Below, piece after piece: positions 1 through 64,000 of a stretch of DNA of 64,000 nucleotides. Location of the stretch: the IMG/VR virus record IMGVR_UViG_3300033146_000850, positions 62,001 through 126,000 of that record; one strand, given 5' to 3'. Numbering within the stretch: the first letter of the stretch is position 1; the number at the start of each line of letters is the position of its first letter. The notes beneath the pieces are model-generated. The model was not told the origin of the DNA. It saw only the letters and a list, made by a program, of their open reading frames with translations, and did not search any database. The translations under genes were made by a program, and so were the position numbers. The DNA is from a virus.

Positions 1-585
1 ATATATATCATTTTTACCGTGAGCTTCATCCCATATAGTAATCAATCTCTCGTTTAAATGATTAGAATATAAATTAGATGTATATATATAAGCATAGTTA
101 CTTATAACGTGATTAGATGTGTTTATTAATTTTTTCATATTATAATATTTACAACTAGGACAATATTTCTTCATTTTGTCAGTGAGGTCACCTTTAATAT
201 TAACACATTCCTCTGCTGTTGCACTATACGATTTAGATGATAATAATTTACATTCATAATTAACAGCCCCATTTACTTTTAACATATTAAATTTGTCAGA
301 ATATGAATCTTCATATTGTTGTAATAGAGTATTTGTATGAGCAACTATAAATGAAGTTTTTCTATTGTTTTTTGTATTTTCATTTGTTAGATTATATAGT
401 AATTCTGATGTTAATATTGCAATTAAACTTTTACCAATACCTGTAGATGCAGACAAAACAACATTCTTCTTTTTCTCATCAATAAAAAGTGTTAATATAT
501 CATTAATAATATCCACCTGTCTTTCTCTAGGTGTTAAATTATAATAATCAAAAATATCCTCAATGTTTTGTCTGTAATCACTCAT
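1..585 (-). CDS. DEAH-box Fe-S helicase (XPD/DinG-like), N-terminal part
   Basis: The gene runs off the left edge; 195 residues are visible. I translated it from the minus strand: ATG at 585 is preceded by GGAGG at 591-595. Seen: a Walker A motif STGIGKS (residues 47-53), a WDEAH Walker B/DEAH box (185-189), and between them four cysteines (C112, C127, C142, C145). Cysteines in that interval are the hallmark of the XPD/Rad3/DinG superfamily 2 helicases, where they hold a 4Fe-4S cluster. Inferred role: ATP-driven 5'-3' DNA unwinding in phage replication or repair. It is divergent from the structural block starting at 721. The T4 helicases Dda, UvsW and gp41 lack this cysteine set. Confidence 0.8.
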   Translation of the reverse strand, partial: MSDYRQNIEDIFDYYNLTPRERQVDIINDILTLFIDEKKKNVVLSASTGIGKSLIAILTSELLYNLTNENTKNNRKTSFIVAHTNTLLQQYEDSYSDKFNMLKVNGAVNYECKLLSSKSYSATAEECVNIKGDLTDKMKKYCPSCKYYNMKKLINTSNHVISNYAYIYTSNLYSNHLNERLITIWDEAHGKNDIY

Positions 586-720
586 TTATTCCTCCAATAA
601 ATCCAACAACATAATAATTATATCATAATAATTATAACATAGTAATTATATCACAATATAATATCAAAGTCAAATAAATAAATAAATAAACATATGTATT
701 ATATAATAGGAGAAATAATT

Positions 721-1581
721 ATGAAAAAACAACACATTAAAGAGACTTTACTTTCAGATTTGGAAAAGGCTATGGAAGAACCCAAAAAAAATATTCCAGC
801 TGATGATGTTGAAGAGCTTACAATTAAGCCTGGTTCAAATACTGATTATGATTTATATGTAAAAAAACTTATGGATGATGAATATTGCTTCAAAAAAGAT
901 AATATATCTAATTTGAAACAAGGTAATAGACGTGATGCAATTAAAGAGCTTGGAGATGATATATCTAATGAGCAATCACCTGGAAACCCCAATGTAAATC
1001 GAATGTATCGGTTTAGAAATAATGATAATACACCTACAAAAATCGATATTAAAAACAATATATTACAAGGTGATGAGATTAGCAATAATCCTGTTGAATT
1101 ACAAGCTGGCAAGTATCGTTTTAAAAATAATGATATGTCAGGTAATTGGAATGTTGGTGATGAGATTACTATTCCACAAAGATTATCATTTAAAAAAAAT
1201 ATACTTGGTAAATTAGTTTTTGAAATAGATGTTAATGATACAAAAGCATATATAACTAAAGATTTCTTAGAGAAAATAGAAAATATAACAGAAGACGAAG
1301 GTGGTGGAGGAGATGTTGGTGGTGGTGAATCAACTGATGGTGGAATAATGACCTCAACAAATAATATTTCAACATATGCAACACCTTTTACTAAAAATTC
1401 AGTTCAAAAAAGAAAAAATCCTAATATGTTTTTAACAGATGACGAAGAAGTTGTTGAAGAAGATGGTAGTGATTTTTCCTGGACTTGGAGCAAAGTTAAA
1501 AATCCACAGACAAAACATGAACAACCCGCTATTGATGATGATTTAATAAAAAAATTAAAAATTCATACACATAACAGTTAA
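721..1581 (+). CDS. hypothetical acidic protein with internal repeats
   Basis: 286 residues from the ATG at 721, chosen because AGGAG lies just upstream; an in-frame ATG at 694 has no such site. I do not recognise a family. Seen: an acidic, highly polar protein with three or four degenerate repeats of the type Y-R/C-F-K/R-N-N ... G-D-E-I-S/T (roughly residues 55-175), then a glycine-rich linker (GGGGDVGGGES) and an acidic C-terminal part. No signal peptide or membrane segment. It is followed at 75 bp by gp6, so a role in baseplate or virion assembly is possible by context only. Confidence 0.7.
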   Translation: MKKQHIKETLLSDLEKAMEEPKKNIPADDVEELTIKPGSNTDYDLYVKKLMDDEYCFKKDNISNLKQGNRRDAIKELGDDISNEQSPGNPNVNRMYRFRNNDNTPTKIDIKNNILQGDEISNNPVELQAGKYRFKNNDMSGNWNVGDEITIPQRLSFKKNILGKLVFEIDVNDTKAYITKDFLEKIENITEDEGGGGDVGGGESTDGGIMTSTNNISTYATPFTKNSVQKRKNPNMFLTDDEEVVEEDGSDFSWTWSKVKNPQTKHEQPAIDDDLIKKLKIHTHNS

Positions 1582-1615
1582 AACAATAGAAATCAAGTTA
1601 TATTAATATTTAAAT

Positions 1616-1626
1616 CATAAATATTA
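1616..1626 (+). promoter_or_regulatory. putative late promoter (CATAAATATTA)
   Basis: CATAAATA differs by one base from the T4 late consensus TATAAATA and lies about 30 bp upstream of the gp6 start, the same spacing as other copies in this window. A gp55-like sigma factor is encoded at 36227-36676. Inference from motif and position. Confidence 0.5.
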
Positions 1627-1655
1627 ATATAAATTGAACCTAAAGAGGGATTAAA

Positions 1656-4076
1656 ATGTCAAATATAAATTTAATTGCAACAAATTTTGAAGATATTAAA
1701 AAGACAATTATAAATAAATATAAAAATGACCCAGATAGTCCATTTTTAGACTATGATTTTCAAGGTAGTGCTTTAAATTATCTAATAGATATACTATCTT
1801 ATGCTACAATGTATAATAACTATTATAGTTCAGTTGCTATTAATGAATTATATTTACCATATGCTCAAAAAAATAAAAACATATACGCACTTGCAAACTC
1901 TTTGGGTTATTTACCTAGAAGACCATCAAGTTCAATCGCATATATTAGACCAGAATTACCAGAAATATATAATCCTGATTTAACTAAAGATATTGTTATA
2001 CCTGTTTATACTAAATTAAAATCTCAAAAAGGATTGAACTATATTTTAATGGAAGAAATACGATTCAGATATAATTTAGCAACAAATAAATGGTGTACTG
2101 TAAAAAATAACATTTTTGAACCTGATGATTCCCCATATTATTATAAAATTAAACAGGGTCAATTCCAACAAGTGACATTTTTACCAACACAGCAACCATT
2201 ACAACGGGTATTTATAGATAAATTAAACATTGATAATGCTCACGATTCAATATTAGTTCAAGATACCACAAATTATGAATATTGGACACCATTTTATGAT
2301 ATTTCAGATTTTAATCTTGATATATCTCACGATAATATATTTAATAATAATGTTACAGTAGAAGAACTCAAAAATGAAATAATTATCGATGATTTATGGG
2401 ATAATTTTATATTAAATTTAAATTCAGCAAAAACATTTTTTTTAAGTGGTGATGAAGCTGGAACATATATTAATTTTGGTGACGGCACGCTAGGTGCTAT
2501 ACCTGAAAACCAAATGGATATATTATATATATTGACAGAGGGTGAAAATGGTAACGGTGATACTATATTTGATTTTAGTGGTGTTGTAGATTACTCCAAA
2601 ACTGATGGTAGTGTTGGAACTATAAACCTTAAAAATGTAAATGCAATAATACAACATAATACATCATCAACAGGTGGAAGTAAAGCAGAAACAGCTGAAT
2701 CAGTAAGACGTTTAGCTCCATCTTTTAATAATACACAGAATAGAGAGGTTACCGAAACTGATTATGAGGCATTTTTAATGCAACAAAACTCGGTTCAATT
2801 GAATAATGTTAAGTGTATAGGTGGTGAAAAATTAAAACCTATAAAAATGGGAGCGATTGGAATTTGTGCAAGCAAAACTACCGCTAATAATGATATCAAG
2901 GCATCTTTATTAACAGATACAGAAAAAGAACTGCTACGTTTTATATTAAAAAATCAAAACATAGTCTCAATAAATCCAATATTTATACCACCCGAATTTG
3001 TCCGAATAAATATTGATACTACTATATATTATAATCCAATTCTATATGAAGATTATAGGGTATTTCAATCCGCTGATTCCGCAATTAAAACATATTTCTC
3101 AATGATTCAAGGGTTTAAAAAATACTTTAAATCTTCAAATTTAATATCTGTATTTGATAAGTTGCCAGAAATAGACCATAATTTAACAACTGCTGACCTT
3201 GAATATATTAAACTGATTAAAAAAGAAAATATTCAAGAGTATATGTATATTAATTTTGGTAATAATAACCCATTAATGAAAAATAGTATAACGAAAACAA
3301 AAACATCTGAATATTTCTTGAAAATATTCAATAATAATACATTCTACGATTGGACTGAATACGACAAAATCAATAACCAATCAGGAATATTCATCAAACC
3401 TGATGGTGTTAGCTCTTGGGACTTTTCTAAATTTCAACACTCCTCAATCACAAATAAAAGTAAAATACATAAGATATTTTTATATGATTTAGTAGAGGAA
3501 TATACTGATAATTCAAATGTTGGTAATCTATATCTTGTTGAAAAAATGCCTCACAAATTAAAAGCTGTCAGGATAAACAATAATAATGATTTTCCATACT
3601 TTTTTAAATATGAAGATGTTCAAGAAACAGGTAAACGCAAATTAATAGGTGAAGTACAATATAATACTGGGTTAATTAGATTATATTTAGATAATCTATC
3701 TTTTAGATATCTTAAAAATAATAAAAAAAGTAGAAGAATTGCAATTGAAACAGTTAAAAATGAAAAATTTGTTGTTACTAACACCGGAACTGAAAAAATC
3801 ATTACATATACAGATATAGATAATAAAAACGATGCATATAGTGATTATGATGATATATTTTTCAATGAATATCCTTTTGATAGTGTTAGTAATCTACCTT
3901 GGCACGAATCCCCAACACCAACAATTTTTGAACCAAATACCAGAACTGTTACTGATGAGTTCTTTTTAGAGTTCGGTTTTGATACTGTAAGGGAAGATTT
4001 TCAAAGTCAAGGTAATATGATTTTAACACTCGGTGATTGGGTTGTTAAAAAAATTAAAGAGGTTAATAAAAAATGA
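1656..4076 (+). CDS. gp6: baseplate wedge protein gp6 (baseplate J-like)
   Basis: 806 residues (T4 gp6 has 660). The N-terminus carries the family signature DYDFQGSALNYLIDILSY (residues 32-49), followed by the typical NELYLPYA segment and a LGYLPRRPSS stretch, as in T4 gp6 and cyanophage homologues. gp6 forms the inner ring of the baseplate wedge and holds neighbouring wedges together; it relates to P2 gpJ. AGAGGG is the ribosome binding site and the stop overlaps the next start (ATGA, 4 bp), so the two wedge genes are probably translationally coupled. The extra length is in the C-terminal half, where I see no named domain. Confidence 0.9.
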   Translation: MSNINLIATNFEDIKKTIINKYKNDPDSPFLDYDFQGSALNYLIDILSYATMYNNYYSSVAINELYLPYAQKNKNIYALANSLGYLPRRPSSSIAYIRPELPEIYNPDLTKDIVIPVYTKLKSQKGLNYILMEEIRFRYNLATNKWCTVKNNIFEPDDSPYYYKIKQGQFQQVTFLPTQQPLQRVFIDKLNIDNAHDSILVQDTTNYEYWTPFYDISDFNLDISHDNIFNNNVTVEELKNEIIIDDLWDNFILNLNSAKTFFLSGDEAGTYINFGDGTLGAIPENQMDILYILTEGENGNGDTIFDFSGVVDYSKTDGSVGTINLKNVNAIIQHNTSSTGGSKAETAESVRRLAPSFNNTQNREVTETDYEAFLMQQNSVQLNNVKCIGGEKLKPIKMGAIGICASKTTANNDIKASLLTDTEKELLRFILKNQNIVSINPIFIPPEFVRINIDTTIYYNPILYEDYRVFQSADSAIKTYFSMIQGFKKYFKSSNLISVFDKLPEIDHNLTTADLEYIKLIKKENIQEYMYINFGNNNPLMKNSITKTKTSEYFLKIFNNNTFYDWTEYDKINNQSGIFIKPDGVSSWDFSKFQHSSITNKSKIHKIFLYDLVEEYTDNSNVGNLYLVEKMPHKLKAVRINNNNDFPYFFKYEDVQETGKRKLIGEVQYNTGLIRLYLDNLSFRYLKNNKKSRRIAIETVKNEKFVVTNTGTEKIITYTDIDNKNDAYSDYDDIFFNEYPFDSVSNLPWHESPTPTIFEPNTRTVTDEFFLEFGFDTVREDFQSQGNMILTLGDWVVKKIKEVNKK

Positions 4077-5293
4077 TAACCAATTCTATTGTTAATAAAA
4101 AATATCTAAGTATTATGGTTGATAGATTCTTCTCTAGATATCAACACGAAGAACAACCTCAATTTGTAAATTTCGTAAAACAATGGTTTAAATATGCCGA
4201 AGAATCTTATATTGATGAAGATGGGTCCACTAAATTTTCATTCTGGAGGACTTTAAGTAATATAGAGGATTTTATAGACATAGATAAAGTGCCAAATGAA
4301 TTGTTAAAGTATTTTATGGAACATTATGCTAATAATTTTAGTAATATTATTGAAAATATTCCATTTTTTGTGGAATGGGATATTGATTCTTGGGGTAATA
4401 GACATAGAGTTAAAGATTCGAATGGTAATATTATATATAGATACGATAATATTAGAATGTTTTTAAAAACATCTAGGAAATTTTTTCTATCTAAGGGTAG
4501 CTACTATTCTTTTATGTATCTTTTTAAATTGTTTGGAGGTTCATTGGAAATTATTCCACTAGATAGAGATATTATTAGAACTAGTGACCCTAGACACTTG
4601 TTAAGTGCTCCAAACCCTAAAACAAATAGAATGAGCCACGTTCACGGAATAGACCCAGACCCTTATGACCCAAATCGTAAAACTATTAAAGTTAATAGTA
4701 TAGGTGGAATTATCCCAATTAGAGATTGGTGGTATACTTTCTATTCTTATAAAATAATAACAGATTTGAGTGAGGAGTTTTACAAACCTATCGTGTTGGA
4801 AATATGTCATCCAGCAGGTATGAAATGTACTTGGAAAGAAAAAATAGATACAAGTAAATTGGATGGTTGGGGATATAATTCCTGGGGTAATATTAACGAA
4901 AACGATAAAAACTCCTGGGGTAATTTACTTGGAATATCTGAAAATCAACAAGTGTCATTAAGTACTACTTTTATTAAATTTAATAACACCAGCCCTAATT
5001 TAATGACTAACTATCGTGAAATCGAAATTAGAAATATTGGAGAACAACCATTAGAAATATATAACATCTCATCATCGGATAATTTAAACTTTACATTGAT
5101 ATTCGATGGGATAGATGCTGGACACACTCCAATAGTATCTATTCCTCTCATAATTAACTTTGGTGAGACGAAAACCTTTGCGGTAAGGTTTAACCCTAAG
5201 TCGATAGGTTTTAAAGCCTCTACCATCGTTATTGACTCAAATAGTGAAATTAATAATATTAAAAATATTGAAATAGAGGGATATTGTGTTTAA
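4073..5293 (+). CDS. baseplate wedge-associated protein with C-terminal ASH/HYDIN-like Ig domain
   Basis: 406 residues, overlapping gp6 by 4 bp. The centre contains FFLSKGSYYSFMYLFKLFGG (residues 137-156), resembling the KGTKNS-type motif found in gp7-neighbourhood or tail protein I-like baseplate proteins of large myophages. A Trp/Gly/Asn-rich linker (about 265-283) leads to a C-terminal domain (about 290-406) with the pattern of ASH/HYDIN Ig-like domains: IRNIGEQPLEI, GETKTFAVRFNPKSIG and a closing IEIEGYCV. Family knowledge: ASH domains are beta-sandwich binding modules common in cilia and in some bacterial surface proteins. Role inferred from position: baseplate component, perhaps an exposed decoration. 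Its stop overlaps the stop of the convergent lipoprotein gene. Confidence 0.65.
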   Translation: MITNSIVNKKYLSIMVDRFFSRYQHEEQPQFVNFVKQWFKYAEESYIDEDGSTKFSFWRTLSNIEDFIDIDKVPNELLKYFMEHYANNFSNIIENIPFFVEWDIDSWGNRHRVKDSNGNIIYRYDNIRMFLKTSRKFFLSKGSYYSFMYLFKLFGGSLEIIPLDRDIIRTSDPRHLLSAPNPKTNRMSHVHGIDPDPYDPNRKTIKVNSIGGIIPIRDWWYTFYSYKIITDLSEEFYKPIVLEICHPAGMKCTWKEKIDTSKLDGWGYNSWGNINENDKNSWGNLLGISENQQVSLSTTFIKFNNTSPNLMTNYREIEIRNIGEQPLEIYNISSSDNLNFTLIFDGIDAGHTPIVSIPLIINFGETKTFAVRFNPKSIGFKASTIVIDSNSEINNIKNIEIEGYCV

Positions 5294-6132
5294 TAAACAT
5301 TTCTAACACATATTATTTGGTGCAACTCTTCTTGATTTTCTACTACCAATTCCCCATCTAAACCATCACCATTAATTACATTGATGTAATTTAATGCTGT
5401 TCCAGGCATAACATCTACATTATAAACCCAATATGACATTATAAAACCAGGTATTTTTGATAGTTCTACCAATGGTGGAAACATTGTAGCTGGGTTTTGA
5501 TATTTTGTATTTATAATAGTTCTCCAGTCTGTTAATTTTGGCACTCTCCAAGTTCCAACCATCTCATTACACCTCATATAGTTCCTACCATATGTGAACA
5601 TTTTCGAAGTTGGGTTTACTGCCCATTCTAATTTATTTCTTTTATCCGTATATCTATCACCATACATATCACTACCACTATATTCGTATATACTATTACA
5701 TATTGTAGAGTTACCATAATGAATACAATCTAAATGGTCATATCTACAGGTGTCATTCGGAAAACACTCTTGTCCATCGTGACCATAATTATCAAATAAA
5801 TCACCATCAGATAAATCACCATCAGATAATTCACCATCAGATAATTCATCGTTATCAATTAATTCATCATCAGACACCTCATCATCAATTAATTCTTCAT
5901 CAGATAATTCCTCATTATCAATTGTTTCCACATCATTAGAAATATTTTCACTATCAACAAGTACATCAACATCAATCAACTCATTAACATCAGATATTTC
6001 TTCATTGTCAACATCAATAATTGTAGATGAATCAGGAGCTTCAATATAAACTATTTTCTCTATAGTTCGCCCTTCCTCTCCACAGGAAAATAACAACATC
6101 ATTAAAATCATCACCATAACATAAATTCTCAT
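5290..6132 (-). CDS. lipoprotein with acidic repeat linker and DUF1566-like domain (moron)
   Basis: 280 residues from ATG 6132, chosen because GGAG sits 6 bases upstream and it gives a clean lipoprotein signal (LLFSC lipobox near residue 17); the longer ORF start adds residues before the signal. The mature part has a long Asp/Glu/Ser linker with repeated DELSDGEL-like units, a short Cys-rich segment, then a DUF1566/Lcl-type region containing WRVPKLTDW, typical of bacterial outer-membrane or surface lipoproteins. It is the only minus-strand gene in a 28 kb plus-strand virion block and has its own sigma70-type promoter. This suggests a host-derived moron expressed independently, perhaps altering the host surface (lysogenic-conversion-like or superinfection exclusion; inference). 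Confidence 0.75.
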   Translation of the reverse strand: MRIYVMVMILMMLLFSCGEEGRTIEKIVYIEAPDSSTIIDVDNEEISDVNELIDVDVLVDSENISNDVETIDNEELSDEELIDDEVSDDELIDNDELSDGELSDGDLSDGDLFDNYGHDGQECFPNDTCRYDHLDCIHYGNSTICNSIYEYSGSDMYGDRYTDKRNKLEWAVNPTSKMFTYGRNYMRCNEMVGTWRVPKLTDWRTIINTKYQNPATMFPPLVELSKIPGFIMSYWVYNVDVMPGTALNYINVINGDGLDGELVVENQEELHQIICVRNVY

Positions 6133-6172
6133 AATAATCTCCATTTTAAAATATAAAACTAAACACAAATTC

Positions 6173-6201
6173 ACTATATCACATATTAATCAACATGTCA
6201 A
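6173..6201 (-). promoter_or_regulatory. sigma70-type promoter of the lipoprotein gene
   Basis: Reading the minus strand: TTGACA (6201-6196), 17 bp spacer ending in TGTGA, then TATAGT (6178-6173). It is a near-perfect host-type promoter with an extended -10 (TGn), 41 bp upstream of the lipoprotein start. Confidence 0.75.
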
Positions 6202-6292
6202 GTTTTTTATTAATTTATTTTTAAAAAAATGAAAATACTAAATATTTATAAATCTATAAACAATGAGAATATAGGTAAATAATATAAATATA

Positions 6293-6300
6293 AAATATAA
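6293..6300 (+). promoter_or_regulatory. putative late promoter TATAAATA
   Basis: Exact T4 late consensus, 27 bp upstream of the giant DUF4815 structural gene. The ribosome binding site GGGG follows at about 6315. Confidence 0.6.
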
Positions 6301-6326
6301 TTTAATTAATCGTAGGGGATTAACAC

Positions 6327-9300
6327 ATGGACATTTTAAACAGAAAAGGTTTACAATATAGTAATTATTTTGATGACTTCTTTAAGGAAGGTGGTTTTGC
6401 TGATAAATATAGACAAATATTATTCCACCCAGGAAGGGTTCTACAAAGTAGAGAATTAACCCAATTACAAACTTTATTAAATGAATATAGTAAGGCACAT
6501 TTAGATAATGTTTTTAAAAATGGGAGTGTTGTTCAAGGATGTTATTTAACAACGTTTCACGATGATGACAATAACACTGATTATATAAAATTAGAGGACG
6601 GTTTGGTATATTTTGATGGTAGTATGTATAAAATATCAGACCTCAAATTAGAACTTAATAATGATTTTAAACATATATTGGAATCACAAACACCTATAAA
6701 CAAAATAAATGCAACCATTGGTATAATGGTTAATTATGAAATAATTTCAAATACAGGTGATTTATCTGGTGTGGATTCAGATGAACAATTGTCATTATTA
6801 GACCCTGCAATACAATATTTTGATGCTGAATCTACTATCGGTGCAGATAGATTAAAAGTATATTTTAATCTTGTGTTGAAAATTAAGGCTAATTCGACAG
6901 ATTATACTTATTTTTACAATAATGATGGGTCTGTTATAAACACATCAGAATTTGATTATGAAAACATTCATTATTTTGATGTTGCTAGAACTCTAATATC
7001 TTATGGTGATGTTGTATGGGAGCCAAATACATCATATCATGAAAATCAGATAATTATACCTACAATATCTAATGGGTATAAATATAAAGTAACAACTCCT
7101 GGTGATAGTGGTGTAATCGAGCCAATATGGTCATTAATTATAGGTAACACTAATATTGATAATACAATAACGTGGACAAATGATGGTGTTGAATCAACTA
7201 AATATTCCACAGAAAATGTTTCGTATCTAAATAGAAACTATAAATTTAAAGATGTTGATGATGGAGTAACAAATATCGAGGATTCTATATTAGAAGGGTT
7301 AGATATACAATCTAACAATGACCTTGATTTGAATATAAACTCAATCATTAATAAGCAAAATGATATATATAATAACCTAACTTATTTTAATGTTTCAAAA
7401 GGTATAGGTAAAATAAACGGAGAACACGTACCAACAGTAAAAAATACATTGTTTAAATTTGATAAACCATCTAAATTACCTGATGGAAGTAATAGTGGGG
7501 TGAATACCGAGGCTATCAATAGTTATAAAGATGATAATTCAAATGAAGGTGTATATTTTAAATATTTCGTAGAAAATAATCATTATTCTAGAATAGGGGC
7601 TGGACCATACTCGTTTGACCATTCAGAAAATTTCCAATTTATGTCCGTGGGTCGTAGGGTAGCAATTCAAGAATATGATAACTCTAATGGATTATATTAT
7701 ACAATAGCAAAGGCAAATATTTGTAATATTGATAATAAATATAATACAATAACTGATTTTAATCAACCTGAATCCTGGGATAAGTTTAAATATAAAGGTT
7801 TTTGGAAAGAAAACGAAAAATCATTATATATAGAGGGTATAACTGAAATAGATGAAAACGTTGCTAAACTCTATCGGGATTCTTCGAACTCATATACTTT
7901 AAAATTAACTGAACCAGTTGCATACGATATTTTAAATAATAATTGTAATGGTGGATTGCAAGCTATTGGTCAAATATTCAACTATGAAGATGTTGAATTT
8001 GAATATAAATATGTAATGTCGGCATCTGTTGAACCAGGTATCCCAAATTTCACATCAACTATGTATGTAGTGAAACACTCTAGTTTCAATTTAAATACGG
8101 CTGAACTTTTCAACAATAGTAAAGGCGGAATAATAATAATTAATAACGAGCTTTACACTATCGTAGGAGCTACACATATAACTGGAACTACCACCATACG
8201 TCTACAATTAGCTAGAATTGACTATACTTATATGTTAAATGTAGATGGGTCTTATTCTTATAATCCATCAATGAGAGCCACCGATGACATCACAACCAAA
8301 CAATCCACACCAGGTAATTATACACACGATATCAAATTTATAAAATACCACTTAGTTAAAAATATATTAGACGATACAACATTTACAATAGAATATAACG
8401 ATAATAATACATCCGACTGGTCACAGCTACCAACAAATCAAAATTTAGCTGAAAAATTTATAACTATAACGTCCCCTTGGGATGATATGAATGGTTTCCA
8501 AACAATAATACGAAACTCGACTAATAATAAAATCGACCAACGTGATAAAGTAATAACATATGAACCTATTGTTCCATATTTATTTAATAAATATCACATT
8601 TTCGCTGGGGATAGTCTTAGATTATTAAATGATATAACTCAAACAATACCTAAAAATAATTATAATCAAATTGGAGATGAGATAAATTTGAACCCAGGAT
8701 ATACCACAACATTGATGAAACCTGGGGATAGAATATATAATGGAATTACAAATAAAAATAATGTTTGTATCATTAAAGAAATTATAGATGACAACCGTCT
8801 ACGTATAATAAGTAGTGAGAGTGGATGTGAAATTGCCACTATTACTTATTATACCAGTTATCCAGGTACTCCTACTATTTATGAGTATATAATAACATTA
8901 ACTGATAGTTATATTATAGATGAAGAGATACTCAAACGTGGGGATTACATAAAAATACCTGGTGATAATTTATCCATAACAGATATCTCTAGTGGAACAA
9001 TAACAGCTTTAGGATATAATAATAATAATACATACTGTGGACCGTTTACATTTGGGGATATGCTAAGCCAAATTGTAGAAGATTTACATTACACCATAGG
9101 TGCAGATTTTTATAATTATAAAATTGAAAATAATGATATTTTTTGGGATTTCAAAATAGAAGATATTAAAAATATTGGCAATCCTAACAATGCAAATCAA
9201 ACCAATGATAATTCATTTGCTGACAGCAACAATCTAGGCACGTTTAATATATCATACCATTCTTCTAATTTTAAAAATACATATCTGAATGATATAATAT

Positions 9301-12300
9301 TTGAAACAGGATATTCCCTGAATAGTATTATAGATAATGACAAATCTCAAAGAATAGTATTTGTGGATGAACTTGGTAACTTGAATTATGACCACGTAAT
9401 AGAAAAAGGAGTTAACATTTTAACAACACCAAATCTATTAATAGATGATGATATATTAAATGATTTTAACGATTTATCTTTACCTTTTGTTGAGGATGAA
9501 TTAATAGATTATTCCGTTAACACGTTAGTGAATCTCGATACAGAAATAACAAATATAGATATTGAGGGAAATGTTGATTATGCATCTTTTAATTTTAATT
9601 CCAGTGAAAATATACTAGGTATATTTCAAGCATATGGAAATACAAATAAAGATATAGATATGTTTATTAAATTACAAGGAACTGGTGTACACGATGAAAA
9701 TAAAGTTGTATTTACAAGAATACAAGATAATGTCAATGTTGATTATATTATTAATCATCAAGGACATATTATTAATGATAACGGAGCTGGTTCAGGTGAT
9801 TTAGGTATAAATATTAAACATTTCAACACCAATAATAATGTTGAAAATATAACATTCAATATCGCATCATTTGGAGAAGGGTCATCCATTGGTCGTGATT
9901 ATCAAATTATGGGAGACACAGGGGAAATAATAAACGTAGAAAAAGCATCTGGAATGAAGTTTTTTGTGAATTTAGATATGTCTGTTGATAATTATACTTA
10001 CCATACAGTTAATGAAACGATGTCAGTGGCTGACCACACAGTTGACCCATCCACATTCGATATATATAAGAGTGACACAGAGAATAACGTAATACATAGT
10101 AAATCCGCATTTTTTGACCCATTAACACACGTTGGAAAGGTTTTTTATATAAAAGATGTGAGCCAAGGTGCATTAGATACTAAATATTATTTCTTTTTAA
10201 TTAAAAGTGTTGAATCTACAACTACAATCAAAGTGTATGGGGAAGTTCCTGATAAATTCAAACGAACAATGACAGTTTCAGGTAATTATAGCTATGTTCC
10301 ACACAGTGGATTTGTAATAATAGACTCCTCAAGGATTATTACCTCAAATATTACAGGATATCCAAATAACAAATTATGGTTACCATACGAGGATTCATTT
10401 AAATTTCAGTTATCAGCATATATATTAAGTTATGAAGATGAGAACCTAGATTTTACATTTACTAACTCATCAAATTTAGATGGAACTATTATTATTGAAG
10501 ATGAAATTAAATTAGAAGTTAATGACCCTATAACACTATCACTATATAAGAAAGTAAGTAAAGATGAATTGTGGGATGGAAACACAATAACACCAGGGGT
10601 AAATATTAATAATATAGATTTATGGGGTTCATATCATCCATTTATGAGAATAAGAGAAAATTTAACAAAAAAATATGGTAAACCACTATCTTATAACCAC
10701 GAGCCAATACTATATCCTACTGAACACACAGAGCTTAGAAGTGTTAGTTATTCACCAACAGTTGAAATAGAATATAATTATATATTACCAGATGTTGTTC
10801 ATTTTCATTTAAATACGAATGGAACGATAACACATTTAAAAACAGCACCTCAACAATATAATAATATTCAACCTTTTTATATACAGGATAAATTATACAT
10901 TGGAACAAATATAATACCACCTACATTGGATAATAAATCTTTTTTAACTACAGGAAATCAAATATTTAATTTTAATAAAGATATAGTAGAGTATTTTGAT
11001 AATCGGAAAGTTCAAAGTAATGTTAAGACAAATAACAATTTACTAACATTACAAGATATATATGCATTAGAACGAAGGGACTTATATTTTTCAACAGGTA
11101 AAACTTTCACTTATTGGGAACTTGGATATGGGACTATAACACCTAGATTAAGTAAAATTTTTAACGTTACCAACCCGAATGGACTATATAATCACACACA
11201 TTACGAATATAAATGGAATAAACTGGTTGGAAACAATGCGGAGTTTATGTCTCAATTACATTCAAACGATGTTATTGGAATATTTAAAATTCCAGAAACA
11301 ATAACTAATGTTGAAAACAATCCTGATTCAAAAATTTATAATACACCAACTGAAATATGCAGAATTAAACAAATATTAAACAATAACGAGTTAATAATAG
11401 ATGGTGAGTTAACCACTAGAGCAAATGTTTTACCGTCCTTTGATATTATATTATTACCATCATCTTTTAATTATAATAAACCATTACTAAGTTTCGATTA
11501 TATAGTAACATCAGGTCAATGCATACCATCACAATGGTATATTAAACGTGAACAAGAAATCAATTATATTCAATATTTAATGAATAAAAATGAATATTCT
11601 ATATATAACATATTAAATAATGATATGTCATTTGGTGATGGATATAGGATTTTAAAACAACGTGAAAAAAAAATATCATTTCAAGAATTTCTAAGTCAGA
11701 ATCAACCATTTAGAGTTCCTGGAATTGATGTTTTTAATAATGAAATTTTACCAATATTTCAAAAATTAGGTGGTAAAATAGATTTAGATATAACATCTAG
11801 CACAAAGTTTAAACAATATGGAAGAGAATTACCTACTAACCACGAACAGAATTATAATATAACATTAAATCCAATAGATAGTTTTAAAATATTAGACACT
11901 AATATATATGAAACAGGGACAATTAAATTTAATAATGAAAATATAGTAAATGATATAAAATTCACTTTAAACGATTCATTAACATTAAACAGTGGGTTCT
12001 ATGTTGGGGATACTATATACTCTTATAAAGGTGGTGCATTACTAAATTTTAAAAATGATGATAATAACAACCAAAATATTAACTGGGATTTTATAAATAC
12101 CGAACAATTTTTTAACATTAGTAGTGTTATGAGTAAATCAAATGACATCGATTATAATTATATATTAACTAATAAGGTATCTATTAATCCAAAAAATAAT
12201 TATAAATATTTATTCAGACCAACAACATTTATAAATACAAGTGTTATAGATAATGTTAAATTAGAATATGATAAACACGATACATTAAATGGAGTATCTG

Positions 12301-14462
12301 CATTAACAATATCTGATACTGTTGATTTAATCTGTCCAGATACTAGTATAATAGACTACACTTCATCCACACCATTTATAAATAATGAAACACTAGGTAG
12401 ATTTGGAACTGGTTTAAATCGAGCTTTTAATGGAGTATATGATATTGGAATAATTAACACCAACATATTAATAGATAACAATAATGATGTCACAGGTATA
12501 AACGATGGGACAGGTTCCCCATTAACAACAGGGTTGGCGAAATTCGTTAAAACATCTACAAATTTAAAAGCTATGGATTCTTTTAATGAAATAAACAAAG
12601 ATTATTCATATATATTTGACCAAATAAATGATGCAATATATTTTGAAAAATATGAAACAGATGTTGCAAACATTTTATCCGAATCTAATTTAAACGTATA
12701 TAATATATTTGATAAAAATATAAGACACGAAAATTGGGAGTTTATAACACCAAACATATATCAAACGTATGAGTTTAACAATTCACATATGTTGAATAAT
12801 ATTGAATTTTTCATCGACACTCCTGGTGAACTTGGTAAGAAATATAAAGGTAAAATTGCTATATTTTTTGGATTTCTAATAAACGGACAAATAACTAGAA
12901 GTAGCATCATCCACACTAAAGTTGTACATTTTGATTCTAATAATTCTCACGATACAACAATCTTAGATGATAAGATTAGTATAATATTAGATACACCGAT
13001 ATATATACCTAAAAATAAACCATTTTTCATTGGATTTATCAAAGAAAACACTGAAATTATAAATGGTGAGGAGTGTACATTTAAATACATTGAAAACGGG
13101 GAATATGATTTAAACAACGATATTTTAGTGCCTTTCTCTGCTAATTTTAATCACGAATTAATAACAAATGGGGTTAGTTATAAAAATAGATTGTTAAAAA
13201 TAGATTTAACAATGAATAAATATGAAAAAAATATAGAGAGTGTTATAATATCTGAAAATAAAGATGTTGCCGATAAATTTATAAAATTGGTAACATTTTC
13301 TAATAATTTAATCCCAAATGAAACATCTATCAAATATTCATATTCAATTAATGGTATTGGAAATGATGTAAAATGGTATCAATTTAATATAAATGAAGAA
13401 ATACCATTTTTAACATCTAAAGATAAATTTGCATTTAAGGTTTCTATAAAAACTGATAATGAATATATATCACCAATATTCAAAAAATCACTAATGGTTA
13501 CTTTTAAATATTTAGAATTAAATACTATGGGTAACCCACCTATAATGAATAACACACCTATTACCCCAGTATTTGGAAACCATTACAATCATTATACCTA
13601 TAATAATAGTGGTAATAAGCTTGAACAGATACAATATAACACTTTAACATCAAATCAAGACCCATTTTCGTGGTTAAATATTAATGGCAATGATACCATT
13701 CGTTATTATGGTGTAGGTATGAATATTAAAAACATCGAAACTAGGGTTAATGATTATAATGTTTCTACAGGTGGAACCATTAATAAATTAACACCATATA
13801 TGTACGTTGATTACAATAGCACAAAGACGGACACTGGACAAATATTTATGTCGAAAAGTTATACTACCAAGTATAAACTAGATAGGATATTCTACCCCAA
13901 TATTGTTCAAAATCAACAAAGCGAAACAGTAAAAATATATAGAACAGTTATAGATTTTATAAACCCATATGCATCCATACGCAACATATTAAACCCAGGT
14001 GATAAATTCTTCGGTGTTCCAGTTATAGTTATTAATCCATCAACTGGAAAACAAATCGATATGTATAATGATAATGGATACTTTGAAGATTTAATGAAAG
14101 GACTTTCAACATATGGTGCGGGAACATCGACACTTGGTGGAAAATGGATAGTTGATATTGATGGTAAACATAACTCAATAACCATAACTAATAATGGTGG
14201 TAGTAGTCATTCAAGAGGAATTGGTAATATATATGGTAGAAAGTTAATAATAAAAAAATTAAACAACGGAACATATAGACAAATTTATGAATTTGTAGGT
14301 GGAAACAATGAACATTTAGAAGAGGTTAATCTTGGAATGATGGTTCCAGCTTATTTTAATGATATTACTGGAGATTATACTTATAGTGTCATTAAAAATA
14401 TAATGTTTACTTGTGATACATTAACAACAACTAATCCAGATGAGTTTCATTTAACAAGTTAG
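6327..14462 (+). CDS. giant virion structural protein, DUF4815 at N-terminus
   Basis: 2711 residues, the largest gene here. The N-terminus has the DUF4815 signature: FHPGRVLQSRELTQLQTLL (about residues 34-52), found in baseplate or fibre proteins of T4-like cyanophages and other large myophages. The rest is rich in Asn, Ile, Asp, Tyr and Thr with beta-strand-like alternation, as in long fibre or baseplate appendages; I see no catalytic motif. It has its own late-type promoter and sits between wedge genes and tube-cap genes, so I infer a large baseplate-attached fibre or wedge component that may contact the host. Much longer than typical DUF4815 proteins. No frameshift seen along the whole ORF. 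Confidence 0.8.
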   Translation: MDILNRKGLQYSNYFDDFFKEGGFADKYRQILFHPGRVLQSRELTQLQTLLNEYSKAHLDNVFKNGSVVQGCYLTTFHDDDNNTDYIKLEDGLVYFDGSMYKISDLKLELNNDFKHILESQTPINKINATIGIMVNYEIISNTGDLSGVDSDEQLSLLDPAIQYFDAESTIGADRLKVYFNLVLKIKANSTDYTYFYNNDGSVINTSEFDYENIHYFDVARTLISYGDVVWEPNTSYHENQIIIPTISNGYKYKVTTPGDSGVIEPIWSLIIGNTNIDNTITWTNDGVESTKYSTENVSYLNRNYKFKDVDDGVTNIEDSILEGLDIQSNNDLDLNINSIINKQNDIYNNLTYFNVSKGIGKINGEHVPTVKNTLFKFDKPSKLPDGSNSGVNTEAINSYKDDNSNEGVYFKYFVENNHYSRIGAGPYSFDHSENFQFMSVGRRVAIQEYDNSNGLYYTIAKANICNIDNKYNTITDFNQPESWDKFKYKGFWKENEKSLYIEGITEIDENVAKLYRDSSNSYTLKLTEPVAYDILNNNCNGGLQAIGQIFNYEDVEFEYKYVMSASVEPGIPNFTSTMYVVKHSSFNLNTAELFNNSKGGIIIINNELYTIVGATHITGTTTIRLQLARIDYTYMLNVDGSYSYNPSMRATDDITTKQSTPGNYTHDIKFIKYHLVKNILDDTTFTIEYNDNNTSDWSQLPTNQNLAEKFITITSPWDDMNGFQTIIRNSTNNKIDQRDKVITYEPIVPYLFNKYHIFAGDSLRLLNDITQTIPKNNYNQIGDEINLNPGYTTTLMKPGDRIYNGITNKNNVCIIKEIIDDNRLRIISSESGCEIATITYYTSYPGTPTIYEYIITLTDSYIIDEEILKRGDYIKIPGDNLSITDISSGTITALGYNNNNTYCGPFTFGDMLSQIVEDLHYTIGADFYNYKIENNDIFWDFKIEDIKNIGNPNNANQTNDNSFADSNNLGTFNISYHSSNFKNTYLNDIIFETGYSLNSIIDNDKSQRIVFVDELGNLNYDHVIEKGVNILTTPNLLIDDDILNDFNDLSLPFVEDELIDYSVNTLVNLDTEITNIDIEGNVDYASFNFNSSENILGIFQAYGNTNKDIDMFIKLQGTGVHDENKVVFTRIQDNVNVDYIINHQGHIINDNGAGSGDLGINIKHFNTNNNVENITFNIASFGEGSSIGRDYQIMGDTGEIINVEKASGMKFFVNLDMSVDNYTYHTVNETMSVADHTVDPSTFDIYKSDTENNVIHSKSAFFDPLTHVGKVFYIKDVSQGALDTKYYFFLIKSVESTTTIKVYGEVPDKFKRTMTVSGNYSYVPHSGFVIIDSSRIITSNITGYPNNKLWLPYEDSFKFQLSAYILSYEDENLDFTFTNSSNLDGTIIIEDEIKLEVNDPITLSLYKKVSKDELWDGNTITPGVNINNIDLWGSYHPFMRIRENLTKKYGKPLSYNHEPILYPTEHTELRSVSYSPTVEIEYNYILPDVVHFHLNTNGTITHLKTAPQQYNNIQPFYIQDKLYIGTNIIPPTLDNKSFLTTGNQIFNFNKDIVEYFDNRKVQSNVKTNNNLLTLQDIYALERRDLYFSTGKTFTYWELGYGTITPRLSKIFNVTNPNGLYNHTHYEYKWNKLVGNNAEFMSQLHSNDVIGIFKIPETITNVENNPDSKIYNTPTEICRIKQILNNNELIIDGELTTRANVLPSFDIILLPSSFNYNKPLLSFDYIVTSGQCIPSQWYIKREQEINYIQYLMNKNEYSIYNILNNDMSFGDGYRILKQREKKISFQEFLSQNQPFRVPGIDVFNNEILPIFQKLGGKIDLDITSSTKFKQYGRELPTNHEQNYNITLNPIDSFKILDTNIYETGTIKFNNENIVNDIKFTLNDSLTLNSGFYVGDTIYSYKGGALLNFKNDDNNNQNINWDFINTEQFFNISSVMSKSNDIDYNYILTNKVSINPKNNYKYLFRPTTFINTSVIDNVKLEYDKHDTLNGVSALTISDTVDLICPDTSIIDYTSSTPFINNETLGRFGTGLNRAFNGVYDIGIINTNILIDNNNDVTGINDGTGSPLTTGLAKFVKTSTNLKAMDSFNEINKDYSYIFDQINDAIYFEKYETDVANILSESNLNVYNIFDKNIRHENWEFITPNIYQTYEFNNSHMLNNIEFFIDTPGELGKKYKGKIAIFFGFLINGQITRSSIIHTKVVHFDSNNSHDTTILDDKISIILDTPIYIPKNKPFFIGFIKENTEIINGEECTFKYIENGEYDLNNDILVPFSANFNHELITNGVSYKNRLLKIDLTMNKYEKNIESVIISENKDVADKFIKLVTFSNNLIPNETSIKYSYSINGIGNDVKWYQFNINEEIPFLTSKDKFAFKVSIKTDNEYISPIFKKSLMVTFKYLELNTMGNPPIMNNTPITPVFGNHYNHYTYNNSGNKLEQIQYNTLTSNQDPFSWLNINGNDTIRYYGVGMNIKNIETRVNDYNVSTGGTINKLTPYMYVDYNSTKTDTGQIFMSKSYTTKYKLDRIFYPNIVQNQQSETVKIYRTVIDFINPYASIRNILNPGDKFFGVPVIVINPSTGKQIDMYNDNGYFEDLMKGLSTYGAGTSTLGGKWIVDIDGKHNSITITNNGGSSHSRGIGNIYGRKLIIKKLNNGTYRQIYEFVGGNNEHLEEVNLGMMVPAYFNDITGDYTYSVIKNIMFTCDTLTTTNPDEFHLTS

Positions 14463-14513
14463 AATATATATATATTATAAACAAACATATAAACAAATAG
14501 AGAGGAACAACAA

Positions 14514-14828
14514 ATGAATTTATCTTATAATATTAAATATTTAAAAGGTGATGATATTATTAAATTAGAAAAATATTTACACGATGTAACATATCACGAT
14601 TTAAAACAAGAAATGTTTTTCAAATTTACTAATAATAGAGATAGTATTGTAATTAATGACAAAGATGGTAGAAGTGTTACTATGCAATTACAAGATTTCA
14701 TAGACCAAACCTGGACTAAATTAAATATATTTTTCAAATTTAAAGATTTTACATCAGATGATGTATGTAAAGTCAATAAAAAAGAATTAGAAGAATTTAA
14801 TAAATTAGCAACAACAATCCCCAAATAG
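14514..14828 (+). CDS. hypothetical protein, 104 aa
   Basis: Start ATG 14514 is preceded by AGAGGAAC. Short, charged, predicted mainly helical; no recognised motif, signal peptide or membrane segment. It lies between the giant structural gene and a WG-repeat gene in the virion block, so it may be a minor structural or assembly protein; that rests on position only. Confidence 0.6.
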   Translation: MNLSYNIKYLKGDDIIKLEKYLHDVTYHDLKQEMFFKFTNNRDSIVINDKDGRSVTMQLQDFIDQTWTKLNIFFKFKDFTSDDVCKVNKKELEEFNKLATTIPK

Positions 14829-14875
14829 GTTTTAAATGATAAATATAGTTATTAATCATAAAAAGGTATATACCA

Positions 14876-15493
14876 ATGAGAAAAATAACTATTTTAAAAA
14901 ACAATAATAAAAAATATTCATTTCAAATTATAGATAATAAAGTAATTCAATACACCAGTGAATATATATATGATGATGTTTTTAGTTTAGAAAATAAATT
15001 ATCAGATTATTTACAAGAAGATTTACTATTAGTAAATAAAAATGGATTATATGGTATATTTGATTGTTGGAACAAAGAATTATTATTACCTATTCTATAC
15101 AAAAACATAGAAGTGATACAACATCATGACACATTTTTATTTTTATGTACCCAGATAAACGATATGATTGTTATGCATAACAATATAGGTCAAAAAATGT
15201 TTAACGATGAATATTCTAATCTAATGTATATTGGGTTTTTTAATACTAATAATAAATACATATATCTTTATGATAAAAATGGGTCAGTTGGGGCATTATC
15301 TATAGATGGGAATATAATAATTAAGGATAGTACTCAATATTCTTTTAAATACTATAGACGTTCTGATAATATAATTTTAGAAACTATATTGAAAGTTGAA
15401 AATGAGGAAGATATCATATTATATGATATTTACACAGCAAATGGGTTGTTATTATTTTCAAATATAGATAATTATGAATTTTTAAAGTTATGA
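14876..15493 (+). CDS. WG-repeat-like protein
   Basis: 205 residues. Seen: degenerate WG (KWG) repeat units, the clearest being NKNGLYGIFDCWNKELLLP near residues 54-72 followed by a YKNIEVI segment; a second weak unit is around YLYDKNGSVGALSIDG. WG repeats are short beta-hairpin units found in many bacterial proteins of unknown role and probably bind proteins. The gene is followed at 10 bp by the tube-cap gene. A second, clearer WG-repeat gene sits at 23919 inside the head block. Function unknown; possible virion-associated or assembly adaptor. Confidence 0.65.
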   Translation: MRKITILKNNNKKYSFQIIDNKVIQYTSEYIYDDVFSLENKLSDYLQEDLLLVNKNGLYGIFDCWNKELLLPILYKNIEVIQHHDTFLFLCTQINDMIVMHNNIGQKMFNDEYSNLMYIGFFNTNNKYIYLYDKNGSVGALSIDGNIIIKDSTQYSFKYYRRSDNIILETILKVENEEDIILYDIYTANGLLLFSNIDNYEFLKL

Positions 15494-15503
15494 GGGATTG
15501 TAA

Positions 15504-16565
15504 ATGGTAAAAACAACAATCAACAAATTAGCAAACGATATTGAAGATACCAAAATGGAATCGACAGAAATATTTGAAAATAGTAATATAAATGATAATT
15601 TTGTTAGATGGTATCCACATCGAGAAGTTGGGAATAGACCCAATATAACAAGTGATAAAGCAGTTAAAGGCAAAAAGGCATCTAGTGATTTGGAAAAATA
15701 TGGGTCATACCATTTTGAAATAGTATTTTTTCCAGAGGGTACGAATACTCTTTTACCAAAAATAAACATTACAAAAATAAATAAAGAAAATGCAGACAAT
15801 CCATATACAAAGATAGTAGGTGGTGCAGGTTCAAAATTTATAGATGTTATTTATAATTCGATATCTGAATCTATTAATCAATTAAAAAATTCAATGATGT
15901 CAACACAATACAAACAAGAAAGTTCTAAAGGTATTGTTATTGGAGCCCCTGTTGTAATGTTTGAAAACCAAACAGGATATAAATGTGATATATATCTACC
16001 ATTAAATAAATATAGCACTAAAAGAAAGAGTGGAATAGCAGAAGATAAAAATATAACAAGTGATATAGGAACAGGTGTCTTACAATTTGGAAGTAAAATG
16101 ATAGGTGATTTTATTGGCAACGCTGGTAACACGGTTAAGGGAACTACAGGTGGAACATTTAGAGATTTTATAGCACCAAGGATAACCGCACCAACATTAG
16201 AAACATTAGAATTACAATGGGATTTAATACCTAGAAGTCAGATAGAAATGGAACATATTTTAGATATTTTGAGATTTTTCCAATCCGCATCCGTTCCTTA
16301 TTTTAATAAAACTGATTATTTTTACAATATGCCTCCAGTAATATTAATGGAAGCAATAACTTATGATTTTGACAATGATGAAAATATCAATTTAAGACCT
16401 AAAAGACAATATTATATCACGGATATAAATATAGATGTATCACAGGATAATGGTAGTGTAGTTTTAAACCCTGATGGGTTTCCAATGTTTATATCTTTAA
16501 CCGTCAATCTAATAAAAACAGATTTAACAACATATAAGGAATTATTTAAATATCCATTAATGTAG
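15504..16565 (+). CDS. baseplate tail-tube cap/initiator (gp48/gp54-like)
   Basis: 353 residues, close to T4 gp48 (364) and gp54 (320). The C-terminal half has the features of this tube-fold family: ETLELQWDLIPRSQIEMEHI (about residues 232-251), then a FFQSASVPYF segment, and a final strand region GFPMFISLTVNLIKTDL. gp48 and gp54 sit on the hub at the top of the baseplate and start tail tube polymerisation. The position before gp53, gp27 and gp5 fits. I cannot decide between gp48 and gp54; the window has only one such gene, plus a tube-fold protein at 31783. Confidence 0.7.
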   Translation: MVKTTINKLANDIEDTKMESTEIFENSNINDNFVRWYPHREVGNRPNITSDKAVKGKKASSDLEKYGSYHFEIVFFPEGTNTLLPKINITKINKENADNPYTKIVGGAGSKFIDVIYNSISESINQLKNSMMSTQYKQESSKGIVIGAPVVMFENQTGYKCDIYLPLNKYSTKRKSGIAEDKNITSDIGTGVLQFGSKMIGDFIGNAGNTVKGTTGGTFRDFIAPRITAPTLETLELQWDLIPRSQIEMEHILDILRFFQSASVPYFNKTDYFYNMPPVILMEAITYDFDNDENINLRPKRQYYITDINIDVSQDNGSVVLNPDGFPMFISLTVNLIKTDLTTYKELFKYPLM

Positions 16566-16631
16566 TATTTCTTTAATGAATTCAATAACTTAGATATTAT
16601 CGATATTTTTATTAAATTTTAAAGTCATTAA

Positions 16632-16639
16632 TATAAATA
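16632..16639 (+). promoter_or_regulatory. putative late promoter TATAAATA
   Basis: Exact T4 late consensus in the 263-bp gap before gp53. It stands directly in front of the HTH remnant (16649-16792). Confidence 0.5.
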
Positions 16640-16648
16640 TATTAATAA

Positions 16649-16792
16649 TTAAAAGGAAAAACCAGTTATAGAAATAAAAAACTTATTCTTGAAGGTAATT
16701 TGAAAGTAAAAGAAATTGCAAAATTATTCAAAGTAGGTGAAAGAACCATATCTCAAATTAAGAACTGGCATCGTTGGTCTCATGTTAAATAA
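16649..16792 (+). pseudogene. HTH remnant, likely tail of a lost HNH-type homing endonuclease
   Basis: An open frame of 47 codons without any ATG, GTG or TTG at its beginning encodes a compact helix-turn-helix: a KVKEIAKLFKVGERTISQIK core followed by NWHRWSHVK and a stop. This arrangement, including the terminal W-x-H-V, is typical of the C-terminal HTH that ends many phage HNH homing endonucleases. The catalytic part is absent. I read it as a remnant after deletion; the alternative is a 30-odd residue peptide started at an internal TTG (16700). Confidence 0.45.
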
Positions 16793-16828
16793 TAAATATA
16801 ATTATAATAAATTTATATAGGTGAAAAA

Positions 16829-17386
16829 ATGTTTGAAAATTTTCCAATTAACACATATCAATTTGAGGGTGAACAAGTCAGAAATATTATAGATTTTTAC
16901 CATAGATTTGACTTTTTTTATGAATATTATAAAAAAAACACATCCTATTTCAAAGAATATGTAATAAAAGACCACGAAACACCAGAGAGCTTATCCTCTA
17001 AATTTTTCAACAATAAAAAATATTGGTTTATTCTATTATTAATCAATAATAGAAGTGACCCATTTTTCGATTGGGTATTAACTAATGATGAAATAACACT
17101 ATATGCTGAAAAATTTGTAAAAGAAAACCCAATAGAAGTTAATTCTTATATTTTAAAGCACCCACACTTATTAGATAGTTTATCAAATATTAGTGGAACA
17201 AATGTTGTAGAATATAACCCAATTGACCCAAAGGATGAAAATAATATAATAGTAAAATATATGATTGATTATTATTATGGTGAATTAATTAAAGAAAATG
17301 ATTCCAGAAGACATATTTTCATACCTGATAAGAATATGATGAAAGAGTTATATAATACGTATATGAAGATGTCAAATGATTTATAA
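16829..17386 (+). CDS. gp53: baseplate wedge protein gp53
   Basis: 185 residues (T4 gp53: 196). Characteristic segments: FKEYVIKDHETPESLSSKFF (about residues 41-60), KYWFILLLINNRSDPFFDW (about 63-81), then a helical C-terminus. gp53 clamps neighbouring baseplate wedges around the hub. The HETPESLSSKFF part resembles a LysM-like fold seen in this family. The ribosome binding site is AGGTG; 11 bp after its stop the hub gene begins. Confidence 0.85.
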   Translation: MFENFPINTYQFEGEQVRNIIDFYHRFDFFYEYYKKNTSYFKEYVIKDHETPESLSSKFFNNKKYWFILLLINNRSDPFFDWVLTNDEITLYAEKFVKENPIEVNSYILKHPHLLDSLSNISGTNVVEYNPIDPKDENNIIVKYMIDYYYGELIKENDSRRHIFIPDKNMMKELYNTYMKMSNDL

Positions 17387-17397
17387 TGGAGTAATTT

Positions 17398-18714
17398 TTG
17401 AATAATAATACAGTTAATATCAATAATAAAACAATAGAACAAGGAATTTCAACAAAAGTAATAATAGATAATTATAACTTAGATGTAACATCTGAAATAT
17501 TAAAATTAAATTTAAATTTTTCAATAGTAGGAATGTCATCAGGAAGCATTATACTGAATGATATAAATAGCAACATATTTAATAGCATACCTTTAGTTGG
17601 AGGTGAATTTGTAACAGTAATATTTCATTCAATATATTCCTCCAAACCAATATTAATAAAAATTTTCAACATTAGTAAAATTGAAATAATAGATAAGAAT
17701 TTAAAAATAGGAAATAGTAAATCTAAATTTAGAATATATTTAACATCAACAGCAATATTATCTAATAATATGACTAAAATGTCTAAAGGATATTCAACAC
17801 CAAGAAAATCATCAGATATTGTTCAAGATATATGTAAAAATAATTTAAATATAGACGAATCAATTTCTTTAATTCTTAAAAGCAACACAATACTAGAAAA
17901 TTTTATAATACCCTGGATGTATCCATTAGATGCAATACAATATTTGAAGATGATATCTAGTAATGAAAAAGAAAAGGATTTTTATTTGTTTTATGAGGGG
18001 TTATATAATTATAATTTTGTACCATTGTCAGAATTAGTAAAACAAACCCCCAAAATTAGATTAGATAGACAAATATCTAATGATATTACTAAAGGTATTA
18101 GTATATTACGAATAAATGATGATAGGTTTGTATCAGGAATTGATTTATTATCATCTTTGAAAATGCAAGGATTAGGTGGAACATACGTATATTTCGATTC
18201 TAAGGCTAAAAAAGCAGTAGAGGTGGAATATACCATTAATAAATCTTTTTTGGACGATATAGACACACTAGGGAGCTTTTCACGGTATAATGAAATCATA
18301 GCAAACAACACATCTAAGTCAAATTACAACATTTCAACGTCAGATAGTGAATATCACGATAAATTTGCATATTATAATATAAGAAAAGAATCTTTTAATA
18401 AATATAATTTAAAAGTAAAAATAGCTGGAACTTTAGATATAAATGTAGGTCAAACAATATACGTTGAACATAATCAAAATGGTTCAGAGGTTAATACTTG
18501 GTTTACAGGGACGTGGATAGTGTCAGGTGTATCCCTTATTTTCTCGTTTAAAGATGATGATTCCGATAAATTAGGAAGACCAACCTTTAAAACTGAATTA
18601 ATTCTAACCAAAGATACATATGGTAGTATGAAAAGGGATACAGCAACAATGTCTAATTTAATTAAAACAACAACTAATATAAATAATGATATAGTCAATA
18701 AAAGAGGTGAATAA
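17398..18714 (+). CDS. gp27: baseplate hub protein gp27-like
   Basis: 438 residues. The start is TTG at 17398, placed 6 bases after GGAG; no ATG fits. It shares the gp27/gpD pattern: an N-terminal tube-like beta domain, then KGYSTPRKSSDIVQDI (about residues 127-142), then FIIPWMYPLDAIQYLK near 170-185, the classical hub element. gp27 trimers link the tail tube to the spike. Overlap of the last base with the gp5 start (TAATG) supports coupled translation of hub and spike, as they assemble together. Confidence 0.85.
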   Translation: MNNNTVNINNKTIEQGISTKVIIDNYNLDVTSEILKLNLNFSIVGMSSGSIILNDINSNIFNSIPLVGGEFVTVIFHSIYSSKPILIKIFNISKIEIIDKNLKIGNSKSKFRIYLTSTAILSNNMTKMSKGYSTPRKSSDIVQDICKNNLNIDESISLILKSNTILENFIIPWMYPLDAIQYLKMISSNEKEKDFYLFYEGLYNYNFVPLSELVKQTPKIRLDRQISNDITKGISILRINDDRFVSGIDLLSSLKMQGLGGTYVYFDSKAKKAVEVEYTINKSFLDDIDTLGSFSRYNEIIANNTSKSNYNISTSDSEYHDKFAYYNIRKESFNKYNLKVKIAGTLDINVGQTIYVEHNQNGSEVNTWFTGTWIVSGVSLIFSFKDDDSDKLGRPTFKTELILTKDTYGSMKRDTATMSNLIKTTTNINNDIVNKRGE

Positions 18715-19490
18715 TGTTTTATAGAGCAGTTGTTGAAAATAATAAAGACCCCAAAAACCTGCAAAGAGTTCAAGTAAGAGTGTTAGGTGTACATTCACAA
18801 GATAAAAAAGACATACCTTTGAGTGTTTTACCTTGGGCAGAGCCTTGTTTACCAATAACTAGTGGTAAAATTGATAAAGGGTACGGCACATTTGAAGTTC
18901 CTGATATTGGTGATTGGGTATGGGTATTTTTTGAAGAATGTGATATCATCAAACAATATCCCAAATTTTTTGGTATAATTAGAGGTCAAAATGATACACA
19001 CCCCCAATATAAACAAGGGGATAATGTTGTAAAAAAAGACAGATGGGATAATACTTCTATTATTGATGAAACACACGAAGAATATACTGACCATTTTGGA
19101 AACCACATAGTAGCAAATGAAGATTTTATCACTATAACAAATGGAAACTCCACTGCTAACGTTAAAATAGATAAAGATGGGAATGTAACCATCAATAATG
19201 AGGGTGAATTAGTAATAAATTCAAATAAAACAATATCTATTGGTGGAAAGGATACCGATAATAATAGAAATGCTAAATCACCTGCAAAAGGAAGAACTCC
19301 TATTGTTAATTGGTCTGGGTTAGAATCTTACATTGTAGCATTAGAGGCTTGGTTAGATTCACACGTACATACAGGCAATCTATCATATCCAACCACACCA
19401 CCAGTAATACAATATACCAATATAGGACAACCACTCCACGAAAATATAAACTCACCAAAAATACAAATATCAACAACAGGGGATATATGA
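18714..19490 (+). CDS. gp5: baseplate spike protein gp5-like, OB-fold, no lysozyme domain
   Basis: 258 residues against 575 in T4 gp5. The N-terminal OB-fold is evident: NPKNLQRVQVRVLGVHS-type opening with DPKNLQRVQVRVLGVHS (residues 12-28), LPWAEPCLP, and VPDIGDWVWVFFEECD. The T4 lysozyme domain is absent. After the OB-fold come repeated short beta segments (VKIDKDGNVTINNEGELVI) like the start of a beta-helix spike, then a C-terminal tail containing SHVHTGNLSYPTTPP, a motif found in GpV-type spikes. Peptidoglycan digestion during entry must therefore be done by another protein or not be needed. Confidence 0.85.
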   Translation: MFYRAVVENNKDPKNLQRVQVRVLGVHSQDKKDIPLSVLPWAEPCLPITSGKIDKGYGTFEVPDIGDWVWVFFEECDIIKQYPKFFGIIRGQNDTHPQYKQGDNVVKKDRWDNTSIIDETHEEYTDHFGNHIVANEDFITITNGNSTANVKIDKDGNVTINNEGELVINSNKTISIGGKDTDNNRNAKSPAKGRTPIVNWSGLESYIVALEAWLDSHVHTGNLSYPTTPPVIQYTNIGQPLHENINSPKIQISTTGDI

Positions 19491-20014
19491 TGAAATTAAG
19501 CTCATATTTGATAAAAAGGTATGGTCACGGTGATGCAAACAACATCAGTTCAAATGGAACTAAAATATTAGATAATTTAGGGGAATCTATTCAAAAATAC
19601 ACATCACAAATCATAACCCCATTAACCATAGATATTAAAAATGGCATACCTCACGTTTCATCAGAATATGACAATTGTTGGGATGAAATAACATCTAATT
19701 TTGAAGATATTGAAAATAAAGCAAAATTGTTAGATGAAACTGAATTAATACATTATTATGCTAAAACTTGGGCAGATAATATTGGGGAATTACTAATAAT
19801 AAAAGCAACATTGGGAACTTCTTTGAATATGTTAACATTAAATTTATATGATGGGATATTTAATTCTTGGGGAATAATAAGAGATAATTTATTAAAAAAT
19901 ATAAATAATAAACCTATAAATTTTTCATTTAGTCCAGCACCTGATATATTTCGAGCTACATTGTGTAAATATAGTGATGAATGGATGAATATATATGGGT
20001 TTTCATCTTTTTAA
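19490..20014 (+). CDS. hypothetical virion-block protein, 174 aa
   Basis: The start is ATG 19490 (or the adjacent in-frame ATG 19487), after AGGGG, overlapping the gp5 stop; the longer reading frame upstream lies inside gp5 and is rejected. Mostly helical with a WDEITSNFEDIENKAKLLDE segment and a C-terminal WMNIYGFSSF. No family recognised. Tight coupling to gp5 suggests a small hub or tail assembly factor (inference). Confidence 0.65.
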   Translation: MKLSSYLIKRYGHGDANNISSNGTKILDNLGESIQKYTSQIITPLTIDIKNGIPHVSSEYDNCWDEITSNFEDIENKAKLLDETELIHYYAKTWADNIGELLIIKATLGTSLNMLTLNLYDGIFNSWGIIRDNLLKNINNKPINFSFSPAPDIFRATLCKYSDEWMNIYGFSSF

Positions 20015-20052
20015 TTATATATTATCATTATTAATAATATTAAGAGGTAATA

Positions 20053-20757
20053 ATGGGGAATAAAAGACCTACAAAATATTTACAAGGGGTTTATAGACCT
20101 AGACATCCTGAAAAATATAAAGGTAATATTAATGATATAATATATAGAAGCAGTTATGAATTACAATTTATGCATTATTGTGACTCAAACCCATCAATTA
20201 TACATTGGGGGTCAGAAGAAGTTGTTATACCATACCTTAAACCCACAGATAATAGGATTCATAAATATTATCTTGATTTTTGGATAGAATATATATCAAA
20301 TGAATATGAACAACAAGATGATTATTGGGAAGAAATAATTGAATCAAATTATACGGAAGACCAAAAAATACAAATACAACTAATTAAAGAGGGTAAACAC
20401 CCTAAAATAAAACCAATAATAAATATTGTGAAAATACCTAATAATGAAATAGGCAAAGTCAATGATATATATTTATCTGAAACAACAGGTGTTCTATTTA
20501 TTAAAAAACAAGGAAAATACGTGACTGATAAGAATGGGGAACGAATTGGAAAAATAAAAAAAGCAATAATAGAAATAAAACCACATATTCAAACAGAAAG
20601 ACCCAAAAAACAATCAAGAATAACTGAATCTTATAAGAAAAAATGTATAACTTACAGTATAAATAATGCTAAATGGGATGCTGCTGAACAATTTGCAACA
20701 AAACATAATATGGAGTTCATAATAATAACAGAAAAATGGTTAAAAAATATAAAATGA
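20053..20757 (+). CDS. gp4: head completion protein gp4 (nuclease-like fold)
   Basis: 234 residues (T4 gp4: 150). Signature elements: QGVYRPRHPEKYKGN near residues 11-25, IYRSSYELQFMHYCDSNP (about 30-47), WGSEEVVIPY, then HKYYLDFWIEYI and, after an insertion, AIIEIKPHIQ. The E ... D-F ... E-I-K arrangement is that of the PD-(D/E)xK nuclease fold. gp4 finishes the filled head before tail joining. Compared with T4 there is an insertion of some 70 residues between the DF strand and the EIK strand. The ribosome binding site is AGAGG. Confidence 0.85.
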   Translation: MGNKRPTKYLQGVYRPRHPEKYKGNINDIIYRSSYELQFMHYCDSNPSIIHWGSEEVVIPYLKPTDNRIHKYYLDFWIEYISNEYEQQDDYWEEIIESNYTEDQKIQIQLIKEGKHPKIKPIINIVKIPNNEIGKVNDIYLSETTGVLFIKKQGKYVTDKNGERIGKIKKAIIEIKPHIQTERPKKQSRITESYKKKCITYSINNAKWDAAEQFATKHNMEFIIITEKWLKNIK

Positions 20758-21149
20758 TAAAGAATAAAATAATAAAAAATAGCATATGGAAAATTGATTG
20801 GGATAATAAACAATTAATATTATTAAACAATGATTCAATATACTTTTTACCAATTAAAGGGAAAACAGGGGTAATATTAGATGTGAGTGATTTACCAACA
20901 TCTATAAAAAAAATGATTATTAAACAATTTATAGTTCAAAAAAATATAATTAAAAAGAAAAAGTCATATAGACATAAAAAATCTAATAGTTTCCCAATAT
21001 TGCAACAAATTCTATCTTTTGCAATCAATCTACCAAATAATTCAATAAATTTAAACGATAGAATCACTATATTTAAATACAGTGATGAAAAATCTCTTGA
21101 TTTTAGTGTTAGAGAAAAAATAAATTATATATTGCAAAGTTATAAATAA
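20754..21149 (+). CDS. hypothetical basic protein, 131 aa
   Basis: Start ATG 20754 overlaps the gp4 stop (ATGA), which I prefer over an in-frame ATG at 20736; neither has a strong ribosome binding site. Lys/Ile/Asn-rich with a very basic stretch (IKKKKSYRHKKSN) in the middle. No recognised domain. A nucleic-acid or capsid contact is possible from the charge only. Confidence 0.55.
   Translation: MIKNKIIKNSIWKIDWDNKQLILLNNDSIYFLPIKGKTGVILDVSDLPTSIKKMIIKQFIVQKNIIKKKKSYRHKKSNSFPILQQILSFAINLPNNSINLNDRITIFKYSDEKSLDFSVREKINYILQSYK
21141..21148 (+). promoter_or_regulatory. putative late promoter TATAAATA
   Basis: Exact late consensus, followed by ATTATAG, 38 bp upstream of the 21186 gene. It overlaps the stop region of the preceding gene. 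Confidence 0.6.
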
Positions 21150-21185
21150 TTATAGAAATTAGAACCAATAATAAGGAGAAATACT

Positions 21186-22163
21186 ATGTCAATTACAGTT
21201 ACATCAAATAAAACTTTCAATATTCCACAGGATATTAGGGATATTCAAGGAGGTTCAACAGCAAGAATTAAGCGTATATCGGCAGATGGTGTTATACCAG
21301 TGGTATTAGAGGGTACTGCAAATTTAAATATTCATGATGATATTAAAAACGGAAGATATATTTGTCTTCAAGAGGGTGCAACCCTGGATACTATAATTAG
21401 TAAGAGAATTGAGTCAGTAAACCTTAAACCAAATATAGCAACTGGAATTGTGGAAATTGACCCATCAAATAAATCGATTGTAATAGGAACAGGTACAACT
21501 TTTACAACTGAATTATATGAAACAACATATATTGAAATTGATGGACATAAAAAATATATCAAAACAATTATTGATGATACACATCTTGAAATTTATAATA
21601 AATTTACAGAAGATATATATGATGAGCAACAATTAACATACTTCACAGTTGAAATAACATTACAAAACCCTAGAGGTGAACATTGGGATACATTCCCAAC
21701 AACTGACACATTGTGTTTATGGACAATTAAAGATAATACCAGATATTTGAGTGATTTTAAAATCGAATTATATTATATGATTCAAAGCAAAACAGCAAAT
21801 CAAATAGTATTTGACATATCTTATACTCCAAATGGAGCAGTAGATATGAAATTAGAAAGAGCTTCATATCAACACGATTTAACACAGGAGAATTTTAGAA
21901 CTCACGATATATTTAATGATGATTCATATATATACGAGGCAAAAGATACATCTGGTACATACACTAAAAACATCTATACGTGGACTAATACAGGGGCTGG
22001 GTCTAAAGTATCGCTTAGAAGTGAATTAGGGGTTACACTAGAAGACCAATTGATAAAAATGGTAATATACCCTGACGGTATGGCTGATGACTCTATCATT
22101 AATGTTGATGTTAAAGAGAATACATTAGGTAAAAGATTTACAGCTAATTTTAGTAGGGTTTAA
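21186..22163 (+). CDS. putative virion structural protein, 325 aa
   Basis: Strong ribosome binding site AAGGAG and an exact late promoter motif directly upstream. The sequence is beta-rich (many V/I/T alternations, NPRGEHWDTFPTTDTLCLW, GAGSKVSLRSELG). I do not recognise the family. Standing alone between the head-completion gene and the portal gene, with strong expression signals, it is probably an abundant virion protein such as a neck, decoration or fibre component; that is inference. Confidence 0.65.
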   Translation: MSITVTSNKTFNIPQDIRDIQGGSTARIKRISADGVIPVVLEGTANLNIHDDIKNGRYICLQEGATLDTIISKRIESVNLKPNIATGIVEIDPSNKSIVIGTGTTFTTELYETTYIEIDGHKKYIKTIIDDTHLEIYNKFTEDIYDEQQLTYFTVEITLQNPRGEHWDTFPTTDTLCLWTIKDNTRYLSDFKIELYYMIQSKTANQIVFDISYTPNGAVDMKLERASYQHDLTQENFRTHDIFNDDSYIYEAKDTSGTYTKNIYTWTNTGAGSKVSLRSELGVTLEDQLIKMVIYPDGMADDSIINVDVKENTLGKRFTANFSRV

Positions 22164-22176
22164 AGGGGATTTTAAT

Positions 22177-23862
22177 ATGAGTATGTTTAATTTTATGAAT
22201 AAATTGAAAAGCCATAAAACAGTAGAAGACAAAATGGATAGAATTATCGATAAAGGTTTTAAACGAAACAATGCCGATACATCCAAGAATAAAGAATATA
22301 CTACTGAATTTGGTGAATATTATGGGAAAGATGGTTCAATTAGAATAGATGGTTTTATGAATGAGGCTACTAATTATCTAACATCTAATGTGTATGACCT
22401 CGAACATAAACAAGCAATTGAAAAATATAGATATATGTCAACTCTACCAGAGGTTGATGATGCAATTGAAGAAGTTGTAAATGAAGCCATCGTTAATGAT
22501 GAACTTGAAGATGATATGGTTAAAATTAGTTTTAAAGGTGATGAAATAGGTGAAAATTTACAAGATGTAATACAAGAAGAATTTGAATATGTTAGGGATA
22601 TATTGTTGGATTTTAAAAATAATGGTCAAAAACTATTTAGGCAATGGTATATAGATGGATGTTTATATTTAGAGAAAGTATTTAACCCTGAGAACGTTCG
22701 TAAAGGAATATTAAAAATAAATCCATTGGATAGTCAATACGTAACATATTATACTGTATTGGATGATGACACGAGCAAAAATGGTAAACATTATTCTATG
22801 GATAGTTTCTACAAGGAATCAATTGTTGATGAGTTCTTTATAGTTAAAAAACCTAATTTTTCATCTAATTATTATAACACTAATAATATGATGTTCAACA
22901 TACCTAGAAGTGGGTCATCAGTGGATAGTATGCAATCCAAAAGAGTTCCTATTGAACTAATAACATATATTGATTCAGGTCTTTACCATCCGAAAAAATA
23001 TTATCCATACTCACATTTACACAAAGCATTAAAAGTTTCAAACCAACTAACATTATTAGAAGATGCTCTATTAATATATCGTATAACTAGAGCACCTGAA
23101 CGAAGAATATTTTTTATAGAAGTAGGTAATATGCCTGCGAATAAAGCTGAGGAATATATTAATAAATTAATGAGACAATACCGTCAAGAAAAGGTATATG
23201 ATGTTAATACTGGACAAATAAATGAAAAAGGTGCTTTTATGGCTATGACCGAGGACTTTTGGTTGCCTAGACGAAACGGACAATCAACTACAGAGGTTAC
23301 AACCTTACAAGGTGGTCAAAATTTATCAGAAGTTGAAGATTTAAATTATTTTGCCAATAAAATATGGAGAGCTTTGAAGGTTCCATATACAAGAAGAGCA
23401 GATAAAGAAAATAATGGTGTTCAATTTAACAGTGGTAGAGAATTAACTATTGAAGAATTGAAATTTTTTAAATTCATATTAAAACTTAGAAAAGAGTTTT
23501 CTAGAATTTTTGATGATTTATTAACTACACAATTAATATCTAAACGTATAATCAATGCAGATGAAGTTGATGATGTAGTTTCAAAATTAAAATATATTTA
23601 TAATAATGATAATTATTTTTCACAATTTTTAAAATTAGATATTTTATCCCAAAGATTAGATGTTTTGAATAATATAGACCAATATGTAGGTAAATATTTC
23701 TCAATAGAGTATGTATATAAAGATATATTTGAAATGTCAGATGAAGAAATTAAAAATATGAGAGATTCAATAGAAAAGGATAAAGAAATGGGTGCAACAG
23801 AAGATATTGATGACAATAATATGGGTAGTGGACAAGATGATTTACCACCACCTCCAAGATAA
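22177..23862 (+). CDS. gp20: portal protein gp20
   Basis: 561 residues (T4: 524). Clear gp20 features: KYRYMSTLPEVDDAIEEVVN (about residues 88-107), a KINPLDSQYV stretch, LTLLEDALLIYRITRAPERR (about 289-308), FWLPRRNGQSTTEVTTLQGG (about 366-385), and YFANKIWRALKVPYTR. The portal forms the dodecameric DNA gate of the prohead and the docking site for terminase. The ribosome binding site is AAGGGG. The C-terminus ends in an acidic tail with PPPPR. Confidence 0.95.
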   Translation: MSMFNFMNKLKSHKTVEDKMDRIIDKGFKRNNADTSKNKEYTTEFGEYYGKDGSIRIDGFMNEATNYLTSNVYDLEHKQAIEKYRYMSTLPEVDDAIEEVVNEAIVNDELEDDMVKISFKGDEIGENLQDVIQEEFEYVRDILLDFKNNGQKLFRQWYIDGCLYLEKVFNPENVRKGILKINPLDSQYVTYYTVLDDDTSKNGKHYSMDSFYKESIVDEFFIVKKPNFSSNYYNTNNMMFNIPRSGSSVDSMQSKRVPIELITYIDSGLYHPKKYYPYSHLHKALKVSNQLTLLEDALLIYRITRAPERRIFFIEVGNMPANKAEEYINKLMRQYRQEKVYDVNTGQINEKGAFMAMTEDFWLPRRNGQSTTEVTTLQGGQNLSEVEDLNYFANKIWRALKVPYTRRADKENNGVQFNSGRELTIEELKFFKFILKLRKEFSRIFDDLLTTQLISKRIINADEVDDVVSKLKYIYNNDNYFSQFLKLDILSQRLDVLNNIDQYVGKYFSIEYVYKDIFEMSDEEIKNMRDSIEKDKEMGATEDIDDNNMGSGQDDLPPPPR

Positions 23863-23875
23863 TCAATATAAAAAT

Positions 23876-23883
23876 CATAAATA
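23876..23883 (+). promoter_or_regulatory. putative late promoter CATAAATA
   Basis: CATAAATAATTA lies 36 bp before the WG-repeat gene and at the head of the 21-22-23 assembly genes; same motif and spacing as at 1616. Confidence 0.5.
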
Positions 23884-23918
23884 ATTAATAACAAAACTAA
23901 ATTAGAGGGTTGAAACAT

Positions 23919-24941
23919 ATGAAACTCAATAAAAATAATATTATTAAACAGTTGGATGATATTTTTGAATCTCAAATGAAAACCTTTTTAGATGAAAAAG
24001 AATGGAATGAATATGAAAAATTAAAAACTCAAAAAGAAAATGTTAAAAAAATAACAGGATTAGAAGTTAAAATGTTTTATAAGAATGATATTACAAACAT
24101 TGATGAATTTATGATTAAACATATAAACAATAGTAAAAAACAATTTAAAAATGCATTAAATGAAAATGGTAAATCTATAATTGTATTATATAAAAAGGGA
24201 CGAACTTGTTTAGTTGATGGTAGATGGGATAAATGTGAAGAATACTTAATAAACACGAAAAAAGGAATAAGATTAGGGGTATATAAAGAGGGTTTATGTG
24301 GATTTATAGATGATACAGGTAAAATAAAAGTTAAACCAGTATACTCAAAAATAAAAGGGGATGATGGTATAATAACACCTATACACGAAAAAATGTTTTG
24401 GGTTAAAAAACACGGTAATGACAATTTTTCATATGGTTTGGTTTCGTGTGAAGGAAAAGAACTAACTCCATTTGAATTTTCACCAATAGGTAAAAAATTT
24501 TTTAAATTTGGATTGAAGGAATATATACTAGGTCAAACTAAAAAAGGGGATGGTGTATATTCTATATCTAACAAGAAATTCATAATACCAGAGGGATTAT
24601 ATAGTAAAATAATAACAAATACAACAAAAAAAATATTCATTATAAAAACTAAAAATAATAAATTTGGAGTTATTAAAAATGACGTTGTAATAGTTAAACC
24701 CGAATATGACCAACTAAATGTATTAGAAAATAATACATTTCAAGTGACTAAAAATAAAAAAATAGGGGTGATTAATGAAAAAGGTGAACAGGTTATACCA
24801 CTAATATATGAAAAAATAGTATCTTATGATAAAAATAATTCAGAATTGACATTAACAACAACAGAAAATAATAATCAACTATATGATGTGTTTAATACAC
24901 ACGGTAAACGGATTCGTCACGCAATTAAAGGAGGCATATAA
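23919..24941 (+). CDS. WG-repeat protein in the head gene block
   Basis: 340 residues from ATG 23919, about 10 bases after AGAGGG; an upstream TTG at 23910 is possible. Several WG/KWG repeat units are visible in the C-terminal two thirds, for example EGLCGFIDDTGKIKVKPVY and NKKIGVINEKGEQVIPLIYE, each a short beta-hairpin with G-V/F-I-D/N-x-x-G-x followed by P-x-Y. The N-terminal 90 residues are helical and charged. It ends by overlapping the protease gene by one base. Position between portal and prohead protease suggests a role in prohead assembly, but no such WG protein is part of T4. Confidence 0.75.
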   Translation: MKLNKNNIIKQLDDIFESQMKTFLDEKEWNEYEKLKTQKENVKKITGLEVKMFYKNDITNIDEFMIKHINNSKKQFKNALNENGKSIIVLYKKGRTCLVDGRWDKCEEYLINTKKGIRLGVYKEGLCGFIDDTGKIKVKPVYSKIKGDDGIITPIHEKMFWVKKHGNDNFSYGLVSCEGKELTPFEFSPIGKKFFKFGLKEYILGQTKKGDGVYSISNKKFIIPEGLYSKIITNTTKKIFIIKTKNNKFGVIKNDVVIVKPEYDQLNVLENNTFQVTKNKKIGVINEKGEQVIPLIYEKIVSYDKNNSELTLTTTENNNQLYDVFNTHGKRIRHAIKGGI

Positions 24942-25681
24942 TGACAAACCTAAAAACATTGATTGAACATTTTATAAATATCAATCCCAGAAATGACAAA
25001 CTCAAACCGTTAACAGAAACAATTGGACATAATAACTTTAATGCGTGTGAAATTATCACCGAAGATGTTGCTGGAATAGGACAACAAGTATATATCCAAG
25101 GTATTTTTTCAGAATTTAATACTAAAAATCAAAACGGAAGAATATATCCAAGAAATATTATGGAGCCTGAAATTATAAGATTTTATGAAAAATATGTTAA
25201 AACGAATAGAGCATTAGGTGAACTAGACCATCCAGATGGTCCTACAATCAATTTAGACAACGTATCTCATCGGATAGTTGACTTATGGTTCGAGGGGGAT
25301 AAAGTTTACGGTAAAGCATTAATAGGTGGTCCGAAAGGGGACGATGTTAAATCTATTTTAAAAATGGGTGGTGTACTAGGTGTATCATCACGGTCATTAG
25401 GCTCATTAAATCATAGAAATGAAGTTGATGAACTTCAAATTATAACTTGGGATATCGTTCACGAACCATCAGTAGCAAGTGCAATAATGACGGATTTAAC
25501 AGAGTCAATTAAACACAACAAACCGTTCGATTGGGTCAATGATAATACAGGGTTTATAACTGAAAATATTAAAAAAGAATTTAAAATCATAAATAACAAT
25601 ATGTTACTTACAAAAGAAGAGCGTGAGGATTATGCTGGACTGTATATTAAAAATTTTTTTAATAAACTATACAATGGGTAA
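24941..25681 (+). CDS. gp21: prohead core protease gp21
   Basis: 246 residues (T4: 212). The catalytic elements of this herpes-protease-like family are present: RALGELDHPDG with H97, NLDNVSHRIVDLWFEG with a second His (H110), and GVLGVSSRSLGS around residues 145-154 carrying the candidate serine nucleophile. It cleaves scaffold and capsid proteins at L/I-x-E sites during prohead maturation. It stands immediately before its substrates gp22 and gp23, as in T4. Confidence 0.92.
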   Translation: MTNLKTLIEHFININPRNDKLKPLTETIGHNNFNACEIITEDVAGIGQQVYIQGIFSEFNTKNQNGRIYPRNIMEPEIIRFYEKYVKTNRALGELDHPDGPTINLDNVSHRIVDLWFEGDKVYGKALIGGPKGDDVKSILKMGGVLGVSSRSLGSLNHRNEVDELQIITWDIVHEPSVASAIMTDLTESIKHNKPFDWVNDNTGFITENIKKEFKIINNNMLLTKEEREDYAGLYIKNFFNKLYNG

Positions 25682-25704
25682 TATTTATTAACAAGGAGGG
25701 CAGA

Positions 25705-27351
25705 ATGGCTAACAAAAAAAAGACAAGCAAGGGTAAGACTATTAGTAGAACACCCGAAGCTTCAATTCAAAATGCCAAGTCTAACATGAAGACTGACATT
25801 AAGCCAGGTATTAACAGTGAGATAAAAGACATTGTTAATGACATCCTAAATGGTAATCTTAAAAAAGTCATGCATTCAGACATCGCCAAGAAGATTGGTA
25901 TTAAAGAAAATGATGAAACGAATCTTGATGAAAAAGAATTAATTCTTGGTGGAAAAAAAGTATCTAATGATTTGGATGATGATTCTATGCAAGAAAAAGA
26001 AAACCTTGAAGATGTTGGCGAAGAAGATTTAGAAGAAAGTCACAGCAACGTGACTGATTTGATTTCTACCGTAGATAATTTTAAAAACAAAGCTGATAAT
26101 GCAACATTATCAACATCTAAACCATTATCCGAGGATGAAAAGGTTGAGGATGATGCCGATGTTGAGTTGAAATTATCTGAAATGGGTTACGGTGCGGATG
26201 ACGATGAAGTTGTATCAAAAGAGACTGGTATGGATGGTGTTGAGGATGAAGTGGAATTAGACCTTAGTTCTGTTGGATACGATGTTTCAGAGGAAGAACT
26301 CGAACTTGACCAATCTAATGAATTAGTTAAGGAAGAGGATGACGAACAAGACCCTGAAATGAGTCCTGCCGAAGATGAAACTGAAATGAGTTCAGTTGAA
26401 GGTGACGTTGAGATGGGTTCAGTTGAAGGTGACACTGAAATTGATTCAGTTGAAGGTGACGTTGAAATGGGTTCAGTTGAAGGTGACGTTGAAATGGGTT
26501 CAGTTGAAGGTGACACTGAAACACCTGAGGTAGAAGTTTCACAAATGGGTTATGAACAATTGTCAGATGAAGACAAAGCAGTTGTTGACGAAGCTATTCG
26601 AGAAGCTGATTCAATTAGAAAACAAATGAGTGCAGAGTTAGCTGGGATAGATGAATCAATTCTCCCTAAAGAGAAAAAAGAAAAACTTGAAGTTTATTTT
26701 GAAATGTTAACTGATGAAAAAGCAAAAATCATATCTAAAAAAACTGTAGCCAATGTTATTGAACATACAGATGCATATATGAAACGTGTAGTTAGTGATT
26801 TTGTTAAATCAAAACAATCTGAAATTAAAGAAGCAATTGAAAGCACTAAAAAAGCTGAAATATTTGAGGACTTTAAATATATGGTTGAAAAATTATACGG
26901 AACATCTACTACTGATATTTTAGAATCTAAGAAAACAGAAGAGTTTCTTATTAATGTTATTTCAGAAATGAAAAAAACAAATAGCAAACTTGAAAAAAGA
27001 TTAGTAGAATCTAAAAATGTAGTTGATAAAATGAGATGTACATTGATATTCAACGAAGCTACAAAAAATATGATTTATACAGATAAAGAAAGGGTTGCTG
27101 AATTTATGGAATCTTTTGATTATTCAACATCTAAAGATTTTAAAAATAAATTAGATATAGTTATTGAAAAAATTATTTCTTTAAATGAGAATAAAAAAAC
27201 AGTTAAAGATATCAAAAAAACAACAACCAGAACGTTAAATATCAATGAGAAAAAGATTTCTAACGCTGTAAAGAAACAAAAGTTGAATGAAACAAATGTA
27301 GATATTGTTGAAGAAATAGACCCTAATAAGTTTAATAGTAGTTTTTTTTAA
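25705..27351 (+). CDS. gp22: prohead core scaffolding protein gp22-like
   Basis: 548 residues (T4 gp22: 269). The strong ribosome binding site AAGGAGGG fits an abundant protein. The C-terminal half (about residues 280-500) is helical with the gp22 layout: a long charged coil, ESILPKEKKEKLEVYFEMLT, a YMKRVVSDFVKSK segment and repeated coils. The N-terminal half is an acidic, low-complexity extension that includes five 9-residue repeats SVEGDxExx (about 230-274). The scaffold shapes the prohead and is then degraded by gp21. The N-terminal extension may combine the job of the small acidic core proteins gp67/gp68 (inference). Confidence 0.85.
   Translation: MANKKKTSKGKTISRTPEASIQNAKSNMKTDIKPGINSEIKDIVNDILNGNLKKVMHSDIAKKIGIKENDETNLDEKELILGGKKVSNDLDDDSMQEKENLEDVGEEDLEESHSNVTDLISTVDNFKNKADNATLSTSKPLSEDEKVEDDADVELKLSEMGYGADDDEVVSKETGMDGVEDEVELDLSSVGYDVSEEELELDQSNELVKEEDDEQDPEMSPAEDETEMSSVEGDVEMGSVEGDTEIDSVEGDVEMGSVEGDVEMGSVEGDTETPEVEVSQMGYEQLSDEDKAVVDEAIREADSIRKQMSAELAGIDESILPKEKKEKLEVYFEMLTDEKAKIISKKTVANVIEHTDAYMKRVVSDFVKSKQSEIKEAIESTKKAEIFEDFKYMVEKLYGTSTTDILESKKTEEFLINVISEMKKTNSKLEKRLVESKNVVDKMRCTLIFNEATKNMIYTDKERVAEFMESFDYSTSKDFKNKLDIVIEKIISLNENKKTVKDIKKTTTRTLNINEKKISNAVKKQKLNETNVDIVEEIDPNKFNSSFF
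26392..26526 (+). repeat. five 27-bp tandem repeats within the scaffold gene
   Basis: Five in-frame 27-bp units starting at 26392, 26419, 26446, 26473 and 26500, encoding SVEGDVEMG, SVEGDTEID, SVEGDVEMG, SVEGDVEMG and SVEGDTETP. The near identity at DNA level points to recent expansion, so copy number probably varies among relatives. Confidence 0.9.
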
Positions 27352-27377
27352 TAAGAATTTTGTAAAGGAGATACGTA

Positions 27378-28952
27378 ATGGAAAAATCTAAAAAAACACA
27401 TCTTTTAAAAAAGTGGAATAAAGTTTTAAATCACCCACTAGCTAAAAAGATTGACGAAAGAAAAAAAGGCGTTGTTGCCTCAATGTTAGAGAATCAATTG
27501 GGATTCGTAGAAAAAAAATTAGAAAGGATTAATGAAGACATGTCTTTTGGTAATCACGTAGGTGTTAGCGATGTTAATACTTATGATTCAATCCTTATAC
27601 CTCTTCTTCGTAGGGTTGCACCTGACCTCATCGCTTTAGACATTTTAGGTACACAGCCTATGGATAAACCAACACAACTCATTTTCGCTATGAGAGCTCA
27701 TTATGCAGGTAATGAAGGTTCAAATAACGAATACCCACTCCCAAATGTTCCAGGTAGTAGATTACCTTATGATGCACAAGAAAATAGTGGTGCTACTCAA
27801 TATTATGAAATATTACAGGTTAATAATGTGTCATCTGTTAATCCAGCTTCACATTTTAATGTTGGTGATGTCGTTGCTAATGATTGGACAGGTGGAACTC
27901 CAACTAAATATGGTTTAGTTCTCTATTCTGGAAAAGATATCGCTAATGATAGATTGACATTATTAGTTGAAAGACTTGATAGTGGTCAAAAATCACATAG
28001 ACAAGGTACTTATAATGGAACACCTACACCATTTTTCACTAAAAGTGATAAAATAGTTCCTTTCATTGCTGACCCTAGCTGGGGAGTTGAACCTGTTGTA
28101 TATTTCGATTTACCTGATGAAAGTATGTATAATGCTGTTCTTCAATCTTATTCAGGAACTTATCAGACAGAAGTTGCAGAACAAATGGGTAAAGAAATCA
28201 ATCAGATGAATTTTAGTGTTGATAAAGTTACAGTAACAGCTAGAAATAGAATACTCAAGGCTAGATATACATTTGAAGTTGCAGAAGACCTTAAAGCTTA
28301 TCATGGATTAGATGCAGAGAATGAATTGGTTAATATTCTTAGCTATGAAATTCTTACTGAAATGAACCGTGAAATAGTTGATAGAATTAAATTAGCATCT
28401 ATTCAAGGCGGAACTAGACCTTTCGTTTATAATGATGCTGATGGTAGATGGTCACAAGAAAGATTTAGAACTCTTTATAATTTAATTAACAAAGTTGCTA
28501 ATGAAATCGCTATCTCTACACGTAGAGGTAATGGTAACTTCATTATATGCTCTATGGATGTTAAAACTGCTCTTGAATCACTTGATGGTTATGAACTTTG
28601 GACTGATGTTAACAAAGACTTCAATGCTAATAGTGCTGTTGCTTATGCTGGTACAATTGGTGGACGTTTTAAAGTATATATCGATACTTTTGCAACCAAA
28701 GATTTCGCAATCGTTGGTTATAAAGGTGAGTCAGAAATGGATGCTGGATTATTTTACTGCCCATACGTACCATTGAATATGGTTAAGGCGATAGGACAGG
28801 ATGATTTTCAACCTAGAATCGGTTTTAGGACTAGATATGGTCTAGGTGAGAATCCATTCGGAGCTAAACTTTACTATAGATACGTTGATATTGGTGGACT
28901 TAGTTATGCATACAGTGACGGACCAATCTCTGTTAAATTTGAAAATATTTAA
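27378..28952 (+). CDS. gp23: major capsid protein gp23
   Basis: 524 residues, as in T4 (521). Recognised by the gp23 pattern: LLRRVAPDLIALDILGTQPM (about residues 72-91), the conserved IFAMRAHYAG, the EINQMNFSVDKVTVTARNR region, KARYTFEVAEDLKAYHGLD, and the C-terminal PFGAKLYYRYVDIGGLSYAY. HK97-like fold forming the hexamers of the head. A candidate gp21 cleavage site (I-N-E at residues 51-53) would remove a pro-region somewhat shorter than the T4 one; this is inference. Strong ribosome binding site AAAGGAG; codons look more regular than in neighbours, as expected for high expression. A strong terminator follows. Confidence 0.96.
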   Translation: MEKSKKTHLLKKWNKVLNHPLAKKIDERKKGVVASMLENQLGFVEKKLERINEDMSFGNHVGVSDVNTYDSILIPLLRRVAPDLIALDILGTQPMDKPTQLIFAMRAHYAGNEGSNNEYPLPNVPGSRLPYDAQENSGATQYYEILQVNNVSSVNPASHFNVGDVVANDWTGGTPTKYGLVLYSGKDIANDRLTLLVERLDSGQKSHRQGTYNGTPTPFFTKSDKIVPFIADPSWGVEPVVYFDLPDESMYNAVLQSYSGTYQTEVAEQMGKEINQMNFSVDKVTVTARNRILKARYTFEVAEDLKAYHGLDAENELVNILSYEILTEMNREIVDRIKLASIQGGTRPFVYNDADGRWSQERFRTLYNLINKVANEIAISTRRGNGNFIICSMDVKTALESLDGYELWTDVNKDFNANSAVAYAGTIGGRFKVYIDTFATKDFAIVGYKGESEMDAGLFYCPYVPLNMVKAIGQDDFQPRIGFRTRYGLGENPFGAKLYYRYVDIGGLSYAYSDGPISVKFENI

Positions 28953-28975
28953 GTTTTACTTTAGTTTCTCCCAGA

Positions 28976-29004
28976 AGCCTTTCTTCGGAAAGGCTTTTTT
29001 TTTT
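28976..29004 (+). terminator. rho-independent terminator after capsid gene
   Basis: Perfect 8-bp stem AGCCTTTC / GAAAGGCT with a TTCG tetraloop (28984-28987), followed by a run of ten T. It closes the virion block and separates it from the inserted homing endonuclease gene. Confidence 0.93.
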
Positions 29005-29012
29005 CTAAAAAC

Positions 29013-29041
29013 TTGACATTATCATAATTAATATATATACT
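29013..29041 (+). promoter_or_regulatory. sigma70-type promoter for the homing endonuclease
   Basis: TTGACA (29013-29018), 17 bp, TATACT (29036-29041), 39 bp before the start at 29080. It lies right behind the capsid terminator. Confidence 0.7.
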
Positions 29042-29079
29042 ATAATAGTAAATTATAAACTAATAAAAATGATAATATA

Positions 29080-31116
29080 ATGTACGAAGAATTAAAAAAG
29101 AAAATTTTGAAAATTAAAGGTAGATATTGGTATAAAGAATTAACTAATGATGAAATTAATATTATAATAAAAGAAACATCATTTTTACCTAATAAATATG
29201 ATATAAAAATAAGAAGAATATATTTTATACATAATTTAACAAGTTTACAAATATGCCCCACCTGTGGTAAAGAAATACAATGGGATAGAAAACATCAAAA
29301 ATTTGGAAAACGATGTAGTAAAGAATGTTATATCGTTCCTGATGGTGTAACTATTGACCAAATAAACAATGAAACCAACTTTTTACCATCAGATATATCC
29401 TTTAAAAATAGGGTAGGATATTATAGATTAAAAATTAAAAAATATAAAAAATGTTTAATATGTGATAAAGCGATTGATTTTGATAATAAACATTTAACAT
29501 TTCCCGATTACTGCTCATCTAAGTGTAGAAAACAAGGACAAAAATATATTAATGAAAAAAGGAAGGATTCTTGGTCTAATAAAAACAAAGAAGAGATATC
29601 TATAATCAACAATAAAAGAAAAAATACTGTAAATGAAAAATATGGAGTTGATAATGTGTTTCAAAATGAAGATATTAAGGTACGCTCTAATGAGAAACGA
29701 CAAAAAACTAATAATGAAAAATATGGGGTTAATTATTACATAATATCTGATGATTTTAAAGAAAAAAAGAAAAAAACATTACTTGAGACTGTTGGGGTAG
29801 ATAACCCTATGAAATTCGATGACTATAAAAATAATCAACAAGACTCATTATATGTGAATTATAATGTTAGAAATCCTATGAAATCTGAAACAATTAAACA
29901 GCGAGTAAAAGACACGAATAATGAAAAATATGGAGTTGATAATGTATTTCAAAATGATGATATTAAAGAAAAAATAAAGAAAACAGTGAATGAAAAATAT
30001 AATGTTGATTATTATTCACAAAGTAATGAATACAAAGAAAAAATAAAGAAAACACAACGTGAATCATACTGGGACTCTTTTATAACATTATTGAAACAAA
30101 AAAGAATCGAACCATTATTTGATAAACACGAATATATAACGTATAATTACGGTGAAAACAATAAAAAATATAAATGTTTAAAATGTGATAAATCATTTGA
30201 AACCGTTGAATTAAAAGTTCAAAAGATATATTGTAAAAAATGTGCAACAAGAATGTCACAATCAGAGCGAGAAATATCAGAATGGATAAAAGAAGAAAAT
30301 AAAAACATCAATATATTAACCAATAAATTTTTCAAAAATAGTGACAATAAACGTTATGAGCTTGACATATATTTACCAGATTTTAATATAGGGATAGAAT
30401 ATCACGGATTATATTGGCATAGTGAATTATATAAAGATAAAAACTATCATAAAAATAAATATGAATTTTTTAAAGAACAAGGAATTGAAGTTATTCAAAT
30501 ATTTGAAAATGAATGGGTTCTCAATCTAGAAATAGTCAAATCAATTATACGAACAAAAATAGGCGTGGTTAAACGAAAATTGTATGGTCGTCAATGTACT
30601 ATTCGTAGCATTGAAAACGATGAATATAAGCAATTTTGTGAGTTAAATCATTTACAAGGGTATGGAATAGCAAAAGTAAGACTGGGATTATATTATAATG
30701 ATGAATTAGTTCAAATAATGAGTTTTTCAACCCCTAGGTTCAATAAATCATATGATTGGGAAAACATCAGAACCTGTTCTAAAATCAACACAATAATAAC
30801 TGGTGGATTTTCCAAATTATTAAAACATTTCAAGAAAAACTATAAAGGTTCAATAATAAGTTATGTAGATGCTCGATATTTTAATGGTAAAGGTTATATT
30901 AACAATGGTTTTGAAAAAATAGGACATAGTAATCCAAACTTTTTTTATTTTAAAACACAATCTATAATATTAGAGAATAGAATGAAGTTTCAAAAACATA
31001 AATTAAAAGATATTCTAAATAACTACAATGAGAATGTAACATCTAATGTTAATATGTTGAATAATGATTATTTAAGAATATTTGATGCTGGGAATATAAT
31101 ATTAAAACATAAATAA
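29080..31116 (+). CDS. homing endonuclease-like protein (zinc-finger repeats, Vsr/PD-(D/E)xK-type nuclease)
   Basis: 678 residues. Order: an N-terminal helical part; a zinc-finger pair (CPTCGKEI ... RCSKEC and CLICDKAI ... YCSSKC, residues about 60-150); four or five repeats of the type NEKYGVDNVFQNxDIKEK (about 190-325); a third zinc ribbon (CLKCDKSF ... CKKC); then a nuclease core with YELDIYLPDFNIGIEYHGLYWH (D, E and H residues, about 427-448) and a C-terminal domain. This build is known in phage Hef-like/DUF7487 homing endonucleases. It brings its own promoter, stands directly behind the most conserved gene, and looks like a recent free-standing mobile gene. No intron boundaries are seen in gp23. 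Confidence 0.8.
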   Translation: MYEELKKKILKIKGRYWYKELTNDEINIIIKETSFLPNKYDIKIRRIYFIHNLTSLQICPTCGKEIQWDRKHQKFGKRCSKECYIVPDGVTIDQINNETNFLPSDISFKNRVGYYRLKIKKYKKCLICDKAIDFDNKHLTFPDYCSSKCRKQGQKYINEKRKDSWSNKNKEEISIINNKRKNTVNEKYGVDNVFQNEDIKVRSNEKRQKTNNEKYGVNYYIISDDFKEKKKKTLLETVGVDNPMKFDDYKNNQQDSLYVNYNVRNPMKSETIKQRVKDTNNEKYGVDNVFQNDDIKEKIKKTVNEKYNVDYYSQSNEYKEKIKKTQRESYWDSFITLLKQKRIEPLFDKHEYITYNYGENNKKYKCLKCDKSFETVELKVQKIYCKKCATRMSQSEREISEWIKEENKNINILTNKFFKNSDNKRYELDIYLPDFNIGIEYHGLYWHSELYKDKNYHKNKYEFFKEQGIEVIQIFENEWVLNLEIVKSIIRTKIGVVKRKLYGRQCTIRSIENDEYKQFCELNHLQGYGIAKVRLGLYYNDELVQIMSFSTPRFNKSYDWENIRTCSKINTIITGGFSKLLKHFKKNYKGSIISYVDARYFNGKGYINNGFEKIGHSNPNFFYFKTQSIILENRMKFQKHKLKDILNNYNENVTSNVNMLNNDYLRIFDAGNIILKHK

Positions 31117-31145
31117 AAACATATTAAATAACAATGGGGTATGAT

Positions 31146-31790
31146 ATGATTAATTTTAAAGATTTTTTAGTTCAAAATAATATAGAGCAATATATAACCG
31201 AAGAAATGATAGAACATTATATAACAAGAACAACTAAACATGTAAATTTAGTAAAAGCTAACGGTAACTATATTATAAATAATATGAGCATTCCAGATGA
31301 CCAAAAATTTGAATTTTTAAATTTATTATCTGTTCACGATAAAAGTAAATTTGAGAATCCTGAAAAAGATTTATATGTGTTAATATCGTGGAAATATCAC
31401 ATAGAAGAGGATAAATTTAAAGAAATGAATTTACCCCAATGGCTACAAGAAAAAATGGTTAAAATATCAGAGGTTCACTTGAAAAACAATAAACATCATC
31501 CTGAATATTGGGATGATAATTTAATATCTGGATTTTTAGATACACAAGATAGAGATGATATAGATGACAATCTGATAGTTAACGCAAAAAAAATGCCAAA
31601 TATAAACATATTAGAAATGGTGTGTGATTGGACGGCTATAAGTCAAGAAATGCACAATAACTCGGATTCAACCCAATGGGCTAATGACAATGTAAATAAA
31701 AGATGGTTATTTAGTGATGAACAAGTTAATTTAATATATAAAGCAATAAAAACATTAACCAATTTTAAAAATTTTAAAGAATCTATCTAG
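31146..31790 (+). CDS. DUF5662-family protein (HD-like)
   Basis: 214 residues from ATG 31146, six bases after GGGG; the upstream ATG (31134) overlaps the ribosome binding site. Features of DUF5662: HVNLVKANGNYI, LLSVHDKSKFENPE, HLKNNKHHPEYW and the C-terminal MVCDWTAISQEM. The conserved His/Asp pairs (H-D-K-S, H-H-P-E-Y-W, D-W) suggest a metal-binding HD-type phosphohydrolase. Such genes are frequent in phages but their substrate is not known to me. It overlaps the convergent tail gene by 8 bp. Confidence 0.75.
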   Translation: MINFKDFLVQNNIEQYITEEMIEHYITRTTKHVNLVKANGNYIINNMSIPDDQKFEFLNLLSVHDKSKFENPEKDLYVLISWKYHIEEDKFKEMNLPQWLQEKMVKISEVHLKNNKHHPEYWDDNLISGFLDTQDRDDIDDNLIVNAKKMPNINILEMVCDWTAISQEMHNNSDSTQWANDNVNKRWLFSDEQVNLIYKAIKTLTNFKNFKESI

Positions 31791-32400
31791 GAATCAAATA
31801 ATCATCAGGTTGTGGGATAATCTGAACCCCCTCAGCATTAAATATTTTCATATATAAAAAATAGAATGTAGCATTTGCAGTTAAATATTCTGAATTTTGT
31901 GCATCCAATTCCAATCCACTTATACTACTAACCCAAGAATCAACAAATGTAAATTTCAATACTTTTTGATGTTGTCTATCCGTTACTATTATGTCTATAT
32001 CTCTATATTCAATAGGGTGTTGGTTTGAATTATTAATAACACTGTTTAATGGATTATCTTTATGTTTATAATTCATAGGGTCAAATCCAGGGGTATGGCT
32101 TTGTAATAGTTTTTCAGGGTCTTTTAATCTATTCAACCAACCAGCTATACCCAAATAAGAATTTAAGTTGTCATCAACCAATATGTCTAAATTTAAGGGG
32201 TCATAATCCATTCTACCTTGTGATGGGAAATATATAACATTTTGGTTAACATCAACTGTTGCTGGATTAATAGTCATAGATGGTATTTTAAAATTTTTAA
32301 TATAGAAAGTAACATCCCCACTATCAAACAGGTTATCACCTTTTATTATGCAATAATAATTATCACTTTCTTGGAAATTTATATTTATATTAGAAGTCAT
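31783..32400 (-). CDS. tail-tube-fold virion protein (gp19-like or tube paralogue)
   Basis: 205 residues, start ATG 32400 after GAGGTG. The pattern fits the tube fold: a FYIKNFKIPSMTI opening, LNLDILVDDNLNSYLGIAGW (about residues 68-87), a YRDIDIIVTD strand, then FTFVDSWVSSISGLELD (about 152-168) and an ANATFYFLYM closing strand. These elements recur in T4 gp19, gp48 and gp54 relatives. No other tube gene is in the window, so it could be the tail tube, but its position away from the sheath also fits a baseplate tube paralogue. Family level only is safe. Confidence 0.55.
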   Translation of the reverse strand: MTSNININFQESDNYYCIIKGDNLFDSGDVTFYIKNFKIPSMTINPATVDVNQNVIYFPSQGRMDYDPLNLDILVDDNLNSYLGIAGWLNRLKDPEKLLQSHTPGFDPMNYKHKDNPLNSVINNSNQHPIEYRDIDIIVTDRQHQKVLKFTFVDSWVSSISGLELDAQNSEYLTANATFYFLYMKIFNAEGVQIIPQPDDYLIPR

Positions 32401-32409
32401 ATGACACCT

Positions 32410-32919
32410 CTAAATAATTTTTTTATTTTGGAAATTGATTGGTATAGTATCTCTATCATACCAACCAACATCTAATATATCTCTAAACACTGCCATATCA
32501 TAATTCGGACAAGTTTTCCCATTTGCCTTGGGTGTTTCGTAATGACCCATAACATTAGAGATATCGATATCATGATTAGTTATTAATTCATTAGTTATAT
32601 TATATAATGAATCAAACTGTTCATACGTAAAATTATCGACACCGATTATACATATACCAATACTTCTACTATTATATCCTAAAGCGTGAGCACCAATTTC
32701 CGGTCCAATTAAGACACCATCACCATTAATACGTCTCCCAATTTCTATTTGACCATCTAACGATTTTAAATAATATCCAGGTCGTATCTGACCATTCATA
32801 ATGACAAAATGATACCCAATATCTGACCATCCACGTTCAGTATGCCAATCCCTAATAACATTAACATCACCCCATTTTGAATCAGAACAATGTATTATAA
32901 TACTATCAATCATTCCCAT
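32410..32919 (-). CDS. N-acetylmuramoyl-L-alanine amidase (endolysin, Amidase_2)
   Basis: 169 residues from ATG 32919, six bases after GGAG. T7-lysozyme-like fold with zinc ligands H10 (IIIHCSDS), H126 (MGHYETP) and C137 (GKTCPNYD), and catalytic-type residues Y36 and K135. It cuts the amide bond between muramic acid and L-alanine in the peptidoglycan at lysis. No signal peptide, so it would need a holin; none is recognised here. The likely spanin is far away at 54383. Confidence 0.9.
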   Translation of the reverse strand: MGMIDSIIIHCSDSKWGDVNVIRDWHTERGWSDIGYHFVIMNGQIRPGYYLKSLDGQIEIGRRINGDGVLIGPEIGAHALGYNSRSIGICIIGVDNFTYEQFDSLYNITNELITNHDIDISNVMGHYETPKANGKTCPNYDMAVFRDILDVGWYDRDTIPINFQNKKII

Positions 32920-32955
32920 AATATTCTCCAATATATGTAAATATAGTATTATTTA

Positions 32956-33102
32956 TTAATTAGATTTGAATAATTGTTGAGATTCAGGCAGAGTTCTTTC
33001 GATGATTTCATTTTTATAACCGTTGAGTTTTAAAATGAGTGCTTCTATTTCATAATATGTTAAATTTGAAAAATCAATATCATTAATATCTATTCTAATC
33101 AT
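32956..33102 (-). CDS. small hypothetical protein coupled to dut, 48 aa
   Basis: Start ATG 33102 overlaps the dut stop (ATGA), with AGGA/GGAG sequences inside the end of dut. Product of 48 residues beginning MIRIDINDIDFSNLTYYEIE; helical and charged, no recognised motif. It looks real because of the translational coupling and because it fills the gap between dut and the amidase. Confidence 0.6.
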   Translation of the reverse strand: MIRIDINDIDFSNLTYYEIEALILKLNGYKNEIIERTLPESQQLFKSN

Positions 33103-33626
33103 TTTCCTGAATCTCCAAACCCTGAATAACCTCTATCAGAACCACTAGAAAACTCATCAACAACTCTTAATTTATCATTATTAGGTATAAAAGATGTAGA
33201 AAACAACATTTGTCCAATTCTATCATCACAATTAATATTGAAATCATCATTACTTAAATTGATAAGAATAACCCCAATATCATCTAAGTATCCGTTATCA
33301 ACTGTGCCAGGTGAATTTACCAAACCAATACCATATTTTATAGCCATACCACTTCGAGGTCTAACTTGGATATCAGGTATATTATAACCACCATCAACAA
33401 CAATAGATGGTTTAGGTTGTTTAATCTGTATTCCAGTTTTAATTAAAACTCTTTCCATTGGTTTCAACACGAATGTTGAACAATCATCATCAAACCATAC
33501 AGGGTCTTGAATTTTACCATTTTTAACAGTAGAGTATCCTCTAGCTCTTAAATCAAAACCACTATCAAAATCATTTGCTTGTACAGGCATTACAGCACCG
33601 TGTGTTAACTTTATTTCATACATCAT
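33099..33626 (-). CDS. dut: dUTP diphosphatase
   Basis: 175 residues from ATG 33626 after GGAGT; a GTG at 33632 touches the ribosome binding site and is rejected. All five motifs of the trimeric dUTPase family are seen: FDSGFDLRA (I), VRPRSGMAIKYG (II), GTVDNGYLDDIGVILIN (III, with catalytic Asp), DRIGQMLF (IV) and RGYSGFGDSGK (V, nearly RGxxGFGSTG). It removes dUTP and supplies dUMP, protecting phage DNA from uracil. Confidence 0.95.
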   Translation of the reverse strand: MMYEIKLTHGAVMPVQANDFDSGFDLRARGYSTVKNGKIQDPVWFDDDCSTFVLKPMERVLIKTGIQIKQPKPSIVVDGGYNIPDIQVRPRSGMAIKYGIGLVNSPGTVDNGYLDDIGVILINLSNDDFNINCDDRIGQMLFSTSFIPNNDKLRVVDEFSSGSDRGYSGFGDSGK

Positions 33627-33638
33627 ACTCACTCCTTA

Positions 33639-34007
33639 TTATTCAATTTCATCAGGTAAATCTTCGGCACCTGATATTTCATCATCATAAGAAATTAAAA
33701 CCTGTGTACCTCTTATCCCATAAAACTTATGAGGTAAAGTTGTTAAACTATCATCTATTTTCTTTACTTTAAATGTTACTTTCAAATTAATAGTATCCAA
33801 TTGACTAAGATTAACTTCTAATTCATCAACACTATTAACTATATGCTCAAATCCCTCGGCTACCATCACGACTTTTCCATCATCGTTAAATCTAACACTA
33901 CCAACTTCTCTTGATTCATAAGAATCACCCATTGTTTCTTTAGCTACTGCATAATATTTTGCAATAAAACCACAACCTCTATCGAATTTTAATTTTGTAC
34001 TAGCCAT
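33639..34007 (-). CDS. hypothetical protein, 122 aa
   Basis: Start ATG 34007 after AAGGAG, directly behind a sigma70-type promoter at 34044-34072. Begins MASTKLKFDRGCGFIAKYYA; beta-rich, C-terminus acidic (DDEISGAEDLPDEIE). No family recognised. First gene of a probable unit with dut and the amidase. Confidence 0.65.
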   Translation of the reverse strand: MASTKLKFDRGCGFIAKYYAVAKETMGDSYESREVGSVRFNDDGKVVMVAEGFEHIVNSVDELEVNLSQLDTINLKVTFKVKKIDDSLTTLPHKFYGIRGTQVLISYDDEISGAEDLPDEIE

Positions 34008-34043
34008 TTAAATCTCCTTTAATGTAATCAAAAATACAATAAT

Positions 34044-34072
34044 AATATATCATATATTTTAACGTTTGTCAA
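34044..34072 (-). promoter_or_regulatory. sigma70-type promoter, extended -10
   Basis: On the minus strand TTGACA (34072-34067), 17 bp spacer ending ATGA, TATATT (34049-34044). It would drive the 33639 gene, dut, the 48-aa gene and perhaps the amidase. Confidence 0.7.
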
Positions 34073-34084
34073 ATTTTTATTGAA

Positions 34085-34717
34085 TTAATTTTCAGTTTCA
34101 ACAATATCTGCCTCTAACACGAACAAATAAGGATATGATATATCAGTAACATCATCAATGCTATATTTTGAATCTATAACATCAGAAGTTTCAATCATAT
34201 CAGTAGTTAAATCGACTACTTTTTTAATTTTATCAAAATTAACAGTGATACTATTTAACATATACTCGAAAAATTGAATAATTCTAACATTAGATGAATC
34301 AATTGCTTTTTTATTTAAATATAATCCTATTTCAACCATATTATCCATAACAGTATCGATACTAAATACTGGAAAAGATGATAAATATAGAGCTATTTCA
34401 TTAGTTATATTTGGAAATTTATTTTTATCCATAACTACAACCATACCAGGGTCATCCTCTGATTGTTTATAATATTCAAATGTAACATCACCTGATGATA
34501 TTAACCCGATGGCATTATATATTTGTTCAGTTATAAAATCCAACACAGGTCTATACCCTTTTAATTTATAACTAATATTGTATGATGTATTAGTTTTATC
34601 AACACTCTTAGTAAAAACAAACCCTTCTTTGGGTAGAAATTTATCATTCATTTTTTTCAATGCCTTCTTTTTCAAATTAATTTTATTAGTTGATTCTTTT
34701 TTCTTAACATACGTCAT
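34085..34717 (-). CDS. hypothetical protein, 210 aa
   Basis: Start ATG 34717 lies just beyond the GroES-like stop (one base between them). Basic N-terminus (KKKESTNKINLKKKALKK), then mixed alpha/beta sequence with no motif I can name. It follows the co-chaperonin gene, which suggests coexpression with gp55, gp47 and groES-like genes. Confidence 0.6.
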   Translation of the reverse strand: MTYVKKKESTNKINLKKKALKKMNDKFLPKEGFVFTKSVDKTNTSYNISYKLKGYRPVLDFITEQIYNAIGLISSGDVTFEYYKQSEDDPGMVVVMDKNKFPNITNEIALYLSSFPVFSIDTVMDNMVEIGLYLNKKAIDSSNVRIIQFFEYMLNSITVNFDKIKKVVDLTTDMIETSDVIDSKYSIDDVTDISYPYLFVLEADIVETEN

Positions 34718-34718
34718 A

Positions 34719-35087
34719 TTATACCCCTAAATTTAAATTATTAGTTGATTCATTAACAGTTATTTTAATATCCATTTTGCCATCTTTCAAATCTTCTTTT
34801 TTATAAACACAAAGTATATTATTCATACCCAACAACATTAACTCTTCATTGTTAACATTGGCATTATGTCCTCTATGTGTTTGGAATACAACAATATCCC
34901 CTTTATTCAATCCTAAATTATTATATATCCCAGTCCTTTTATTTAAAACACCTTTTCCAACCCCTACAATCACACCTAAAGCTTTTTGATTAGGAATAGG
35001 TAATATTATACCACTATCCGTTTTTTCATCTGAATCAATCCTTTTAATCAATACCAAATCACCAATAGGTTTTAACTCAACACTCAT
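34719..35087 (-). CDS. GroES-like co-chaperonin (gp31 analogue)
   Basis: 122 residues; ribosome binding site GGAGG. GroES pattern: LKPIGDLVLIKRI (residues 5-17), TDSGIILP, GVIVGVGKG, LNKGDIVVFQ and a closing NNILCVYKKED. T4 gp31 replaces host GroES so that GroEL can fold the large capsid protein; this one may do the same for gp23. It carries a C-terminal extension of about 20 residues beyond the core. No GroEL homologue is in the window. Confidence 0.85.
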   Translation of the reverse strand: MSVELKPIGDLVLIKRIDSDEKTDSGIILPIPNQKALGVIVGVGKGVLNKRTGIYNNLGLNKGDIVVFQTHRGHNANVNNEELMLLGMNNILCVYKKEDLKDGKMDIKITVNESTNNLNLGV

Positions 35088-35098
35088 ATAAACCTCCT

Positions 35099-36226
35099 TT
35101 ATATTTCAAAATTTTGCATAATTTCAACCTTGACACTATTGTATACATTTATAAATGAATTATAAAATTCATCTTTTTCATCATCATCAATATTTATTCC
35201 ATATATATAATCTTTTATCAACCATTCTAGGTTCAATTCAACATTATTAACACCACTATCTGAATGCACAAGTTCAAGGTCGTCATCATCAGTATTTGCT
35301 ACGTCAATATCACTATTAAAAAATTCAAAATTATTTATAATTGTAACTTTATTTCCAAATTTTTCTAATCTTAATTTAAAATTATATATTTCATCTTCTA
35401 TATCATCAACATTAAAAATTATTTTATAATATTTATAATACCCCAAATCACATTCTAAATGTGTATATTTTGAAATATCATCAAGACATTTTATATTGAT
35501 AGTTTCATACATTACATATTCATTACGATGAAATGTAAAAATATCATTTTCCAAAGTGTAGAAGCCAAGTTCTAAACCAGCATCACTCCAAGCTAATTGG
35601 TATGGAACACCTGGATATAGCACTTTAGAATCTTCTTGTGGTAAATGATAATGTCCAGATACTATTTTTTTTAAATTTGGAAATCTACTAATAATATCTT
35701 TTTTTGTTAGTGCTGTTTCATTACTATTTTCAGCAAATCTTGTATGCATATATCCAAACATATCGAAATGACCAAAAACATATTCTATGTTTTCAATATT
35801 TTCAATTGATTCAAACAATTCAACATATTCTTCTTTGGTATTTCTCCAATTGAAAAATGCATAATTATCGATTACTAAATAATCAACAAAAGAAATACTG
35901 TTAATGTTATCTCTATTCCGAAATACAACATCCACAGAATCTAATTTATAACTATTTTTATGATATAATACATGATTACCATTTATCATTATGATTTCAA
36001 CATTATATTCTGATATTTTTGATAACAAATCTAATGCATAATCCATAACATTAATATTTATTGTTTGTTTATTTGTAAATATATCACCTAGAAATATAAC
36101 ATATCTAACTTCGTTTTTATTTAAATAATCAAAAACTTGTTCAAAAAATAAATCCTGATAAATTAAAAAATTACTATCACCATTTTTCATATCTAAATGT
36201 ATATCACTGATAATTAAATCTTTCAT
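35099..36226 (-). CDS. gp47: recombination nuclease subunit gp47 (SbcD/Mre11-like)
   Basis: 375 residues (T4: 339). Metallophosphoesterase motifs: SDIHLD (D8, H10), FLGDIF (D48), INGNHVLYH (N84, H85), FGHFDMFG and SGHYHLPQ. With gp46 (an SMC-like ATPase, not in this window) it resects DNA ends for recombination-dependent replication. An acidic stretch (NTDDDDLELV) lies near the C-terminus. It abuts gp55 with no gap. Confidence 0.92.
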   Translation of the reverse strand: MKDLIISDIHLDMKNGDSNFLIYQDLFFEQVFDYLNKNEVRYVIFLGDIFTNKQTININVMDYALDLLSKISEYNVEIIMINGNHVLYHKNSYKLDSVDVVFRNRDNINSISFVDYLVIDNYAFFNWRNTKEEYVELFESIENIENIEYVFGHFDMFGYMHTRFAENSNETALTKKDIISRFPNLKKIVSGHYHLPQEDSKVLYPGVPYQLAWSDAGLELGFYTLENDIFTFHRNEYVMYETINIKCLDDISKYTHLECDLGYYKYYKIIFNVDDIEDEIYNFKLRLEKFGNKVTIINNFEFFNSDIDVANTDDDDLELVHSDSGVNNVELNLEWLIKDYIYGINIDDDEKDEFYNSFINVYNSVKVEIMQNFEI

Positions 36227-36676
36227 TTATACATCTCCAATGTTAATATATCCACCATTCTTTTTTCTAGATTTCTCACGTCTATTTTCTTCAATATCTT
36301 TTTTGATTTGATTGTTAAAAGGTTTATTAGCTTTATGGTAGGCATCCTCAACCATATCTAATTTAAAATTACTATAGCTATATTTTTTCTTCAAATAATA
36401 TCTAAATGCATTAATAACAATACTTGTAAAATAAGCAAATGCGTTAGCTCTATTTGTATCAAATTTATGTAAAGATTTTAAACAAGCAATAACAGCATCC
36501 GTTCTCATATCCTCCTTGTCAGCTAACGAATAATTATTAAAAAATTTAGAATGTGTATTTTTTTCAGCTAATTTAAATATCATATCTCCTAAATTATCAG
36601 AAACCTTTTTTGTTTCATTAAATTTGCAAATTTCATTATGAAATTCCTGTTTGTCTATATAATATTTTGTTACCAT
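36227..36676 (-). CDS. gp55: late sigma factor gp55
   Basis: 149 residues from ATG 36676, four bases after GGAGG; an upstream ATG (36688) overlaps that site. T4 gp55 (185 aa) pattern: YYIDKQEFHNEICKF at the start, KEDMRTDAVIACLKSLHKFD (about residues 54-73) and NAFAYFTSIVINAFRYYLKK (about 77-96), the sigma region 2-like core that reads the late -10 sequence. It directs host RNA polymerase to late promoters in concert with the sliding clamp. The TATAAATA and CTAAATA motifs found in this window are its likely targets. Confidence 0.88.
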   Translation of the reverse strand: MVTKYYIDKQEFHNEICKFNETKKVSDNLGDMIFKLAEKNTHSKFFNNYSLADKEDMRTDAVIACLKSLHKFDTNRANAFAYFTSIVINAFRYYLKKKYSYSNFKLDMVEDAYHKANKPFNNQIKKDIEENRREKSRKKNGGYINIGDV

Positions 36677-36715
36677 TTTGACCTCCATTGTTGAATTAAT
36701 AACTTTTATCTATTT

Positions 36716-36744
36716 TATATATCACACACAAACAAAAAAGTTAA
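36716..36744 (-). promoter_or_regulatory. possible promoter of the gp55-gp47 unit
   Basis: On the minus strand TTAACT, 17 bp spacer ending TGTGA, TATATA. The -35 is weaker than in the other promoters, but the spacing and TGn are conserved. Confidence 0.45.
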
Positions 36745-36783
36745 AATTTTTATTAAATATCAATATCTAAAACTTTTATAAAC

Positions 36784-36914
36784 CATTTCTATTGGATAAA
36801 ATACGTCTAAATGGAACATAAATGCCCACCATTGAATAAAAATACATTTTGAATGCTATGTTATATGTTAATATGTTTTCATTGCTTAAAATTAAAATTT
36901 GGACGTTTTTAAAA
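36784..36914 (+). repeat. direct repeat A, copy 1 (131 bp)
   Basis: Matches 37556-37686 with 7 differences in 131 positions by eye. Contains CCATT/AATGG inverted elements and no credible ORF. With repeat B it forms a module present twice in the divergent region between gp55 and the ligase gene. Confidence 0.9.
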
Positions 36915-37013
36915 AATGTCGTATCCTATTCTTCGCCCGCACGCACACACACCCGCTCCCGCACGCACACACGCACGTTTATACTGGTATATTCATGCTG
37001 GGGGTTTACCCCC

Positions 37014-37043
37014 GTGACACCGTTAGGTGTCACTTGTTTTTTA
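37014..37043 (+). terminator. hairpin with T-run (rho-independent terminator)
   Basis: Perfect 8-bp stem GTGACACC / GGTGTCAC, loop GTTA, then TTGTTTTTTA. Directly before it is another hairpin GGGGG-TTTA-CCCCC (37000-37013). It implies a short rightward transcript from the GC-rich tract, or a terminator carried in by the insert. Confidence 0.65.
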
Positions 37044-37140
37044 TAAAAAATGATTTTATGACGAGCGAAGCGAGGAATAAAATTATACTTATAAAAAACA
37101 ACTATTGGTAATACACGATTTTACAAAGAATAAGAGAAAT

Positions 37141-37250
37141 AAGAAAAGAATAAGAAAAGAAAATATATAAAAGAAAAGAATAAGAAAAGAAAATATATAA
37201 AAGAAAAGAATAAGAAAAGAAAATATATAAAAGAAAAGAATAAGAAAATA
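37141..37250 (+). repeat. 30-bp purine-rich tandem repeats
   Basis: Three perfect 30-bp copies at 37141, 37171 and 37201 (AAGAAAAGAATAAGAAAAGA plus AAATATATAA) and a partial fourth at 37231, followed by degenerate purine sequence to about 37305. All purines apart from the TATATAA part are on the plus strand. Confidence 0.93.
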
Positions 37251-37344
37251 AAGAAAAAAAAAGTGAAGAATAAGAAAGAAAAGAAAAAAAAAGTAAAAAA
37301 AAAGAAAAATTCTGGAGGCTCAAACTTTTGAACGGTTTTAAAAA

Positions 37345-37418
37345 TATCCACTGGTAACAAATATATCCATTGTAACAAATGTATCCACTGGTAACAATTA
37401 TATCCATTGTAACAAATG
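37345..37418 (+). repeat. 37-bp iteron-like tandem repeat
   Basis: Two copies, starting at 37345 and 37382, each containing TATCCACTGGTAACAA and TATCCATTGTAACAAATG, i.e. four alternating GGTAACAA/TGTAACAA sites. One related site (TTGGTAACAATTATATCC) is found before repeat B copy 2. Spaced sites like these are typical of protein-binding iterons. Confidence 0.7.
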
Positions 37419-37423
37419 TACCT

Positions 37424-37518
37424 GACTAATAATTGACAAGGTTGATGTTGTCTCACTTCGTTCAACAAATCAAACCTATCAATTATGTGCCGTAAGAACG
37501 GCACGCTATGGTGGGTTT
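37424..37518 (+). repeat. direct repeat B, copy 1 (95 bp) with two hairpins
   Basis: Identical over all 95 bp to 37713-37807. It contains a long imperfect hairpin (TTGACAAGGTTGATGTTGT against AACAAATCAAACCTATCAA, loop CTCACTTCGTTC, 37433-37482) and a perfect 7-bp hairpin GTGCCGT-AAGA-ACGGCAC (37487-37504). It looks like a bacterial REP-type or structured RNA element. The frames through it were rejected as genes. Confidence 0.93.
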
Positions 37519-37555
37519 TCAAATTGTAATTAATATATCATCAACATTTTAAAAT

Positions 37556-37686
37556 CATTTCCATTGGATAAAATATATCTAAATGGAACATAAATGCCCA
37601 CCATTGAATGAAAATACATTTTGAATGTTAAGTTATATGTTAATATGTTTTCATTGTTTAAAATTAAAATTTGGACGTTTTTAAAA
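37556..37686 (+). repeat. direct repeat A, copy 2 (131 bp)
   Basis: Second copy of repeat A, about 95% identical to 36784-36914, followed after one iteron-like site by repeat B copy 2. Confidence 0.9.
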
Positions 37687-37712
37687 TATATACATTGGTA
37701 ACAATTATATCC

Positions 37713-37807
37713 GACTAATAATTGACAAGGTTGATGTTGTCTCACTTCGTTCAACAAATCAAACCTATCAATTATGTGCCGTAAGAACGGCACGCTATGG
37801 TGGGTTT
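37713..37807 (+). repeat. direct repeat B, copy 2 (95 bp)
   Basis: Perfect second copy of repeat B. The 7-bp hairpin lies at 37776-37793. It ends 32 bp upstream of the ligase promoter. Confidence 0.93.
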
Positions 37808-37839
37808 GTAAATTATTTTAAATATTTAACATATAAAAT

Positions 37840-37868
37840 TTGACTTTTTAAAAATAATATGATATATT
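37840..37868 (+). promoter_or_regulatory. sigma70-type promoter for ligA, extended -10
   Basis: TTGACT (37840-37845), 17 bp spacer ending ATGA, TATATT (37863-37868), 38 bp upstream of the ligase start. Confidence 0.7.
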
Positions 37869-37906
37869 AACTCGTAAAATGTTTTTATTTCATGATGGAG
37901 TGACAA

Positions 37907-39955
37907 ATGGTTAATATTAAAAATGTTGATATTATAAAAAGATTAGAATTAGACATTATAAAACATAGATATTTATATTACACTGGAAATCCTAAAATTT
38001 CAGATTATGAATATGATAAACTTGAATCTGAACTAAAAAAAATTGATAAAAACAATAGATTATTTGATGAAATTGGATTTAATCAATCTGAATCGACTTT
38101 TAATAAAATTAAACACACGGTTAAAATGCCATCACAAGGAAAAGTATATTCAAAATATGAATTTTTAAATGTTTTTGATTCAAATGTAAAAATATTAGTT
38201 GGAAGTTATAAAATAGATGGTTTTGCTATAACATTAAAATATCAATACAATAAGATTATAAATAAATACATTTTAAAATATGGTGCAACACGTGGTAATG
38301 GAGTTGAAGGTGAAGATATTACCGAAAATATTAAAATGATTAAAGATATTCCATTAACTTTAGATGTTGATAGTAAGATTGCATCTGATGAGATTGAAAT
38401 TCGTGGTGAAATATACATGAAGAAATCTATTTTTAATAAAGTTGCAAAGAAAGCTATGATGGAAGAAGGTAAAGAATATAAAACACCTAGAAATTTATCA
38501 GCTGGGTCTGCTAGAAACAAGAACCCACTTGTAACTAAAGAGCGTGAGTTGAATTTCTTTTGTTATGACGTTTTAGGATTATACATGTATAATTATTCTG
38601 ATAGATTATCCTATATTTCTAGTGTAAATATTCCTATTGTTGAGTTTAGTAAAATTGATATTAATGATTCTGAAAAATATTATCAAAAATGTGTAGTTGA
38701 AAGGGATTTGTTAGATTATGATATTGACGGTGTATGTTATAGGATTGATGATGATAGATTGTATAAATCAGTTGGAAGCACTTCACACCATCCTAAAGGG
38801 TCTATAGCCTGGAAATTTAAACCTGAAAGTGAAATAACAACTTTAAAAAATATTGAATGGCAAGTATCTAGAACTAGACAAATTAATGCGGTAGCAATAA
38901 TTAACCCTGTTGAATTAGGAGGTGCCGAGATTAATAGGGTATCGTTACATAATATTTCAATAATGAAAAAGTTAAATATTAATATTGGGGATGATGTTAT
39001 GGTGTCTAGAAGAGGAGATGTTATCCCTCATATTGAATCATTAGTCACTAAAAGAAATGATAAAGATATCGATATTCCAAAAATTTGTCCATCTTGTGGT
39101 GAGTCAACCGAGATAATTATTAATCCTAAAAGTGGAATTGAGAAACTTTTTTGTACAAATGAAAATTGTACGGCTGTTAAAATATCCGAGTTTGAACATT
39201 TTGTTGACATTATGAATATGAAAGGATTGGCAGTTTCAACACTAACAAAAATGTTAAAATCTAACCTTATTACAGATTTTTCTGATTTGTTCAAATTAAA
39301 TATTGAAATGTTAATGACTATTGATGGTATTAAAAAGAAAAGTGCTGAAAAATTATTTAATACTATACAATTCAATCGTAAAAAAACATTAGATGTGTTT
39401 TTAAGCTCTTTAGGTGTTAATTCACTAGGTAGGTCTGTTTCTGAATTAGTTGCCCAAAATTTTGATAATTTAAATGAATTACTAGGTGATTATGGGTATG
39501 TGTTTAATAAATTATGTTCTATTGAAGGTATTTCTGAAATAATTGCTAATAATATTATTAATGGAATTAACTCAAAAATACAAGTTATTAATAATTTACT
39601 ATTAGAAGTAGAAATAATAACAATGGATGATATAAAAGGTTGTCTTGATGGTAAATTGTTTTGTATATCTGGGTCTATGACGAATGGTAAGAACGCTATT
39701 AAGAATTTAATAATTAAATATGGTGGTGTAGTTAAATCATCAGTTGTTAAAAATTTAAATTTTTTAATTGCTGGTACAGGTTCAGGTAGTAAATCAACAA
39801 AAGCAGAATCGTTAAATATACCAATAATAAGTGAATCTGATTTTATGTCTATGATTGGAGTTAATAATATTGAAAAATTAGAAACAATTGAAAAATTAGA
39901 AACAATTAAAAAAAAAGATAATAATATTGATAAATGGTTAAAAAGTGAGGTGTGA
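37907..39955 (+). CDS. ligA: NAD-dependent DNA ligase
   Basis: 682 residues, the length of bacterial LigA. Order: an N-terminal Ia-like NAD-binding region (HRYLYYTGNPKISDYEYDKL, residues 20-39); adenylation domain with K102 in SYKIDGFA; GATRGNGVEGEDITEN; EIRGEIYM; PRNLSAGSAR; IAWKFKPES; an OB-fold; a zinc finger (CPSCGES ... CTNENC); a helix-hairpin-helix region; and a C-terminal BRCT domain containing LFCISGSMTNGKN. It seals nicks using NAD+, whereas T4 uses an ATP-dependent ligase. Two small VEKLETI-like repeats sit near the end. Ribosome binding site GGAGTG. Confidence 0.96.
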   Translation: MVNIKNVDIIKRLELDIIKHRYLYYTGNPKISDYEYDKLESELKKIDKNNRLFDEIGFNQSESTFNKIKHTVKMPSQGKVYSKYEFLNVFDSNVKILVGSYKIDGFAITLKYQYNKIINKYILKYGATRGNGVEGEDITENIKMIKDIPLTLDVDSKIASDEIEIRGEIYMKKSIFNKVAKKAMMEEGKEYKTPRNLSAGSARNKNPLVTKERELNFFCYDVLGLYMYNYSDRLSYISSVNIPIVEFSKIDINDSEKYYQKCVVERDLLDYDIDGVCYRIDDDRLYKSVGSTSHHPKGSIAWKFKPESEITTLKNIEWQVSRTRQINAVAIINPVELGGAEINRVSLHNISIMKKLNINIGDDVMVSRRGDVIPHIESLVTKRNDKDIDIPKICPSCGESTEIIINPKSGIEKLFCTNENCTAVKISEFEHFVDIMNMKGLAVSTLTKMLKSNLITDFSDLFKLNIEMLMTIDGIKKKSAEKLFNTIQFNRKKTLDVFLSSLGVNSLGRSVSELVAQNFDNLNELLGDYGYVFNKLCSIEGISEIIANNIINGINSKIQVINNLLLEVEIITMDDIKGCLDGKLFCISGSMTNGKNAIKNLIIKYGGVVKSSVVKNLNFLIAGTGSGSKSTKAESLNIPIISESDFMSMIGVNNIEKLETIEKLETIKKKDNNIDKWLKSEV

Positions 39956-39959
39956 TGTG

Positions 39960-40322
39960 ATGAGAAAAATATTTATTTTTATGATTATTGTAATTATTAG
40001 TTCCAACCTGTTATCGAATGAGCAAGTTGAATATTTATTTTTATATAATGTTAAAAAGGTAATTTCTCCTGTTAAATTTATAATGAATGATATGGAAAAA
40101 GATTATGTCATTGAGATATCTGGTCTATATGTTCCAAGTTGGGCTAAAAAGAAAAGATTTTATAAAAATATACATAAGAAATTGAAAAAACAATCAGTTT
40201 TTCAATTCTCCAATTGTGAAATTCGTAAATATAAAATTGTTTGTTATGATATGATGTTAGGTGTTGATTCATATAGACAATATCTATTAAAAAAGAAATT
40301 AGCTAGAGAATTTTCTAAATAA
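39960..40322 (+). CDS. exported hypothetical protein, 120 aa
   Basis: Start ATG 39960, seven bases after GAGGTG. N-terminal hydrophobic stretch (IFIFMIIVIISSNLL) after MRK looks like a signal peptide or anchor. The rest is basic. The order GLYVPSW, a helix, then NCEIRKYKIVCYDMMLG and YLLKKKLAREF recalls a degenerate staphylococcal-nuclease-like domain, but catalytic Arg/Glu residues are not clear. Function unknown. Confidence 0.6.
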   Translation: MRKIFIFMIIVIISSNLLSNEQVEYLFLYNVKKVISPVKFIMNDMEKDYVIEISGLYVPSWAKKKRFYKNIHKKLKKQSVFQFSNCEIRKYKIVCYDMMLGVDSYRQYLLKKKLAREFSK

Positions 40323-40412
40323 ATATCACATCAATAATATAACAATATTTAAAATATTTCAATAAAATCTAAAAATAATAAATAACAATAGTGAATATAA
40401 TTATAGGATATT

Positions 40413-41519
40413 ATGATGGAAAAAGTTATAGTAATAGTTGACAATTTTCAACTCATACATATTGGACACCAGCAATTATTAGAATCTATAAAATTAAAAA
40501 TGGATACTTATGGAATTGATAAGTGTATTATTTTTATAGCAGATGAAGAGGGTGATGTGTTAGGGTATATGGAAAAGGAGGCTTTATTAGATGTTTTAAT
40601 ACGTGGGGATGAGAAAATAGAAATATTTCAAGTTCCTAATTTGAAAATATTCAAAGAGATAAAAAAACTTGAACAAGATGGTATGGATGTTGTTGCTGTA
40701 TATACTGAACCAAACCAATCAAGCTACGTATCAGCTTCAATTAATGGATTACCTACTGAACTACGAACATATGTTCACAATATAAACACTCAAGAAATTG
40801 AGGAATATATAATTAAAGGTATGTATCAAGAATATTGTAAATTTATGCCAACATCATTGTGGGCTGAATTTCAAAATTTAAAAGAAATATATAATATGAA
40901 CAAATTAACAGAAAGTATGGAGAATCAAATGACAGTTAAAATTAATAAGACAGAATTAGAGTCTTATCTGGGTGATATTATTGATAAACATATTACTCAA
41001 ATTGAGGAATCTAAAAGTAAAGAAATGATATTAACTAAATCTGAACTTAAAAGTATTGTTGAGGATATCATCGTTGAGAAATTAAAAGGTCAAGAATACG
41101 ATAGTATGCACGATTTAAAAATGCGTATATTGAGAGGATTAAATAAAATATCTAAGAGCAAATGGTTGTTAACAGTTTCTAATGTAGGGAAAAGAAATGA
41201 TGGTAACTATGTTATTAAATTAACAGGTTCTGGTAACACTGTTTTAAGTATTTTTTGGGGTGAAGATGTTGAGGGTGATTTTTTATTTTCAACTACCATA
41301 TCATTAATTGCTGGTGATATATATTCTACGAAAATGTACAGGTTTATGATGATGCTTATAGATAAACAGGATTACGTTTCTGAATTATTGAAATCTACAG
41401 AAGAAACATTATATGAAATGAATAATAAGGGTCCTATTGAAGATAAGGATAAAGTTGAAAATGTAGATATACCTGAAAATCCTGAAATAAATATTGAAGA
41501 TGAAGATATGGATGTTTAA
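40413..41519 (+). CDS. HIGH-motif nucleotidyltransferase-like protein with C-terminal extension
   Basis: 368 residues. The first 150 residues form a Rossmann-type cytidylyltransferase/NMNAT fold: VIVIVDNFQLIHIGHQQLLE with H16 and H19 of the HxGH motif, then FIADEEGD and VYTEPNQ. The usual ISSTxxR motif is not evident (SSYVSASI is in its place). The C-terminal 200 residues are helical, then a domain with KWLLTVSNVGKRNDG and an acidic tail. It could adenylylate NMN (NAD supply for the NAD-dependent ligase upstream is an attractive link), or transfer another nucleotide; substrate not decidable from sequence. Start ATG 40413, preceded by AGGA. Confidence 0.65.
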   Translation: MMEKVIVIVDNFQLIHIGHQQLLESIKLKMDTYGIDKCIIFIADEEGDVLGYMEKEALLDVLIRGDEKIEIFQVPNLKIFKEIKKLEQDGMDVVAVYTEPNQSSYVSASINGLPTELRTYVHNINTQEIEEYIIKGMYQEYCKFMPTSLWAEFQNLKEIYNMNKLTESMENQMTVKINKTELESYLGDIIDKHITQIEESKSKEMILTKSELKSIVEDIIVEKLKGQEYDSMHDLKMRILRGLNKISKSKWLLTVSNVGKRNDGNYVIKLTGSGNTVLSIFWGEDVEGDFLFSTTISLIAGDIYSTKMYRFMMMLIDKQDYVSELLKSTEETLYEMNNKGPIEDKDKVENVDIPENPEINIEDEDMDV

Positions 41520-42431
41520 ATGATTGATTTTACAACCTATTTAAATGAAAGATATGATGATGAATTATTTATAGATAGTGATAGGTTAATACTTGCTTGT
41601 GATTTATATGAATGGTTGAATAATATTGATAATTTAAATGAGGATGTGGATGTAAGTGATGATGAACAGGATAAAGGTGATGATGAACGGGATAAAGGTG
41701 ATGAAGTACGAGCAGATGAATGGTTTAAACAATTAACTGATAAAATCTATTCAAATAGAAAAAGTAAAGCTAATACATTTACGAATTATCGAAAAAGTAA
41801 TGCTGTTATGTTGGGAAGGGTGTATGCTTTTAGATATGACCCCAAAAATAAAAATACATTATCATTTTTTGATGAGACACCTCTAGTGATACCTTTTGAT
41901 TTTAAAGATGGTGTTGATAGTTTGGGATTTTTAGGTATAAATTTACATTTTATCCCTAGATATCAACGAAAAGCTGTTATTCAATATTTTATAAAGAAAA
42001 ATCCTGAACAAGTTATGAAACAGGGTAAAATAGATATAAGTTATGTTCAGGATTTGAAAAATAATCCAAAGTTTAAATATGTTTATTATTGTATTAGACA
42101 TTATCTTTTAGACCACGTTAGAGGTGGGTTCTATGTCATTCCACAAGAGGATTATATCAATGTTATTGATTTATATTCAGGTAAGTATATAGGTAAATCA
42201 GAATCAGAAATAATTAACATTATTAAAAATAGTTATACTGATAGTTTAATGACTCCTAGAATAAAAGCTATAAAAAAGAAGAGAGAAGAACGAAATAAGA
42301 AAAGACGGATTGCATATAAAAATAAACAAGATAAATCTAAATTAAACACAAATGTTAAACCAGTTTCGGGTGTTATAGATACCCACGTCAAACCTTCTGA
42401 TAAAAAAGGTACAATAAATGGTAATATATAG
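41520..42431 (+). CDS. conserved T4-like phage protein, 303 aa
   Basis: Starts immediately after the preceding stop. It contains GRVYAFRYDPKNKNTLSFFD and TPLVIPFDF, then GFLGINLHFIPRYQRKAVIQ (about residues 141-160), a pattern I know from a conserved protein of T4-like and cyanophages, often annotated as a DNA-end protector-like or uncharacterised structural protein; I cannot assign it firmly. A short acidic repeat (DDEQDKGDDERDKGDE) interrupts the N-terminal part and a basic KKKREERNKKRRIAYKNK helix marks the C-terminus, suggesting DNA contact. Confidence 0.65.
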   Translation: MIDFTTYLNERYDDELFIDSDRLILACDLYEWLNNIDNLNEDVDVSDDEQDKGDDERDKGDEVRADEWFKQLTDKIYSNRKSKANTFTNYRKSNAVMLGRVYAFRYDPKNKNTLSFFDETPLVIPFDFKDGVDSLGFLGINLHFIPRYQRKAVIQYFIKKNPEQVMKQGKIDISYVQDLKNNPKFKYVYYCIRHYLLDHVRGGFYVIPQEDYINVIDLYSGKYIGKSESEIINIIKNSYTDSLMTPRIKAIKKKREERNKKRRIAYKNKQDKSKLNTNVKPVSGVIDTHVKPSDKKGTINGNI

Positions 42432-42442
42432 AGGAGTTTATT

Positions 42443-42922
42443 ATGACTGATAAAAAGACAATGTTGAAGATTGAGGAAAGTGTTTCTAAATTTTTTAAAG
42501 ATATTAATATTTTAGTTGAAGGACGAGATGATTATGATATTGATGATGAAAGTATCATTGATGATTCTCCTAATGATAAACAAGAGTCACCTGTTGAAAA
42601 TGAACAGAAACCTGATATTGATAATGAAATGTCTGAGCCTGTAATTGATGATGAGCCTGATGATGAGCCTGATGTTGATGATGAGCTATCTAAACCTGGT
42701 GAGGATGAATCTTCAACTGATGATGGTGAGAATCATATTAGGAAAGGTTTGAATAAGGAGCATAAGTCAAAATTAAGGAAATGGTTATTAACTAATAAGA
42801 AATTGAATAATCCTAGTTTTCAAGGTTTAGTTGACCAAATGGATATTGATTTTGATGAATCTAATGAATATATATTTAAAATAGCATCAGTACTTTTAAA
42901 ACAACATTTAGAAAAAAAATAA
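42443..42922 (+). CDS. acidic hypothetical protein, 159 aa
   Basis: Start ATG 42443 after GAGGAG. Central region (about residues 30-95) is almost only Asp, Glu, Pro and Ser with DDEP/DDEL repeats; the C-terminal 60 residues form a basic helical domain (HKSKLRKWLLTNKKLNNPSF). No family recognised. Probably a small binding adaptor with a disordered linker. Confidence 0.65.
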   Translation: MTDKKTMLKIEESVSKFFKDINILVEGRDDYDIDDESIIDDSPNDKQESPVENEQKPDIDNEMSEPVIDDEPDDEPDVDDELSKPGEDESSTDDGENHIRKGLNKEHKSKLRKWLLTNKKLNNPSFQGLVDQMDIDFDESNEYIFKIASVLLKQHLEKK

Positions 42923-42939
42923 TATAGGGTGTAGTTATA

Positions 42940-43284
42940 ATGAGAATTACAAAAAAAATATTAATGGAATCTCCTACTAATAATATTAGTAAAAAATATA
43001 AAAAAGGTGAATTTGAAACATATCATAGCACTTTGAAAGATATTGTTAATGAAATTGAAGATTATGTTAAAAGAAATGGATATGAGTTAGATGTTAATGA
43101 GAATTCTTTCAAATATCTTAATGGTTATAGTGATATTGATATATTTGATGAGGGAACGACTCAAAAACTACATATGTCATTAATTAAAAATGGTAAAAGG
43201 ATGAATAAAATGCTACACGTGTCAATTTATCATATGGGTTATAGTGGAGATAAACATTTAGAATTAAATATATATATTAATTAA
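42940..43284 (+). CDS. conserved phage protein, 114 aa
   Basis: Start ATG 42940. The C-terminal pattern, LHMSLIKNGKRMNKMLHVS followed by IYHMGYSGDKHLELNIYI, resembles a small conserved family of large phages whose members end in YRMDSGxYELxxYx; function unknown to me. A short helical N-terminus precedes it. Confidence 0.6.
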   Translation: MRITKKILMESPTNNISKKYKKGEFETYHSTLKDIVNEIEDYVKRNGYELDVNENSFKYLNGYSDIDIFDEGTTQKLHMSLIKNGKRMNKMLHVSIYHMGYSGDKHLELNIYIN

Positions 43285-43297
43285 TATGGGGCGTAAT

Positions 43298-43645
43298 ATG
43301 TCAACATTTAAAATATATAAATCAATGTTGTTAGAGGGTTCAGAGCAAAGATATGAAATAATAAAAGATGATTTTGTTATTTTTGTAAAAGAAAATACTA
43401 AAAATTCAAATGTTAGAATTTTTAAACGTAATGATGTTGATTTTAGATTTAATATATCGTTAAAATCAGATTTTGATATTATAGAAATTATCGAATTGGT
43501 CTGGAGATATAGGGAAGCTAATAGAGATATTCAAAAACTTGAAAATTTTGTTTCATACGACTTAGACCAGGATGAGATATTTGATATTAAAAATATGGAT
43601 AAGAAATTGAAATCATTCAACATTCCAGATGCAATTATAGATTAA
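43298..43645 (+). CDS. hypothetical protein, 115 aa
   Basis: ATG 43298 lies six bases after GGGG; the upstream ATG at 43286 forms part of that ribosome binding site. Charged, alpha/beta, no motif recognised. Last gene before the noncoding RNA/tRNA region. Confidence 0.6.
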   Translation: MSTFKIYKSMLLEGSEQRYEIIKDDFVIFVKENTKNSNVRIFKRNDVDFRFNISLKSDFDIIEIIELVWRYREANRDIQKLENFVSYDLDQDEIFDIKNMDKKLKSFNIPDAIID

Positions 43646-43666
43646 CAAAAAAATAAAAAAAATAAT

Positions 43667-43695
43667 TTGACTTTTGGTTACAAATATGATATATT
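43667..43695 (+). promoter_or_regulatory. sigma70-type promoter for the structured RNA/tRNA-Leu region
   Basis: TTGACT (43667-43672), 17 bp spacer ending ATGA, TATATT (43690-43695). It is the only promoter seen between the 43298 gene and tRNA-Leu, about 85 bp before the structured RNA. Confidence 0.7.
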
Positions 43696-43779
43696 ATAAA
43701 TGTTGGGTCGTTGAATTGATTAATATTTTATAGATATTGATATTGATATTGATTTGGAAAAGGGGAGAGTGATTAGTTG

Positions 43780-43973
43780 TTCGTTGATAATTGATTAATG
43801 ATAGTTAAGTGGTATCTATGGTAGTTATTATTGTTTTATATTTATTCCTTTTAGTAGAACATATAATTGCTACCATAGATATCATTTAAAAGTTGGCATA
43901 AATAGTTCCTTAATAAAAAACAAATAATTTATTACTATTCGCCAACATACTATCATTATCAATTATTGATGAA
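43780..43973 (+). ncRNA. putative structured RNA with a three-way junction
   Basis: In the gene-free stretch 43646-43983 three helices nest compactly. Outer helix: 43780-43805 with 43949-43973, 25 pairs, three of them G-U, one bulged T. Helix 1: 43805-43830 with 43864-43889, 26 positions with three G-U pairs and one mismatch, loop of 33 nt. Helix 2: GTTGGC (43892-43897) with GCCAAC (43941-43946), continued by AATAG/CTATT and TAATAAA/TTTATTA. Only 0-2 nt separate the helices at the junction. Wobble pairs rather than perfect complementarity suggest selection at the RNA level. It ends 10 nt before tRNA-Leu and would be co-transcribed with it. No known RNA family recognised. Confidence 0.7.
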
Positions 43974-43983
43974 TATATATTGT

Positions 43984-44070
43984 GGCTCTATGGTGGAATA
44001 GGTAGACACAAGGGACTTAAAATCCCTCGACTTTGATGTCATCCGAGTTCGATTCTCGGTGGAGCCACCA
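43984..44070 (+). tRNA. tRNA-Leu (UAA)
   Basis: Complete class II cloverleaf. Acceptor GGCTCTA pairs with TGGAGCC; anticodon stem AGGGA/TCCCT with loop CTTAAAA, giving anticodon TAA; long variable arm GAC-TTTGAT-GTC; T arm CCGAG-TTCGATT-CTCGG; encoded CCA at the end. It reads TTA, the main leucine codon of this AT-rich phage. Confidence 0.96.
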
Positions 44071-44093
44071 CGATTTTAATATGAGGTTTTATT

Positions 44094-45965
44094 ATGTGTC
44101 TAAACAAGTCTACATTGAGATTATTTCACGCTATACAATCGTATAGCAAAGATTATGAAGGTGATTATCAATATAATCAATATATAACAAAGGGTTTATT
44201 TATAGACCCTAATATTGATGAATATGATGGTTTAATATCTGATATTGAGAATACTATTTTTCTTAATAGTGAAAAATTAAATAAAACTTTTTTTGAGTCT
44301 TGGAGTTATATTAAAAATACATCCAGTGAAGAATTAGCTATTCGTCAGATTATTCATTATATCACAGCGTATAGTTTTAAATCATTTGATGATTACAATG
44401 AGGATATAATATATATACCTAAAAAACAGTTGAATATACCATTGTTACGTGATAATTTAGAGTTAATATATATAAAAGCATTAACTAAAGATGAAATTAG
44501 AAAAAATGTTGTTATGTTGGCTTCTAGTGTATCTTTGAGTGATTCTGTTATTAATGATTTATACACTATAATAACTGAGAATAACTATGGAGTTGAAATC
44601 ATTGATGAAATAAGTAATCACGAATTGAGTTCTAGATTATGTGACTTTTATAATATTGTTCCATCTAATCCAACTGAATATTTGAGATTTTTAATATATA
44701 AAATTACTGGTGAAACATTATTAATAAAAAACAAACATCTATTTGATAGAATAGTTGAATCAAAGGTTAACGTGTCTGAATTATTAGACATATATGAGCC
44801 ACCTAGTGATTTATCATCAATATTTCGTAGGTATAAACCTTTATTTTTAGCTATGAGACAAATAGCTAGTGATAAAGGGTATTTTAATAGATTACGTAAG
44901 GATTCTGATAAAACCGCTACAACTATAACAACAAGTTATCTCAATAATGTTACTAATTTATTACATAAGGGTGAAATATCTATTTCAAAGCTTAAAGATA
45001 GTTTAGAAAAAAATAACATTTTTAAAAAGATAAAATTAGCTAATAGTTTAAGATATAGATTACATTCTTCGGATACATCTAACATATTACATATTATTAG
45101 AAATGGTAAGGGTTGGGTTAGAGAATTTGATTGGGATAATGTTGATAGAGAACAAACCATAGAAATTTTGAATACTGTTGTTAATTCCATAGTTGATGAT
45201 ATAAAATTAAAGGTTAAAAATAAGAATATATATATTCCCAGAAATGTCAAATATGCAATTCCATCATCTGAAAAACAATTTATTGGTAATTATCCATTAG
45301 GTACTAGAATTGGGTCAAATAGGAATACTATTTTTGGAATATATTGGGAAAATAATAGTAATGTTGTCGATTTAGATTTATCTTTAATTTCTAAAAGTGG
45401 TAAAGTTGGATGGGATGGAACAACGTCTGGTGATATTATGTTTTCAGGTGATATTGTTAATGCTGAGGATGGTGCAACAGAATCAATATACGTTAAGAAA
45501 TTTATAGATGAGCCTAAGTTAATATTTGTCAATGATTATACATCAGTTGCATCAAAAAATAATGTCGTTAACTCTAGAGTATTTTTAGGATTTGATTCTA
45601 ACATAAAGAATTTACCGCTTGGATATACTTTAAATCCTAATAATGTAATTGCAACTGCTAATATAGACATAACAACTAAAAGTAATGTTATAGGTATTAT
45701 TGAACCTAAAATTGGTAATAAAGGTATATATTATTATTTTTATAAAACATCTGTTAATAATAATATAACATCTGAATATGATGATTTATCATTTAAAGTT
45801 AGGGATAGTATTTTAAGACAATGTAAATCTATGATGTGGTTAAATGAATTATTAAAAAAATCAGGGGCAAATATACTTAGAGAAAGACCTGATGATGGGG
45901 TTGAATACGTGGATTTATCACCTATTAATTTAAAAAAAGATTCTATTTTAAAGTTGATTATTTGA
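44094..45965 (+). CDS. uncharacterised 623-aa protein with TerD-like C-terminal region
   Basis: Start ATG 44094 after GAGG, 23 bp behind tRNA-Leu. N-terminal two thirds helical and unknown. Around residues 415-475 the segments LGTRIGSNRNTIFGIYWEN, VDLDLSLISKSGKVGWDG, IMFSGDIVNAEDGATESIYV resemble the TerD-like calcium-binding fold used by bacterial MXAN_6230/SCO0854-type proteins (D-L-D-L-S, H/F-S-G-D-I, G-A-x-E). Such proteins belong to tellurite/stress systems in bacteria. In the phage it might bind metal or membrane partners; role unknown. The tRNA-like element begins directly at its stop codon. Confidence 0.6.
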   Translation: MCLNKSTLRLFHAIQSYSKDYEGDYQYNQYITKGLFIDPNIDEYDGLISDIENTIFLNSEKLNKTFFESWSYIKNTSSEELAIRQIIHYITAYSFKSFDDYNEDIIYIPKKQLNIPLLRDNLELIYIKALTKDEIRKNVVMLASSVSLSDSVINDLYTIITENNYGVEIIDEISNHELSSRLCDFYNIVPSNPTEYLRFLIYKITGETLLIKNKHLFDRIVESKVNVSELLDIYEPPSDLSSIFRRYKPLFLAMRQIASDKGYFNRLRKDSDKTATTITTSYLNNVTNLLHKGEISISKLKDSLEKNNIFKKIKLANSLRYRLHSSDTSNILHIIRNGKGWVREFDWDNVDREQTIEILNTVVNSIVDDIKLKVKNKNIYIPRNVKYAIPSSEKQFIGNYPLGTRIGSNRNTIFGIYWENNSNVVDLDLSLISKSGKVGWDGTTSGDIMFSGDIVNAEDGATESIYVKKFIDEPKLIFVNDYTSVASKNNVVNSRVFLGFDSNIKNLPLGYTLNPNNVIATANIDITTKSNVIGIIEPKIGNKGIYYYFYKTSVNNNITSEYDDLSFKVRDSILRQCKSMMWLNELLKKSGANILRERPDDGVEYVDLSPINLKKDSILKLII

Positions 45966-46034
45966 TGTGGTTTTATGGTGGAGTTTTTAACTTATTGTTG
46001 AAAACTGTGGGTTCGATTCCCACCACCACATCCA
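45966..46034 (+). tRNA. tRNA-like element lacking a D arm, possible anticodon UAU
   Basis: A 69-nt sequence right after the previous stop. TGTGGTT can pair with CACCACA (6 of 7), followed by T and CCA. The T arm GTGGG-TTCGATT-CCCAC is canonical. The anticodon stem TTTAA/TTGAA carries loop CTTATTG, so the anticodon would be TAT (Ile, AUA codons, common here). Only 13 nt lie between acceptor and anticodon stems, too few for a normal D arm. Its 5' end shares GTGG-T-TATGGTGGA with tRNA-Leu, suggesting descent by duplication and decay or a noncanonical tRNA. Confidence 0.5.
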
Positions 46035-46049
46035 TTTTTATGGTTGTAT

Positions 46050-46526
46050 ATGGAAATCATTAGAAAATATAAAAATATAGTTATTTATTTCGACACAGGG
46101 TCGTTCGATTCATTTTGTGTTTATATTGACAATGGAAAATCTATTCATCCACCTAAAGATGTTGAATATTTTCAAACAATTAAAGAATTAAGTAAAATAT
46201 ATGGTGGGAAAGTTATTTATGATGACTTTGTTGAAATTTATGATAAAACAACAACCGTTATAAATAAAGATGTTTTGATAATGATTGATGATATTTCTAA
46301 AACTTATAGTAAACACGTTAAAATTATGAATATCATCCTTACTGTGTTATATGCTGGAATGATAGCAGAAAATAGAAAAGAAAATGCTATTTTAAAAAAG
46401 AAAATAAAAAGGTTAGGTTTATATCAATTATTGATTGAAAATTGGGAACCTAATATTTGTGCCAATTTTAGTAAAAATAAAAAATGGTTCATATTAATGG
46501 ATGAATGTAAAAAGAGGGGTTTTTAG
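46050..46526 (+). CDS. hypothetical protein, 158 aa
   Basis: ATG 46050 chosen over a TTG at 46044. The ribosome binding site is weak because the tRNA-like element ends only 15 bp upstream. Alpha/beta N-terminal half (FDTGSFDSFCVYIDNGKS), a hydrophobic helix in the middle (IMNIILTVLYAGMIAENR) and a basic C-terminus. No family recognised. Confidence 0.55.
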   Translation: MEIIRKYKNIVIYFDTGSFDSFCVYIDNGKSIHPPKDVEYFQTIKELSKIYGGKVIYDDFVEIYDKTTTVINKDVLIMIDDISKTYSKHVKIMNIILTVLYAGMIAENRKENAILKKKIKRLGLYQLLIENWEPNICANFSKNKKWFILMDECKKRGF

Positions 46527-46871
46527 ATGGTTGATGAAAAATTAGAATTTAAACAATATGTTAAATCTGAAACATCTATTGATATGGATTTAAACGAATA
46601 TGGTGTTTGGGGTATATATGGTATTGATAATGAGCGGATAGAAACGTTAGAAGGTGTTTTTGGTGATATTTTGGATTATGTATGTGATGACAATTATGAT
46701 GGTTATATAGATTATGAAACCAAAGAGTTTGGTTCAATATTAAAAGAGGTGTCTCCTATAAAAATAACAGGTGATACTTTACGTAAAAAAAAAGAATTGG
46801 AAGAAAAAAAGAAATATTTGGAGAACGAGATAGATAAGATAAATTCTATGCTTTGTGATTTATTACAATAA
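46527..46871 (+). CDS. hypothetical protein with C-terminal coiled coil, 114 aa
   Basis: The start follows the previous stop directly, with GAGGGG upstream. N-terminal 70 residues acidic and Tyr-rich; C-terminal 35 residues form a Lys/Glu coiled coil (LRKKKELEEKKKYLENEIDK). No family recognised. Confidence 0.6.
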   Translation: MVDEKLEFKQYVKSETSIDMDLNEYGVWGIYGIDNERIETLEGVFGDILDYVCDDNYDGYIDYETKEFGSILKEVSPIKITGDTLRKKKELEEKKKYLENEIDKINSMLCDLLQ

Positions 46872-46885
46872 CAATGGAGGGTCAA

Positions 46886-47029
46886 ATGAAAGATATAGAT
46901 AAGAATGAATTGTATAGGTTTTTACACTTAAAAATGAGTCCAATGTGTAGAACTTGTTGTTACTATAAATATGGGATGGGGTTTATTTTAGAATCATATT
47001 TAGGGGGTAAAAATGATAAACAGAATTAG
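46886..47029 (+). CDS. small cysteine-containing protein, 47 aa
   Basis: ATG 46886 is preceded by GGAGG at an ideal distance. 47 residues with a MCRTCCYYKYG segment (C-x2-C-C) that could hold a metal, and a C-terminus overlapping the next gene. The strong ribosome binding site and the tight spacing argue it is real. Confidence 0.6.
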   Translation: MKDIDKNELYRFLHLKMSPMCRTCCYYKYGMGFILESYLGGKNDKQN

Positions 47030-47501
47030 GGCAGATTTAATATCTGCAAAAAAAGAAAAAAACAAATTAGAGGTTAATTTATTAACAACTTTGTTGTCAG
47101 AAATAATGATGGTTGGTAAAAATGATGGTGATAGATTAACTACTGATATTGAATCTATTCGTGTTATTAAGAAATTTGTCAAGAATATAAAAGAAAATTT
47201 AAAAGAATATGATAAATTGATGGCTGATAAAATAGATGATAAATATATTGAAAGCTCAAAAAATGCTAATGCTGAGATTACATTGTTGAGTAAATATATC
47301 CCATCCCAAATGTCTATTGACGAACTATCTGATAATATTTTGCTTATAATTGATGAGACAAATATTAATAATATGAGTGGAATGGGTGTCATAATGAAAA
47401 ATTTAAAATCTAGATTTGACGGTAGATATGATGGAAAAATTGCTAGCAACTTGGTAAGGTCAATGTTATCTAATACAAACAATAACTCACAAAAACATTA
47501 A
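47013..47501 (+). CDS. GatB/YqeY domain protein
   Basis: 162 residues; overlaps the preceding small gene by 17 bp, ribosome binding site AGGGGG. YqeY pattern: an N-terminal helical part (INRIRADLISAKKEKNKLEV), ESIRVIKKFVKNIKENLKEY, and LLSKYIPSQMSIDELSDNI, MSGMGVIMKNLKSRFDGRYDGKIAS. The domain also forms the tail of GatB amidotransferases and probably binds tRNA; free-standing YqeY proteins are of unknown function. Interesting beside tRNA genes and a CCA-adding enzyme. Confidence 0.85.
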   Translation: MINRIRADLISAKKEKNKLEVNLLTTLLSEIMMVGKNDGDRLTTDIESIRVIKKFVKNIKENLKEYDKLMADKIDDKYIESSKNANAEITLLSKYIPSQMSIDELSDNILLIIDETNINNMSGMGVIMKNLKSRFDGRYDGKIASNLVRSMLSNTNNNSQKH

Positions 47502-47538
47502 TATTATTTTAAAATTCCAATAAAAGTTAAATAAAAAT

Positions 47539-47567
47539 TTGACATATATCTATTTTTGTGATACAAT
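47539..47567 (+). promoter_or_regulatory. sigma70-type promoter, extended -10
   Basis: TTGACA (47539-47544), 17 bp spacer ending GTGA, TACAAT (47562-47567), 36 bp before the HD hydrolase start. Confidence 0.75.
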
Positions 47568-47602
47568 ATATTATATTGTTTTTTTATGAAAAGGAGGATG
47601 AT

Positions 47603-48232
47603 ATGAAAAAGGATAGAATATATTGGTCAAAAATTGCAATAAAAGCATTGAGAATATCTTTAGACCATCATCAGAATCAAGTCGATAAGTCTGGGATGAC
47701 TTATTTCTGGCATCCATTAAGAGTGTCAAACTCATTAAAAGGATGGAAACTTCAAATAGTCGCTTTATTACACGATATATTAGAGGATGGTTATTACACA
47801 ATTAAAGATTTTGAAAAATATGGATATTTATCAAAATCTGTAGTTAATGAGATAGGTGATGAATATAGATATTGTTCTATTAAGTATATAGAACATTTGA
47901 ATGATGCATTTGTTATTGAATTATTGAAATCAAATCTAACTATAGATTATGAATCAGCTAAAAAAATTAAAATAGATGTAAGATATCTTAATGAACATGG
48001 GATTAATGATGATGAGATAATAGATGCTATAATATCAATGTCTAAAAAAGTTGGGGAAGATTATGATGATTATTTAAAACGTGTTCGAGATAATGATATT
48101 GCTAGAATTGTTAAATTAAGGGATATTGATGATAACACTTCAATTGAGAGAACATCATATTTATCTGAGGATAAAGTTTTGAAAATGACAAAAAAATACA
48201 ATAAAGCTGTTAGATTTTTAAGAGATATATAA
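47603..48232 (+). CDS. SpoT/MESH1-like HD-domain hydrolase (candidate (p)ppGpp hydrolase)
   Basis: 209 residues from ATG 47603 after AAAGGAGG. The metal-binding order of RelA/SpoT HD domains is complete: H22/H23 in LDHHQNQVDKSG, FWHPLRV, IVALLHDILED (H57, D58, E61, D62) and IARIVKLRDIDDN near the C-terminal third. No synthetase or regulatory domain. In host biology such enzymes cleave the stringent-response alarmone; a phage could use it to keep the host transcribing and translating. Other nucleotide substrates are possible. It has its own strong promoter. Confidence 0.8.
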   Translation: MKKDRIYWSKIAIKALRISLDHHQNQVDKSGMTYFWHPLRVSNSLKGWKLQIVALLHDILEDGYYTIKDFEKYGYLSKSVVNEIGDEYRYCSIKYIEHLNDAFVIELLKSNLTIDYESAKKIKIDVRYLNEHGINDDEIIDAIISMSKKVGEDYDDYLKRVRDNDIARIVKLRDIDDNTSIERTSYLSEDKVLKMTKKYNKAVRFLRDI

Positions 48233-48249
48233 ATCGATATTTCAAAAAA

Positions 48250-48257
48250 CATAAATA
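48250..48257 (+). promoter_or_regulatory. putative late promoter CATAAATA
   Basis: CATAAATATTTA, 28 bp upstream of the 48286 gene; same motif as at 1616 and 23876. Confidence 0.4.
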
Positions 48258-48285
48258 TTTATATAATTCTATAAAGGAGGATTCT

Positions 48286-48927
48286 ATGCAGTTTTTACAT
48301 AAAAATTTTAATATATGGGTGAGACGTTCAAGATTTAGAATTGAATTATTTTTCAAATTAATAACTGGATTGTCGAATTTATACCAAAAATTTGAGAGAA
48401 TTTTTTTGAAATCATCTAATTCTAAAATTAAAACGTTGGAATTGGCTAAAATGGATTTCAATATGCCTTATTGGGCTATGGATATTATGGAGACGTGGTA
48501 TTGGTATTGTTTTCAAAGCGGTTTAAAATGTTATAATGAAGAACAATCAAATGTTAGTTTTAATATTATGGGTGACCCTTCTCGTTTTTTATATCGGAAA
48601 ATTGGGAATAGTTATGATTTTGCAAGATTGAGTTATGAATTTTTAGGTGATAATATATCTATAGGGTCTATTATTTATAAATTTCAAGGTATATTTACTA
48701 TAATTTGGAATGATGGAAGTAGTCAATTCATTGCTATATGGCAAAATATAAATATTGAATCAGATTATTTAATGGTTTTAAATGATAATCTGACTTTTGA
48801 GGGTGGTAATTTTTTATCTTATTGGGACAATATTCACGGTGGGATAGATTGGGTCGGAGAGTTTGATATTATTGATAATAATATCAAATTTAAATCTATT
48901 GATAAATATAATTCAAAAATTCATTGA
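48286..48927 (+). CDS. hypothetical protein, 213 aa
   Basis: Strong ribosome binding site AAAGGAGG before ATG 48286. Basic aromatic N-terminal 60 residues, then a Trp/Tyr-rich domain (MPYWAMDIMETWYWYCFQSG) with beta-rich C-terminus. No family recognised, no signal peptide. Confidence 0.65.
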   Translation: MQFLHKNFNIWVRRSRFRIELFFKLITGLSNLYQKFERIFLKSSNSKIKTLELAKMDFNMPYWAMDIMETWYWYCFQSGLKCYNEEQSNVSFNIMGDPSRFLYRKIGNSYDFARLSYEFLGDNISIGSIIYKFQGIFTIIWNDGSSQFIAIWQNINIESDYLMVLNDNLTFEGGNFLSYWDNIHGGIDWVGEFDIIDNNIKFKSIDKYNSKIH

Positions 48928-48952
48928 CAAAAAAACAAAATAATGTTATATT
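48924..48952 (+). promoter_or_regulatory. sigma70-type promoter for FHA-like gene
   Basis: TTGACA (48924-48929), 17 bp spacer ending ATGT, TATATT (48947-48952), 37 bp before the GTG start at 48990. Confidence 0.7.
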
Positions 48953-48989
48953 ATATCTGTAGTTTGATTAATTAATATTGGGGTTATTT

Positions 48990-49631
48990 GTGATTTGTAA
49001 ACTAAAAATATTAAATGGAAAACAAATTGGAGTTTCTTATATTGTTAATAAGAATCAAAAAAACACAATTGGGAATAATAAACGTTCAACGATATATATA
49101 GATGATATTTCTATATCTAAGAATGCTGGGGTTATTTATAGTACTGAAAATAAGGTTGAAATAATATTTAAAGGTAAAGAAGTTTTTAAGATTAATGATA
49201 TTAATTGTGATTCAAATAAGATGTATAATTTACAACATAACGATATTGTTACAATAGGTAGTGTTAATATTGGAATTTCTTTTATTGATTCCTCTGGTAA
49301 TTTTGTATTTAATAATAGTATAGATAAAATTAGGGATGAACGAAATAATATTGAGCGTAATGATATCATTTGGAAATCTTTGGTTATATCTCTTATCATT
49401 TTAAGTATGTCGTTTGTTATGTGGGTTATTATTGATATAAATAAAAATATTATTGAAACTATGACTTATGATGGAGGTATATTTAAATCATCAAATAATC
49501 AACGTTTAAAATGTATGAATTTTTTAGTAGATTCTTGTGATTTAATAATAAAAGACACAAAAGGTGTTAAATTTTATAAATGTAAATATGTAACTTATAA
49601 ATGTGAGGTAATTGAAAATGAAGGTAAATAG
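48990..49631 (+). CDS. FHA-like domain membrane protein
   Basis: 213 residues; GTG 48990 chosen because GGGG lies six bases upstream. The first 105 residues look like a forkhead-associated domain: KQIGVSYIVNKNQKNTIGNN, IYIDDISISKNAGVIY, LQHNDIVTIG, each in the usual place (the S-x-x-H motif reads SKNA, so the His is absent). Then one transmembrane helix (LVISLIILSMSFVMWVIIDI, about 125-144) and a Cys-containing outer part. FHA domains bind phosphothreonine; loss of the His makes phosphopeptide binding uncertain. Possibly a phage membrane adaptor. Confidence 0.65.
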   Translation: MICKLKILNGKQIGVSYIVNKNQKNTIGNNKRSTIYIDDISISKNAGVIYSTENKVEIIFKGKEVFKINDINCDSNKMYNLQHNDIVTIGSVNIGISFIDSSGNFVFNNSIDKIRDERNNIERNDIIWKSLVISLIILSMSFVMWVIIDINKNIIETMTYDGGIFKSSNNQRLKCMNFLVDSCDLIIKDTKGVKFYKCKYVTYKCEVIENEGK

Positions 49632-50616
49632 TGTTCACGTGTTTTATCATAATGCTGACCCAGATGGTCACGCTAGTGGTTTTTTACTAAAATGGGCTAT
49701 TGATGAAGGTATATTGAATATCAATAGGAAGAGAAAAGATATAATATTACATTCTTTTAATTATGGTTTTGATATTTCTTGGGAAAATATTAATAAAAAT
49801 GATGTTGTGTTTTGGGCTGATGTTTCAGGTACAAAGGAAGAGATGAAATTAATGCACAATAAAGTTAATGGTAATATGTATTGGATTGACCATCATGATT
49901 CTATATTATCTGAACATTCTGATTTACATGAGCATTGTATGGGGTTGAGGGATTTTAAAAAATCAGCTTGTCAAAACGTTTTACAATTTATAATGGATAA
50001 TGGTAGGATTGATTCCTATCAAGATAAAATATTGAAGAATATTAAGCCGTTTATAGATGTTATTGGTTATTATGATGCTTGGGATAAATCAGTTGTTCAA
50101 TATAATGAAGACTTATGGAATAAGGAATATGCATCTGTTAAATTTGCGTTTGATGCTATACAATCCAATCCAAATACAGATTTTGGGATTAGTTTTTGGG
50201 AAAATGTCATTGAATATGCTGAAAATGATGATATATCTGATTTAATATCTGATATGAGGTTAGATGGTAATTACCTGTTAAAATATATCAATAATAGAAA
50301 TATGCAATTATGTAAATCGTATGGTTTTTCTGCTGAATTTGAGGGATTGAACGTATTTGCTTTGAATCAAGGTATAGGTGGTAGTCACGTGTTTAATAGT
50401 ATAAATACTGCTAAATATGATGCTGTTATGTGTTTTATAAAATCAGGAAAAAACAATTTATATTCGGTATCATTATATAGCGATAAAGAAGATGTTAATT
50501 TGAATGCACAACTAAATCACATTGGGTTTAAGGGTCACGATAAAGCAGGTGGATTTAGATGTAAAGAGTTTAATATTTTAATGATTGATAACCATAAAAG
50601 AATAATAGTAAAATAA
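49618..50616 (+). CDS. DHH-family phosphoesterase
   Basis: 332 residues; ATG 49618 preferred (GAGG 10 bases upstream), TTG 49612 is an alternative. Motifs: HNADPDGHASGFLL (D14, D16, H18), FWADVSG, YWIDHHDSI (DHH), and in the C-terminal DHHA1-like part NQGIGGSHVFN and GHDKAGGFRCK. Members include RecJ, oligoribonuclease NrnA and cyclic-di-AMP phosphodiesterases. Without a RecJ OB-fold, small-substrate hydrolysis (nanoRNA, pAp or cyclic dinucleotides) is more likely; a cyclic-dinucleotide role could serve anti-defence (speculative). Confidence 0.85.
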   Translation: MKVNSVHVFYHNADPDGHASGFLLKWAIDEGILNINRKRKDIILHSFNYGFDISWENINKNDVVFWADVSGTKEEMKLMHNKVNGNMYWIDHHDSILSEHSDLHEHCMGLRDFKKSACQNVLQFIMDNGRIDSYQDKILKNIKPFIDVIGYYDAWDKSVVQYNEDLWNKEYASVKFAFDAIQSNPNTDFGISFWENVIEYAENDDISDLISDMRLDGNYLLKYINNRNMQLCKSYGFSAEFEGLNVFALNQGIGGSHVFNSINTAKYDAVMCFIKSGKNNLYSVSLYSDKEDVNLNAQLNHIGFKGHDKAGGFRCKEFNILMIDNHKRIIVK

Positions 50617-50626
50617 TTAATAAATT

Positions 50627-50639
50627 AAAAAACTAAATA
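50627..50639 (+). promoter_or_regulatory. putative late promoter AAAAAACTAAATA
   Basis: Shares AAAAACTAAATA with 53915, 54933 and 60675; 40 bp upstream of the 50680 gene. Confidence 0.5.
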
Positions 50640-50679
50640 TTTTACGATTATTAATGATTACAATTATAAAGGTATTTTT

Positions 50680-52152
50680 ATGAGTATATTTGATAAAAAT
50701 AATATGATGTCGATTATGGAAGGTTATTATAATGAGAATAATATCCCATTTCAACCAGCAGCATTGACCGAAATACCATCTAAACCAAGGACTAGAATTA
50801 CTATGCCTGAACGTGATAAAGAAGGTGATAGTGTTAATATGGTTGATGATATGGGTAAACAAGATGAGGCATTTGATATTGAAAGCACAGAACCCAAAGA
50901 GGCTGTTAGTGATGTTGTGTTAATACAATCAATATTAGATAAAATAGTTACTCTATATGATGGAAACGATATTAAAGTATTATATCGAGCACAAACTGAA
51001 AAAGGTGTTTTATATGATGTTTATTTTCAGAATAACCATACCATTTTATATGTTCAACCTGATAATGATAAGGTGTTTTTGATTAATAGAAGTATGGATG
51101 AAGACCATTTTGCTGATGTGTTAGAAGATATTCAAGAGATGGATGTTGATATCGCTGAAAGACATGTTGGTAAAGATTTAATTACAATTTCTAGAACTAG
51201 AATTGAGCCACCTATGCCTGAGCCAGCGTTATCTGATATAGATGATGTTGCTGATGATTTAGATGAATTAGATGTCGGTGAAATAGATGGTAAGGAGCCT
51301 GTAACAAATCCAGTGGATGATGATTTAGAAGATATTGATGCTGTAGATGATGAGGGTTCTGTAGATGATGAAATAGATGATGATGAATTATATTTAGATG
51401 ATGACCCCCAAAAGGATGAATCTGATGATGAATCTGATGATGAATATATCGAAAAAGATTTCGATGAGGCTTTAATACAAAATTATAAAATTATAAAGGA
51501 GGAGAGTATGTCTAAAACAGTAAAAGATATTATTAACGATTATGGTTATGAATTTATTTCAACTAAAAATGAAGTGTTGTCATTATCGGAATATTTACAC
51601 AATGAGGACTTGAAAAAGTTTGGTTCATTTTTTATAAGACTAAAAGATGATGATTATTACGACATTTATGGAATGGCTGGGACAAGGATAGATGAGAAAA
51701 ATAAACTAATATCTGTTATGGAATCCGGTAAAATGGTATTTGATAAAGATATAGTTTCAAATCTAAATGAGGAATATGTGGTTGGTGAAGTCGTTAAGAT
51801 TGATTTGAGAAATGTAGATGGTAAATATCTTAGAAATATCAATATTATAGCGAATAGAACACAAGGTAGAGCAATAGTTGAAAGTATAGGTGAAGATGTT
51901 ATATATGTAGCAGAGAATACTTCACAAGCTAAAATTAAAGGCGGTGTTCCAATTAATTTGGATGCTGTTATTAAAATTGAGAATATAGTTACTGCATCAA
52001 CAATATATGAAGATTCAGATATCAATATAGATTATGATGAAATGGTGAATGAAAAAAAACAGTATAATTTAAATATAAAAAAAGAAGAAGAGAAAAAATT
52101 ATCAAATATTATTCCTGAATCAATTATGGATTTGAGTTTTTTTAAAAAATAA
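50680..52152 (+). CDS. hypothetical acidic multi-part protein, possible internal start
   Basis: 490 residues. N-terminal part (1-160) mixed; 170-265 very acidic (DDELYLDDDPQKDESDD); C-terminal part (277-490) alpha/beta with a closing IPESIMDLSFFKK. A strong ribosome binding site AAAGGAGGAG is placed just before an in-frame ATG (51508), so a 214-residue C-terminal product MSKTVKDIIND... is likely made as well. No family recognised. Preceded by a CTAAATA late-type motif, so perhaps a virion or assembly protein. Confidence 0.65.
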   Translation: MSIFDKNNMMSIMEGYYNENNIPFQPAALTEIPSKPRTRITMPERDKEGDSVNMVDDMGKQDEAFDIESTEPKEAVSDVVLIQSILDKIVTLYDGNDIKVLYRAQTEKGVLYDVYFQNNHTILYVQPDNDKVFLINRSMDEDHFADVLEDIQEMDVDIAERHVGKDLITISRTRIEPPMPEPALSDIDDVADDLDELDVGEIDGKEPVTNPVDDDLEDIDAVDDEGSVDDEIDDDELYLDDDPQKDESDDESDDEYIEKDFDEALIQNYKIIKEESMSKTVKDIINDYGYEFISTKNEVLSLSEYLHNEDLKKFGSFFIRLKDDDYYDIYGMAGTRIDEKNKLISVMESGKMVFDKDIVSNLNEEYVVGEVVKIDLRNVDGKYLRNINIIANRTQGRAIVESIGEDVIYVAENTSQAKIKGGVPINLDAVIKIENIVTASTIYEDSDINIDYDEMVNEKKQYNLNIKKEEEKKLSNIIPESIMDLSFFKK

Positions 52153-52153
52153 T

Positions 52154-52182
52154 TTGACAATTTAATGTTTTTATGATAATAT
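52154..52182 (+). promoter_or_regulatory. sigma70-type promoter for the split CCA enzyme genes
   Basis: TTGACA (52154-52159), 17 bp spacer ending ATGA, TAATAT (52177-52182), 33 bp before the TTG start at 52216. Confidence 0.7.
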
Positions 52183-52215
52183 AAAATTGTTAATATTATC
52201 AATATGGGGATTTTA

Positions 52216-52863
52216 TTGTTCAGAGTAAATATTTCATCAAGGGAACGGTTATATTTTAATTTCGCAAAACTTATAATATCTAGAATAAATGATTATGAAA
52301 TATCTTTAGTTGGTGGAGCCAATCGAGAACTATTATTAAGATATTTTAATGGTTCAAGTAGTATCATTCACGATTTAGATTTTACAGTTTTTAAAAATGA
52401 TGGTTCAGGATTAACATCATCTGAATTTAAAGAATTTTCTAATAGATTTAAATATATGGATGATGTAATTCTTGTTGATGATGGGTTGAAGTTTTTACAT
52501 TTTTGTGTTATCGGTAAGAAAGGGACTAAATTTCATAATATAGAATTAGAATTTGGAACTCCTAGGAAAGAGGAATATTATGACACTAGAAAGCCAGATA
52601 TATCAGTTGGTAACGTTAGTGATGATATTCAAAGAAGGGATTTTACAGTAAATTCTATTTACACAATCATAAATAGATTAGAGGATGAATATGTGGTTTT
52701 GGAACAACATCCATTATTGGTTGATATTCAAAATGGTTTTATATCAGATGTTAAATATGGAGTATTAAGAACCACATCTAATAACCCAATGGTTATTTTC
52801 AATGAAGACCCTTTGAGGATTCTAAGGGCTATTAGGTTTGGTTCTTTTTATAAGGAGGTTTAA
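52216..52863 (+). CDS. cca: CCA-adding enzyme, catalytic (head) half of a split gene
   Basis: 215 residues from TTG 52216, six bases after GGGG; an ATG at 52204 overlaps that site. Class II poly(A) polymerase/CCA-enzyme head: VGGANRELLLRYF (about 32-44), HDLDFTVF with the catalytic D53 and D55, LEFGTPRKEEYYD, SDDIQRRDFTVNSIY and, at the very end, DPLRILRAIRF, the motif that normally leads straight into the rest of the enzyme. The ORF stops there. The C-terminal half is encoded at 53076. It adds or repairs CCA ends of tRNAs; both tRNA elements here encode CCA themselves, so repair is the likelier role. Confidence 0.85.
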   Translation: MFRVNISSRERLYFNFAKLIISRINDYEISLVGGANRELLLRYFNGSSSIIHDLDFTVFKNDGSGLTSSEFKEFSNRFKYMDDVILVDDGLKFLHFCVIGKKGTKFHNIELEFGTPRKEEYYDTRKPDISVGNVSDDIQRRDFTVNSIYTIINRLEDEYVVLEQHPLLVDIQNGFISDVKYGVLRTTSNNPMVIFNEDPLRILRAIRFGSFYKEV

Positions 52864-53058
52864 ATGTCATTTAGTGAAAATGAAAAATTCAAATTACTTG
52901 ATGAATATATAACAAGAAAGATAGAAGAATTACGTTTTATGAATTTATATGATATTACAAACGATGATGTTTATAATGCTATAATGGATGTTTATAATGA
53001 CATTTATATCGAAATGACTATGATTAATTATGATTCATCAGAGATGTCTAATGCTTAA
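52864..53058 (+). CDS. small ORF inserted in the CCA-enzyme gene, 64 aa
   Basis: Begins right after the stop of the head half; its ribosome binding site AAGGAGG forms the last codons (KEV) of that half. Acidic helical peptide (DEYITRKIEELRFMNLYDIT), no homology recognised. It separates the two halves of the enzyme and may stabilise the split complex or be the leftover of a mobile insertion. Confidence 0.6.
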   Translation: MSFSENEKFKLLDEYITRKIEELRFMNLYDITNDDVYNAIMDVYNDIYIEMTMINYDSSEMSNA

Positions 53059-53075
53059 TTTATAATGGGGATTAT

Positions 53076-53900
53076 ATGTTTAAACCTACTGATGAATTAA
53101 CATCTGTTGTTAATTCTTTTGATATTAAAATATTGTTTGATAAAGTTAGCATAGAGAGAATAAATGATGAACTTTGTAAAATTTTAATTAAAGGTGATAT
53201 TGATTATTTAATCCAATCTAATTTTATTGGTAAGATTATTCCAGAATATAAAGCATTTGAAGATAAACAATATAAAAGTATAGTTCTTAAACATATAACC
53301 GAAGTTGTGAGATTGGCTAGGAAATATGATGATATTAGTTTAATATTGGCTGGATTATTCCACGATATTGGCAAGGCATTCACAGGGGAATGGTCTACCG
53401 ATAAAAATCGTTACATATATTATGGTCACGAGGATATTTCTTCCATTGTTACATTGAAAAGATTAAAAGAATTAAGATTTTCAAAAAAAATAATTAAGGA
53501 TGTTGTTTTTATAGTGCAAAATCATATGAAAATTAAATTTTTCAATTCTAAAAACCCTAAAAGTTTTATTAAATTTTTATTAACTCATGGTTTAGATAAT
53601 GTTGAAAAATTAATATTGTTCAATAGTCTTGATTGGGGTGGTAAACCGTTAAAAGACCAAATATCGTTAGATGTTAATAATAAGCAAGAGCAGTTGGTTT
53701 CAATGTTTGATAAATATTCTAAAATTATTAAATATTGTAATAATAATTATAAAAAAGAATTAAGACAAATTGGAAAATTGATAAATAAGAATTCAAATAT
53801 AGATGTTTGGCAAAAATCAACAATGATTTTAGGTGAAAAGGTTCAATTCATAATAAATCGGGTTGATGAAGTTGAAAAACCCACAAATATTATTTTCTAA
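53076..53900 (+). CDS. CCA-adding enzyme, C-terminal half with HD domain
   Basis: 274 residues, own ribosome binding site GGGG. It begins FKPTDELTSVVNSFD and continues with KVSIERINDELCKIL (residues 23-37), the neck motif which in intact enzymes follows the RAIRF motif within about 25 residues. Then an HD domain: LKHITEVVRLA, LAGLFHDIGKAF (H96, D97), YGHED (H118), VFIVQNHM. Bacterial CCA enzymes with HD domains repair 2',3'-cyclic phosphate or 2'-phosphate ends. Expected to work together with the head half at 52216. Confidence 0.85.
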   Translation: MFKPTDELTSVVNSFDIKILFDKVSIERINDELCKILIKGDIDYLIQSNFIGKIIPEYKAFEDKQYKSIVLKHITEVVRLARKYDDISLILAGLFHDIGKAFTGEWSTDKNRYIYYGHEDISSIVTLKRLKELRFSKKIIKDVVFIVQNHMKIKFFNSKNPKSFIKFLLTHGLDNVEKLILFNSLDWGGKPLKDQISLDVNNKQEQLVSMFDKYSKIIKYCNNNYKKELRQIGKLINKNSNIDVWQKSTMILGEKVQFIINRVDEVEKPTNIIF

Positions 53901-53914
53901 TAATAAACTATAGT

Positions 53915-53929
53915 AAAAACTAAATAATT
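53915..53929 (+). promoter_or_regulatory. putative late promoter AAAAACTAAATAATT
   Basis: Same 15-mer as at 54933; 28 bp before the 53958 gene. Confidence 0.5.
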
Positions 53930-53957
53930 GTGTGATTAATTATTATGGTAAAATGAA

Positions 53958-54380
53958 ATGTTGAATTTTAAGAAATTCTTATTTGAATCATTTATATCTA
54001 AAGATGTTTTGAAAGAAACAATAAAAAAATTTAATAAACAAGTTAAATTGGACGCTACAGGTTATTATTTGAAAAATGGTAGTTTAGTATTCGCTCTTGC
54101 TATTTTTGAGCTAATAGGTAAAAATGGGGACATTTACGTGTTAGTAGATGATGAGGGTTCACATTTACATTATGTTGTTAAATTTGAGAATTATTATTGG
54201 GATATTAATGGTGGTTCTGGGTTGAAACGTAAAGAGGAGTTTATAACTATTGTAGGTGTTGGTGATTGGTTTTATGTTAATCCCAATGACTCTATTCTTG
54301 ATATTGATAATAAAAATGAAATATTGGAAGTATATTCACAGTTAAAGAATATATATATGAATTTATTAAATAGGGGGTGA
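53958..54380 (+). CDS. hypothetical protein, 140 aa
   Basis: Start ATG 53958. Contains NGSLVFALAIFELIGKNGDIYV and LHYVVKFENYYWDINGGSG, reminiscent of small phage/host proteins with a cysteine-protease-like layout (GNCxxFAxAL ... HxxV ... D), but the Cys position is replaced, so no activity is claimed. Precedes the spanin candidate by 2 bp. Confidence 0.55.
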   Translation: MLNFKKFLFESFISKDVLKETIKKFNKQVKLDATGYYLKNGSLVFALAIFELIGKNGDIYVLVDDEGSHLHYVVKFENYYWDINGGSGLKRKEEFITIVGVGDWFYVNPNDSILDIDNKNEILEVYSQLKNIYMNLLNRG

Positions 54381-54382
54381 TT

Positions 54383-54886
54383 ATGAAATTTATTATATTT
54401 ACAACATTAATTATGTTGTTTTTAGGGTGTTCATCTTTTAGACCTAAAAAGAAATTAAAGATTGCTACCGAGGATTTACGTATTAACTATGTCGAGGTTG
54501 TTGATAAACCTAAACCTATAGCATTATATAAAAACAAATGTATTATTCCATCTGATGGTATATTTTATTCAACTAAAGACCACGATAAATTGGTTAATAT
54601 AATGAGAAAATGTTCAGAGGCTACGTTGGGTATACCTATTCTTGATTCTAAAGGTAACATTAAACGTGATAAAGATGGGAGAATTTTGCGTTTAAAATCA
54701 CACGTAGATATATTGTTGAAAAAATATGAGGATTCAATTAAAATAAATAATAAAACCATTAATGATTATAATAAAATTGTCGATAAATATTATGATGTGG
54801 AAACTGATAAAAAAAGTTGGAGAAGTACAACTTTAGGGTCGGGTGGGGTTATTGTTATATTGTTGATGTTGATTATTATTATATAA
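54383..54886 (+). CDS. lipoprotein with C-terminal transmembrane helix, candidate unimolecular spanin
   Basis: 167 residues from ATG 54383, after AGGGGGT. N-terminal lipobox signal (IMLFLGCSS, Cys about residue 17), a basic then helical periplasmic-type middle (about 20-145, with LKSHVDILLKKYEDSIKINN), and a very hydrophobic C-terminal helix (GGVIVILLMLIIII) ending at the last residue. Lipidated N-terminus plus C-terminal membrane anchor is the topology of u-spanins such as T1 gp11, which join outer and inner membrane and fuse them at lysis. It implies a Gram-negative host. It sits directly before the sheath gene in a late context. Confidence 0.65.
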   Translation: MKFIIFTTLIMLFLGCSSFRPKKKLKIATEDLRINYVEVVDKPKPIALYKNKCIIPSDGIFYSTKDHDKLVNIMRKCSEATLGIPILDSKGNIKRDKDGRILRLKSHVDILLKKYEDSIKINNKTINDYNKIVDKYYDVETDKKSWRSTTLGSGGVIVILLMLIIII

Positions 54887-54899
54887 AAAAATCTCAAAT

Positions 54900-54907
54900 T
54901 ATAAATA
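54900..54907 (+). promoter_or_regulatory. putative late promoter TATAAATA
   Basis: Exact late consensus followed by ATT, 67 bp upstream of the sheath gene; first of a pair with 54933. Confidence 0.5.
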
Positions 54908-54932
54908 ATTATTGTTATATAAGTTGGTTGTT

Positions 54933-54947
54933 AAAAACTAAATAATT
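54933..54947 (+). promoter_or_regulatory. putative late promoter AAAAACTAAATAATT
   Basis: Second of two late-type motifs in front of the tail sheath gene, 27 bp from the start; matches the copies at 50627, 53915 and 60675. Confidence 0.55.
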
Positions 54948-54974
54948 ATTATTTAAACCTAATAGGAGGTAAAT

Positions 54975-57900
54975 ATGAGTGTTAGAACTTCACCAGGTGT
55001 TTATATTACTGAGATAGATAAATCTCTAGGTATGGAGCTTTTGGGTACAGGTGGTATTGGTATAGCAGTTAAGCTTAACAAAGGACCAATAGGTAAACCT
55101 TTCGTTGTCACTTCGGAAAAAGACTTAATGAGTAAAGGTGGTTTACCTATGCCAGGGTTTAATTTGCGAGGTTGGCATTCTGTTGATAATATTTTAATTT
55201 ATGCTGGAAGTGTTGCATTAGCTAGAGTTGAAAAGGTTTCTTTTAGTTCCACTCATAATAATGTTACTCAAAAATTTGAAATTCCTGTAAATACTGCACA
55301 ATTAGGTGTTTGCTTAACAGGGGATACCGTCAATTTTGATTTTAATGAAGAATTACAAATGATGATTAAGAATCGAGAGATTTTTAAAACTACAAATTCT
55401 CAAAATGTTTATGATATTATGAATGAAGATACTGGAATCGATATTGAAAATGTTGATAATTCAATTTTAATTGATAATGATGATAGTTTAGAAACGTATG
55501 CTGAGGATTTATCATTCAATACAAAGGCTAAGTCATTATATAAACTTGCAAATTTAGGAATGACAACAGCTGTAAAAGATGATTTCATTCCAAATATAGA
55601 AAATGGTCAAGTATATAATCACAATGGTAAAATTGTTGATATTGGTAATGATATATATTCTGACCATTACATATTGACCCTCCAAAAAGGTGTTGATACA
55701 ATGGGTTCAGGGACTTTAAGTAGGGATGATGTTGAATTGACACAGTTAAATGGTATTAATACATCATTTACTTCACAGGTTAGAACTGGTTCAGATATGA
55801 ATATATATTGGTTCAGTGGTAACATTTTAGGTTCAGGTAATTTAATTAGGGATAGTTTTAATTATAAACAATTAAATTCCACTAATGATATGACTGGTTT
55901 TATCCAACAAGGGGATAAAGTTGTGATTGATAATATTGAGCGTGAGGTGTCTAGTGTAACACCTGTAGCAATAATGATAACAACTGATGCACCTTCTGAT
56001 TGGAGTGTTTCACAAACAACTTGGCATTATAATAAACAAATATCTGAAAATATAGTAGTTGATAAAGTATTATCAGATACAGAATTGAAAATAACATCTA
56101 TTATTAATAGTACGTTTGATTCTGTATATTATTATGATGGTAGCTATGTTTCTCATACATCGGATGCATCTAGTGAAACAGGTTCCCCATTTCAAATCTT
56201 ATCTACTAGTTCATTCTCAAATGGTGAATATTTATATATTGGTTCAGCTGATTCTTTTAATTCGATTTATTTTGATTTATCAGTTTTGGGTGATAGCACA
56301 ACATCTCCAACTCTTATTGTTGAATATTCAACAGGTGCTAATTCTTGGAGTAATGCGATTGGGATGTTAGATGAAACTAATTCATTTTCTAATAGTGGAT
56401 ATATTTATTTATCATTGGATGAGTCATTATGGGTAGACGATTCTGTTAACGGTGATAATATTAAGTGGATTAGAATTAGCACTGATGCTAACTTTGACAT
56501 CACCGCTCCTGTTGCTAATTATATGGTTCCATCTGTTATACCTACAAACTCAATATGTAATTTCAACTTTTCATATGATGAAGAATCTGGTGTAACAACA
56601 ATAGTTGAAAAAATATATGGTGATTCAGATGACCCAAGTGGAAAAACTATAAAAGGGTTAAATTGTAATTTTTATACTCTTCTTAGAGAAGGTTCAAAGA
56701 TTGTTGTTGATATAAATGGTGTTATTCATACTAGATATGTTGAGAATATTGTTTCTAGAGATACATTGACATTTACAGAGGGTTTAGTTGAATTAATAGT
56801 TGAACCTGCTGATGCAAAGGTATTCACTTATTCTAATTTTTATTTTGATTGGAATGATGCAGTTGTTGGTAAAACAATATATACTGAACACGCAAAGGCA
56901 GATATTGTATATACATATCAGTTCAATAATACACCTGCTGGTTATTTGAGTTATGTTGTTAAATTAGTTAGTGGTAATCTTAATAGAGATGATAAGATTT
57001 CATTGTCTAAATTGAATAGTGATGAATGGAGTATTTATACTAATACTGTAAAAACTATAAAAAACCTTAATAAAGAGGATAATGTATATTTTATATCTTT
57101 AGATGGGTCAATATCATCTCCAGCTACAAATATGTATTTTACAGATGATTCCGAAAGGGGTAATAGTAGAATTAATAATTATAGAGGTGTTGGTCAAGTA
57201 TTATTCTCATCAACAGATACATCTAAATATCTGATGATTGTTGAGTTAATTTCAGATGTTGTTACTGGTGATGAATCACTATTTAAAAAGGGTTGGTTTG
57301 CAACTGATGATTTATCTAGTGGAGATGGTAATTGGGGTACAGATGCAACAACCGAGATTGTTGATTTCATTCACAATTATGAGGATGTTATATTATATGA
57401 ACACGATGAGCATACTGGTGATATGGTTATGGTTAATGAACAAATCGTGGGGTTATCATCTGCAATAAAAGATAGATATACTTATAGTTATTTATTGTTA
57501 AATGATGGTTCAGATAAAGTTGATTATATTGATGTTGATAGTGTGTTGGGTAATAATATAATCGCAACTGAATTTATAAGAGTATGTTCTATCACTCCTG
57601 GGGCTTGGATAAATGATGAAAATGTATCTATTGCTATGTGTGATATGTCTCATTATAATACAGCATTAGTTGAATCTAATGGTATTGGATTTAAAAGCTT
57701 ATTTGAATTTGCACCTGACACCTCTGATAATTCATTAATTGCATTTGTTGTTATTAAGGATGATTTAGTTGTTGAAAAATACATAGTGTCAACTAACCCA
57801 TCTGCTAAAGATGCTCAAGGAACTTCATTATATATCCTAGATGTTATCAATAGAAAATCTGGATATGTTAGGGTTTTATTGAATACTAGCGTTCTTTTAC

Positions 57901-58952
57901 CTAATGAACCTAATGGATATGATATACATTTCAACACCGTTCAGAATGTAAAGTTAACTGGTGGATATTCTAGTAAATCTATTGAATTATATAGTAATTA
58001 TTATTATGATGATAATTCTACTGTTAATCTTTCTATTATTAATGGTTATGTTGAGGATAGCGATGTTATTAATGCATATGAATTATTTAGAAATAAAGAA
58101 GATGTAACACTTGGATATCTTGTTGATGGTGAGTGGGCTGGTAATGCTACAATTGCTGGTAGAATGAGAGATATATGTGTTTATAGGGGTGATAGTGTTG
58201 CTATTATCAGTCCTAGTATTAGTGATATTGTTGGTATCAGAGATTCAGATATAATTGAGCAAAATATTCTTAATTATGTTAATGATAAAAGTCTTGTTGG
58301 TGGGGATAGAGCTAATCAATTTATGGCAATATATGCTAATTGTAAACAAGTTCAAGATGTATTCAATGATACATATGTTTGGATTCCAATTTCTTCGGAT
58401 GTTGTTGGTATCAATAATAGTATTGATGGATACTATGACCCTTGGGTAGCTGCTGCTGGTGCTGAGAATGCTAGTATTAGAAATATTATAAAACTTGGTT
58501 GGAATCCTACAGAGGAACAACGAGGTCGTATATATCCTAATAGAATCAATCCAGTTGTTTATTTTAAAGGTGAGGGTACTTATGTATATGGTGTTAGAAG
58601 TCTATGCTCTTTAAAATCAGACCTTTCCGATTTATATAATAGAAAGACTTTAAATCATATTGAGAAGAACCTTCAAAAATTTATGAGACAGGTTCTTTTC
58701 AAATTCAATGATGGTATGACTAGAGGTCAGGTTGTTAATAATATTGAACCATTCCTTAGAAATATAAAATCTAAAAGAGGATTGATAGATTATAAGATTG
58801 TATGTGATTCAAGTAATAATCCAATGTCTGTAATTGAGGATAATACTCTAGTATGTGATGTCTATTTGAAAATGGCTCATGTTATTGAAAAAGTAGAGTT
58901 ACAATTCATTATAACTAAAGCTTCTGTTTCATTCGAGGAAGCAACATTATAA
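54975..58952 (+). CDS. gp18: tail sheath protein gp18, unusually large
   Basis: 1325 residues, twice T4 gp18 (659). Strong ribosome binding site AGGAGG. The N-terminus has the sheath opening VRTSPGVYITEIDKS, GIGIAVKLNKGPIG and a SVDNILIYAGSVALARV segment. The C-terminal 330 residues carry the sheath core: WVAAAGAENASIRNI, NPTEEQRGRIYPNRINPVVY, SLKSDLSDLYNRKTLNHIEK, QVLFKFNDGMTRGQV, DVYLKMAHVIEKVELQF. About 700 residues of beta-rich sequence are inserted in between, with repeated SG-x-L-x-RD segments (for example GSGTLSRDDV, GSGNLIRDSF, SGNLNRDDKI). The insertions probably form outward-facing domains on the contractile sheath. Confidence 0.92.
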   Translation: MSVRTSPGVYITEIDKSLGMELLGTGGIGIAVKLNKGPIGKPFVVTSEKDLMSKGGLPMPGFNLRGWHSVDNILIYAGSVALARVEKVSFSSTHNNVTQKFEIPVNTAQLGVCLTGDTVNFDFNEELQMMIKNREIFKTTNSQNVYDIMNEDTGIDIENVDNSILIDNDDSLETYAEDLSFNTKAKSLYKLANLGMTTAVKDDFIPNIENGQVYNHNGKIVDIGNDIYSDHYILTLQKGVDTMGSGTLSRDDVELTQLNGINTSFTSQVRTGSDMNIYWFSGNILGSGNLIRDSFNYKQLNSTNDMTGFIQQGDKVVIDNIEREVSSVTPVAIMITTDAPSDWSVSQTTWHYNKQISENIVVDKVLSDTELKITSIINSTFDSVYYYDGSYVSHTSDASSETGSPFQILSTSSFSNGEYLYIGSADSFNSIYFDLSVLGDSTTSPTLIVEYSTGANSWSNAIGMLDETNSFSNSGYIYLSLDESLWVDDSVNGDNIKWIRISTDANFDITAPVANYMVPSVIPTNSICNFNFSYDEESGVTTIVEKIYGDSDDPSGKTIKGLNCNFYTLLREGSKIVVDINGVIHTRYVENIVSRDTLTFTEGLVELIVEPADAKVFTYSNFYFDWNDAVVGKTIYTEHAKADIVYTYQFNNTPAGYLSYVVKLVSGNLNRDDKISLSKLNSDEWSIYTNTVKTIKNLNKEDNVYFISLDGSISSPATNMYFTDDSERGNSRINNYRGVGQVLFSSTDTSKYLMIVELISDVVTGDESLFKKGWFATDDLSSGDGNWGTDATTEIVDFIHNYEDVILYEHDEHTGDMVMVNEQIVGLSSAIKDRYTYSYLLLNDGSDKVDYIDVDSVLGNNIIATEFIRVCSITPGAWINDENVSIAMCDMSHYNTALVESNGIGFKSLFEFAPDTSDNSLIAFVVIKDDLVVEKYIVSTNPSAKDAQGTSLYILDVINRKSGYVRVLLNTSVLLPNEPNGYDIHFNTVQNVKLTGGYSSKSIELYSNYYYDDNSTVNLSIINGYVEDSDVINAYELFRNKEDVTLGYLVDGEWAGNATIAGRMRDICVYRGDSVAIISPSISDIVGIRDSDIIEQNILNYVNDKSLVGGDRANQFMAIYANCKQVQDVFNDTYVWIPISSDVVGINNSIDGYYDPWVAAAGAENASIRNIIKLGWNPTEEQRGRIYPNRINPVVYFKGEGTYVYGVRSLCSLKSDLSDLYNRKTLNHIEKNLQKFMRQVLFKFNDGMTRGQVVNNIEPFLRNIKSKRGLIDYKIVCDSSNNPMSVIEDNTLVCDVYLKMAHVIEKVELQFIITKASVSFEEATL

Positions 58953-59100
58953 TATTCAAAACCCATCTCATTAGATAAAGGCTTCATAAATCAATTCTAA
59001 GTAAAAAATATAATAATCCCTATAGTTACTATTAAATAATCTATATTGTTAAATTATGACTGTTTTACGGCTGTTTTTTGATTGTTTAAAATGTTATTGA

Positions 59101-59856
59101 TTAACCAACAAAGAATTGAGGTGGGAAACTCCATTTATTTTCTAATTCTTCTTCAAGTTCTTTTATTCTATCTGTTGCTTCTTGCCAAATTTGTTGACCT
59201 GTCAATCTTGCCCCACCTGGGAGATTTACACCATCAAATTTTTTAAGATTTTCACCCCATTGTTGTTTAATTAATGCGGTCATATAATGTCTTAACCATA
59301 TATCTTGAAATAAATCTTCGTATAAATCAACATCCTCTAACATATAACATACTAATGCAACACTACCATCACCTGATAGAGGCGTTAGTAAATTTATTTC
59401 GTGTGTTAATGGGTTAAATGTGTAGTTGAATTTTTTACCTATTTTCATATCTACGAGCTTTAACCATTCATATACAAGTTCAACGGTTACTATATCGAAA
59501 CCACCCATTTTACCATAATTCATACCCATAGATTGTCTCATTTGGTAATCAAAAGAAAACATTGTAGATTTATCATCTAAATTTAAATACCATAATACAT
59601 TGATTATTTCTTTAGGTAGTTCATATTTTGTTATATTATGTTTTAATGGTAAGATAAACCCAACTTCTCTATATCCATTATAATGTTCCTGGTTGAACCT
59701 ATAAATAGCCTCACGTGCACGGTCCAAAACTTGTTGAGGTGTAACATCAATTGTTATTATTCCACCAACTGGACGACCAAATATATTATCACCACCTAGT
59801 TTTCTAATACACCAATCTATCAATTCATACATTGATTTAGGTTCTTCCATACTCAT
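59101..59856 (-). CDS. gp13: neck protein gp13-like
   Basis: 251 residues (T4 gp13: 309), start ATG 59856 after GGAG. The opening ELIDWCIRKLGG ... IITIDVTPQQVLDRAREAIYRF ... QEHYNGYREVGFIL matches the family signature RLGAPxINVxxxxxQxxDxIxxALxxYxEYHxDG. gp13 joins the portal vertex to the tail (head completion/neck). First part of a minus-strand trio opposite the sheath and gp15 genes. Convergent with the sheath gene; 148 bp between their ends hold no clear hairpin terminator. Confidence 0.75.
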   Translation of the reverse strand: MSMEEPKSMYELIDWCIRKLGGDNIFGRPVGGIITIDVTPQQVLDRAREAIYRFNQEHYNGYREVGFILPLKHNITKYELPKEIINVLWYLNLDDKSTMFSFDYQMRQSMGMNYGKMGGFDIVTVELVYEWLKLVDMKIGKKFNYTFNPLTHEINLLTPLSGDGSVALVCYMLEDVDLYEDLFQDIWLRHYMTALIKQQWGENLKKFDGVNLPGGARLTGQQIWQEATDRIKELEEELENKWSFPPQFFVG

Positions 59857-59866
59857 TATAAGCTCC

Positions 59867-60127
59867 TTATTCTATTGTTTCAATCCATTTTTTTAAATTT
59901 TTAATTAATTTTTTGGATTTGGGTATATCTAAGTTTGCCCAATCAACAGTCTTTAGTGTTTCGTGTAAACTTTTTTTGATTTTATCAACCATCAGTTTTT
60001 CTTTTCTTTTTTGTTCTGTTAATTTTTTTTGAATTTTGAGTTTTTTAAGTTTTTCTTTCTTTTTTTCTATTAGGATTCTATCAATTGTTTTCTCAAGAAA
60101 TTCCCGTATTTCTTTTTTATCATTCAT
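59867..60127 (-). CDS. small basic coiled-coil protein, 86 aa
   Basis: ATG 60127 after AAGGAG. Nearly all helix, rich in Lys (KKEKLKKLKIQKKL), ending KLIKNLKKWIETIE. No family recognised; lies between gp13 and the Lys-rich 60142 gene, so possibly a head or neck accessory. Confidence 0.6.
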   Translation of the reverse strand: MNDKKEIREFLEKTIDRILIEKKKEKLKKLKIQKKLTEQKRKEKLMVDKIKKSLHETLKTVDWANLDIPKSKKLIKNLKKWIETIE

Positions 60128-60141
60128 AACATATCTCCTTA

Positions 60142-60660
60142 TTATTTTTTCTTTTTAATATCCTTTTTCTTTTTAGTGTCTTTTTTCTTTTTAGTATCTT
60201 TTTTCTTTTTAATTTCTTTTTTAACTGGTTTAACTTTTTCTAATGGTATATTTTCAACACCATCAACAACACCTTCATCAACATCATTAGCAGGTGTCAA
60301 TATTGTTTCTTTTTCACCTAATGTTATAGTGTCTTTTGTTATGTAGTCTGATACTGGTGATTCTTTCATAAATTGCTCAACATTATTTTCTGGTTGAACT
60401 ATTGTGTTGTCTGTTTCTTTTGTTATAAATGTTTCCATTAATTCAACAGGTGTTTTGGATGTTCCAACGTATGAAATATCTTGCTTTTTATTTTTAGTAT
60501 TCGGTATGTATTTTAGATACGAATACTTTGATGCTAATAATTTCTCCTCTTTCTCGGTTAAGATATGAGTTAAGTTTTTAGTCTCATTTATCCCAAACCC
60601 TATTTCGTTACCTCTAAATGTAACATTCAACTTCATTATACTAGAAGTGTTAATAATCAT
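60142..60660 (-). CDS. hypothetical protein with Lys-rich C-terminal repeats, 172 aa
   Basis: ATG 60660 after GGAGG. The first 65 residues are folded-looking (LNVTFRGNEIGFGINETKN, then KYSYLKYIPNTKNKK); the middle is acidic and flexible; the tail consists of KKKKDT repeats. The N-terminal domain resembles small virion or neck-associated proteins only vaguely. The basic tail may contact DNA. Leading gene of the minus unit, with a late-type motif upstream. Confidence 0.6.
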   Translation of the reverse strand: MIINTSSIMKLNVTFRGNEIGFGINETKNLTHILTEKEEKLLASKYSYLKYIPNTKNKKQDISYVGTSKTPVELMETFITKETDNTIVQPENNVEQFMKESPVSDYITKDTITLGEKETILTPANDVDEGVVDGVENIPLEKVKPVKKEIKKKKDTKKKKDTKKKKDIKKKK

Positions 60661-60674
60661 TTCAACCTCCTTTA

Positions 60675-60686
60675 AAAAACTAAATA
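60675..60686 (+). promoter_or_regulatory. putative late promoter AAAAACTAAATA (rightward)
   Basis: Left arm of a perfect 12-bp inverted repeat; reads towards gp15 at 60738. Confidence 0.5.
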
Positions 60687-60701
60687 AATATGTAACAATA
60701 G

Positions 60702-60713
60702 TATTTAGTTTTT
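60702..60713 (-). promoter_or_regulatory. putative late promoter AAAAACTAAATA (leftward)
   Basis: Right arm of the inverted repeat (TATTTAGTTTTT on the plus strand), reading towards the 60660 gene. The start points of the two divergent units would therefore overlap. Confidence 0.5.
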
Positions 60714-60737
60714 AGAATTTATTAGAGGATTATATAT

Positions 60738-61430
60738 ATGTATTTTTTTAATGATACAATATCAATATATACTATAGCATTTGGTAGTTTATTTAATAAC
60801 TTTAAGGTTCATCGTATTAGCAATGACAAAAAAGTTAAAGAAATATCGGTTCCATTATCTTATGCTGGTAAAACACATTGGTATATGAAAAAATTTCAAA
60901 ACATACCTGATATTGATAATATTGGTAAGATTTTACCAATGATTTCATTCACACTAGAGAATATAACTCCAAATAGAGAGAGACAAACTAATAAATTTGA
61001 AAATATACAGTTTGATGTTGATATTACACGTGCGGTTAAAGAGTGGGTTCAAACATCTATACCTTATAAGTTTGGGTTTAATATTAATATTTGGACAAAG
61101 TTTCAATCTGATATGAACCAGATAATTGAGCAAATATTACCATTCTATCCATCAGGTAGTCGAGATTTACATATAAAGGAAATTCCTATACTAGGAGTTC
61201 ATAGGAGTACACGGGTTGAATTATCCAGTGTTAATCCTGATATTCAAGTTGATTTCGATGAAAAAGGGGATAGAATAATACAATATAGTTTATCGTTTGA
61301 ATTGGATGGATATATGTATCCACCAATAGAGGAGAGTAAAATAATAAATAATATTGATATTAACACGTATATTGAAACAATACAGACTAATTATAATATT
61401 GAGACTATATTAAACACCGAAACGGAGTAA
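60738..61430 (+). CDS. gp15: tail terminator / sheath stabiliser gp15
   Basis: 230 residues (T4: 272), start ATG 60738 after AGAGG. Family pattern: YFFNDTISIYTIAFGSLFNN (residues 2-21), EISVPLSYAGKTHWYMKK, LPMISFTLENITPNRERQTN (about 75-94), then FGFNINIWTKFQSDMNQIIEQILPFY-like C-terminal helix. gp15 forms the hexamer that closes the tail tube and sheath and binds the neck. Next to terminase and sheath genes, as in T4. Confidence 0.85.
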   Translation: MYFFNDTISIYTIAFGSLFNNFKVHRISNDKKVKEISVPLSYAGKTHWYMKKFQNIPDIDNIGKILPMISFTLENITPNRERQTNKFENIQFDVDITRAVKEWVQTSIPYKFGFNINIWTKFQSDMNQIIEQILPFYPSGSRDLHIKEIPILGVHRSTRVELSSVNPDIQVDFDEKGDRIIQYSLSFELDGYMYPPIEESKIINNIDINTYIETIQTNYNIETILNTETE

Positions 61431-61432
61431 TT

Positions 61433-61906
61433 ATGATTGACGGGTTTATAAAATTTTTAACAAACCAAGGTAATATATATTTAGTTATTATTGCGTTTCT
61501 ATCTTTTGTTATATTTTATGGAATGAGATATTATTTTAATAAGCAAAAAAAAGATATTAAAAATAAAAATCTGATGGATGATATATCTAATAACATTAAT
61601 AATTCTATGAATAATTTATCAGAAGAGGTTATACTGAATAGTATTAAAAATGAAAATGGTTGGTCTGATATTAAAATTAATCTTAATAATTTAGATACAA
61701 ATTTAGAAAAATTATGGGATGCTTATAATTATAAGATGAACGAGCTTGAGATTAATAATAAAGTAAGGACTGATAAGATAGTAGATAGTTATATTTTGAT
61801 TTCCGAGGTTAAGGATGAAATTAAAGATTTAAAATATAAGGTTGAATTATTAATAGTTCAAATAGACCATAATAATAATAATACAACAATTAATAAAGGG
61901 TTATAG
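61433..61906 (+). CDS. membrane protein with coiled coil, 157 aa
   Basis: Two bp after gp15. One transmembrane helix near the N-terminus (IYLVIIAFLSFVIFYGM, about residues 15-31), then a long Asn/Lys/Asp-rich coiled coil. No family recognised. A single-span membrane protein among terminase genes is unusual; a holin or antiholin role cannot be excluded but nothing else supports it. Confidence 0.6.
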   Translation: MIDGFIKFLTNQGNIYLVIIAFLSFVIFYGMRYYFNKQKKDIKNKNLMDDISNNINNSMNNLSEEVILNSIKNENGWSDIKINLNNLDTNLEKLWDAYNYKMNELEINNKVRTDKIVDSYILISEVKDEIKDLKYKVELLIVQIDHNNNNTTINKGL

Positions 61907-61918
61907 AGGTTTTTAAAA

Positions 61919-62713
61919 ATGATTAATTTTAATGATAATGGTGTTTTGATTGATTTGAACTTTAGTGATGTGTATGTCATCGAGAAATGGATTAAGAAGA
62001 TGATACTTGAATTGAAGGGTGTAGAGAAACATCTATGTCCTTGTAAGTATAAAATTTTACAATTAAAATGGCATGAAGTTATTTACTGGTATTTAAATTA
62101 TTCAACTAGAATAATTATAAGTCGTGTCGTGTCGATTGAGGACTTTTTTAGTGAAATAACTAGAATAGTAGAATCTTATGAGCTTCTAATATATAATGAA
62201 AAGACAATATCTAAAAAAACATATTCGATATTTCGAGAATTACATCGAGTTGTTATTGATGAATTTGTATCCGAGGTTAAACACGAGATAAATGCTCATA
62301 ATAAAAATAAAGGTTCAATACTTGATTTTATAGAATTTATAGGTTCACAGCTATATCAGATTATGTTAAATTCTTTTTTTGAAATGAATGAAATATCAAT
62401 AGAATGTGAAGATAAATCCTGTCCTTATATGCAAAATGTAGAAAATAAATCTATTAGATTTCTTATTAATAATATGTATAATGTTAATAATTTTTCAGTT
62501 TTTAAACTTGATAAGTTTATTGAAATATTAGAGGGAGATGTTAAAGATATGGATTTCATTGCTGATTTTAAATATTTTAATGAACCATATTTATCACCGA
62601 ATATATTGAAAATGTTAAAAAAAACAAAACAACTTTTTAATTCTTTAAAAATAATCAATTTCGATAAATCTTTATTGTCAACGTTATCTGTTGATTTTTC
62701 TAAAAATATTTAA
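61919..62713 (+). CDS. hypothetical protein, 264 aa
   Basis: ATG 61919 with weak AGAGG upstream. Mainly helical, with two short Cys pairs (HLCPCKY and CEDKSCPYM) that might bind metal. No family recognised; placed between gp15 and the terminase genes. Confidence 0.6.
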   Translation: MINFNDNGVLIDLNFSDVYVIEKWIKKMILELKGVEKHLCPCKYKILQLKWHEVIYWYLNYSTRIIISRVVSIEDFFSEITRIVESYELLIYNEKTISKKTYSIFRELHRVVIDEFVSEVKHEINAHNKNKGSILDFIEFIGSQLYQIMLNSFFEMNEISIECEDKSCPYMQNVENKSIRFLINNMYNVNNFSVFKLDKFIEILEGDVKDMDFIADFKYFNEPYLSPNILKMLKKTKQLFNSLKIINFDKSLLSTLSVDFSKNI

Positions 62714-62755
62714 ATTAATAAATAATAGTATATTCAATTGTAATTGGAGGTTGAT

Positions 62756-63307
62756 ATGTCAAATGTAGGAATAGATTCACTAGATGAATTATTACAATCG
62801 GCTAAAGACAGGTCGTATAAACCTAAGAAGAATATAGATAAAAGAAATGATTTAAATTTTTCAGAGGAAGAAATTGATAAATTAAGAAAGGAAACCCTTG
62901 ATAAAATTGATGCTCACGTTAAAAAGATGAAATCTGAGGTCAATAAGGATGGTCTTGCTGATTATATGTTGGAAAATAGAATAGAATTATTGGAACAAAG
63001 TAAATATATGCTTAATGAATATATGGTAACGATATTAACGAATTTAGCAAGTAGTTCAAGAGCGTTTGAAGTTTTGGCTAAAATGATGGATACTGTTGCT
63101 AGTATAAATAATAGTGTTGTTAATATTAATTCAGATAAAGCTAAAGTTAAAGATAAAGATAGGGAACGAAAATTGATTGAAAATACAACTAGTATTATTG
63201 GTGATATTGTTCAGAGTAATATTTCTACGGTGTTAGAGCAAAATAAATTCAAAGATAAAAATGCTGGAGATATTACTGTTATTGATAAAAATGGAACTGA
63301 TAAATAG
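62756..63307 (+). CDS. gp16: terminase small subunit gp16-like
   Basis: 183 residues from ATG 62756, 6 bases after GGAGG; the longer frame starts inside that site. T4 gp16 (164 aa) layout: acidic N-terminus, central helical hairpin YMLNEYMVTILTNLASSSRA followed by FEVLAKMMDTVASINNSVV (similar to SPRxxEVxAxLM...N), then a variable tail. It forms the ring that recognises DNA and stimulates gp17. The terminase large gene follows at 39 bp. Confidence 0.8.
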   Translation: MSNVGIDSLDELLQSAKDRSYKPKKNIDKRNDLNFSEEEIDKLRKETLDKIDAHVKKMKSEVNKDGLADYMLENRIELLEQSKYMLNEYMVTILTNLASSSRAFEVLAKMMDTVASINNSVVNINSDKAKVKDKDRERKLIENTTSIIGDIVQSNISTVLEQNKFKDKNAGDITVIDKNGTDK

Positions 63308-63346
63308 AGAATGGGTTTTTAATATATTGTACCATAGGAGCTATAA

Positions 63347-63988
63347 ATGATAGACGATTATGAAGATATTGTTGATGAATCTGAAATATCATTAATTCAA
63401 GAGCGTGATAGATTAGAGCGTGAAGAGATAAAACAAAAAAAAATTCGTGAAGTAGAAGATAAGATTAGGCAAATACAAGAAGAAGAGATGAAACAAGAGG
63501 CTGAAATTGAGGCGATGGATGATTTTTTCAACTTGTTGGCTAAGGAAGATTTAAATTTTACACTAACACGTAGAAAACCTGATTTAGAAGATATTACTCA
63601 TGATATTACAGGTAAAGAACTAACATATGATAGAAACCATATTAGAAAACCTGCTGATGTTAAATTAGCATTGACCCCTGAACACGTTAAAGAATTGAAT
63701 TTTTGTTTGAATAATCCTGTTTATACTATAAAAAATTATGTCAAAATTATTAATCAGGATAAAGGTCTTATGGATTTTAATACTTATGATTATCAATCAG
63801 AGTTTATTAAGGAATGCTTGAGACATAAAAGAGTGCTTTCGTGCTGGCCCAGACAAAGTGGTAAATGTGTGGAGTATTCAACTAAAATTAAATATATTAA
63901 AATTCCAACAAGTTTTTTTAAAAAATTAATATATAAATTTATTAATTTTGTTTCTCCAACATTTTTTGATATTGTTATTATTGATTAA
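63347..63988 (+). CDS. gp17: terminase large subunit gp17, N-extein plus split-intein N-fragment
   Basis: 213 residues ending at a TAA, only a third of T4 gp17 (610). Residues 1-60 are a charged coil; 110-173 are the start of the packaging ATPase: VYTIKNYVKII, MDFNTYDYQSEFIKECLRH (adenine-binding Q-motif) and VLSCWPRQSGK, the Walker A motif. After the invariant Lys (173) the expected Thr/Ser is replaced by Cys174 and 39 residues unlike any terminase, opening CVEYSTKIKYIKI, then stop. This is the layout of a natural split intein at the Walker A site, as known for TerL of some metagenomic phages (AceL-TerL). The rest of gp17 should lie beyond the window. Confidence 0.85.
   Translation: MIDDYEDIVDESEISLIQERDRLEREEIKQKKIREVEDKIRQIQEEEMKQEAEIEAMDDFFNLLAKEDLNFTLTRRKPDLEDITHDITGKELTYDRNHIRKPADVKLALTPEHVKELNFCLNNPVYTIKNYVKIINQDKGLMDFNTYDYQSEFIKECLRHKRVLSCWPRQSGKCVEYSTKIKYIKIPTSFFKKLIYKFINFVSPTFFDIVIID
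63866..63985 (+). other. putative short split-intein N-fragment (40 residues)
   Basis: Begins with Cys directly after the Walker A G-K and shows the block A pattern C-V-x-x-S/D-T-x-I at its first eight residues (CVEYSTKI), then a basic amphipathic stretch FFKKLIYKFINF and ends FDIVIID. Normal split inteins have about 100-residue N-fragments; only the atypical class has fragments of a few dozen residues. The C-fragment would start the downstream gene and end in -HN or -GN before a Thr/Ser/Cys extein residue. Confidence 0.7.
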
Positions 63989-64000
63989 TGTAATCTTTTA

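Follow-up and report, generated by a model that had tools for sequence, protein, structure and literature searches.

The DNA between the genes for a gp55-like late sigma factor and an NAD-dependent DNA ligase in an AT-rich phage is best read as a cis-acting DNA module rather than as a set of genes, and the whole module, about 1.3 kb in size, is present a second time in inverted orientation. We tentatively propose, with a confidence somewhat short of even, that the module combines a replication origin with divergent early control. The window analysed, 64,000 nt in length, comprises bases 62001–126000 of a 126,063-bp virus contig (G000). By its gene matches the phage (27% GC) falls in the T4 superfamily and, judged from its sequence, is a new relative of phage T4.

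Repeat units and element C

The first-pass annotation had described a gene-free divergent region at 36690–37906, lying between a leftward gp55 gene and a rightward ligase gene. Both flanks are as described, and nothing gene-like is recognisable between them. No ORF between gp55 and the ligase has a PHROG match, the Rfam covariance models report only a tRNA in the window at gathering cut-offs, and no Rfam match up to E 1 is found in the region of this array (array 1).

Sequence alignment and repeat counts agree with the annotated organization into two A-iteron-B units (Table 1). For the two copies of the 131-bp repeat A an identity of about 95% had been given; the measured value is 94%, and the similarity stretches to 155 nt at 90%. 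Repeat B is indeed perfect over its 95 bp, and each copy carries the two hairpins ascribed to it, which abut. The longest exact repeat reaches 18 bp in 200 dinucleotide shuffles of the region against the 95 bp observed, and a chance origin of the repeats is therefore excluded. The iterons that had been claimed are found as five copies of YTG(G)TAACAA in array 1, starting at 37351, 37370, 37388, 37407 and 37695. The four in unit 1 lie 18–19 bp apart and are the tandem, regularly spaced direct repeats that characterize an iteron-type origin. Among the scanned proteins flanking the arrays, none matches an initiator family.

Unit 1 contains a further component that had been overlooked: element C, 404 bp long, which separates A from the iterons. 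It is made up of GC-rich low-complexity DNA, three hairpins and polypurine repeats, and one of the hairpins, followed by a T-run, is the sole terminator-like site found in the region. The arms of the long C hairpin hold T6/A6 in array 1 and T7/A7 in the second array described below, a compensating change of one base per arm.

Table 1. Features of array 1 and its flanking genes (window positions)
Feature	Position	Strand	Remarks
gp47-like SbcD nuclease subunit	35099–36226	−	PHROG 100, E 1.6e-36
gp55-like late sigma factor	36227–36688	−	PHROG 234, E 1.1e-18; first gene of leftward operon
Leftward outward promoter, TTAACT-N-TGTGATAT	36719–36744	−	consensus match
Repeat A copy 1	36783–36913	+	123/131 identical to copy 2
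Element C	36918–37321	+	once per array, in first unit; alignment of both arrays
GC-rich CGCACG/CACACA low-complexity stretch	36933–36977	+	among the most GC-rich 50-bp windows of the 27% GC genome
Hairpin GGGGG-TTTA-CCCCC	37000–37013	+	sequence and fold
Hairpin GTGACACC-GTTA-GGTGTCAC, then T-run	37014–37033	+	intrinsic-terminator-like for rightward transcripts
Long AT hairpin capped by GACGAGCGAAGCGAGGA	37036–37099	+
Polypurine tract, tandem repeats of about 30 bp	37120–37313	+	among the contig's top purine windows
Four iterons, TATCCAYTG(G)TAACAAWT, unit about 18–19 bp	37342–37418	+	unit 1
Repeat B copy 1	37424–37518	+	long hairpin with GAACGAAGTGAG cap (minus strand), plus abutting second hairpin
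Second hairpin of repeat B, GTGCCGT-AAGA-ACGGCAC	37487–37504		within B copy 1
Repeat A copy 2	37555–37685	+	pairs with copy 1
Single iteron TTGGTAACAA	37695–37704	+	unit 2
Repeat B copy 2	37713–37807	+	identical to copy 1, 95 bp
Rightward outward promoter, TTGACT-N-TATGATAT	37840–37865	+	consensus match
NAD-dependent DNA ligase	37907–39955	+	PHROG 3869, E 4.6e-151; first gene of rightward operon

A second, inverted array with outward promoters

Array 2, likewise missed earlier, forms the left end of G000, outside the window. It is inverted and keeps the order of array 1, running A-C-iterons-B-A-iteron-B-A-iterons-B, with three B units against two in array 1 and with iterons in every unit of both arrays. 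Another IMG/VR contig, G001 (34,189 bp), ends in repeat B and shares 114 identical bases with the left end of G000. Because of this overlap G001 very probably continues the same phage population, and we infer that the two contigs join, which would give array 2 its other flank. Both arrays together, over G000 and G001, supply five distinct copies of A, which align over 135 bp without indels, and five distinct copies of B. Such arrays break assemblies; G000 itself ends inside array 2.

A promoter consensus, TTRAY-N-TRTGATAT, was built from sequences enriched upstream of genes and scanned over 160 kb. Matches are located at all four outer edges of the arrays (4/4), each facing outward, and none lies inside the arrays; the other matches in the 160 kb are mostly directly upstream of genes. 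Alignment of the two left edges places in array 2 the same promoter as the leftward one of array 1, save for one base. Both arrays are situated between diverging operons that carry replication, recombination and late-transcription genes. Array 1 is flanked by gp55, gp47 and GroES leftward and by the ligase rightward, and array 2 by gp32, UvsY, UvsW and primase on one side and gp33, gp59, gp46, topoisomerase and DNA polymerase on the other. Of the topoisomerase, the subunit next to gp46 is named from its sequence, and a different subunit was matched in the search.

In the proposed combination of origin and early control, a phage or host protein would bind the TTG(G)TAACAA iterons and the A repeats, and the hairpin-prone, polypurine DNA of B and C would then open. 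The edge promoters would fire outward in both directions; the outward transcripts could prime leading strands both ways, and the same transcripts would switch on the flanking replication and late-transcription operons. What the sequence shows is the arrangement of the elements, their repetition in an inverted array, consensus matches for the promoters, the neighbouring genes and a bias switch described below; that a protein binds the module, that its DNA opens, that transcripts prime replication and that an origin is active there is inferred.

The same promoters could serve a hub for transcription control alone. In that case a phage regulator timing the divergent promoters would act at A and the iterons, the terminator and hairpins of C would insulate, and origin activity would be absent. 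The promoters at 4/4 edges have been duplicated along with the module, the late-transcription factors gp55 and gp33 are both among the flanking genes, and the terminator-like hairpin in C suits insulation. Nevertheless, a divergent promoter pair does not need as much as 1.3 kb of DNA containing hairpins and polypurine or GC-rich tracts, and the remaining consensus promoters of the phage come without such an array. Control without origin activity is held to be unlikely, though with appreciable weight.

Strand bias and known systems

GC skew in this phage tracks gene direction. Cumulative GC skew alone was therefore not taken as proof, and the test of bias used third codon positions and allowed for gene strand. 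The third-position GC skew of plus-strand genes is −0.03 at 58–98.7 kb of the contig and +0.41 to the right of array 1 (Mann-Whitney p 1e-8). In a leading/lagging model that includes gene strand, one switch falls in the interval 93.1–99.9 kb, and the fit at array 1 lies no more than 0.22 scaled log-likelihood units from the optimum. The model's opposite switch comes out at about 58 kb, and a position around 9 kb is allowed equally well. At array 2 gene direction and skew both reverse from G001 to G000, and the two are confounded. The bias is compatible with an origin at array 1. It may also reflect early versus late gene class, and a switch that stems from gene class would suit a control hub; against this, the bias of same-strand (plus-strand) structural genes varies with position, differing between 9.6–45 kb and 63–94 kb (GC p 0.011, TA p 6e-6). 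When the same test was applied to T4 as a control, the result was mainly an effect of gene strand and class, and the known T4 origins were not recovered. The bias near array 1 is hence supportive and not diagnostic, because the control missed the T4 origins.

The first-pass annotation had regarded the region as typical of a replication origin or a control hub. That claim has gained a second copy, outward promoters at every edge, a replication-gene setting and the bias switch near array 1, while the evidence remains circumstantial and the T4 control failed. Further findings are counted against an origin. Contigs carrying gp32 from distant relatives have no gene-free stretch of at least 500 bp in the 80 inspected among the matches listed, so that a comparable region is lacking there; and the substitutions in repeat B, considered below, fit RNA pairing on the minus strand.

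The T4 origins oriE, oriF and oriG are reported to be close to sites where transcription diverges and composition shifts, and oriE has 12-nt iterons whose role is undefined (PMC3016281). Array 1 resembles oriE in having an iteron cluster near a change of transcription direction and apparently of nucleotide bias in a T4-superfamily phage (PMC3016281). It differs in that the T4 iterons, of 12 nt, come without A, B and C modules or a second copy of the whole origin, whereas here a complete 1.3-kb module stands at two sites. The R-loop origins oriF and oriG also place a promoter beside AT-rich DNA, in replication-gene surroundings and with transcription divergence nearby. Those minimal origins, however, span about 100 bp, contain a single middle promoter that depends on MotA and lack repeats, in contrast to an array of 1.2–1.4 kb between two outward promoters. 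It is possible, though rather doubtful, that this T4-superfamily phage carries a portable origin cassette in duplicate, driven by an initiator and comprising iterons, A sites, capped hairpins and outward promoters. If so, the firing of an origin would coincide, at two loci, with the switching on of the first operons for replication and late control. T4 would differ in this, since no local motif is common to its origins and their sequence rules are still undefined (PMC3016281). Two near-identical, self-contained candidate origins would also offer natural copies whose comparison or deletion could show which parts are needed.

The origin of PLE likewise has semi-palindromic iterons, located in noncoding DNA that replication requires (PMC7145576). 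PLE is, however, an ICP1 phage satellite that brings a RepA_N initiator of its own, and no initiator was found among the scanned flanking proteins here.

Several similar repeat regions lie between the genome modules of Campylobacter group II phages (PMC4546147). Like the present phage, CP21, CP220 and CPt10 are AT-rich and T4-related, with similar repeat regions, some of them inverted, and a varying unit number (PMC4546147). Their units differ, being 72–86 bp long in two arms, with up to 18 per arm and some enclosing genes. When the 341-bp A2-B2 stretch was used as a blastn query, the sole match was weak and AT-rich (E 0.1–4), inside an RNase H gene of Campylobacter phages. On this precedent (PMC4546147) the arrays might be a recombination module, the inverted repeat regions allowing the intervening 97 kb to flip, a role suggested for those of the group II phages. 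The two arrays are near-identical and inverted in a T4-superfamily phage, and the number of units varies (2 and 3), as such a module would have it. Promoters, hairpins and iterons nevertheless keep their order at both places, beyond what recombination alone requires, and no alternative junction was seen in the sequences compared; recombination as the function is very unlikely.

DNA or RNA, relatives and other genome features

Structured RNAs had been named as an alternative to an origin or control hub. For repeat A this is rejected, since on neither strand do its copies fold more stably than shuffled sequences (z −1.0 to +1.8); the absence of structure as RNA fits a DNA site. An 8-base complementarity between A and B was also set aside as a helix, being marginal (14/300 shuffles). 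For repeat B the alternative keeps some weight. Its RNA fold is stronger on the minus strand (−32.7 versus −26.3 kcal/mol on the plus strand; minus-strand z −4.6), whereas with DNA parameters the strands are equal. The stem has three G-U pairs, on the minus strand only. Among the five copies there are three substitutions; all 31 minus-strand pairs are kept, and each substitution breaks one plus-strand pair. Only three in number, these substitutions give a hint of a minus-strand RNA.

Repeat B, perhaps with C, might accordingly encode small structured RNAs, with B read leftward, that act in trans or as decoys. The minus-strand fold of B, its 31/31 retained pairs with G-U pairs on that strand alone, and the compensating indel pair in the C hairpin all accord with such RNAs. 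Three substitutions are few, however, and by estimate have a rough one-in-four chance of minus-strand neutrality in the absence of selection. Further, no phage-consensus promoter reads into B, no terminator follows it, Rfam has no match, A is unstructured and the A-B complementarity is marginal. An RNA function is improbable, and the cis-acting DNA module is preferred.

The loops of the B hairpin (GAACGAAGTGAG, minus strand) and of the long C hairpin (GAGCGAAGCGAG, plus strand) have a GAA turn in common and are distinguished by one pair around it, exchanged from A-T to G-C. The pattern GARCGAAGYGA is confined to the arrays within the 160 kb and is present in every B and C. Of the 14 GC-containing perfect hairpin matches listed for the contig, 8 fall in the two arrays, two of these being overlapping readings of one hairpin. 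The cap GACGAGCGAAGCGAGGA was considered as a signature of the phage and rejected, as 18 stretches from varied genomes of bacteria and archaea have it, and so does one viral contig that is unrelated. In diverse bacteria the cap recurs in intergenic hairpin-like settings, and the viral contig (L143:5108–5126) carries it on a long AT-rich hairpin as in element C. Since this form of the cap is common in intergenic hairpins elsewhere, it points to hairpin stability and not to kinship.

It had been suggested that repeat B be sought in host genomes. None of 84,980 species genomes contains it, as judged by one exact 30-base pattern that would miss diverged copies. A pattern scan of IMG/VR for repeat A found none, exact patterns again missing diverged copies. 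A match of A to a Lak phage (E 2e-4) was rejected as low-complexity, since it spans 59–61 AT-rich bp and nothing else of the module accompanies it. Matches in the related contigs G002 and G004, which fall within the polypurine and AT-hairpin portion of C or next to it, were not counted as homologues. Contigs with capsid proteins 69–77% identical to that of the phage do exist; they end before the locus (G004 about 2 kb short of the array place, G002 and G003 also before it), and no close relative spanning either array locus was found.

Several features elsewhere in the genome were also observed. A GroES-like protein (window 34719–35087) and a full GroEL-like chaperonin (L009:7652–9277) are both phage-encoded. 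A tRNA-Leu(TAA) lies at window 43984–44070 and a tRNA-Ile(TAT) at 45961–46034, the Rfam gathering threshold reporting only the former. From domain matches, the phage seems rich in inteins. The UvsW-like helicase gene (G000 3028–5406) is interrupted by an intein domain of the Hint/homing-endonuclease type, and a C-5 cytosine DNA methylase (L015:5956–8145) and an IMP dehydrogenase-like protein (L014:11812–13299), both of G001, have intein splicing-domain matches below the Pfam cut-off. Near the right end of the contig, the match of a terminase large subunit fragment (window 63347–63988) stops after a Walker-A-like RQSGK and the sequence continues with CVEYSTKIKYI, possibly the start of another intein, although a Pfam scan of the fragment found nothing. 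A homing endonuclease-like gene (window 29080–31116) lies directly downstream of the major capsid gene, and its relative in G001 matches the same stretches of related contigs.

Follow-up and report, generated by a model that had tools for sequence, protein, structure and literature searches.

The stretch of viral DNA analyzed here (64,000 nt with a G+C content of 27%, referred to as the window) belongs to a virus record of 126,063 bases that encodes a portal protein, a major head protein and a tail sheath protein. Between a 490-aa ORF and a 140-aa ORF, the window contains three consecutive ORFs that had originally been predicted to represent a CCA-adding enzyme divided into two genes around a 64-residue ORF, and all three are present (Table 1). 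The first ORF resembles the head of a class II tRNA nucleotidyltransferase and the third its neck, body and HD parts; thus, an enzyme that usually forms a single chain from head to body is spread over two ORFs. Because these two ORFs lie in different reading frames and have the 64-aa ORF between them, we file the locus as a split variant of the class II tRNA nucleotidyltransferase rather than the single-chain form.

Table 1. Features of the split tRNA nucleotidyltransferase locus, with positions counted in the window
Feature	Position	Strand	Basis
Putative ribosome site of the head gene (GGGG)	52206..52209	+	read in sequence
Predicted head subunit, class II tRNA nucleotidyltransferase, motifs A, B, C-like and D	52216..52863	+	profile matches
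21-nt imperfect direct repeat, copy 1, in which the 64-aa ORF has its ribosome site and ATG	52847..52867	+	
Putative ribosome site of the 64-aa ORF (AAGGAGGT), within the final head codons	52852..52859	+	read in sequence
64-aa ORF, family unassigned, two predicted helices	52864..53058	+	coding score, predicted fold
21-nt imperfect direct repeat, copy 2, in which the tail gene has its ribosome site and ATG	53059..53079	+	
Putative ribosome site of the tail gene (GGGG)	53067..53070	+	read in sequence
Predicted tail subunit: neck (motif E), body and HD domain, 274 aa	53076..53900	+	profile matches

Several other genes of the same phage were recorded. A GroES-like gene lies on the minus strand of the window (34719-35087; Cpn10, 2e-16) and a GroEL-like gene elsewhere in the virus record (L121:7652-9274; Cpn60, 4.5e-69), a DHH phosphoesterase-like ORF is located two genes upstream of the split enzyme (49612-50616; phrog_4771, 3.8e-16), and the best sheath-family match of the 1325-aa tail sheath ORF (54975-58952) is confined to positions 984-1324, which leaves a large part of that ORF unexplained.

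The head ORF comprises 219 codons when read from an ATG at 52204, which has no purine-rich stretch or ribosome site upstream, and 215 codons when read from the TTG at 52216; the latter is likely the better fitting start, given the GGGG stretch ahead of it. The ribosome site of the 64-aa ORF, AAGGAGGT, was expected within the last codons of the head gene and is indeed found there, 4 nt ahead of the ATG. The 64-aa ORF is in the same frame as the head and follows the TAA stop codon of the head gene in direct stop-start contact (TAAATG). The tail ORF begins with an ATG, and each of the two enzyme parts is preceded by its own putative ribosome site, as predicted. The description of the junction needs correction in three respects: the head does not end right at DPLRILRAIRF but continues for seven more residues (GSFYKEV); the tail ORF opens 22 residues ahead of KVSIERI rather than just before the neck motif; and RAIRF and KVSIERI, assumed to be adjacent in intact enzymes, are in fact ~25 residues apart there, a segment that the tail ORF supplies. 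A single frameshift error is excluded as the origin of the split because the halves lie 212 nt apart and the intervening sequence bears no relation to the enzyme. Scans for promoters (41 sites compared to 41.1 expected) and terminators (0 compared to 0.7 expected) were uninformative.

Comparisons with family profiles agree with the expectation that no core residues are missing, as the two halves align end to end with each of three full-length models. The first is phrog_2244, the tRNA nucleotidyltransferase family (2.7e-19 for the head), of whose 392 positions the head covers 3-149 and the tail 159-379, in succession and with no gap. In the second, the NCBIfam model TIGR02692 (466 positions), head residues 29-214 correspond to model positions 26-181 (2.4e-15) and tail residues 21-157 to positions 202-349 (1.7e-15), the first 20 tail residues exactly filling positions 182-201. 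Both halves, as well as the intact protein of the nearest relative described below, score far below the curated cut-off of TIGR02692, and for that reason the match shows position and kinship rather than exact activity. The third model is a 48-row profile, built from 48 homologues that were collected from viral contigs and aligned, to which the head aligns at positions 31-196 (1.8e-38) and the tail at 218-422 (2.2e-29), again with no gap; when the head and tail are joined in one frame, they score 214.9 bits as a single domain, compared to 119.9 and 90.0 bits apart. Among Pfam families, the head matches PF01743, the poly(A) polymerase/CCA head family (9.9e-9), and the tail matches the HD family PF01966 (1.2e-7) and, below the threshold, PolyA_pol_RNAbd (0.013). 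A fragment alignment with mafft, which stretched the head to residue 231 of the relative by its last residues, was set aside in favor of the profile coordinates.

The original prediction called for a search for intact versions in related phages, and the nearest relative found (L014, on a 134 kb viral contig) is one, a single chain of 474 residues. The window's head is 38% identical to this protein up to residue 207, and the tail is 34% identical to it from residue 209. The record of this relative contains no match to the window's tail sheath. In its predicted structure (pLDDT 82.0, pTM 0.81), whose best matches among solved structures are CCA-adding and related tRNA-processing enzymes (e.g., the 1miv, 4x4w, 3wfo family), the break point of the window's gene falls in the loop 206-212 between the helices 196-205, which carries motif D, and 213-221. 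The gene is broken in what is predicted to be a loop between two neck helices, and the conserved core is left intact.

Twenty-four alignment columns are invariant in the 48 homologues, and the window keeps 23 of these (19/20 in the head and 4/4 in the tail). The only mismatch is D44 (numbering of L014), the D that follows R in GGxxR(D), which is D in 48/48 homologues and E in the window; phage G has N at this position in an alignment of seven sequences. The window matches 10 of the 16 columns conserved at 90-99%, some of the mismatches being located where the alignment is uncertain; this outcome speaks against an enzyme that is ordinary in every respect. With regard to individual motifs, the head retains G, G, R, D and D of motif A (the metal-binding DxD together with GGxxR), motif B (RRDFT.N) and, near its end, the templating EDxxR of motif D in the form EDPLRILRAIRF. 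In motif C, the G171 and D174 columns match, and the D158 column (D in 47/48) faces V beside a local insertion; a DIQNG stretch could supply the motif C Asp. The tail contains motif E (S.ER..E..K; S25, E27, R28, E32 and K35) with its 4/4 invariant columns, and in the HD part H73, H96, D97 and D186 belong to a set of 18 columns that do not vary across 15 tails, including that of the window. Loss of catalytic residues, which had been named as evidence against a functional enzyme, was therefore not observed for DxD, RRD or EDxxR, the single altered invariant being the D to E change in the GGxxRD motif.

The 64-aa ORF has a codon score of 0.265 bits per codon, compared to 0.214 (sd 0.121) for windows of real genes and -0.311 (sd 0.132) for off-frame windows. 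Because its score exceeds that of every off-frame window, the frame is not a chance open frame, and it codes like the real genes of the phage. Its product is predicted from the single sequence to form two helices with moderate confidence (pLDDT 69.9). The best similarities are 0.083 in Pfam (Post_transc_reg) and 0.055 in PHROGs (47 C-terminal positions of an HNH family), both too weak for us to accept either identity; NCBIfam yielded none, and none of the three collections supports a homing endonuclease. Its 2.2-bit match to the CCA profile was likewise rejected. No relative of the 64-aa ORF was found in single-sequence scans of viral contigs or genome contigs, comparison with phage records gave three matches only at E 8-9, and phmmer searches returned only the ORF itself below E 0.7 among 18,824 ORFs of the examined loci and a next value of 0.097 when compared with the 1,423 ORFs of the same genome. 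A search of 52100-54000 against Rfam with E up to 1 detected no intron and only one sub-threshold microRNA match. As judged from these similarity searches, the insert appears to be neither a recognizable endonuclease nor a known intron.

The insert is 212 nt long when measured between the starts of the two 21-nt repeat copies, which are identical at 17 of 21 positions. When other ribosome-site segments of the window are paired, 4 of the 1,378 pairs reach an identity this high, and the likeness of the copies may partly reflect two similar ribosome sites. The copies share the codon register, and dropping one 212-nt unit produces an open head-tail frame of 494 codons in which 43 residues separate motif D from motif E. 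The corresponding distance is 37 residues in 41/48 homologues and 46 in one of them (L078), a natural lengthening by nine residues; two distances of 85 among the 48 look like false pattern matches.

Viral contigs were scanned with alignments of the head (80 loci taken of 487 relatives among 599 matching stretches) and of the tail (80 loci taken of 331 relatives among 599 matching stretches). After addition of smaller sets, 184 loci were classified (L014-L201 minus four stretches of the window's own genome), some of which represent the same contig repeated, e.g., L014, L094, L115 and L123. The head, neck and body are found in one ORF in 136/184 loci and, accompanied by a separate HD-like ORF, in 2 more; 17/184 have only the head and neck, 20/184 only the body/HD part, 6/184 have no match at the threshold, and 3/184 are irregular (L090, L091 and L152). 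A break at the window's position that leaves the head on one ORF and the neck/body on another occurs in 0/184 classified loci, so that no second genome with this split was found among them. Searches of viral contigs with the single sequences of the head, tail and tail sheath found no relative, nor did a scan of genome contigs with an alignment of two tails, and when 52204-54380 was compared with phage records at the DNA level, only short pieces matched, each covering at most 3% of the query. A Foldseek search of viral predicted structures returned a pair from Myoviridae ctYA416 annotated as poly A polymerase and HD phosphohydrolase (E 0.027 and 0.11). Of the irregular loci, L090 contains a short phage tRNA nucleotidyltransferase with an in-frame TAG in its head (L090:3097-3099) and the frame open on both sides, representing recoding or a nonsense change. 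At L091:2328-6522 there are tandem tRNA nucleotidyltransferase-like ORFs, of which the first is head-only (230 aa, without a neck) and the second (1185 aa) includes the head, neck and body.

The explanation that we favor, at a probability of roughly 0.6, is that a small gene inserted into a phage class II tRNA nucleotidyltransferase gene gave rise to a two-subunit CCA-type enzyme. The insertion, by whatever mechanism, would have interrupted the gene where it encodes the loop that follows the motif D helix and precedes the next helix of the neck, and the interrupting unit would be a small gene with its own ribosome-binding site. The head chain would carry the nucleotidyltransferase sheet with DxD, RRD and the templating EDPLR, the neck, body and HD domain would form a separate chain, and the genes would be translated separately in the order head, 64-aa ORF and tail. 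The two chains would presumably associate through the head-neck contact and, with the templating motif on one chain and motif E on the other, the pocket may be complete only when they meet; the assembled enzyme could then add or repair the CCA ends of tRNAs during infection. We prefer this reading because the frame is open in each half, the residues for catalysis and templating and those of the neck and HD parts are kept, and the break is located in a predicted loop. The original claim of a functional two-subunit enzyme rather than decay is well founded with regard to the split, the completeness of the core and the translation signals of each part but goes too far in dismissing recent inactivation, given that the split was seen in no other genome. 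Because it occurs in none of the other 184 loci, evolutionary proof that the split form is maintained is lacking.

Recent inactivation means that the insertion destroyed the gene and that the halves represent a young pseudogene before decay, an alternative that we consider unlikely though clearly worth attention. It is consistent with a split common to no relative, whose age is not datable without close relatives, and with the alteration of one invariant residue (D to E), but both halves are open with normal codon usage, and the tail gene starts at an ATG preceded by a separate ribosome site. Moreover, if the repeat represents a duplicated target, its 19% divergence translates to ~0.1 substitutions per site per copy. 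Simulated neutral drift to ~0.1 per site introduces on average 7.4 to 10.0 stops into the two ORFs and leaves them free of stops at a frequency of at most 0.0003, although the simulation rests on the homology of the repeats, which is itself inferred; for a split five times younger (0.02 per site) the stop-free frequency is 0.12 to 0.20. The simulation argues against old decay and not against recent inactivation.

It is less probable still that the halves are independent proteins, a head-only nucleotidyltransferase and a stand-alone HD phosphohydrolase. Phage HD-only ORFs do resemble the tail (the body/HD match stands alone in 20/184 loci), a stand-alone CCA-type head domain has been solved (2la3), and a head-only ORF lies beside a fuller enzyme at L091. 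However, the tail keeps the neck motif E, which has no evident use without a head, and the 18 body-less short phage enzymes (17 loci and L090) keep the neck on the head chain, whereas the window's head is without it. A comparably improbable elaboration of the two-subunit reading is a three-part enzyme, where the helical 64-aa product would join as a third subunit by binding to the neck loop at the break, and where the insert might be removable via the 21-nt repeats, such that the phage would carry either a split or a fused enzyme.

The translational bypassing gap of T4 gene 60 is roughly 50 nt long. A single full-length protein could conceivably be made from the window's locus by bypassing of the 212 nt, by RNA splicing, or by excision of the insert between the repeats, and the 494-codon frame that results from loss of one repeat unit as well as the TAT codon present in register at both ends of the insert would fit such a process. 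We regard it as very improbable, since the Rfam search found no intron, the gap is ~4x longer than that of T4 and no more structured than shuffled sequences (z 0.57), and the insert is a gene with a strong ribosome site. An assembly or strain-mixture artefact that placed a foreign 212-nt stretch in the gene is just as remote, for although the locus rests on a single metagenomic contig, the insert has the codon usage of the phage, it is packed tightly between the head and the tail with the TAAATG contact, and its flanks match the enzyme without loss.

The tRNA-Leu gene of the phage already encodes CCA, so that the phage's own tRNAs give no obvious reason for having the enzyme, which counts against the favored two-subunit reading. 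A tRNA-Ile(TAT) detected by ARAGORN (window 45961-46034) has two mismatches in the acceptor stem, and a perfect seven-pair stem can be seen by eye out of register; it may be a degenerate or unusual tRNA. Since the tRNA-Leu ends in CCA and the acceptor stem of the second tRNA is poor, repair of trimmed tRNAs seems more likely than maturation of the phage's own. CCA-adding enzymes are known in jumbo phages, and a role in restoring the ends of tRNAs when phage and host are in conflict has been ascribed to them (PMC7824862, in excerpt).

The third irregular locus of the survey, L152 (IMGVR_UViG_3300033146_003955, 1070-3765), contains a second interrupted phage CCA gene. Like the window, it has the gene in two ORFs around an insert, here of 111 aa and 379 aa with successive matches to PF01743 (positions 3-77 and 72-125). 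Unlike in the window, the break is inside the head between motifs A and B, and the gene is interrupted by a homing-endonuclease ORF that runs on the opposite strand (346 aa; phrog_3339, 5.5e-17; phrog_12131, 1.1e-12; DUF7487). Rfam detected no intron at L152. A small ribbon-helix-helix-like ORF was observed beside the endonuclease ORF, and the second half of the gene starts with a cysteine-rich stretch. Homing endonucleases are known to split phage genes. The window itself includes a 678-aa homing endonuclease-like ORF (29080-31116; phrog_3339, 5.6e-116) directly after the major head protein gene, and because of this phrog_3339 member, the window's phage, too, carries elements that can break phage genes and refill them. 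As a conjecture, an element of this type acting from elsewhere might have helped bring in the 64-aa ORF.

The head and body are connected by the neck, which also bears the amino acids that serve as the template, first for C and then for A. An enzyme cut naturally between motifs D and E would allow a direct test of whether CC addition, A addition or only the cohesion of the parts depends on a covalent neck. It would also add a non-endonuclease case of a small phage gene settled inside an enzyme gene without destroying its parts.

Phage genes in pieces are a kind already described, and no report of a split phage tRNA nucleotidyltransferase gene was found in the literature searched (PMC8464048, in excerpt, concerns glycyl-tRNA synthetase only). 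As far as our searches of this literature and of the 184 loci go, what is new is the enzyme affected, the break point separating motif D from motif E, and the nature of the insert, which appears to be neither a recognizable endonuclease nor a known intron. The split NrdA of Aeromonas phage Aeh1, which arose by mobE insertion, is active, and the split DNA polymerase 43A/43B of phage 25 co-purifies and is active (PMC2988022, in excerpt). As in these two and in the T4 topoisomerase gene 60, an insert divides a phage gene of the window into two coding regions; the inserts in those systems are homing endonucleases or untranslated spacers, whereas the window's is a 64-aa orphan. The nicotinamide phosphoribosyltransferase gene of phage CB7 is interrupted by an insert that is not spliced (PMC7344957, in excerpt). 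Among tRNA nucleotidyltransferases, the class II CCA-adding enzymes (1miv, human 4x4w, 3wfo family) have the same head-neck-body order and the same DxD, RRD, EDxxR and motif E as the window but are single chains, whereas the window's chain is broken between motifs D and E. The excerpts of PMC3925840 place the nucleotide of class II enzymes between the head and neck, with its base read by Asp and Arg of the neck, and those of PMC8563995 assign the EDxxR residues to motif D. The short phage tRNA nucleotidyltransferases of the Cellulophaga phage phi4:1 type (phrog_24229, ~220-290 aa) are, as in the window, small phage enzymes containing the head, but they have the neck on the head chain and are without the body or HD part. 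Finally, pairs of CC-adding and A-adding enzymes (PMC3925840, in excerpt) resemble the window in that CCA addition is spread over two gene products; however, each member of such a pair is a complete head-to-tail enzyme, while the products of the window would be parts of one.

What the first reader, a model, noticed from the sequence alone, without database searches (positions are those of the whole stretch)
63347..63988. Terminase large subunit interrupted at Walker A by a probable atypical split intein
The reading frame is typical gp17 up to ...RQSGK, then changes to a Cys-led 40-residue tail and stops. Walker A needs Thr/Ser after the Lys; Cys there is non-functional unless it is intein residue 1. 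The tail matches intein block A at its start (C-V-x-x-S-T-x-I). TerL Walker A is a known intein site and very short N-inteins (about 25 residues) are known there (AceL-TerL), but this fragment is longer and differs in sequence, so it may be a new member with a different split point. Protein trans-splicing would be essential to make the packaging motor.
Basis: partly seen in the sequence, partly recalled or inferred. Interest (0 to 1): 0.92.

Follow-up and report, generated by a model that had tools for sequence, protein, structure and literature searches.

The report
Packaging motor gene split by intein
A T4-like phage carries the gene for its DNA-packaging motor in two separate pieces whose protein products almost certainly have to be joined by a split intein, and the joint belongs to a widespread but little-described group in which the intein is cut in the turn between two added helices.

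Summary
Confirmed, and the missing half was found. ORF 63347-63988 is T4-type terminase large subunit (TerL) up to RQSGK, then a 40-residue N-intein led by Cys. The window is the right end of a 126,063-bp linear virus record. IMG/VR contig L040 overlaps that end by 114 identical bases. It carries a 366-codon gene on the opposite strand, then a 638-codon ORF: a 160-residue C-intein ending SHN, followed by TTTSASFML and the rest of TerL. Closest relatives (TerL C half 71% and 68% identical) keep an intact, intein-free gene reading RQ[MS]GK|TT. No second TerL was found. A census gave 63 distinct TerL Walker-A intein loci, 36 of them split with both halves in hand. The window's phage belongs to a subgroup of 13 split members where the cut lies in the turn between two predicted helices inserted in the beta2-beta3 loop; one contiguous relative keeps both helices in one chain. 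Trans-splicing itself is inferred, not shown.

The parts
63347..63865 (+). N-extein: residues 1-173 of T4-type terminase large subunit, ending WPRQSGK (first part of Walker A)
   Evidence: phrog_5989 E 1.3e-15; relatives intact through this point
63866..63988 (+). N-intein, 40 codons plus stop: CVEYSTKIKYIKIPTSFFKKLIYKFINFVSPTFFDIVIID*
   Evidence: Cys1 directly after GK; aligns with N-inteins of 7 other split TerL genes; no library match by itself
63866..63904 (+). intein block A (CVEYSTKIKYIKI), the part of the intein core supplied by the N half
   Evidence: C1 and T6 invariant in 8 N-inteins
63914..63952 (+). N-side helix of the split point (FFKKLIYKFINFV)
   Evidence: aligns with FKK-type tails of relatives; equivalent helix 17-27 in the model of the contiguous intein of L097; hydrophobic moment above shuffles p 0.002
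63978..64000 (-). 3' end of the convergent 366-codon gene that lies between the halves; it overlaps the N half by 11 bp and continues on contig L040 29-1129
   Evidence: 114-base identical overlap, ORF list; no family match; three tandem paralogues further along the same contig
62744..63307 (+). terminase small subunit (gp16-like), upstream neighbour; context that fixes synteny with intact relatives L059 and L060
   Evidence: tblastn 55% and 45% identity at the same place next to terL in L059 and L060; the name gp16 is by position and similarity, not by a library match
63347..64000 (+). left part of the fractured terL locus. The C half (160-aa C-intein plus 478-aa C-extein) lies outside the window, on L040 1230-3146 (+), 1190 bp beyond the N half's stop; a homing endonuclease gene follows at L040 3211-4998 (+)

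Best explanation
This is a fractured terL gene of a T4-like phage whose two products are joined by protein trans-splicing. The N half (TerL 1-173 plus a 40-residue N-intein) and the C half (160-residue C-intein plus the rest of TerL) are translated separately. The fragments associate and fold into one HINT intein; Cys1 attacks the Lys-Cys bond, the acyl group passes to Thr+1, Asn160 of the C-intein cyclises, and RQSGK is joined to TTTSASF, restoring the Walker A motif. Without splicing there is no complete P-loop and so no packaging motor. In this subgroup the split lies in the turn of a helical hairpin inserted between beta strands 2 and 3, so the N fragment brings about 14 residues of intein core plus one helix and the C fragment starts with the partner helix, which most likely helps the pair find each other. 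Shown: both halves, junctions, intein motifs, synteny, intact and split relatives, predicted helices. Inferred: splicing itself, essentiality and docking by the helices.
For: C half found by a 114-base identical overlap. N half and C half abut in the TerL profile. Same gene order around an intact terL in L059, and on the left side in L060. C-intein matches Pfam Intein_splicing (11 of 12 group members), gp41-1, VidaL and Cat inteins in the PDB, and inteins by fold. Cys1 and SHN|T/S conserved in 63 distinct loci. Related genomes have the N half on the other strand (L061, L094) or about 80 kb away in the record (vB_VmeM-32), arrangements that can only work in trans. Contiguous relative L097 models with strand-helix-helix-strand at the split region; Trp12 of the C-head invariant in 12 of 12.
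Against: No splicing experiment. The two contigs are joined by overlap only, and it is not known that the window's record comes from the same sample as L040. Amphipathicity of most N-tails does not exceed shuffles. The helix group is supported only moderately in the tree (95/65).
Confidence: 0.88

Rival explanations
1. The halves are decayed remains: the intein no longer splices and the phage is defective or uses another terminase.
For: No splicing data; the N-intein tail is unusually hydrophobic.
Against: All intein motifs and all TerL motifs are intact; the C extein is 71% and 68% identical to intact relatives over its whole length; no second TerL in 126 kb plus 21 kb; the same split form is kept in many distant phages.
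Confidence: 0.05
2. The two polypeptides assemble and work as a two-chain terminase without ligation.
For: A phage ribonucleotide reductase split by a homing endonuclease gene works as separate peptides (cited in PMC10448857).
Against: The cut is inside the P-loop between Lys and Thr; the N-inteins begin with Cys and the C-inteins end in HN before Thr/Ser throughout, which mere assembly would not need.
Confidence: 0.03
3. The gene is interrupted by a self-splicing RNA intron rather than an intein, as terL of phage ICP1 is spliced at the RNA level.
For: terL splicing by RNA is known in ICP1 (PMC10448857).
Against: No Rfam match up to E 1 on either side of the break; the insert codes for intein blocks in frame with both exteins; relatives have the halves on opposite strands.
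Confidence: 0.01
4. Assembly artefact: L040 is a different phage joined by chance or by a shared repeat.
For: Contigs joined only by a 114-base overlap.
Against: The overlap is identical and reaches both contig ends, gene order on both sides reproduces that around intact terL in L059, and the 595-codon endonuclease has a paralogue in the window at 29080-31116.
Confidence: 0.03

Closest known systems
Fractured genes with split inteins and an associated homing endonuclease (Dassa et al. 2009; paper not held here, described from memory)
   Same: Host gene in two ORFs, each fused to one part of an intein; relatives at this very site have a nuclease-like gene in the gap.
   Different: Host gene is terL at Walker A; in this phage the gap holds a convergent non-nuclease gene and the homing endonuclease gene follows the C half; the split point is in a helical hairpin.
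AceL-TerL, GOS-TerL and the Cat consensus (atypically split TerL inteins)
   Same: TerL, short N-intein, large C-intein.
   Different: Those match inteins at the Walker B site DE|C and GOS-TerL has Cys+1; here Walker A, +1 Thr, split earlier in the intein core, with helices.
Contiguous mini-inteins in TerL of Ackermannviridae (Klebsiella phage Magnus, Salmonella phage LPST94, Vibrio phage VAP7)
   Same: Same insertion site GK|T and about 33% identical C part.
   Different: Not split and without the helical hairpin.
gp41-1 split intein
   Same: Closest solved structure by sequence (profile E 2e-13).
   Different: Different host gene (helicase) and a conventional split site (from memory).
VidaL intein
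   Same: Atypically split with a very short N part (from memory); second best by profile and best fold match of the contiguous relative L097.
   Different: About 16% identity in the fold comparison; no helix pair at the split was checked there.

Membership tests
Naturally split intein in a fractured gene | Host protein encoded in two ORFs that together make one whole protein | tested here: met
   phrog_5989 positions 26-171 and 169-332
Naturally split intein in a fractured gene | N fragment ends with Cys-led intein block A at the junction | tested here: met
   RQSGK|CVEYSTKIKYIKI; C1 and T6 invariant in 8 N-inteins
Naturally split intein in a fractured gene | C fragment begins with C-intein blocks and ends His-Asn before Cys/Ser/Thr | tested here: met
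   SHN|TTT; Intein_splicing match in 11 of 12 group members
Naturally split intein in a fractured gene | Homing endonuclease gene between the halves | tested here: not met
   Gap gene matches no family; a phrog_3339 homing endonuclease gene lies just after the C half. Met in many relatives. Usual but not required for a split intein.
Naturally split intein in a fractured gene | Trans-splicing activity | not testable with these tools
   Needs co-expression
AceL/GOS-TerL type | Insertion site of that type (Walker B, DE|C) | tested here: not met
   Here Walker A GK|T; the DE|C inteins are the ones that match Cat best. The site of AceL itself is inferred from this and from Cys+1.
AceL/GOS-TerL type | +1 Cys | tested here: not met
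   +1 is Thr; 43 Thr and 20 Ser among 63 Walker-A loci
AceL/GOS-TerL type | Closest sequence relative among solved inteins | tested here: not met
   gp41-1 and VidaL score above Cat
T4-type TerL (gp17) | ATPase and RNase H-like nuclease domains | tested here: met
   Terminase_6N E 1.7e-23, Terminase_6C E 1.5e-11 on the C half
Group I or II intron | Intron RNA structure at the break | tested here: not met
   No Rfam match up to E 1
Two-helix subgroup of TerL Walker-A split inteins (defined here) | N-tail helix and C-head helix at the split, invariant Trp in the C-head | tested here: met
   Alignments; C-head helix 2-13 in the model of this phage's C-intein; hairpin in the model of contiguous L097

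The most novel reading that the evidence does not exclude
A lineage of TerL inteins has acquired a helical hairpin between beta strands 2 and 3 and has been split in its turn, so that each fragment carries one helix of the pair: a natural built-in docking module that brings together an N fragment with only about 14 core residues. Other split TerL inteins (the L112/L116 and L135/L158 groups) seem to have gained helices on both sides of a different split point on their own.
Probability: 0.5. Interest if true: 0.72.

Novelty: new variant of a known kind. Interest (0 to 1): 0.6.

Why it matters
It completes a split packaging-motor gene that a contig end had hidden. It shows that fracture of terL at the P-loop is common in the phages sampled (36 split loci with both halves, 16 contiguous and 11 with only the C half seen, among 63). 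It offers split inteins whose fragments may carry their own docking helices, something engineers add by hand. The contiguous relative L097 makes the idea testable, and the relatives with the N half on the opposite strand can make TerL only in trans.

Tried and rejected
Duplication of the helix-coding DNA at the break: the local DNA match between N-tail and C-head is no better than shuffles, and L097 explains both helices as two arms of one hairpin. A late promoter of its own for the C half: TATAAATA lies 32 bp upstream, but the motif is not clearly enriched above shuffles in this AT-rich DNA. AceL-like membership: rejected on site and +1 residue. RNA intron: no Rfam match. Homing endonuclease in the gap: the 366-codon gene matches no family. 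N halves for the C-only loci L095, L099, L142 and others were not found on those contigs, apart from a weak hit for L127. Alignments that mixed N and C fragments misplaced the N fragments, so the structure job on L097 used C-inteins only as its alignment. Dassa 2009 was not held, nor was the original AceL paper found among the papers listed.

Full report
What is in the window. ORF 63347-63988 encodes 213 residues. The first 173 are the N-terminal part of a T4-type terminase large subunit and end at RQSGK; the last 40 begin with Cys and match no library family. In the IMG/VR relatives inspected the protein runs on through RQ[STA]GK into S/T-T, so the break lies between the Walker A Lys and its Thr/Ser. 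The window is bases 62001-126000 of a 126,063-base linear virus record, so only 63 more bases follow.

The missing half. A search of IMG/VR for the last bases of the record found contig IMGVR_UViG_3300033146_000723 (L040, 20,864 bp), whose first 114 bases equal the record's last 114. It continues with a 366-codon gene on the minus strand (L040 29-1129, overlapping the N half by 11 bp) and then a plus-strand ORF of 638 codons at L040 1230-3146. That ORF begins with a 160-residue C-intein ending HTYYTNDIVSHN and goes on with TTTSASFMLFYILFNKQKTVAIVANKQ. It matches Terminase_6N, Terminase_6C, phrog_2 and phrog_5989. In the phrog_5989 profile the N half ends at position 171 and the C half starts at 169.

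Synteny and intact relatives. The genes left of the break (60142-63307) and the 284-codon gene right of the C half are found in the same order around terL in L059, where terL is one intact ORF of 668 codons reading RQMGK|TTS. L060 has the same genes on the left and an intact RQSGK|TTT. C-extein identity is 71% and 68%. The record and L040 thus behave as one genome into which the intein, the 366-codon gene and a homing endonuclease gene have come. No other TerL is present in the 126 kb or the 21 kb.

It is an intein. The C-intein group matches Pfam Intein_splicing in 11 of 12 members. Its profile finds gp41-1, VidaL and Cat in the PDB, and the AlphaFold model of the L040 C-intein (mean pLDDT 85) finds inteins by fold. 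A-D-x-H, SHN and Thr/Ser+1 are conserved.

Census. Searches with alignments of the C-intein and of the N-side junction, followed by profile searches, gave 63 distinct TerL loci with an intein at this site: 36 split with both halves in the locus, 16 contiguous, and 11 with only the C half seen (L040, the window's own C half, is one of these 11). Redundant contigs were collapsed by sequence, and the best-scoring 80 hits per search were kept, so these are counts of a sample, not frequencies; two or three of the 36 (such as the partly masked L050/L055 and the overlapping halves of L045/L053) may be sequence faults. +1 is Thr in 43 and Ser in 20. Gaps of 380 bases or more occur in about 25 of the 36; the gap ORFs inspected are nuclease-like, with zinc-finger plus DUF559/VSR-like or GIY-YIG parts, as expected of fractured genes. 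In L061 and L094 the N half is on the opposite strand from the C half, and in Vibrio phage vB_VmeM-32 the halves lie about 80 kb apart in the record. These arrangements can only work in trans.

The two-helix split point. Thirteen split members (the window's phage, L061, L090, L091, L092, L094, L095, L096, L099, L104, L106, L111, L142) share C-heads of the form x-x-[IL]-K-x-x-[IL]-x-x-W before a strand like ISIGDLH, with Trp invariant in the 12 aligned. Where the N half was found, its tail contains an FKK-like helix after block A. The contiguous intein of L097 has both in one chain: CVSSETLINIYTKPKNWFKILLLKILDKELYAKKSFFSRLKNKILRYCLDKQEISIEQFHN. It models as strand 7-12, helix 17-27, helix 36-48, strand 50-55. 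The C-intein of L040 models with helix 2-13 at its start. A tree built from C-intein columns that leave out the heads puts the 13, L097 and L163 together (95/65). So the split sits in the turn of an inserted helical hairpin. Docking by the two helices is inferred: the hydrophobic moment exceeds shuffles for the C-heads as a set and, among N-tails, mainly for the window and L061.

Inteins at the Walker B DE|C site in Campylobacter phage F356 (split, N-intein about 26 aa) and in vB_VmeM-32 match the Cat (AceL/GOS consensus) structure best, and GOS-TerL has Cys+1 (PMC11766414). The AceL type therefore belongs to Walker B, not Walker A; this is inferred, as the original papers were not available. 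The gene between the halves is not a recognised endonuclease: it matches no family and has three tandem paralogues on the same contig. A phrog_3339 homing endonuclease gene follows the C half, with relatives elsewhere in the genome.

Status. Shown: halves, junctions, motifs, synteny, distribution, predicted helices. Inferred: trans-splicing, essentiality and docking. The paper library gave no description of split inteins at this exact site, but the key older papers were not held, so earlier notice of this group cannot be excluded.

Noticed in passing
L001 3028-5406 (record bases 3028-5406, outside the window): UvsW-like helicase with a contiguous in-frame intein at its Walker A (QSPTG|CHAKGDKVF ... 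ITKN|SGKS) holding a LAGLIDADG-like stretch (LLAGMLDSGGDL); Hom_end_hint match.
   Followed up: partly
L061 1840-2364 (-) and 2471-4375 (+); L094 4458-4817 (-) and 4902-6860 (+): Two TerL genes whose N half is inverted relative to the C half, so that the protein can only be made in trans.
   Followed up: partly
KU160494.1 (Vibrio phage vB_VmeM-32): L042 1102-3216 and record 79983-80270 (-): TerL split at Walker A with halves about 80 kb apart in the record, plus a second, contiguous intein at Walker B in the C half.
   Followed up: partly
MT863719.1 (Campylobacter phage F356): L049 1488-2816 and L054 1420-2148: TerL split at Walker B (FIDE|CVAGDTKITV...RIG* and HN|CAFIDKW) with halves about 38 kb apart, AceL/Cat-like.
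   Followed up: partly
window 29080-31116; L040 3211-4998; L169 10137-11882: Three related large homing-endonuclease-like genes (phrog_3339 type for the L040 copy) in the same phage; the window copy lies just after a capsid-like gene.
   Followed up: partly
L169 5141-8278: Three tandem paralogues of the 366-codon gene that lies between the terL halves, suggesting that it was copied there from within the genome; function unknown.
   Followed up: partly
L101, L103, L105, L121, L123, L152 (gp46/SbcC-like exteins); L129, L131, L160 (clamp-loader-like exteins): C halves with related C-inteins ending HN just before the Thr/Ser of Walker A in other phage ATPases; Walker A seems a general site for split inteins of this family. 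Extein names are from inspection only.
   Followed up: no
L061 5283-8198 (-): Another in-frame intein with a LAGLIDADG-like motif (GIIDGLIDGDG ... WNHN|CAGWD) on the same contig as an inverted TerL half.
   Followed up: no
L001 1-1400 (record start): Three direct repeats of about 145-172 nt and a long TTTTC-rich stretch at the left end of the record, a likely cause of the contig end there.
   Followed up: no
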